From the IMG/VR virus record IMGVR_UViG_3300034956_000136, positions 1 to 21,453 of that record: 21,453 nucleotides of DNA, one strand, 5' to 3'. A model generated the notes under the pieces. That model made no database searches, was not told the origin of the DNA, and was given only the letters and a program-made list of their open reading frames with translations. The first letter of the stretch is position 1. Each line of letters opens with the position of its first letter. Position numbers and translations under genes: made by a program. This DNA is from a virus. Positions 1 through 21,453 of the stretch are shown here, piece after piece.

Positions 1-17
1 CTTTTAATATTGAAATT

Positions 18-287
18 ATGAACGGCTACACGACATACGAGGCAGGCAATACCTGCCTATGGATTGATAACACATATTCACTGCAATACAAGGCCAACGA
101 GATTCTAACCAACATTAAGCAATTTACGGAGCTGACCCCATGTCCAAATTGGACGGACCAATACAAGGCCGAACTCCTAGCGAACCTTTTCATGATGCAC
201 CTAGAGCAAAACTTAATGACCCACACCGGGGACGGCGTGAAGTATACGCTCGAGAATTTAACCGAATATTTTATTAACAACTTATAA
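18..287 (+). CDS. Hypothetical phage protein, 89 aa
   Basis: An open frame of 89 codons starting after the A/T-rich sequence GAAATT. I do not recognise a family. The product is mixed alpha/beta in appearance, with several Trp and Cys residues, and no signal peptide or membrane segment is visible. Its stop codon is followed by TT and then the ATG of the next gene (TAATTATG), the same junction used between the next two genes, so it is probably the first visible member of a co-transcribed cluster of small accessory genes. It has no ribosome-binding site of the Shine-Dalgarno type, as is usual in Bacteroidetes phages. Confidence 0.7.
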   Translation: MNGYTTYEAGNTCLWIDNTYSLQYKANEILTNIKQFTELTPCPNWTDQYKAELLANLFMMHLEQNLMTHTGDGVKYTLENLTEYFINNL

Positions 288-289
288 TT

Positions 290-523
290 ATGAAAACGAG
301 AAAAAACCACAAAACCGGACAGGTATCCGTCACAATGGATTACACCGAAATCGCAGCACTTCAAATAGGACTGCGAGAATTGCAGGGCCGTTGGGAAATC
401 AAGGCCAACAAATCTGACGATATAATGAAAGATTTTTATAATGAGTTAGCGGACGAAATGACCGAAAAACTAGCGAAACTACATAAGGCCGAACAATGGG
501 CCTATTACCACAAAACCAAATAA
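290..523 (+). CDS. Hypothetical phage protein, 77 aa
   Basis: A 77-residue product, basic at its N-terminus (MKTRKNHKTG) and otherwise predicted mostly helical and charged. I recognise no family. It starts 3 bases after the upstream stop and its own stop is followed by TT and the ATG of the next gene, which argues for translation as part of one operon. A role in early takeover of the host is typical of small genes in this position, but that is inference from location only. Confidence 0.7.
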   Translation: MKTRKNHKTGQVSVTMDYTEIAALQIGLRELQGRWEIKANKSDDIMKDFYNELADEMTEKLAKLHKAEQWAYYHKTK

Positions 524-525
524 TT

Positions 526-708
526 ATGAGAAACTTAAAAACTGCCGCAATGCTCGCCACTATGTTTGGCGGGTGTTGCATCACCTACGGAAATACATTT
601 GCACTCCCGGAGCATCAAGAGCTTTGGGCCCTAGGCGGGGCCGGCGTATTGCTTTGGTCCTTTGTTATCTTTAAATCATTACCTAAATATAAAAAACTGA
701 AATCATGA
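526..708 (+). CDS. Small two-helix membrane protein, 60 aa
   Basis: The ATG at 526 is preferred over an in-frame ATG at 496. It directly follows the upstream stop in the same TAATTATG junction seen before the previous gene, while the 496 start would overlap that gene by 28 bases. The protein has two hydrophobic segments, about residues 6-26 (rich in Ala, Gly, Met and Cys) and 34-52, joined by a short polar loop and ending in a Lys-rich tail (KYKKLKS). That pattern suggests an inner-membrane protein with the tail in the cytoplasm. No family is recognised; possible roles include superinfection exclusion or an accessory lysis function, neither supported by a motif. Confidence 0.65.
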   Translation: MRNLKTAAMLATMFGGCCITYGNTFALPEHQELWALGGAGVLLWSFVIFKSLPKYKKLKS

Positions 709-1040
709 CCAACATCGAAAAACTATGTAAAAGCCTGATAACTACAGGCACGGACGGAACGAACCCAAGGGTAGAACTTATGTTTTTATCTGAGCCATTA
801 GACGAAATCCTCACGCTACATTGGAGGCTTCAGCAAAGCCTAGGCCGCCCAATAGTTGAGGCAACACTTCACACCAAAGACGGACGCGCTTTGTATTGGG
901 CAGTTGACAGAAACCCCGACACATTTTCCATATCTATAGAGGCCTGCGAGGCTATAGCTAGACAGAGCTACAAGGTAGACGATGACAGGACCACCGAGAC
1001 GGTGAAGCAAATAGTGAAAGTCCTAGGATACCTAGACTAA
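705..1040 (+). CDS. Hypothetical phage protein, 111 aa
   Basis: The start ATG overlaps the upstream stop codon (ATGA), so the two genes are probably translationally coupled. The 111-residue product is soluble and mixed alpha/beta, with no catalytic motif I can name. It is the last gene before the stem-loop at 1040-1083 and may end a small transcription unit. Confidence 0.7.
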   Translation: MTNIEKLCKSLITTGTDGTNPRVELMFLSEPLDEILTLHWRLQQSLGRPIVEATLHTKDGRALYWAVDRNPDTFSISIEACEAIARQSYKVDDDRTTETVKQIVKVLGYLD

Positions 1041-1083
1041 ACCGGGAGCATGGAGCGAAGGCGGAGCAATACCGCCCCCGGTT
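1040..1083 (+). other. Nested stem-loop after the first gene cluster
   Basis: AACCGGG (1040-1046) pairs perfectly with CCCGGTT (1077-1083). Inside the 30-nt loop GCGG (1061-1064) can pair with CCGC (1072-1075), and the loop carries three GAGC/GGAGC-like repeats. The sequence after it is A-rich, not T-rich, so it is not a standard intrinsic terminator. It could be an mRNA-stability or processing structure. Confidence 0.45.
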
Positions 1084-1099
1084 CCTAAAATATAAACAG

Positions 1100-1714
1100 A
1101 TGAAAAAGTCAATTACAAAAATCGAGAACAACGAAATAACTATAAACCTTTTACTATGGTATTCCGCGGCACAATTTGAGGACTACAGGGCCGGCATGAA
1201 ATGGTACAAAGAGGCGCAGGCATTCACGCAATACCTGAGCAGCACTTACGGATTGGATGCCTACCTTTGCGCTGTAGTGGTCGCAATCCTGAGCCCAAAC
1301 AATAAGTGGGCCCGAAACATGATAGATGCCGAGGCATTAATCAAGGCCTTTGTAAGCCTAGGACCCGAGGCCGCACTAGCTGTAAAGGTCTGCACCTATA
1401 ACGCGAACAAGACAAAAGCCGTGAGAGCTTTGACCGGTGAAATTGAACTGAGCGCATCAAGTCCAAAGACCCATGCATTCGCTATGAATGTGGGACTCAA
1501 TAGCCCTGACCACATTACAGTTGATAAGCACCACCTCCGGGCCTGTCTTACCAAGCCTGAACATGGGATTGTTGATTGTGTTGAGAGCTGCACAGCTGCG
1601 CAATACAGGAGAGTTGAGGCCATAACCGCGAAGGTAGCGCATGACCTAGGCCTGAAGGGCTACGAGTTCCAAGCAATAGTTTGGGTGACAATCAAAAGAA
1701 TTTGGAACCGCTAG
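1100..1714 (+). CDS. DUF7178-like phage protein (glycosylase-like fold suspected), 204 aa
   Basis: The product resembles a conserved phage family that I know as DUF7178: an N-terminal part containing WYSAAQ...W.KEA, then LSPNNKWARNMIDAEAL (about residues 65-82), VCTYNANKTKAVRAL (about 97-111) and ITVDKHHLRACL (about 138-149). The helical repeats with a late Asp-containing VD motif are reminiscent of the HhH-GPD DNA glycosylase fold, but I cannot verify the catalytic Lys/Asp pair, so DNA repair or base modification is only a suggestion. The gene stands alone, about 60 bases after the previous gene and 48 before the next. The family name is from memory and has not been checked by search. Confidence 0.6.
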   Translation: MKKSITKIENNEITINLLLWYSAAQFEDYRAGMKWYKEAQAFTQYLSSTYGLDAYLCAVVVAILSPNNKWARNMIDAEALIKAFVSLGPEAALAVKVCTYNANKTKAVRALTGEIELSASSPKTHAFAMNVGLNSPDHITVDKHHLRACLTKPEHGIVDCVESCTAAQYRRVEAITAKVAHDLGLKGYEFQAIVWVTIKRIWNR

Positions 1715-1731
1715 TATTATAAATATAAATG
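1701..1731 (+). promoter_or_regulatory. Weak candidate flavobacterial-type promoter
   Basis: TTTG at 1701-1704, a 19-base spacer, then TATAAATG at 1724-1731. Spacing fits the TTTG-N19-TAnnTTTG consensus of Bacteroidetes, but the second element matches only TA...TG. It lies partly in the end of the upstream gene, just ahead of the gene starting at 1763. Weak evidence. Confidence 0.2.
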
Positions 1732-1762
1732 TGTATATTGCACGAAACTAAAAACTAAAATC

Positions 1763-2053
1763 ATGAATACAAAAACTGAATTTAACAACGAGCTGCTTGA
1801 ATTTAAAAAATATGTCCGCGTATTTTACGGAATGGACAGCAAGCTTTACCCTATGAACGCGAGTGATGAAGAGATTGATGGGGCTTGCGAGCTGTATCGG
1901 TACAGCTGCGATACTCAGGACTCAGTAATATGTTGGGGAAATGGTGACTCCTTGGACCGGGAGCGCGTTAAAGATGTGCTCTTCGCTATGGGCCACGATT
2001 GGAAATTAAAACCTAGAACCTTAAAAAATATACATAGAGAATGGAACATATAA
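1763..2053 (+). CDS. Hypothetical phage protein, 96 aa
   Basis: A 96-residue acidic protein with several Cys residues (ACELYRYSCD, VICWG) and a basic C-terminal end. No known family is recognised. It begins after the A-rich leader CTAAAATC and overlaps the start of the next gene by 13 bases, so the two are probably translated together. Confidence 0.65.
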   Translation: MNTKTEFNNELLEFKKYVRVFYGMDSKLYPMNASDEEIDGACELYRYSCDTQDSVICWGNGDSLDRERVKDVLFAMGHDWKLKPRTLKNIHREWNI

Positions 2054-2268
2054 ATTTACAGGAAATCATGGACGAAAGAATAGCAAGGGACCGCGCTAAA
2101 ATTATGGCGGTCCCGATATGGACATCTCGATTAATATTCAAATCGCAGCTTACATACGGCAAGGCTTACAAGGACCTGAGCGAGCAGCAAAAATATACGC
2201 TGCACCTTACAATAATAACAGAGCAGGAACAACGCGAAGAGATGAGCAGGAGATTTAACAACTACTAA
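2041..2268 (+). CDS. Hypothetical small helical protein, 75 aa
   Basis: A 75-residue, highly charged and probably all-helical product rich in Glu, Gln, Arg and Lys. It overlaps the upstream gene by 13 bases. Its N-terminal segment (LQEIMDERIARDR) resembles that of the following small gene (LEKIMDLVITEDRKRG), so the two may be distant paralogues. No function can be assigned. Confidence 0.65.
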   Translation: MEHINLQEIMDERIARDRAKIMAVPIWTSRLIFKSQLTYGKAYKDLSEQQKYTLHLTIITEQEQREEMSRRFNNY

Positions 2269-2280
2269 AAAATAGAAAAC

Positions 2281-2457
2281 ATGAGACAAACATTTTACCC
2301 CCCGAACGACATTACGTTAGAGAAAATTATGGACCTAGTAATTACTGAGGACCGCAAGCGCGGACAGCAGTACGATAACTACAACACGCAGGACCTAGCA
2401 TACCGGCAGGCTATAAGTGACGGAGCTATGAGAGGCGATAACTATTTTGCAACATGA
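2281..2457 (+). CDS. Hypothetical small protein, 58 aa
   Basis: ATG at 2281, after AGAAAAC, opens 58 codons ending in TGA at 2455-2457. The product starts MRQTFYPPND, carries EKIMDLVITEDRKRGQQYD and ends GDNYFAT. It shares the IMD...RxR pattern with the preceding gene. It overlaps the next gene by 4 bases (ATGA), the usual sign of translational coupling. Function unknown. Confidence 0.6.
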   Translation: MRQTFYPPNDITLEKIMDLVITEDRKRGQQYDNYNTQDLAYRQAISDGAMRGDNYFAT

Positions 2458-2561
2458 ACGACATACCACAATCCAACTGCTGCACAGCTGATGCATGGTT
2501 TGAGACGGACATATGCTCAGCTTGTTGGGAACATGCAGACTTTGAAATAATAGAAGAATAA
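2454..2561 (+). CDS. Cysteine-rich, probably zinc-binding mini-protein, 35 aa
   Basis: ATG at 2454 sits inside the stop of the preceding gene (ATGA). The 35-residue product contains SNCCTADAW followed by DICSACWEHADFE, giving a CC-x(11)-CxxC arrangement with a following His. Similar tiny phage proteins with a CC...CxxCxEH pattern are common, and a single zinc-ribbon-like site is the natural reading. It may bind nucleic acid or a host protein; nothing shows which. Confidence 0.6.
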   Translation: MNDIPQSNCCTADAWFETDICSACWEHADFEIIEE

Positions 2562-2573
2562 ATAATAGAAAAC

Positions 2574-2798
2574 ATGAGAAAATTATTAAGAAAATTGCTA
2601 GGTATTGAGAAAGATTTGTTTAACTTGCAGCGTAGCGCAGACACAATGAGTAACAGGATGGACTCATTAAGCGAAGAGCTACATGACCTGAGAGATTTGA
2701 TAAGCTTTGATTTAGTGGGTAACCTGAGTGCATTGGACGATGAGCTACAGGACCTAAGAGATATAGTAAGTATGAACGAGAACAATAAAAATAAATAG
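2574..2798 (+). CDS. Coiled-coil small protein, 74 aa
   Basis: The 74-residue product begins with a basic amphipathic stretch (MRKLLRKLLG) and continues as a heptad-patterned coiled coil. It contains two similar segments, SLSEELHDLRDLIS and ALDDELQDLRDIVS, about 27 residues apart, which look like an internal duplication. It probably forms an oligomer. No family recognised. The leader AGAAAAC is the same as before the gene at 2281. Confidence 0.6.
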   Translation: MRKLLRKLLGIEKDLFNLQRSADTMSNRMDSLSEELHDLRDLISFDLVGNLSALDDELQDLRDIVSMNENNKNK

Positions 2799-2800
2799 AC

Positions 2801-3055
2801 ATGGACATTAAGAAAAGAATTGCAGAGGCTATCACTAGCGGGAAGTTTGTAGCCGGTACATATGTCAAGGCCAACGGAGAGATTACATCCTTCCATGGTA
2901 GAGCAGGTGTACACAAGCACACGAAGGGCGGGAAGTCTTGCCTTAACCCTAACAACTTTTTAATATATGACGTACAGCGTGAACGCTACATGGCCCTAAA
3001 GCCTGAGAGTATACTACGACTAGTATCATCTAACAATTTATACGAAACGATATGA
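2801..3055 (+). CDS. Small beta-rich phage protein, 84 aa
   Basis: The 84-residue product alternates short strands: FVAGTYVKANGEI, FHGRAGVHKHTKGG and then NFLIYDVQRERYMALKPESILRL. The pattern of a beginning ...F..tYvK.nGe.., a central Gly-rich loop and a closing YD....Y..L..e.Il.L is like small phage SH3/Sm-like barrel proteins (for instance the WYL_2 type), but the match is by eye only. Its stop overlaps the next start (ATGA). Confidence 0.55.
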   Translation: MDIKKRIAEAITSGKFVAGTYVKANGEITSFHGRAGVHKHTKGGKSCLNPNNFLIYDVQRERYMALKPESILRLVSSNNLYETI

Positions 3056-3192
3056 TGACAGAGACAGAAAAGATTCAGAACGCAGGACTGCTGACAAGGC
3101 TAGAGCAATACTTCAAGACCGAGCACGGCAACACCTCACAAATCGCTGCTGAAATTGCAGAACTTAGAAACCTAATAACAAAAGACCTATGA
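3052..3192 (+). CDS. Hypothetical small helical protein, 46 aa
   Basis: ATG at 3052 overlaps the upstream stop. The 46-residue product begins MMTETEKIQNAG and ends AELRNLITKDL; it is helical and lacks recognisable motifs. Its stop overlaps the next start (ATGA at 3189-3192). The unbroken chain of 4-base overlaps on both sides is the main evidence that it is real. Confidence 0.55.
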   Translation: MMTETEKIQNAGLLTRLEQYFKTEHGNTSQIAAEIAELRNLITKDL

Positions 3193-3344
3193 GAAAGTTA
3201 ACTTACGAAGTACAATGGGATGGTTTTATAAGTCAAGAAAGATATACTCAAGACTTTGAAACAATAGACGAGGCTAGGATAGCACTAGCACTACACAATA
3301 AACGCAATGCTGTAATGAAAATACGATTCAATGACAGCGAGTGA
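3189..3344 (+). CDS. Hypothetical small protein, 51 aa
   Basis: ATG at 3189 lies in the stop of the preceding gene. The 51-residue product reads as a beta-alpha-beta unit: LTYEVQWDGF, then a helix FETIDEARIALALH, then AVMKIRFND. This layout is common in tiny phage proteins of unknown role. It overlaps the next gene by 14 bases. Confidence 0.55.
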   Translation: MRKLTYEVQWDGFISQERYTQDFETIDEARIALALHNKRNAVMKIRFNDSE

Positions 3345-3636
3345 CACCCTCCTGTATGCCGCAGACCTTGAGCTTTTATACGATGCATTCAATGACCTAC
3401 TAGAAGCTGAGAGGGAAGAGTTGAGCAACCCCGAGAGGGTTGCTCGAATAGTATACAAGTTCGAGAGATTTGTATCTATACATGAGGTCAGGACAGGTGA
3501 CATCATAACTCTTAAAGACAGGTTAGAGAAAGCGGGTAACGAATACCGAGCGTTGAAGTTAAGATACGATGGTATGACAGATAGGTATAACCAATCGAAA
3601 GAACTTCTTAACAAGGTTCTTAACGAAAAGGTGTAA
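3331..3636 (+). CDS. Hypothetical coiled-coil protein, 101 aa
   Basis: A 101-residue, strongly charged and helical protein with a likely coiled coil in its C-terminal half (LKDRLEKAGNEYRALKLR through LNKVLNEKV). It overlaps the upstream gene by 14 bases and is the last gene before the large palindrome at 3657-3680, so it probably ends the transcription unit. Function unknown. Confidence 0.65.
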   Translation: MTASDTLLYAADLELLYDAFNDLLEAEREELSNPERVARIVYKFERFVSIHEVRTGDIITLKDRLEKAGNEYRALKLRYDGMTDRYNQSKELLNKVLNEKV

Positions 3637-3656
3637 TGTTAATAAGAGTATTATAA

Positions 3657-3680
3657 AAGAGTTCCCTTAAGGGAACTCTT
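3657..3680. terminator. Perfect 24-bp palindrome, probable terminator or operator
   Basis: AAGAGTTCCC TTAA GGGAACTCTT is fully self-complementary and forms a 10-bp stem with a TTAA loop. Downstream on the plus strand there is only ATAATAATAG, so a classical U-tract is missing; on the minus strand TTTTATAAT follows. It separates the small-gene cluster from the sigma-like gene at 3720. A twofold protein-binding site is equally possible. Confidence 0.5.
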
Positions 3681-3719
3681 ATAATAATAGTATAGTATAT
3701 AATATATTATAATAAAGCG
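3681..3719 (+). promoter_or_regulatory. AT-only leader with 14-bp palindrome before the sigma-like gene
   Basis: Almost pure A/T, containing the perfect palindrome TATAATATATTATA (3698-3711) about 8 bases ahead of the ATG at 3720. It could supply an easily melted promoter or a repressor site for the sigma-like gene. No matching upstream promoter element is evident. Confidence 0.35.
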
Positions 3720-4421
3720 ATGAAAATAACAGACGATTATATAGCAAAGTGGTTCCCACCTAACCGCAGATTCCTGCACTTCTGTGCAAAGTATTATGGA
3801 TACTCGTTCTACAGCGATGATGTTGTGGAGGAGGCTAACTTCATAGCGATTAAGAACGTGATGAGCTTGAAGCGTAGAGAGGTAGAGTTCGAAGGTGAGA
3901 AGCACATGGTTGGTACAGTGATGAGCACCTTTAGGTTTGCTATCCTCAATGCTTACAAAGTATTAGAGAGAGCTAAGAGATTAGATGTCCGGACTGAGAG
4001 CGAGGTAACCTACAGCAACGGAGATGATGAGTTCAATATGTACCTACAGAACGCAGTGTCTAACGACCTGCCTTATGATAATACAATTGAGATAATCAAA
4101 GAGTTTATGAGTGAGGAACTCAACGTAGTAGAGCGCGACATCATCAGGATGTATTACCTAGAGGATAAGACTAGGAACGAGATAGCTCTAGAGCTAGACA
4201 TCCATCCTAAAACAGTGAGGAACACCCAAGGTAGAGCGTTAACAAAACTAAAAAAATATATGTATGAAGTCACACACGTTACAAACAAAAAAGAAGTTAA
4301 GCCTAGAAATAGTAGAAAGACTGTGTCAGTCGTACCAAAAATCGTACGGAGTAAACCCGCTGTCACCAACAAAGCAAAGAGTAGTAGTCATTCCGAGGCA
4401 ATGTCTTTCCTTTATCCTTAA
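3720..4421 (+). CDS. Phage RNA polymerase sigma-like factor, 233 aa
   Basis: The C-terminal half carries a clear sigma region 4-type helix-turn-helix: ELNVVERDIIRMYYLED (about 133-149), NEIALELDIHPKTVRN (153-168) and GRALTKLKKYM (171-181), as in sigma-70/ECF factors. Residues about 14-90 (AIKNVMSLKRR, FRFAILNAYKVLERAKR) could be a diverged region 2, though the -10 binding residues are not obvious. It probably redirects the host polymerase to phage promoters. Residues 182-233 form a basic, Lys/Ser/Val-rich, probably disordered tail; exactly this part overlaps the next gene in another frame. A DNA-binding transcription factor without core binding is the alternative. A strong AT-rich leader with a palindrome precedes it. 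Confidence 0.7.
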   Translation: MKITDDYIAKWFPPNRRFLHFCAKYYGYSFYSDDVVEEANFIAIKNVMSLKRREVEFEGEKHMVGTVMSTFRFAILNAYKVLERAKRLDVRTESEVTYSNGDDEFNMYLQNAVSNDLPYDNTIEIIKEFMSEELNVVERDIIRMYYLEDKTRNEIALELDIHPKTVRNTQGRALTKLKKYMYEVTHVTNKKEVKPRNSRKTVSVVPKIVRSKPAVTNKAKSSSHSEAMSFLYP

Positions 4422-4761
4422 GAATAAATTTACCACTACCTACCAAGAGGTTGGTAGTTATCTCAATGTTAATCACGCAACGATTATACATGGTGAGAGA
4501 CAGGTGAAAGACAGGATGTCTGTACTAGACAAAGAGTTTGTCAGTGCTGTAAACAATTGGGCAACAATCTTTGAGAAGGTTATGCCTGATGACATTCGCA
4601 CAATGTGGTCCACACAGGACAGAATCATTGCCGTGCTAGAGACTACACTACTAAACACCGAGTCAGCTATTGCTGTGTTGGAAGGAGTGTTGGAAATATA
4701 CAGGGCAGACGTTGTCGAGCACGGTGAATCGGAGTATATTAAACCTAGAGAAAATAAGTAA
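4264..4761 (+). CDS. DnaA domain IV-like DNA-binding protein, 165 aa
   Basis: Residues about 13-85 match the C-terminal DNA-binding domain of the replication initiator DnaA: LSLEIVERLCQSYQ, then VVVIPRQCLSFILKNKF (compare DnaA PRQIAMYL), then the helix-turn-helix YQEVGSYLNVNHATIIHGER (compare the DnaA signature EIG..F..RDHTTV.HA). No AAA+ ATPase domain or Walker motif is present. Residues 86-165 are helical and unrecognised. It may bind DnaA-box-like sites in the phage origin, or compete with host DnaA. The ATG at 4264 is the only one before the domain and lies 158 bases inside the sigma-like gene. A second protein of the same type is at 6296. Confidence 0.75.
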   Translation: MKSHTLQTKKKLSLEIVERLCQSYQKSYGVNPLSPTKQRVVVIPRQCLSFILKNKFTTTYQEVGSYLNVNHATIIHGERQVKDRMSVLDKEFVSAVNNWATIFEKVMPDDIRTMWSTQDRIIAVLETTLLNTESAIAVLEGVLEIYRADVVEHGESEYIKPRENK

Positions 4762-4780
4762 CCAATTAAATTTTATAACT

Positions 4781-5329
4781 ATGAGTGTACACAATTTCAA
4801 AACCACCAACATCAAAGGCAAGGCCTATGTAGAGGTGAACGAGCGTATCAAATACCTTCGCACACATCCTGACTATTCAGGTTGGTCATTGTCTTCAGAG
4901 ATTGTTCAGTTAGATGCTGACAGCTGTGTTATCAGAGCTGAAATACGTGATGACAATTGGGTCCTAAGAGCTACAGGATTCGCACAGGAGGACAAGTCGA
5001 GTAGCTACATTAACAAGACAAGTTATGTGGAGAACTGTGAGACGAGTGCTTGGGGACGTGCATTGGCTAATCTCGGTATTGGTATTGATACTTCGATTGC
5101 AAGTAGTAACGAAGTTACAATGGCTATCGCCAAGCAAGATGTCAAAAAAGGGGATAACCCTAGTCCTGCGGCTAAGGAGGAAGCTAAGATAAAAATGACT
5201 AGCGACATCAAGAGAAAGATGATAGAGGCTGTGAAGAACGGAGCGGCTGACAAAGTTAAGGTAGCCCTAGGTAAGTACGAGGTTACTGCTGACCAACGCA
5301 AAGAGATTCTCGGTGCTGAATTGGTCTAA
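4781..5329 (+). CDS. ERF/annealing-type recombination protein (putative), 182 aa
   Basis: The start at 4781 is chosen because it follows the AT-rich leader TTTTATAACT; the longer frame from 4670 would run inside the upstream gene. Conserved features are VNERIKYLRTHP, then SEIVQLD and VIRAEIRDDNWVLRATGFA, then NKTSYVENCETSAWGRALAN and GIGIDTSIASSNEV (about residues 80-113). The NKTS..EN.ETSA.GRAL..LGIG...IAS..EV pattern is shared by phage proteins that I associate with single-strand annealing (ERF/Rad52-like) functions. The exonuclease two genes downstream and the SSB-like gene support a role in DNA recombination and replication. The exact family needs a profile search. Confidence 0.55.
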   Translation: MSVHNFKTTNIKGKAYVEVNERIKYLRTHPDYSGWSLSSEIVQLDADSCVIRAEIRDDNWVLRATGFAQEDKSSSYINKTSYVENCETSAWGRALANLGIGIDTSIASSNEVTMAIAKQDVKKGDNPSPAAKEEAKIKMTSDIKRKMIEAVKNGAADKVKVALGKYEVTADQRKEILGAELV

Positions 5330-5348
5330 CGAACTAAAGGACTTCAAG

Positions 5349-5594
5349 ATGAGTGATACTGTGACTACGTTTGCAGCGTCACTTATCTCTGAGGTTGTTA
5401 GTCCCTCGATAAAGGACGAGGTAGTAGAAGTTCTTTATGAGGTAAATGATTATGAACTAGAGTTCCTACAAAGTTATACCATTCACCTGATTGATTTACT
5501 ATCAGGCTTGGAGAATGAAACCCCTACTGAAATAGAGGTTGATGACTTGGTAGACTACACTCTGCAACACATGGGAATAGATGTCCGTAATTGA
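5349..5594 (+). CDS. Hypothetical acidic protein, 81 aa
   Basis: I take the ATG at 5349 as the start: it has AAAGG 8 bases upstream (a rare Shine-Dalgarno-like site here), and it avoids overlap with the previous gene that the in-frame ATG at 5313 would cause. The 81-residue product is very acidic and helical, rich in Glu, Asp and Val, without recognisable motifs. It overlaps the exonuclease start by 14 bases, so it may partner or regulate that enzyme; this is inference from position. Confidence 0.6.
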   Translation: MSDTVTTFAASLISEVVSPSIKDEVVEVLYEVNDYELEFLQSYTIHLIDLLSGLENETPTEIEVDDLVDYTLQHMGIDVRN

Positions 5595-6339
5595 AAAGTT
5601 TAATGATGATGAGGCTTACTTCGCTGACAAGGAGTACCTCTCGAATAGTATGCTTAAGCTGCTAAGGCAGTCACCTACTAAGTTTCACTTGATGAGAAAA
5701 GGTAAGTGGTCCTACCCTAGTGCATCCTATTTTGACATTGGTACTGCGCTGCACGCGCTGTTCCTAGAGGGCAAGCAGGTAGCTGTTCCCTTCGAAGGAA
5801 GAAGAGGTACTACTGCTTACAAGGAAATGAAACTAGAGAATGAAGGTAAGTTAGTCATGCCGTCCAAAGATTATAATCTCGTGATGGGTATGTACGACAA
5901 GCTAATGAAACTAGATGAGGTCACTGACCTAATGGGCATTGACTTTAAAGCTGAGGTTCCGGCTGTTATGGAACACATAACTGAATCAGGTAATGTTATT
6001 AAACTCAAGGGCAAGGCTGATGCTTTAGTCTTTGATGGAGTTGAGACTTACTTGGTTGACCTTAAGACCTCAGCAAAATCCCTAGAGGATTGGAAGAAGG
6101 GCGCACCATGGATGATGTACAATCAACAAGCACACATCTACAAAACATTATTCGGTGTGGACAACTTCTACTTCCTAGTGATTGAGAAAGATTTCCCTTA
6201 CGAGGTAGGTATCTTCCGTGCAAGCGATGAGTTCCTAGCTAGAGGGGAGTGGGAGTTCAACAAATCTATTAACCTTTACGAAAAAACATTTCTAAATGGA
6301 GTATTCAATCCTTACTCAGCAAGAGTTGGGGAACTTTAA
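5581..6339 (+). CDS. RecE/Cas4-like PD-(D/E)XK exonuclease, 252 aa
   Basis: The protein shows the ordered motifs of the PDDEXK_1/exodeoxyribonuclease VIII-like family: LSNSMLKLLRQSPTKFHL near the N-terminus, GTALHALFLEG (about 54-64, His58), GKADALV with Asp147, VDLKT with Asp160 and Lys162 as the (D/E)xK pair, and NQQAHIY as the QxxxY motif (Gln183-Tyr187). It would degrade one strand of double-stranded DNA ends to expose single strands for annealing. It follows the annealing-type gene and precedes the SSB-like gene, the usual trio for phage recombination. Length is normal for the family. Its end overlaps the next gene by 44 bases. Confidence 0.85.
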   Translation: MSVIEKFNDDEAYFADKEYLSNSMLKLLRQSPTKFHLMRKGKWSYPSASYFDIGTALHALFLEGKQVAVPFEGRRGTTAYKEMKLENEGKLVMPSKDYNLVMGMYDKLMKLDEVTDLMGIDFKAEVPAVMEHITESGNVIKLKGKADALVFDGVETYLVDLKTSAKSLEDWKKGAPWMMYNQQAHIYKTLFGVDNFYFLVIEKDFPYEVGIFRASDEFLARGEWEFNKSINLYEKTFLNGVFNPYSARVGEL

Positions 6340-6724
6340 AAACCTAGCAGATGTAATTCTCTTATGCGCAGCTAGTGCAGGAGGAGTCAGCACAGCTGAC
6401 ATACTATCTAACAAGAGGACCAAGGAGATTACCACTGCTAGAGCCATTGCTATATGTGCAATGCACAACCAAGGACTGAGCCTTCGTGAGATAGGTAGGA
6501 TTTCAAACACGGACCCGAAGGGTGTCCATACCTACATACACTCTCATGATAATCGCATGGCCGACAGGCGTTATGAACTAGCGTACAACCGGGCGAACAA
6601 CTTTATGAAGGGATACTTCTCTTCAGATGCTAGCTTACATAGTGAGGTAGATGAATTAAAAGCTAAGTACGTTGACCTTTCAGGCAAGTACGACCACCTA
6701 AAAGAATTAATAACAAGTAACTAA
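6296..6724 (+). CDS. Second DnaA domain IV-like protein, 142 aa
   Basis: Residues about 18-90 again look like DnaA domain IV: ADVILLCAASAGGVSTADIL, then RAIAICAMHNQGLSLREIGRI and NTDPKGVHTYIHSHDNRM, where LREIG..... and V..YI.. follow the DnaA EIG..F..RDHTTV.HA helix-turn-helix. The usual Asp-His-Thr-Thr base-contact motif is changed to Asp-Pro-Lys-Gly, so the sequence recognised may differ. The C-terminal 50 residues form a probable coiled coil (DASLHSEVDELKAKYVD onward), useful for dimerisation. No ATPase domain. It overlaps the exonuclease by 44 bases. Confidence 0.65.
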   Translation: MEYSILTQQELGNFKNLADVILLCAASAGGVSTADILSNKRTKEITTARAIAICAMHNQGLSLREIGRISNTDPKGVHTYIHSHDNRMADRRYELAYNRANNFMKGYFSSDASLHSEVDELKAKYVDLSGKYDHLKELITSN

Positions 6725-6735
6725 ATTAAATTAAG

Positions 6736-6993
6736 ATGAGTCAAGACAAACAATTCGTAGCAAAGACAAGCGTAGTAACAACTAAGTTCGGTCAGATAGT
6801 AAAGATTGCATTAGGTCCTCAAGATTTTGAGGTTCTTCAGAACGCAAAGAACGACAAAGGTTGGGTCAACCTTGAGATGAAAGACAAGCGTGACGGAGGC
6901 AAGTACATCCAACTACAAGGAGAGTACAATCCACAAGGAGGTACTGCGGTTAAGGCTGCACCTGTCAACGACAGTGATGACCTACCTTTCTAA
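6736..6993 (+). CDS. Small single-strand DNA-binding-like protein, 85 aa
   Basis: The protein ends in NDSDDLPF, the acidic tip used by bacterial single-strand binding proteins to recruit partner enzymes. The body has short strands (TKFGQIVKIALGP, GWVNLEMKDK, KYIQLQGEYNPQGG) compatible with a minimal OB-like barrel, but at 85 residues it is shorter than typical SSB (about 110 residues of OB fold plus tail). It closes the annealing/exonuclease block and is followed by a strong hairpin at 7017. It probably coats single-stranded DNA or acts as an SSB mimic recruiting host factors. Confidence 0.65.
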   Translation: MSQDKQFVAKTSVVTTKFGQIVKIALGPQDFEVLQNAKNDKGWVNLEMKDKRDGGKYIQLQGEYNPQGGTAVKAAPVNDSDDLPF

Positions 6994-7016
6994 GGTATTA
7001 CGTAGGGCATAATGAG

Positions 7017-7043
7017 GAGGAGGGTACTGCGGAGTCCCTCCTC
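7017..7043 (+). terminator. GC-rich hairpin after the SSB-like gene
   Basis: GAGGAGGG (7017-7024) pairs with CCCTCCTC (7036-7043), and inside it ACT (7026-7028) pairs with AGT (7033-7035) around a GCGG tetraloop, with T7025 bulged. Only TTACTAT follows, so termination would be partial. It opens the gene-free, structure-rich stretch 6994-7300. Confidence 0.5.
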
Positions 7044-7051
7044 TTACTATA

Positions 7052-7140
7052 GGGGAGAACGGTGGTAGATAGATAGAGGCTTGGTAATTTAATGGTTTAT
7101 CTATACTGCAAGGAGGGTTCGAATCCCTCCCTCCCTACCA
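7052..7140 (+). other. tRNA-like element with canonical T-arm and encoded CCA
   Basis: GAGGG-TTCGAAT-CCCTC (7113-7129) is a perfect T-arm containing the B-box GGTTCGAATCC. It is followed by a 7-base acceptor strand, discriminator A7137 and CCA (7138-7140). GGGGAG (7052-7057) pairs with CTCCCT (7131-7136) as an acceptor helix, giving 86 bases plus CCA. The interior is not a normal cloverleaf: a 7-bp stem ATAGATA/TATCTAT (7069-7075 with 7098-7104) closes a 22-base loop, and CTGCAAG at 7106-7112, resembling a Cys (GCA) anticodon loop, has no 3' stem partner. It may be a degenerate tRNA, a tRNA mimic or a copied tRNA 3' end. Confidence 0.4.
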
Positions 7141-7201
7141 AGAGCAAGGTGGTTGTGCTAATATTATTAGTCTTTACTTGGGTAAGTATCCACCTTGCTT
7201 T
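7141..7201 (+). ncRNA. Predicted three-way-junction RNA
   Basis: AGCAAGGTGG (7143-7152) pairs perfectly with CCACCTTGCT (7190-7199); two further pairs extend it. Inside are two short hairpins, CTAAT-ATT-ATTAG (7158-7170) and TACTT-GGGT-AAGTA (7175-7188). No open frame is present. It lies directly after the CCA of the tRNA-like element. It does not match hammerhead or purine-riboswitch cores that I know. Confidence 0.45.
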
Positions 7202-7205
7202 AATC

Positions 7206-7279
7206 ATAGAGGGGAGCAGTTTTTTTTATAAACTAAATATAAAAAGCTTGTGGTTAGGTCTAGACTGACTCCCCTTTAT
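7206..7279 (+). ncRNA. Long imperfect stem upstream of the nuclease gene
   Basis: Bases 7206-7220 pair with 7264-7279 over 15 base pairs with one G-U pair and one bulged A7268. The 43-base loop contains a run of eight T (7220-7227) and a second hairpin TTTTTATA/TATAAAAA (7223-7230 with 7238-7245, loop AACTAAA). It ends 21 bases before the ATG at 7301, so it is probably the 5' leader of the next operon and could control its transcription or translation. Confidence 0.45.
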
Positions 7280-7300
7280 AACCTTTAACACCAAAGAGAG

Positions 7301-7741
7301 ATGAGTAAAACATTCGAAACAAAAAGAGATGTTGACTTTCAACTCAAGGCTATTCGGCTACTGATAAAAGACCGGGATGGTATTGAGTTCCAAGACCAAG
7401 GTCCACACGCAGCAGTTGATTACGTTGTTCATAAAGACAACACAGACATAGCAGCAGTTGAAATTAAGGGAGTACGTAAAGTGAAATCAGTTCATGACAA
7501 TCATTCACCTGTAGTAGGATTAAGAAAACTAGTAGACCTACAAGCATTCGCAAGGAAGATGAGAATACCTAATGCAATTTTGGTATGGGCATATGAAGAT
7601 GGAATTAAGTACACCACAATAAACAACCTCAAGGGAAAAATTTATTACGGAGGTAGACCGCCAAGGGATGGCTCCACTAATGACCAAGAGTTAATGTTTA
7701 AGGACACTAATACTAACTTTAAAATTAAAGAATATGTTTAG
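7301..7741 (+). CDS. PD-(D/E)XK nuclease-like protein, 146 aa
   Basis: Motifs of the PD-(D/E)XK nuclease fold are visible: Asp40 in AAVDYVV, then AAVEIKG with Glu54 and Lys56, then a basic loop and a long helix (GLRKLVDLQAFARKM) followed by NAILVWAYEDGIKY. The length and layout fit small VRR-NUC or Holliday-resolvase-like phage nucleases. It probably acts in DNA recombination, repair or host DNA breakdown; substrate is unknown. It starts after AAAGAGAG, which is purine-rich, and overlaps the next gene by 8 bases. It is the first gene after the structured leader at 7206-7279. Confidence 0.65.
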   Translation: MSKTFETKRDVDFQLKAIRLLIKDRDGIEFQDQGPHAAVDYVVHKDNTDIAAVEIKGVRKVKSVHDNHSPVVGLRKLVDLQAFARKMRIPNAILVWAYEDGIKYTTINNLKGKIYYGGRPPRDGSTNDQELMFKDTNTNFKIKEYV

Positions 7742-7919
7742 GAAGTACACACACATAAGACAGGTTCAAAGTTTTCTTGATATGTTAATGATAGATAATG
7801 TAAACCTATCTATACAAGCAAGTAGATTTGGATGGACCGCTGATATTCAAAAGCAATTAACTAACTCAGCCTTACTGATACGAAAGTATCAACGCAGGTT
7901 ACGACTAATAAAAATGTAA
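7734..7919 (+). CDS. Hypothetical small basic protein, 61 aa
   Basis: ATG at 7734 overlaps the end of the nuclease gene by 8 bases. The 61-residue product is helical and basic, ending LLIRKYQRRLRLIKM. It shares one base with the next start (TAATG). A DNA-binding or adaptor role is possible, but no family is recognised. Confidence 0.55.
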   Translation: MFRKYTHIRQVQSFLDMLMIDNVNLSIQASRFGWTADIQKQLTNSALLIRKYQRRLRLIKM

Positions 7920-8254
7920 TGGAATCACCACTAGATAAACACTTTGAAATAAATCCTAACTCTGCACCACAATCAGGTGACGACCTTGGACAAATGATTT
8001 ACTTTGTAAAGATTAAAGTTGCATACAAAGTGAAGAGAGGTAACGGATACATTAACAACTACCGGACAATGGAGATACCAACTAGGATGGCATCCATTGA
8101 TGACATGAATAACAGCCCTGAAATGATAATGAAGATGATGGCATCTTTAAAATTAACAGGTAAAAAGATACATGACTTTCATGTGTCAGATGAGTTAGAC
8201 AGACAGCCATTAAGTAGGAGCTTTACACATAAGGAAAGCGACTACAATAAATAA
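7919..8254 (+). CDS. Hypothetical phage protein, 111 aa
   Basis: The start overlaps the upstream stop by one base (TAATG). The 111-residue product has an acidic N-terminus, a strand-rich middle (IYFVKIKVAYKVKRGNG and NYRTMEIPTRM) and a Met-rich helix (PEMIMKMMASLKL). The middle looks like a small beta-sheet domain seen in other phage helicase-adjacent proteins, but I cannot name it. It lies directly before the helicase gene, which suggests a replication-related role by context only. Confidence 0.6.
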   Translation: MESPLDKHFEINPNSAPQSGDDLGQMIYFVKIKVAYKVKRGNGYINNYRTMEIPTRMASIDDMNNSPEMIMKMMASLKLTGKKIHDFHVSDELDRQPLSRSFTHKESDYNK

Positions 8255-8269
8255 ATAAAATAAGGACAG

Positions 8270-9199
8270 ATGCAAAAATTAATATACACAGCTAACGAAC
8301 TTCGAGGCTCGTTAACTACACTAAGAAACAACGGAATCAAGAAGGGTGCTTGGACAGGATTTAGTTCTTTGTTCGATAAGTATTCTGTTAAGCGTGGTTC
8401 CACTACATATATTTATGCGGGTGCTCACCAAGGTAAGTCTCAGTTCGGGTTCGAACTCATGATGAACCTAGCGGAATACGATGGATGGAAGTGGGCAATC
8501 TACTCACCCGAAACAGGTTCACCTACAGAGGTGTTCGCTGAGTTGCTATGGGTTTACTTACGTAAGCCTTTCCTAGTCAACGATAAGATTACAGCTACAG
8601 ATGAGGAGACTGAGGTAGCTATTGAGTTTATCAATAAGCACTTCTATATCATTGACTCCGGTCTTCAGGACCTAAGCATTGAAGCCTTCTATAATTCAGT
8701 AGAGAAGATAGAGGCAGACAACTTCATTAAGATTGACGGATGTATGGTTGACCCATTCACTGAGATTAAGACTGACATATCAGCAGGTGTACGTGATGAC
8801 ATAGCAATCGGTCAGGTACTTACCAAAGTACGTAAGCACTCAGCTGACAGAGACTACCATACTATTGTTACGGTACACACTAGACACCAACAAGCGAAGT
8901 ACAAGGGTGGTGTGCCATATGTTGACAAGCCTACCATGAATGACATAGCAGGTGGAATGCAATGGAGCCGTAAGGGAATGATGATTATAAACGTATGGCG
9001 TTGTCCATTCGGATTGGAAGACGGCAATGGTATTCCTTACGAAGGAAACCAAGTTGAGATTACAGTGGTTAAAGCCAAGCCTAAGATTGTGGGTAAGCTA
9101 GGAACCGTGACTTTATATTTTGATAAATTATCTAACAGATACTACGAACTAGATGGACAAGGAAGAAAAAGATTTGCCTACGCACAGCCTAATTCTTGA
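8270..9199 (+). CDS. DnaB/T7 gp4-type replicative helicase domain (RecA-like ATPase), 309 aa
   Basis: The Walker A motif is GAHQGKSQ (51-58), followed by WAIYSPETGSPTEVFAELL (76-94), the helicase-family motif with a catalytic Glu near 81. Walker B lies in FIKIDGCMVDPF (152-163), and IVTVHTRHQQ (199-208) supplies the motif III-type His. MNDIAGGMQWSRKGM (223-237) corresponds to the DnaB D.AGSGQIE.DAD stretch. It is a compact helicase core with no primase or zinc domain. It should unwind DNA at the phage fork as a ring. A RecA-like recombinase is less likely because of the motif III pattern. Its end overlaps the next gene by 47 bases. Confidence 0.8.
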   Translation: MQKLIYTANELRGSLTTLRNNGIKKGAWTGFSSLFDKYSVKRGSTTYIYAGAHQGKSQFGFELMMNLAEYDGWKWAIYSPETGSPTEVFAELLWVYLRKPFLVNDKITATDEETEVAIEFINKHFYIIDSGLQDLSIEAFYNSVEKIEADNFIKIDGCMVDPFTEIKTDISAGVRDDIAIGQVLTKVRKHSADRDYHTIVTVHTRHQQAKYKGGVPYVDKPTMNDIAGGMQWSRKGMMIINVWRCPFGLEDGNGIPYEGNQVEITVVKAKPKIVGKLGTVTLYFDKLSNRYYELDGQGRKRFAYAQPNS

Positions 9200-9449
9200 G
9201 CGTAAGGTAGCCTTCGCTAACTTAGTAAGGGCTTACCTAAAGTTTAATGTACCAAGTGCTAAGAAGATTGAAGTTGGTGAGGATGGAAACATCAGCATCA
9301 ACGACAATCAATTTAAGTTTGACGTATCAGACTACACCGGAAGTGATGACAAGTATATATTTTACAACCCTAGCAATGGACGGATAGTTATCCAAAGCGG
9401 AAATGTTAGTAAAGTTTATCGTGTTGATGTACAATTGTTTGACGAATAG
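9153..9449 (+). CDS. Hypothetical phage protein, 98 aa
   Basis: The 98-residue product has an N-terminal helix (LERKVAFANLVRAYLKF) and a strand-rich second half (KKIEVGEDGNISINDNQFKF, KYIFYNPSNGRIVIQSG, VYRVDVQLFDE). It overlaps the helicase gene by 47 bases in another frame, so either the overlap is real or translation starts slightly later; no better internal ATG exists. No family recognised. Its place suggests an accessory replication factor. Confidence 0.55.
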   Translation: MDKEEKDLPTHSLILERKVAFANLVRAYLKFNVPSAKKIEVGEDGNISINDNQFKFDVSDYTGSDDKYIFYNPSNGRIVIQSGNVSKVYRVDVQLFDE

Positions 9450-9462
9450 ATTATATTAGAGT

Positions 9463-9726
9463 ATGGATACTAGAGATTTAATAATACAAGAAGCCGATGC
9501 TGTGACACAACTTCTTCTCTCAAAGAACGAAGCTTATGGAGATTCAGCACTGCACCCGGAAAATGTTTTCGCTAATGGCGATGCTGTTGAGAACCTATGT
9601 GCTAGGATAGACGACAAGTTAATGCGTATTAAGATGCGCGGCATAAACCCTGACACTGAAGACACTGTTCAGGATTTAATTGGTTACCTAATTTTACTTA
9701 AGGTTGCCCTAAAAATCAAGTCATGA
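9463..9726 (+). CDS. DUF1599-like nucleotide-metabolism protein, 87 aa
   Basis: The motifs KNEAYGDSALHPENVF, GDAVENLCARIDDKLMRIK and EDTVQDLIGYLILLKVAL (residues about 21-84) match the DUF1599 family, which has been described as a nucleotide modification-associated domain and has the all-helical look of MazG/dUTPase-type enzymes with acidic metal ligands (Glu22, Glu44, Asp50, Asp51, Glu65, Asp69). It probably acts on nucleotides, perhaps in pool sanitation or base modification; the reaction is not established. It overlaps the next gene by 4 bases (ATGA). Length fits the bare domain. Confidence 0.65.
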   Translation: MDTRDLIIQEADAVTQLLLSKNEAYGDSALHPENVFANGDAVENLCARIDDKLMRIKMRGINPDTEDTVQDLIGYLILLKVALKIKS

Positions 9727-10217
9727 ATTTCACAGGGAAACATGGAGAGGAATTGGTACGAGCTTACATGGAAGAGATGGGCTATAAGATTGAGTTCGCT
9801 CCGCAAAGAGTGTTCTACGATTGGGACCTAAAGTGTACTAAAGATGACGATGAAATAACCATCGAAGTTAAGTACGACTCGAAGGCTTATATGTGGGCCA
9901 AGAGAAGAAAGACTCCGGACCAACCAAACCTTTACATAGAATTTAAGAACACGAATAAAGATTCAGACTCGGGCATATTAATGTCTAAGTCTGATTTTTA
10001 TTTTTACATATTAAAGCTACCTGACGGCAGCGATATCTGCCATATGTTTTCTAGAGAAGAACTCCTAGAGTATTTGAAGGTTGGAAACTTTAAGGTTGTT
10101 GGTAACTCCTCTTCAGGAGATAACAATGCGTTGGGTTGGATACCACCACTACACGAACTCATGAACGATTACAGTGGATACAGAGGTACGATAGACCTGA
10201 CCAAGTATGGAAAATAA
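9723..10217 (+). CDS. PD-(D/E)XK endonuclease-like protein, 164 aa
   Basis: An N-terminal GKHGEELVRAYMEEMGY helix supplies the early Glu, followed by FYDWDLKCTKD (Asp33/Asp35) and ITIEVKYDSKA (Glu48 and Lys50), the classic PD-(D/E)XK core. TPDQPNLYIEF and SDFYFYILKL continue the sheet, as in archaeal Hjc-like resolvases and phage restriction-like nucleases. It probably cuts branched or host DNA. It is coupled by ATGA to the DUF1599-like gene and overlaps the RusA gene by 11 bases, so this operon carries two different structure-directed nucleases in a row. Confidence 0.65.
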   Translation: MNFTGKHGEELVRAYMEEMGYKIEFAPQRVFYDWDLKCTKDDDEITIEVKYDSKAYMWAKRRKTPDQPNLYIEFKNTNKDSDSGILMSKSDFYFYILKLPDGSDICHMFSREELLEYLKVGNFKVVGNSSSGDNNALGWIPPLHELMNDYSGYRGTIDLTKYGK

Positions 10218-10584
10218 TATAACACTAACACTTCCAAAGCCACCTAGCTTAAACATGATTTATGCGGGTAAGCATTGGACATATAGAAAGAAAAAGAAAG
10301 ATGAATATAAAATCATATGCACTGAAGCTTTGTCGCTTCATGATAAATTTACCTGCGAAACTTTTAGGCTTGACATTACTTACAACAGCCGGCTTGATAT
10401 CGACAATGGTATTCTTGTTTCGAAATTTCTCGCTGATACGCTCGTTGAGTTGGAAGTGGTTAAAGATGACAGCCCAAAATACTATGACCAAATTAAAATC
10501 AAGTTCGATTCTAGTTTACCAAAGAATACGTACAAGGTTATCATCAAGTGCAAAGGATATAAAATAGTAGAAGATGTCTATTGA
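10207..10584 (+). CDS. rusA: RusA-family Holliday junction resolvase, 125 aa
   Basis: The N-terminus LPKPPSLNMIYAGKHWTYRK is the RusA opening, and RLDIDNGILVSKFLADTLVE (residues 62-81) holds the acidic pair Asp64 and Asp66 and nearby Lys73, while VKDDSPKY (85-92) holds the third catalytic acidic residue. These are the metal-binding positions of RusA enzymes, which cut four-way DNA junctions symmetrically. The 125-residue length is normal. In phages it resolves recombination and replication intermediates before packaging. It overlaps both neighbours by 11 bases. Confidence 0.85.
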   Translation: MENNITLTLPKPPSLNMIYAGKHWTYRKKKKDEYKIICTEALSLHDKFTCETFRLDITYNSRLDIDNGILVSKFLADTLVELEVVKDDSPKYYDQIKIKFDSSLPKNTYKVIIKCKGYKIVEDVY

Positions 10585-10780
10585 TTTAACATACGAGGAA
10601 ATCACTTCTGACGAAGCTGACTTTATAATTTCACTTTACTATGCTGTATCAAAAATATACAAAGCAGGAAGACCTGTTACACTCGTGGGCTTGGGTCATG
10701 AACTCAACGTCACAACCACTGAGCTTTCAGATTACTTACATTTCATCGTTGCAATACTAGACAAAGTTGAAGAAGAGTAA
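10574..10780 (+). CDS. Small helical, possibly helix-turn-helix protein, 68 aa
   Basis: The 68-residue acidic product is helical; RPVTLVGLGHELNVTTTELSDYL (within residues 33-55) has the spacing of a winged or simple helix-turn-helix. It lies between RusA and the gp55-like gene, overlapping the latter by 14 bases. A regulatory role for late transcription is possible but not shown. Confidence 0.5.
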   Translation: MSIDLTYEEITSDEADFIISLYYAVSKIYKAGRPVTLVGLGHELNVTTTELSDYLHFIVAILDKVEEE

Positions 10781-11177
10781 ATACGACAAAGCTATAATAG
10801 AGCGTGAGGCTATAACCTCTGCAAAAGATGGAGCAATAACAAACATCTTAGGCCGGTTTATACTAGAGCGTGCATCTGAGATATCTAACTTCTCGTTCAT
10901 CACTAATGGTAACGAAGAGTTAAGGCAGTCATTGATTGACGAGGCTGTAATGAGGGTGTGCCTAAAGTTTTTAAGCTACTACAAAGAAGGCGGTTCTGCC
11001 GCCAACTTAATCATATCAATGATATACTCTACTATGACAAATAAGATTGTCTCCCTGAAGTGGCGTGATGTATATGGTGAGAGACGGAAGGGGAATGTAT
11101 GTATTATAGAAAATGGTGAGCGCAAAGTAAAGCTTGTGCGCTACACAAGAGATGAATATATAAGCAAAAAATTATGA
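10767..11177 (+). CDS. T4 gp55-like late sigma factor (putative), 136 aa
   Basis: The stretch from ITNILGRFILERASEISNFS through LRQSLIDEAVMRVCLKFLSY to ANLIISMIYSTMTNKIVSLK (residues about 25-98) follows the order of the core-binding sigma-2-like segment of T4 gp55 (IGLAIMLIAEGLS, then a DGIEAS helix, then an AYITQACFNAFVQRI helix): a helix, an acidic helix, and an aromatic/basic helix. Gp55 directs late transcription. The gene is the last before the lysis and structural arm, the right place for a late factor. A C-terminal basic tail (WRDVYGERRKG..) follows. The similarity is by eye, and a DUF-type unknown is the alternative. Confidence 0.5.
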   Translation: MKKSKYDKAIIEREAITSAKDGAITNILGRFILERASEISNFSFITNGNEELRQSLIDEAVMRVCLKFLSYYKEGGSAANLIISMIYSTMTNKIVSLKWRDVYGERRKGNVCIIENGERKVKLVRYTRDEYISKKL

Positions 11178-11419
11178 TTGAGATTTATGAAGGATGGTTC
11201 ATAGCTGTTGGACTAGGTTTTTTATTCGCTTACTTGTTTGTGTTCGAACCGTATGGTTGGTTCATGGAGAATGTACTGCCGTACAAGCCATTTAACTGCG
11301 TCCTGTGCCTATCTTTTTGGGTCACCCTTATCATCTATTCAATAATAGATTTGCATCCCTTACACGCAGTCTATTCAAGTCTAATAGCAGAGTTTACTTA
11401 CAGGAAGTTAGTAAGCTAG
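11174..11419 (+). CDS. CxxC membrane protein, 81 aa
   Basis: Starts 4 bases inside the upstream gene (ATGA). The protein has a hydrophobic N-terminal segment (about 8-25), a second around 46-59 containing FNCVLCLSFW, and possibly a third near 63-75. The CxxC-x2-FW motif embedded next to a membrane segment is found in DUF1360-type proteins of phages and Gram-positive bacteria. It stands immediately before the amidase, so a lysis-related role such as holin is plausible, though the family function is not established. Confidence 0.6.
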   Translation: MIEIYEGWFIAVGLGFLFAYLFVFEPYGWFMENVLPYKPFNCVLCLSFWVTLIIYSIIDLHPLHAVYSSLIAEFTYRKLVS

Positions 11420-11453
11420 TAATGTAAATTATAGAACACGAAAGTTAAACGAT

Positions 11454-11936
11454 ATGAAAATCAAGAAATCAGCACGACACATAAACAGAATAATAATACA
11501 CTCAACTGCCACCCCTCAAGGTAGAGAGGTTTCCGTTGACGATATTACAAGATGGCACATTGCTAGAGGATTCTCTACTATAGGTTACCATTACCTAATA
11601 GGTCTAGATGGTACTATAGATTTAGGAAGGAGCATACATCAAATAGGTGCTCATGCAAAGGGTCAGAACAGAAGGAGTATAGGTGTAGCTTACGTTGGAG
11701 GATGCGACAGCGATATGAATCCAAAGGATACTAGGACCGAAGCTCAGGACATGGCGTTAACAAATCTATTAAGAGGATTGTTAGCTATCTATCCCGGGTG
11801 TACAATACATGGACACAATGAGTTCTCCACTAAGGCTTGCCCTAGCTTTAATGTTCAAGAAGAATATGGGTTTGTCCTCGACCCAATAATAGACGAGGAA
11901 GTAATAACCGAAGAAGAGAGAGAAGATGAGGAATGA
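11454..11936 (+). CDS. N-acetylmuramoyl-L-alanine amidase (T7 lysozyme-like endolysin), 160 aa
   Basis: An Amidase_2 enzyme with the same arrangement as T7 lysozyme: His16 (IIHSTAT), the IGYHYLIGLDG stretch (43-53) with Tyr45, GAHAKGQNRRSIGVAYVGG (65-83), and HGHNEFSTKACPSF (119-132) giving His121, Lys127 and Cys129. In T7 lysozyme the corresponding residues are His17, Tyr46, His122, Lys128 and Cys130. It is a zinc enzyme that cuts the bond between muramic acid and the peptide in the cell wall. No signal peptide, so it needs a holin. Its C-terminal end is a strongly acidic tail (EEVITEEEREDEE). It overlaps the next mini-gene by 11 bases. Confidence 0.92.
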   Translation: MKIKKSARHINRIIIHSTATPQGREVSVDDITRWHIARGFSTIGYHYLIGLDGTIDLGRSIHQIGAHAKGQNRRSIGVAYVGGCDSDMNPKDTRTEAQDMALTNLLRGLLAIYPGCTIHGHNEFSTKACPSFNVQEEYGFVLDPIIDEEVITEEEREDEE

Positions 11937-12048
11937 TTTTGATTTAAGCGACAGCTTTGCTGATTTCGTAGATGAGTTAACAACAAGCAAGGCAAACGAG
12001 AATGCCTGTTCTATTGACAACCCTGATTGCGAAGGGTGTGGTAGTTAG
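11926..12048 (+). CDS. Small acidic Cys-containing protein, 40 aa
   Basis: ATG at 11926 lies inside the end of the amidase gene (11-base overlap). The product, MRNDFDLSDSF... ending CSIDNPDCEGCGS, is acidic and has three cysteines, the last two as CxxC. Its stop is followed by TT and then the ATG of the holin-like gene. Its short coding length and position within a tightly packed lysis operon support it being real; function unknown. Confidence 0.5.
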   Translation: MRNDFDLSDSFADFVDELTTSKANENACSIDNPDCEGCGS

Positions 12049-12050
12049 TT

Positions 12051-12413
12051 ATGGGTATTTTAAAGAACATATTATCAGGAAGTGCCAAGGCAACTGTGGA
12101 TGCGGTGGCGGATGCGGTAGATAGATTTGTATCTACACCTGAAGAAAAGGAAGAGATAAGAGCTGCAATAGAAAAAGAGATATCATCTCGTTGGAGCAGT
12201 GATTTATCATCTGACTCATGGCTTAGCAAGAATGTTAGGCCATTAACACTTGCAACTGTAGTGGTATTCCTAGTGCTTATGACTTTCTTTGAGGGTGTAG
12301 GCATCAGTAGCGTAAGCGAAAGATGGATAGGACTATGGGAGTTGGTTAGTGTAACCGTGATAGGTGGTTACTTTGCCGTGAGAACGGTAGACAAAAGAGG
12401 TAAAATAAAATAG
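12051..12413 (+). CDS. Holin-like protein (GTA_holin_3TM type), 120 aa
   Basis: An amphipathic, Ala-rich N-terminal half (residues 1-45) is followed by SWLSKNVRPLTLATVVVFLV (56-75), the W..KNVRP motif that opens the transmembrane part of GTA_holin_3TM-like proteins, and then two hydrophobic segments, about 65-82 and 94-112, with a basic tail (DKRGKIK). It probably forms pores in the inner membrane that release the amidase. It is the last plus-strand gene, directly before the terminator at 12414. I count two or three membrane segments, consistent with that family. Confidence 0.7.
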   Translation: MGILKNILSGSAKATVDAVADAVDRFVSTPEEKEEIRAAIEKEISSRWSSDLSSDSWLSKNVRPLTLATVVVFLVLMTFFEGVGISSVSERWIGLWELVSVTVIGGYFAVRTVDKRGKIK

Positions 12414-12433
12414 AAAGGGGCTTCGGCCCCTTT
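12414..12433. terminator. Bidirectional intrinsic terminator between convergent gene sets
   Basis: AAAGGGGC-TTCG-GCCCCTTT is an 8-bp stem with a UUCG tetraloop, followed by TTTATTT on the plus strand and by TCTATTTTA on the minus strand. It stands between the stop of the holin-like gene and the end of the first minus-strand gene, so it can end both converging transcripts. Confidence 0.9.
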
Positions 12434-12434
12434 T

Positions 12435-12671
12435 TTATTTAATAGATTTTCTCAAACCTTTTTCATATTCACCATACAGCTCAAGATTATAAACTCTTTC
12501 TTCTAACGAGCTTATAAGAATAATCTTTTTATCTAGTCTTTCATGGACCATTCTAAGCTCCATCTTTAAGGATGTAAACTCAGCGTATATTCCACCTGCT
12601 GCAAAGACAGCCGCAAGCAACCAAATAAGCATAGACCAATTCTCTTTTAAAAAAGATTTAGGCTCTGACAT
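12435..12671 (-). CDS. Small membrane protein with coiled coil, 78 aa
   Basis: One hydrophobic segment at about residues 13-31 (MLIWLLAAVFAAGG...) is followed by a charged helical stretch (LKMELRMVHERLDKKIILIS, EERVYNLE) compatible with a coiled coil, as in small holin- or spanin-like phage proteins. It is the last gene of the minus-strand transcription unit, next to the terminator, and shares one base with the stop of the preceding gene (TAATG). Confidence 0.6.
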   Translation of the reverse strand: MSEPKSFLKENWSMLIWLLAAVFAAGGIYAEFTSLKMELRMVHERLDKKIILISSLEERVYNLELYGEYEKGLRKSIK

Positions 12672-12832
12672 TACTCCTGTTTTCTTTTTTTATATAGTTC
12701 TTGTATGCGTTGTACAGTATATATTATAGATGCTATAAGCAATACAAGCTTTAGCATATTTTCTACTGCTGCAAAAGAAATCAACAAAGTTGCTGAGTTA
12801 AAGGCAAGTAATTTCAAATCAGAAATTTCCAT
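12671..12832 (-). CDS. Small membrane protein, 53 aa
   Basis: Read on the minus strand, an ATG at 12832 opens 53 codons. The product starts MEISDLKLLAFNSATLL and has two hydrophobic stretches, about 10-22 and 26-40, with a basic end (YKKRKQE). Its stop overlaps the next ATG (TAATG), and its start abuts the stop of the 170-residue gene upstream, so it is embedded in a coupled chain. Similar small proteins are often found near portal or lysis genes of Bacteroidetes phages; the role here is unknown. Confidence 0.6.
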   Translation of the reverse strand: MEISDLKLLAFNSATLLISFAAVENMLKLVLLIASIIYTVQRIQELYKKRKQE

Positions 12833-13344
12833 TATTGACAGGTTGTGTCCGTTGGTGTATATGGGTAGTAAACAGAGCCTTGATAAACATCATTGTCATT
12901 AAATAAATCATTATCACATCCTGTTGCAGTAGCAATTGCTTTTAATGTAGCAGTTGACTTTATATAATCTACAATTCTAGCATTTATATATTTAGCCTTA
13001 CTATCTATTTGAGATGTAAGCGCGTCAATAACATATTGGTCCTGTACAGACTCTTCATTTTTAGTGTTAGCACTCTGAGTACGTAGCATAGAAACCGTTG
13101 CTTTAGCAGCGTACATAGCTAGAGTATACTTAACTAATTTAAACAACTCTGTTTCTTCAGCCGTTAAAGTTTGGTCAAGCACTCCTTGCTCTAGGTGCTC
13201 GTATAAACAAGTTCCTAATAAGTCTTGAATAGAAGTGTACTGCTCAAGTTGAATTATAGATAACAACGCAGCTCTATCCAATCGCTTAGGCAATGGAAAG
13301 TTTTGATAAAGGTAGTTATCATCTATGAAAATTACATTAACCAT
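12832..13344 (-). CDS. Probable head-tail connector or neck protein (DUF6712-like), 170 aa
   Basis: I prefer the ATG at 13344 to one at 13383, because the longer form would overlap the portal gene by 47 bases. The protein opens with VNVIFIDDNYLYQNFPLPKRLD, then helices typical of a connector: LLSIIQLEQYTSIQDLLGTCLYEHLE and ELFKLVKYTLAMYAAKATV, ending in a Tyr/Thr/Pro-rich tail. The N-terminal helical bundle with a D/N-rich opening resembles DUF6712 proteins, which sit next to portal genes in Bacteroidetes phages. It directly follows the portal gene in the direction of transcription, which fits a gp6-like adaptor. The family link is from memory. Confidence 0.5.
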   Translation of the reverse strand: MVNVIFIDDNYLYQNFPLPKRLDRAALLSIIQLEQYTSIQDLLGTCLYEHLEQGVLDQTLTAEETELFKLVKYTLAMYAAKATVSMLRTQSANTKNEESVQDQYVIDALTSQIDSKAKYINARIVDYIKSTATLKAIATATGCDNDLFNDNDVYQGSVYYPYTPTDTTCQ

Positions 13345-14578
13345 TTGGTATATCGGTTGTGTTAGCACCCTTGATACTTTCAAGGTTTATATCCTCTTCA
13401 ACGACAGATAAATCCATCTTGTCAAATCCTATAGTCGATAGGATTCTGTTGATTCCACCAATAATAACCTCACGGTTGGGAAGTGTTTCAGTCGCTCTGA
13501 AAATTTGGTATGCGGTTACAAGTTCATTACCTGTACCACCTAGCTTACCCGATACCATAACCCCAAACAATGTAGGGCTTGTTATGTTATGAGCAGTTAA
13601 AATCTTAGCATCATTAAGTCTTGACAATACATCAATAGTTTTATCAAGGTTTGCTATATCTAATGGTGTAAACTTAGGAGCATCTTCTTCTTTGTTTACC
13701 CAACTTACTATGAAGTTATCCGCTTCAGGACCTGTGAAAGATTCTTTGAACTTAGCGTACTCAATAGTTTTCTGTTCAGCTGACATATTGCGACCAATGA
13801 AGGTAGCAAGGACCTTCGGTGTGAATCCATTTGCAGAAGAATTTTTAATGTGTTTACCAAACTCAAAGTCACTTGCAATATAATGGAAAGCAGAAATGTA
13901 ATTGGGGACTCCGTAATAAGGGTTCCCCGAATAAGGATTAGCAATGTATAATACAGACTCTTTAGCTGTTTTATCAAACTTGTTAAAAGCTTTGATTTTC
14001 TTAGGCTCATTATGCTGTACTGAATTAGAACCATATCCAAAGCTACGTCTTACGATGTAGTGTGTTACATCACCTTTATCGTTTGGTTCAGCAGCACGAA
14101 CTCCTTTAGGGTCTAGAGATTTAAACTCTACTATTTTAGTTCTGCCTGTGTTCCAACGAACATAAAAAGCGCAAGCACCTTTGTGCTCGTACTGAAAAGC
14201 AGCATGAGTAATAACATCATACATCCCTTTGTTATCACCTGAGCAATTGTTAAGGAATACTTTTAGTTCTTGCTTTGATTTCTTGGTAGACAGGAAATCA
14301 TCGTTAAAAGATATATCGTTACCGGCAATCATCTTAGCCTTCTTAGTCAATATACCTGAATGAACAGGTGATTGACGAAGCATCTTCTCTAAAATTACAG
14401 GAAAATCATCATTAACTCCAAACTTAATGTAGTTACCTAACTCTGTATGCCCAAGCTTATACCGACCATTCAGGTCGATTATAGCGTTCTCTAGTTCGTT
14501 TGCAGAAACACTGTTCTCAGTTGCCTGAACAAATGTATTTGATGCAAAATAATCTACGATATTATTGAATAGTCCCAT
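13337..14578 (-). CDS. Portal protein (HK97/PBSX-like), 413 aa
   Basis: A 413-residue product with portal-type features: HSGILTKKAKMIAGNDISF near residues 73-91, a beta-rich wing (AFYVRWNTGRTKIVEFKSLD...), a central YYGVPNYISAFHYIASD segment, then long helices (FEFGKHIKNSSANG, EQKTIEYAKFKESF) and the C-terminal barrel SPTLFGVMVSGKLGGTGNEL, all in the order of phage portal proteins of the PBSX/HK97 type. It forms the twelve-subunit ring through which DNA enters and leaves the head. The predicted start follows the run AATATAATTTA... on the other strand. The terminase and capsid genes are not in the window. Confidence 0.8.
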   Translation of the reverse strand: MGLFNNIVDYFASNTFVQATENSVSANELENAIIDLNGRYKLGHTELGNYIKFGVNDDFPVILEKMLRQSPVHSGILTKKAKMIAGNDISFNDDFLSTKKSKQELKVFLNNCSGDNKGMYDVITHAAFQYEHKGACAFYVRWNTGRTKIVEFKSLDPKGVRAAEPNDKGDVTHYIVRRSFGYGSNSVQHNEPKKIKAFNKFDKTAKESVLYIANPYSGNPYYGVPNYISAFHYIASDFEFGKHIKNSSANGFTPKVLATFIGRNMSAEQKTIEYAKFKESFTGPEADNFIVSWVNKEEDAPKFTPLDIANLDKTIDVLSRLNDAKILTAHNITSPTLFGVMVSGKLGGTGNELVTAYQIFRATETLPNREVIIGGINRILSTIGFDKMDLSVVEEDINLESIKGANTTDIPNG

Positions 14579-14594
14579 TAATATAATTTACAAA

Positions 14595-14930
14595 TTAAAG
14601 GTCCGTAAACCTTACTGTATCTCCATATACTCCACTAACACCTTGTGTGGTTGTGTAATCCTCTATCTCACACAGGTATGTACTTGACCCACCTGCGTTT
14701 GATACGGTCATGTAATACTCGCCACCACCTAGAGAATTTGTTATTAGGTCAATGTTTAACAGGATGAAATCATTACAAGACGCAAGGCTTAATTGGTCCT
14801 GTAAATCAGTTAAAGTCAAGGCAGCAGAACCTACTACTTTTTCAAATAAAACATCAAACGAATTGATGGTATACGTCAAGTTCTTTATGAAGGAAATTGA
14901 GTTTACCGCTCCTGACTTTAACTTTTTCAT
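14595..14930 (-). CDS. Hypothetical small structural protein, 111 aa
   Basis: The 111-residue product is probably beta-rich: SFIKNLTYTINSFDVLFEK, FILLNIDLITNSL, then GGGEYYMTVSNAGG and STYLCEIEDYTT, ending GDTVRFTDL. The GEYYM.....YLCEIEDY segment is a pattern I associate with small tail or neck proteins that precede portal genes in Bacteroidetes phages, but I cannot assign a family. It lies 16 bases upstream of the portal start in the transcription direction. Confidence 0.55.
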   Translation of the reverse strand: MKKLKSGAVNSISFIKNLTYTINSFDVLFEKVVGSAALTLTDLQDQLSLASCNDFILLNIDLITNSLGGGEYYMTVSNAGGSSTYLCEIEDYTTTQGVSGVYGDTVRFTDL

Positions 14931-14933
14931 TTA

Positions 14934-15179
14934 CTATTCTTTTTCTTCTTTAACCTCTACGTACTCTCCTGTACTTAAATCTACATTTATGTGTCCATAC
15001 TTTTCTTCTAAAGCATCTCTACGCTCTGAAAGAGATTCTTCAATAGAAGTAAACTTGGAAGCCACCTCCATTTTTCTTAGCTCTAACTCACCTATTGCTT
15101 TAAGTATTTCTGTTCTTGTACCTACCAACTCCTGTAGTGATTTTAATTCGTCTTCGCTAATCATGTTTTTTGCTTCCAT
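14934..15179 (-). CDS. Coiled-coil protein, 81 aa
   Basis: The ATG at 15179 is preferred over the one at 15209, which would place the first 10 codons in the palindrome at 15186-15220. The product is helical with a heptad pattern: ISEDELKSLQELVGTRTEIL, ELELRKMEVASKFTSIEESL, SERRDALEEKYG, ending in an acidic VEVKEEKE tail. Similar short coiled-coil proteins sit next to tail and portal genes in flavobacterial phages. Function unknown. Confidence 0.6.
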   Translation of the reverse strand: MEAKNMISEDELKSLQELVGTRTEILKAIGELELRKMEVASKFTSIEESLSERRDALEEKYGHINVDLSTGEYVEVKEEKE

Positions 15180-15199
15180 AATAATATAAGTTATATTTG
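15169..15199 (+). promoter_or_regulatory. Exact flavobacterial promoter consensus, plus strand (antisense)
   Basis: TTTG (15169-15172), a 19-base spacer, and TATATTTG (15192-15199) match TTTG-N19-TAnnTTTG exactly. It points toward the minus-strand genes, so it would make an antisense transcript if active. A chance match in AT-rich DNA cannot be excluded. Confidence 0.35.
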
Positions 15200-15220
15200 T
15201 TTGAGACAAATATAACTTAT
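15186..15220. promoter_or_regulatory. 14-bp inverted repeat carrying TATATTTG on both strands
   Basis: ATAAGTTATATTTG (15186-15199) and CAAATATAACTTAT (15207-15220) are perfect complements around a 7-base loop TTTGAGA. Each arm holds TATATTTG, the TAnnTTTG promoter element of Bacteroidetes, on opposite strands. It sits 6 bases upstream of the minus-strand start at 15179; on the minus strand no TTTG is present at the correct distance. It may be an operator, a hairpin in the leader, or a minor promoter. Confidence 0.5.
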
Positions 15221-15262
15221 TATAATAGTATATACCTGCATTGTTAAAAAGTATTAATAAGA

Positions 15263-15478
15263 CTACAAATCATAAAACTCATCCCACTCTGAGTTGTTTA
15301 CTTTTATATACTCTACACATTCTTCTACTGTTGAGTATTCTGTTATGCTTTCTAATCCTGATACGTTACACTCTGCTATCCACTCATCACCAACTAGGTT
15401 TGAGTAAGGTAAACAGTCAAAGTCTTCTCTTGGTACAGCATCTTTCTGTGCTGTGGTCATTCTATAGTATGTCTTCAT
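15263..15478 (-). CDS. Hypothetical small acidic protein, 71 aa
   Basis: The 71-residue product is strongly acidic, beginning MKTYYRMTTAQKDAVPRED and containing ITEYSTVEECVEYIKVNN. It lies 2 bases after the LamG-like gene stop, in the same transcript, and is separated from the next gene by the palindrome region 15180-15262. The early AQKDA...ED.D.LP pattern recalls small phage tail-associated proteins, but no assignment is made. Confidence 0.55.
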   Translation of the reverse strand: MKTYYRMTTAQKDAVPREDFDCLPYSNLVGDEWIAECNVSGLESITEYSTVEECVEYIKVNNSEWDEFYDL

Positions 15479-15480
15479 AG

Positions 15481-16440
15481 TTAGTATGTTGTGAATGTAC
15501 CACCGGTATTAGTTAGGTTAGGGAATGAGCCTGAGCTACTATCATTGGCGTTGTTTTCAAGTCTGAACTCTCCTAAAAGATTGGTTGTAACACTAGCATC
15601 TGTACCTGTAATTGGTGTTCCGCTATTGTATAAAGCAGTTATCTCAGATTGAGTTAACACTTTTTTATACATAGAAACTTGGTCTACACCTCCTTGCCAT
15701 ACATTGGGATTGTTAGTGGTTGAAGATATTATATCAGCAATAGCAAAACTACCTGCCGTCCAACTACTTGACCTTGTACCACTATGGTTGTTTACACTAG
15801 ATGTTAGTTTTGTAGCGTTCCAATAAACTTGAAAAGCATTACTAGAAGTATCACTAGCATCATAGGTAAAAGTCAAATGAACAAAGCCATCTGAGTTTAC
15901 ATTACCTCTGTTAGTGCTCTTCCATCCTGCTGAGGAAACACCTGTGATAGATAGGTTGTCATGTAAAGGGTATTGTCTTTGACCAAAAGTACCACCTACT
16001 CTTACTCTATGGTATATACGGTTTTGACTTCCGTTGTACTGCAAGAATATTTGGTTGCTACCGCTTGGTGTAGACGTACTTACAGAGCCTAACTGCTCTA
16101 CCGCACCACCTGAAGAATCTATTCTATACCAACCTGACCATGAAAAATCTTCTGTAGTTCCCCAACCAATTGAAGACCCACTATTTCTAAGCGTATCATT
16201 AACACCATCACCTACCCAATAGTAGTCATTGTCAACTAGAGAACTTGCGTCATGGTCGTAACTATACCACTCACTCATAGAGTGTGGGTCAACACCGTTA
16301 GGCTTGCTTGCACTAGCACTGTTTATAACCTCATAATTTCCACGTTCTGCTTGGTATAGACTTAACTCTTCTCCTGTACCCTGATTAAGTTCAGCACCTA
16401 TTTGTGATGCAGATATTGCTCCACTACTTTGTAAGGCCAT
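15481..16440 (-). CDS. LamG/concanavalin-like tail protein, 319 aa
   Basis: The N-terminus ([20 protein letters not shown]) is the short opening common to phage tail-fibre and baseplate-attached proteins. From about residue 70 it is a LamG-like jelly-roll domain: Y.WVGDGVNDTL, FSWSGWYRIDS, FVHLTFTYDAS, FQVYWNATKL, and the closing VWQGGVDQVSMYKKVLTQSEITALYNSG (split over about 245-272), which is the LamG_3 (concanavalin-like lectin) end. It probably binds host surface carbohydrate or protein as a receptor-binding protein. It is coupled by TAATG to the 27-residue mini-gene. Confidence 0.75.
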   Translation of the reverse strand: MALQSSGAISASQIGAELNQGTGEELSLYQAERGNYEVINSASASKPNGVDPHSMSEWYSYDHDASSLVDNDYYWVGDGVNDTLRNSGSSIGWGTTEDFSWSGWYRIDSSGGAVEQLGSVSTSTPSGSNQIFLQYNGSQNRIYHRVRVGGTFGQRQYPLHDNLSITGVSSAGWKSTNRGNVNSDGFVHLTFTYDASDTSSNAFQVYWNATKLTSSVNNHSGTRSSSWTAGSFAIADIISSTTNNPNVWQGGVDQVSMYKKVLTQSEITALYNSGTPITGTDASVTTNLLGEFRLENNANDSSSGSFPNLTNTGGTFTTY

Positions 16441-16523
16441 TAGTCAAGATTTTCATGTAGTTCAATGTGTAATAATACAATCTCTTCAGATTCTAAGTTT
16501 ATGTTTAAATCTAATACGTTCAT
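16440..16523 (-). CDS. Mini-gene between tail genes, 27 aa
   Basis: Read on the minus strand, ATG at 16523 overlaps the tail-fibre stop as ATGA, and the stop TAA at 16440 overlaps the ATG of the LamG-like gene as TAATG. The product, starting [18 protein letters not shown] and ending LHENLD, is an acidic amphipathic peptide of 27 residues. Overlap at both ends in coupling arrangement supports translation; function unknown. Confidence 0.5.
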
Positions 16524-19500
16524 GACTTATTGTTTTTAAGATTTATTACCATTGCTTTTAGTTCTTCAATTTGCTTCTGTTGTTCCTTTATAGCTTCAAT
16601 AAGAACACCGGTTATGTTTCCGTAAGCTACAGATAACATACCATCTTCGTTCTCATGAATAACCTCCGGAAGAACTTCTTTAACTTCTTGAGCTATAACA
16701 CCCGTAGAGCGTTTCTCCTCTCCTATCTTATTAAAGTTAACACCTCGTAAGGCTGTAACCTTTTCAAGAGCGTTAGGGATAGTCTCTACGTTCTCTTTAA
16801 CTCTAGCATCAGAGAAGGCTGTGATATCTCCTGTTGCGGTAAAAGCTCCTGCAAGAGCGTTACCACTAGAAGAAAGATTTCCTAACGCTACATCTGATGG
16901 AGAGGTAATATCACAATTAAATACAGTACCGTTTAAGGTCATTCCTGTACCACCTGTATAAGTGGTGTTAGTGTCAGTGTTAGTAGTGTAGCTAGGAGTT
17001 GCCCATGTTGCAGTACCGCTTGCGGAATACTTAAGGAACTGACCTGCTGAACCACCTGTTGGAACGTGCTTATTACCTGCTGAAGTAGGATGTGTGTAAA
17101 CAGTATCGGTATCCGTAGCGGTTATTACTCCGTTAGTGATAGAAACATTTGTTCCTCCTGTAAAGCTAGCCCTAACTTCCGCTTCTGAAAGCTGAGTGTT
17201 AGTATTAGTTGTGTAACTAGGTGTTGCCCATACAGCTGTGCCACTTGCGCTATACTTTAGGAACTCTCCTGCAGAACCGCCTGTAGGAACGTGTTTGTTT
17301 CCTGCCGTTGTAGGGTGACTGTATACAGTGTTTGTGTCGGTAGAGCTTATTACTCCATTTGTAATAGCTACATTAGTACCTGCGGTAAATGATGCTCTGA
17401 CCTCCGCTTCTGAAAGTTGAGTGTTAGTATCGGTATATGTCGTTAGGTATCCTGCACCATTAGTTAATTGATTATTATTTGTTAAACTTTCAGCAGTCCA
17501 TATTGTAGTGTAGTCTGACCAACCTTCACAACAATCTCTTAAACTTCTTATTTTTAACTCGCCTTTACTTGAGTGCCAATCTGTAGAAAGTTCAAAACCC
17601 ATCCCTGCGGTAGGCATTATTTGCAATGTAGCATCGTAAGTAAATGGCCTGTCAGTACCTGATGAGTATCCACTATAAGCCCAAACTCCTGCACCAAAGT
17701 TTCCTCTGTTATCTGTTGATGTAGAAGATTCTATGTAATTATTATTCTGTCCTTTTGCAATTCCTATATTAAAGGTTGTTCCACTTAGTGATAATCCTGC
17801 CCCTGCAGTATAAGTTGTGTTTGTATTTGCTGATGTTAATGTCTTACTTGAATTTGTCCAAGTCAAGCCACCTGCTAAAACTAAATCATCTCCTGCAATA
17901 ACGTCATTACCATCAACTGTAAACACTACGTCAGTAGCGGAAAATGTTTCTGCTGTTAAGTATGAACTTAAATCTTGGTCACCTGTGTTGGTTCCTGAAG
18001 ATGAGCCTGAGAAGTTATCTGCGGTTATATCACCACCATTAGCATCAATATCTCCTTGAAAAGTAAACACCATGTTACCTGAAGAGTCAGATGTCCAAGT
18101 ATGTGTTTTTAATTGAGTTCCGTAATACTGTCTCCAATTAACTGTTGTTCCACCTACCGCTGCACCATCATTAAAATGAAAATAATGATTGCCGGCACTG
18201 TCGTAAGAATCATAATATAGATGTCCCTTGTAGTGGTTTTGTGAGCCGCTGAAAGTTTTATTACCTGATATAGTTTGAGTACCGGTTAAGGTTACTGCAC
18301 CAAGTGAACTAGCAGTAGGTAATGTTTGGTCACCTGTGTTAGAACCTGATAGGTTAGTGGCGGCTATTGTTCCGGGAACTACAAGAGCATTAGTAGACTC
18401 TGTCCATTTTAAAAATGAATCTGCTCCAAAATAGCCTCTAAGATTATCAGTACCTGTACCCTCATCAAGAGAAAGTCTCTCATGAGTTACATTAATATTA
18501 TAGTCATTTGGATGCCATGTTTTTATTTTAGGTACTGTACCTGATATTAAGAATTCAATATGATTTGAACTAGTACCACCTGCAAAAGTATTATTACAGT
18601 ACCAAGTTCCGTTCTCATTCCAAAAAACAGCCACAGAAACTTGTTCAGTTCCTGTTCCTGAAATATGACCTGTCATTCTGTAAGCACCACCTGTTGGCAA
18701 AGCATTGCCATCGCTTGTTAGAAGTGTTGCAATAGTTGTATTACTTGCTGCGTAAGTTCTACCCCATTCTTCTCTATCAACAACTCCATCTTGAGTTATC
18801 TTACCATTAACAGTTAAGTCTCCTGTTATAGTACCACCTGACTTTGGTAAAGCGTTTGTGGCTAGAGTACCCTGTGCAGAAGTTGCAAAAGCAGTAGCTT
18901 GTAATCCATCTACAGTATCAGCATCAAGACCACTAGAAGCTCCATCATTAGTGGATGTCCAAACTGTACCACCATTAAAGCTTGCAGAGCCATCGTGATT
19001 AAACACAAACTTATCCTCACTATTTACCCATGAGTAGAATTTTAATGCTGTGTTTGCACTATCTTGGAATGGCGCTCGTATTTGCCACTTTAAAGTTCCG
19101 TTTGTAGCAAACCTTATATGCGCTTGTTTTGAGGCAGCAGGGTTGACATAAAGACCTGTGTGATTACCACCACCATTAATTTCTACAGCAGAAAGAGGCT
19201 CGGCTGTTGTGTGGTATGTAAAATTAATTTTACCACTAATAGTATCATCGGAATCACTTCTAGCGAATGATGTGGAGTTAATACCATCTAATAATTCAGA
19301 GTCTGCTGCTTTGCCTGTAGTTAATAAATATCCGCTTAAGTCTTGGTCGGTTGTTGCGCCTGCCTCAATACCGTTTAATTTAGTATGGTCAGCATTAGTA
19401 AAGTTATTCTGTGATAACTCACCATCTTGAACTGAGTAGGTAGTATTAGTATCTGTGTAGTTACCTGAATGTATATTAGTGGTTCCTTGGTCTGCAGTCC

Positions 19501-20968
19501 AATCTATAATAGCATTGCCACTTGGTATTGCTGTGCTGTTAAATGCGTTAGAGCCAAGAGTACGTTGCTCAACTTCATTGCCATTCATTACTAATGCAGC
19601 AGTTGAAGTAGTATTTGTATCTCTTGTGTCTATGTACAGCTTACCATTAGCCTCTAAATCACCGTATGTAAACAACTTACCGTTTTGGTCATAATAATGA
19701 GGTGTTCTACGCCCACTAGGGTAACCTCCCCATATCTGACTTCCACTTAAGTTTATGTTATAGCTCCCATAAGTTTCATGACTACTCCAATTAGGAGTAA
19801 ATTCTACACGGATAGTGTTGTAGTGCCCTGTGGATGTAGTATTAGTTTCAAGCCAAGGTATGGTACTGAAAGGTAGATACAGGTGACCGGGCCATGATGA
19901 TACAGTTGTAGTTGATGAAGTGTGTTGTATCCAAGTATTATCAGAACATCTTCTTTTCCATATGTGTACCTGACTGTTATGAGAGTTTGATGACCAATAA
20001 ATGTACAGGGCATTTCCAAATGTGTAACCCTTTGCAACATACTCAACCCTAAACTTATATGCAGTATTAGGGATAACTACACTTGAATTATTAGTGCGTA
20101 GGAACCTACGTTTTTGGTCATCAGAAACCGTAACCTCTTCCCATGCGCCACCGGAAGTCATTTGTTTATGAAAAGTTAAGTCTGATAAGTCATCATAAGA
20201 GTTAGATAAATCTGTCTTACAAGTAAACTGAGGCTCAAACAAAGCCATCTCCGTTACGGTAGGGCTACCAAGGTTGTTTCTAGGTATACCTGAAGCTATT
20301 TGCGTAAATTCTCTAGCACGAACCCCATTAGCATCTTCTATATCTCCACCATTTAAATCAAATGCATCGGTTCCAAAAGAGTTACCCCAAGATAGAGTTC
20401 CGTCAAATGTATCAGAAGCATTGCTACGTAAAAATGCAGAGCTATCTATTCCATCAAGTAAGTTAGAATCCGCAGCTTTAGCTGAAGTTGTTAAGTATCC
20501 ACTTAAGTCTTGGTCACCTGTGTTGGTTCCACTTAGGTTTGGAATGGCACCAATCCATTGTCCACTAGCGTTTATTATATCTGTGCCTCTCCAACTTACT
20601 GTTGAATTGTTATATAACTTTAAGCCTGAAGTATAATCTCCATTACCGTCTTTGTATCCAAAATCTACATATCTATTTGCTGTAGCCCCATCGTATCTCA
20701 TTTTCCAACTAGGGCCGTTTAAAGAGCCGTTATCTAAAACGTGATATTCAGTTGATGTTGCCATTGTTCTGAACAACCAAGATTGTGCTTGCAAAGGCCC
20801 GGTCAAAGTTCCACCGCTTGTAGAAAGATAAGTAGCACTAAGGTCAGGTATACGAGCAGTGCCAAATGTGCCACTTGTAATCTTAGAGGCTGCTAAATTA
20901 GGAATGTCTGATGTTGCTAGATTTAACGAACCGTCTACATCTATGCCGTTGAGAAACTTAACTGCCAT
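16520..20968 (-). CDS. Large tail fibre with C-terminal peptidase S74 chaperone, 1482 aa
   Basis: A very long tail fibre/receptor-binding protein. The N-terminus carries a fibre opening ([17 protein letters not shown]..). The middle consists of repeated beta-strand units with [14 protein letters not shown] modules and DADTVDGL-type motifs, and two adjacent 75-residue copies (about residues 1178-1328) of the unit ending [19 protein letters not shown]. The last 97 residues are a peptidase S74 intramolecular chaperone: [10 protein letters not shown] with Ser1386 and Lys1391 as the probable self-cleavage pair, then [15 protein letters not shown] and a C-terminal coiled coil ([15 protein letters not shown]). 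The chaperone trimerises the fibre and is then cut off. A minus-strand terminator lies just upstream, so it probably has its own promoter. Confidence 0.88.
16986..17435 (-). repeat. Two tandem 225-bp (75-aa) repeats in the tail fibre gene
   Basis: Copy one spans about 16986-17210 and copy two about 17211-17435. Both encode the same 75-residue frame: [21 protein letters not shown], then [17 protein letters not shown], then [16 protein letters not shown]. Many synonymous base changes separate them, so they are an old duplication or one kept by selection on the protein. Confidence 0.8.
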
Positions 20969-20995
20969 TTATATCTTTTTTTTAATAGAATAAAA

Positions 20996-21015
20996 GGGGA
21001 GGGATTAGCCTCCCC
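20996..21015 (-). terminator. Intrinsic terminator after the upstream tail gene, minus strand
   Basis: On the minus strand GGGGAGG-CTAATC-CCTCCCC forms a 7-bp stem with a 6-base loop, followed by TTTTATTC and later a run of A/T. It ends transcription of the tail protein gene to the right and lies 27 bases before the start of the tail fibre gene. Confidence 0.8.
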
Positions 21016-21035
21016 CTCTATGGTTAATCTACAAA

Positions 21036-21453
21036 TTAGTCACCTACGGCAACAATTGTAAAGTCTGTTCCTGCAGTTAATTGGGCTGTTGCGCCACCTA
21101 TGCCATCTTGAGTAATATCAGTCATTATTAGAACTCCGTCTTCATAAATTTGAATGTTAGCTATCCCCCCAAATCCTAATGATAAATCGGTTGCGCCACT
21201 AGAAGCACCTGTAACCTCCTTAGAAACAAACGTAGGTACCGAAGGTTTGCCTGTTAGGTTAGCGTAGTTTCTGTAGTAAGCAGAAGACTGTCCGTCTAAC
21301 TTGTCAGCATCAAGTCCTGAAGCCGCACCATCAACAGTTAACAACTTAGCCAACACATCAGCAGCAGTATAAGCAGAAGAGTTTAACTTATTTGATAACA
21401 AAGTAGTCACTGTACCTGCATAGTCTGCATCATCACCTATTGCAGCGGCCAAC
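21036..21453 (-). CDS. C-terminal part of a tail fibre-type structural protein (partial)
   Basis: The open frame runs off the right edge of the window, so the start is not visible; the first codon shown would be Leu (TTG) in frame. The 138 visible residues hold VDGAASGLDADKLDGQSSAYY and NYANLTGKPSVPTFVSKEV, the DADxLDG and NLTGKP modules typical of phage tail fibres, and a C-terminal beta domain (GGIANIQIYEDGVLI, LTAGTDFTIVAVGD). It is probably another fibre or baseplate-attached protein, upstream of the large fibre in the same direction. Confidence 0.75.
   Translation of the reverse strand, partial: LAAAIGDDADYAGTVTTLLSNKLNSSAYTAADVLAKLLTVDGAASGLDADKLDGQSSAYYRNYANLTGKPSVPTFVSKEVTGASSGATDLSLGFGGIANIQIYEDGVLIMTDITQDGIGGATAQLTAGTDFTIVAVGD

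Follow-up and report, generated by a model that had tools for sequence, protein, structure and literature searches.

Short phage genomes rarely devote as many as 300 bases to noncoding DNA, and a gap of 307 nt between two phage genes raises the question of what this space is kept for. The gap occupies positions 6994–7300 of the window, by which we mean the whole analysed stretch of 21,453 nt, an IMG/VR record (IMGVR_UViG_3300034956_000136). Among annotated sequences, the best relatives of the window's DnaB-like protein come mostly from phages of Flavobacterium and Riemerella, and those of its portal protein from Nonlabens phages, indicating that the host likely belongs to the Flavobacteria; the setting is, in our judgement, probably marine. 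A protein 83% identical to this DnaB-like protein is encoded on JABJFP010000307.1 (L088), which is filed in a Euryarchaeota MAG and is probably a wrongly binned phage contig.

Composition and stability of the gap

The gap and its neighbours comprise the following features:

6736..6993, plus strand: upstream gene, encoding an 85-aa protein called SSB-like in a preliminary description of the sequence
7015..7045, plus strand: T1, a strong G+C-rich hairpin 3′ of the upstream stop codon (fold z −3.85)
7050..7140, plus strand: module D, tRNA-like (fold z −2.16)
7143..7200, plus strand: module A, a three-way junction (fold z −3.37; covariance model R1, 85.7 bits)
7206..7282, plus strand: module B in its variant B1, a three-way junction (fold z −4.77; covariance model R2, 83.4 bits)
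7280..7303, plus strand: leader AACCTTTAACACCAAAGAGAGATG, linking module B to the start codon of the downstream gene
7301..7741, plus strand: downstream gene, PDDEXK_14 phage endonuclease family (PF24579, E 4.6e-7)

As a whole, the gap folds at −107.6 kcal/mol compared to −85.0 ± 5.4 kcal/mol in shuffles (0/100 as good) and is the most stable of 121 sliding 307-nt stretches of the plus arm (mean −70, sd 12). The preliminary description had reported four structures in these 307 bases, and all of them were found close to where it had placed them, in the layout T1-D-A-B with the z values given above. Its statement that this is the only long gap of the plus arm stands only if the small ORFs of 2269–2573 and 3056–3330 are real genes, which is plausible; both stretches, of about 300 nt each, are devoid of ORFs of 60 aa and hold chained smaller ones. 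It had also tied the gap to SSB-like and nuclease genes, and this is the setting here, the 85-aa protein giving no Pfam or PHROG match; in other phages, however, the modules occur in other gene contexts and the PDDEXK_14 nuclease gene is not a constant neighbour of the array, which argues against a leader dedicated to that gene. Coding by a 58-aa ORF overlapping the array (7092–7268) was rejected, as its reading frame would be broken by the length and compensatory changes of modules A and B. A scan for sigma-70 promoters, a type distinct from that of the Bacteroidota, recognised none in the gap.

The leader of ~22 nt also lies directly 5′ of many small ORFs in related phages (L004, L005, L009, L012, L014 and others), often several times per locus, and may serve these ORFs as a common region for translation start or link cassettes during recombination. 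Other recurring intergenic repeats, such as AAGTAAGGGTATAACCTTAC palindromes, were observed near the same site in L009, L012, L013 and L014. Elsewhere in the window, two small proteins (4264–4761 and 6296–6724) each match the C-terminal helix-turn-helix of DnaA (Bac_DnaA_C), one of them just under the curated cut-off, and the protein of 3720–4421 contains sigma-70 region 4 (E 1.7e-8) with a weak match to region 2; judged from these matches, the latter could be a phage sigma factor, one that perhaps directs transcription of the operon.

The window's copy of T1 has a weak T-tail and fails an intrinsic-terminator scan. Relatives lacking the modules show simple terminator-like hairpins at the T1 site, for example GGGGGG..CCCCCTTTTT; among the loci found as relatives of the upstream gene, L009–L015 and L017–L023 carry a simple G+C-rich hairpin there, usually with a T-run. 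At the same site of L016, beside a hairpin, a differently built tRNA-like element was seen (after 5228, about 5300–5420; GGGTAGG..AAGGTTCGAATCCTT..CCTACCC-ACTA). Its anticodon-like loop seems enlarged, it has a variable arm, and ARAGORN is silent on it.

Module D is composed of an acceptor-like stem (6 bp in the window, one of them G-U), a long middle hairpin with a bulged A and a T-arm (GGAGGG-TTCGAAT-CCCTCC), followed by A-CCA at 7137–7140. The element earlier placed at 7052–7140 is tRNA-like in its T-arm and CCA, with a stem that is acceptor-like but shorter than the 7 bp of a tRNA, and is not a tRNA: the T-arm loop agrees with TTCRANY (TTCGAAT in the window, TTCAACT in L046), but a D-stem is missing and the middle stem of 12–13 bp carries a loop of ~20 nt instead of a 7-nt anticodon loop. 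With default or intron settings, ARAGORN gave no credible tRNA in the window and its relatives, and D appeared as a low-threshold candidate only at -ps60/-ps80, relaxed settings that yield dozens of chance candidates (129 in the window at -ps60). D was therefore rejected as a tRNA. It resembles the tRNA-like domain of tmRNA in its acceptor stem and T-arm, its reduced D region and a long helix replacing the anticodon arm, but with about 90 nt it has no mRNA domain or tag, and as both ARAGORN and Rfam were without a tmRNA match this assignment was rejected as well. The homologue in L046 has a 7-bp acceptor but CTA in place of CCA, and stem substitutions in L046/L065 keep the pairing, a comparison of only two distinct homologous sequences. 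L070 and L046 are 99% identical in the 1.1 kb upstream, yet L070 is without D, indicating that gain or loss affects D as a whole. D is the rarest and least conserved module and the only one resembling an RNA class with known processing. Its T-arm pattern matched 22 stretches of viral contigs, with the core motif of module A present only in a contig identical to this phage.

Covariation and strand of modules A, B and C

Module A contains P1 of 10 bp (7143–7152/7190–7199), P2 around 7157–7172 and P3 (TACTT-GGGT-AAGTA), with the near-invariant core ATTAGTCTTTACTTGGGKAAGTA. The most conserved stretch common to the window and L007, used as the pattern TCTTTACTTGGGNAAGTA, matched 28 stretches of viral contigs, a few of which are chance matches to coding sequence, while extra matches to a looser pattern (L096–L100) were rejected as chance matches of coding type. 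The covariance model R1 detected one A per locus at 54–86 bits in 31 loci, including a second record of the array in the window, and also a degenerate A in L118. The preliminary description had proposed a check for compensatory changes in the gaps of related phages; such changes were looked for in modules A and B and found in both, which supports its suggestion that the space is kept for RNA. In A, 9 pairs with 38 cells changed on both sides were counted among 24 distinct rows, with 0/500 shuffles as good, and 97.9% of cells were paired compared to at most 55.8% in slid controls. P1 varies freely with compensation, and P3 and the junction are almost invariant, in part because most sequences were collected by the exact core pattern; variable P1 and fixed cores suggest that a fold or binding partner is selected rather than a transposon end. 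Seven contig records of 18–58 kb with A hold one copy each, and A was found neither in the contig records of nine other relatives nor, by a search with its motif, in 84,980 bacterial and archaeal genomes.

The last element, first described as a 15-bp imperfect stem, does contain a stem, but one of 12 bp with a single bulged A that closes a three-way junction. In B1, P1 reads CTG-A-CTCCCC around the bulged A, and the P2 loop AACTAAA and the P3 loop GTGGTT can pair (AACTA/TGGTT). Like B1, the second variant B2 has an AAYU/GGUU helix and a P1 with a bulged A; in B1 this helix is formed by kissing of the P2 and P3 loops and is intact in 9/9 sequences wherever both bases are present (98.7% paired in pair counts including it), and in B2 the two strands form a nested helix. 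For B2, 9 pairs with 23 cells changed on both sides and 96.3% pairing were obtained (0/500 shuffles). A structure descriptor (three-way junction, AAYU in the P2 loop, GGUU in the P3 loop) run over the collected viral loci returned only the known B1 copies and a third variant, the lone B-like module at the syntenic site of L008, a relative of the upstream gene. The B2 copy of L077 was found by R2 and missed by the seed motif. Most B2 copies end in a T-run; the Nonlabens phage P12024S, whose portal protein shows a distant relationship, gave neither an A nor a B match. The purine riboswitch aptamer resembles B in form, being a three-way junction with pairing between the loops of P2 and P3; B differs by its AAYU/GGUU loop pairing, the lack of an Rfam match and of any associated purine genes seen.

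Module C is absent from the window and adjoins A and B in relatives. Its long stem is accompanied by a CTAGGAGTAGG hairpin and a conserved strand similar to CGGACAG; the hairpin CUAGGAGUAG is among its invariant internal parts, and the module was detected by the covariance model R3 in 33 loci (50–88 bits). Its covariation is suggestive and weaker than that of A and B, with 8 cells in 3 pairs changed; the pair count was reached by 91/500 shuffles and the cell count by 0/500.

Where positions are paired, G-U cells are far more frequent than A-C cells, at 43:3 in A, 72:4 in B2, 22:0 in B1 and 31:0 in C (168 to 7 in total). As the other strand would carry mismatches at the G-U cells, this indicates that the conserved product is the plus-strand RNA. 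None of the modules reached the gathering score in Rfam 15, and a permissive search (E ≤ 5) gave unrelated chance hits only, the sole one inside the gap being a 17-nt match of the T-arm to a plastid 3′UTR model on the minus strand. Blastn of the gap and of another array against 50,697 phage records led to no real match, matches to Lak phages at E 0.3 being rejected as chance, and a literature search gave no description of modules A–D.

Distribution and exchange of the modules

Relatives were gathered by the upstream gene, among which L007 has a module array at the site, and then by patterns for A, B and C. Loci fetched by the B or C patterns also contain A (L073–L077), an independent sign that the modules travel together. 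Tallied by seed motifs, an approximate count that misses some divergent copies, nine combinations occur in 50 contigs (A-B1, C-A-B2, A-C-B2, C-A-B1, B2-A, C-B2, B2, A and C-A), not all of them independent, with near-identical phages such as L074–L076 included. Flanking genes are predominantly co-directional, upstream in 45/45 and downstream in 47/49 scorable cases. The modules occur next to the SSB-like gene and also, among other settings, beside a small HTH gene that itself follows an exonuclease gene. Lying upstream of the array, this HTH-like gene may belong to the same type as the Bac_DnaA_C-matching proteins of the window. The downstream genes vary between phages (nuclease, ParB-like, small hypotheticals) and none is constant, arguing against a gene-specific leader.

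When L058 and L048 were compared, the array was 95% identical and the other aligned DNA 73–84%. Such a difference fits exchange, strong constraint or both; the identity may reflect recent transfer, conservation and exchange of the array overlapping here. From these comparisons, the modules appear to be traded between viruses like cassettes, with their base pairing kept in dozens of related viruses. Conserved structure in the RNA of one strand, modularity, co-directional intergenic placement and a single A per contig record are the observed properties of the array.

Stand-alone RNAs or an element of the operon

The best reading of these properties is a cassette of undescribed phage noncoding RNAs organised like a phage tRNA cluster. 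We give a probability of about 50% to the proposal that the gap holds small structured noncoding RNA genes, transcribed with the plus-strand operon, processed and acting in trans as binders of host or phage factors. The modules, each folding alone and gained, lost or swapped as a whole, would be transcribed with the flanking replication operon. D, and possibly the long P1 stems, would probably be cut by host enzymes (RNase P at the acceptor/T-arm and, for long stems, RNase III), which would release stable RNAs of 58–90 nt. Their invariant parts, i.e. CUUUACUUGGGKAAGU in A, the paired AAYU/GGUU strands in B and the CUAGGAGUAG hairpin in C, would then be the sites that contact a protein or RNA of the host or phage, the modules most likely acting as decoys or modulators during infection. 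Phage tRNAs evade host defences (PMC10264068, PMC11555353), and their clusters resemble the array as short runs of small structured RNA genes at one place in the genome, co-directional with the genes and gained or lost as units; the acceptor and T-arm features of D add to this likeness. In contrast to such clusters, no module is a tRNA by ARAGORN default settings, and the folds of A, B and C are unrelated to tRNA. This closest likeness in layout is why stand-alone RNAs are preferred to a role in cis.

A cis-acting operon RNA is nevertheless the main rival and a serious one, which we regard as quite possible though less probable than trans action: the array could provide antitermination past the T1 hairpin, or be a processing or 3′-end stability element that keeps the upstream message separate from the downstream one. 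HK022 putRNA is a known case of a phage RNA with a cis effect on polymerase (PMC9378689), and put as well as Bacillus EAR share with the array a structured RNA in an operon, no dedicated downstream gene and one site, put-type sites likewise being single copy per operon. The array, whose cis effect is putative, adjoins terminator-like hairpins, as its modules come after one in the window, L046, L064 and L070, and relatives without modules retain only this hairpin. The modules are packed between stop and start codons of predominantly co-directional genes, and some of them end in T-runs that may serve transcription ends, e.g. A in L047 and L071. It is the neighbouring hairpins, the T-runs on several modules and the strict orientation that keep this rival serious. 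However, one would expect several copies per genome of a generic end or stability element and A occurs once, several different modules with invariant cores exceed the needs of a terminator, and B in L111 and L053 has no T-run. The absence of any Rfam match to described RNA families and the three exchangeable module types also set the array apart from put and EAR.

A 5′ leader that acts like a riboswitch, controlling the gene after it in response to a ligand, would agree with the aptamer-like form of compact three-way junctions with loop-loop pairing and with a last module ending about 20 nt 5′ of the start codon in the window, L058 and L049. We consider it unlikely, as the downstream genes vary as listed above, L063, L070 and L071 have no ORF starting close by, and the two or three tandem modules differ and are not repeats. 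The orphan RNAs manA, wcaG and PhotoRC-II (PMC2864571) are similar to the modules in being covarying and mainly from marine viral or metagenomic DNA, but they are mostly leaders of particular genes, whereas the modules form mixed tandems with no constant gene. Hairpins acting at the DNA level, or miniature mobile elements that spread among phage genomes, might explain the same modules in several gene contexts and array exchange between diverged phages; this is rather less probable still, given G-U pairs kept on one strand only, variable terminal stems with fixed internal cores (the reverse of a transposon), one A per contig record and a fixed orientation to the genes. The least probable explanation is a decayed tRNA cluster of functionless gene remnants, to which the acceptor-like stem, T-arm and CCA retained by D would point. 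The stems of the D homologue stay paired, and A, B and C have no tRNA features; given the strong covariation of A and B, for these two such a reading appears largely refuted.

Returning to stand-alone RNAs, a more far-reaching version is offered tentatively, as doubtful more than probable: an exchangeable RNA island of flavobacterial phages in marine settings, in which three or more new RNA families and tRNA mimics form single-copy arrays, and whose released small RNAs would inhibit or decoy host factors of defence, translation or transcription. If true, such an island would be an RNA counterpart of anti-defence gene islands. Covarying RNA modules swapped between viruses point to a selected function at the RNA level that protein-centred annotation has missed, and the covariance models and module combinations make both the trans and the cis reading testable. 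Acting in trans, the modules would be new RNA effectors of phage–host conflict; acting in cis, they would be new operon-control elements for Bacteroidota phages, whose transcription control is, to our knowledge, little known.
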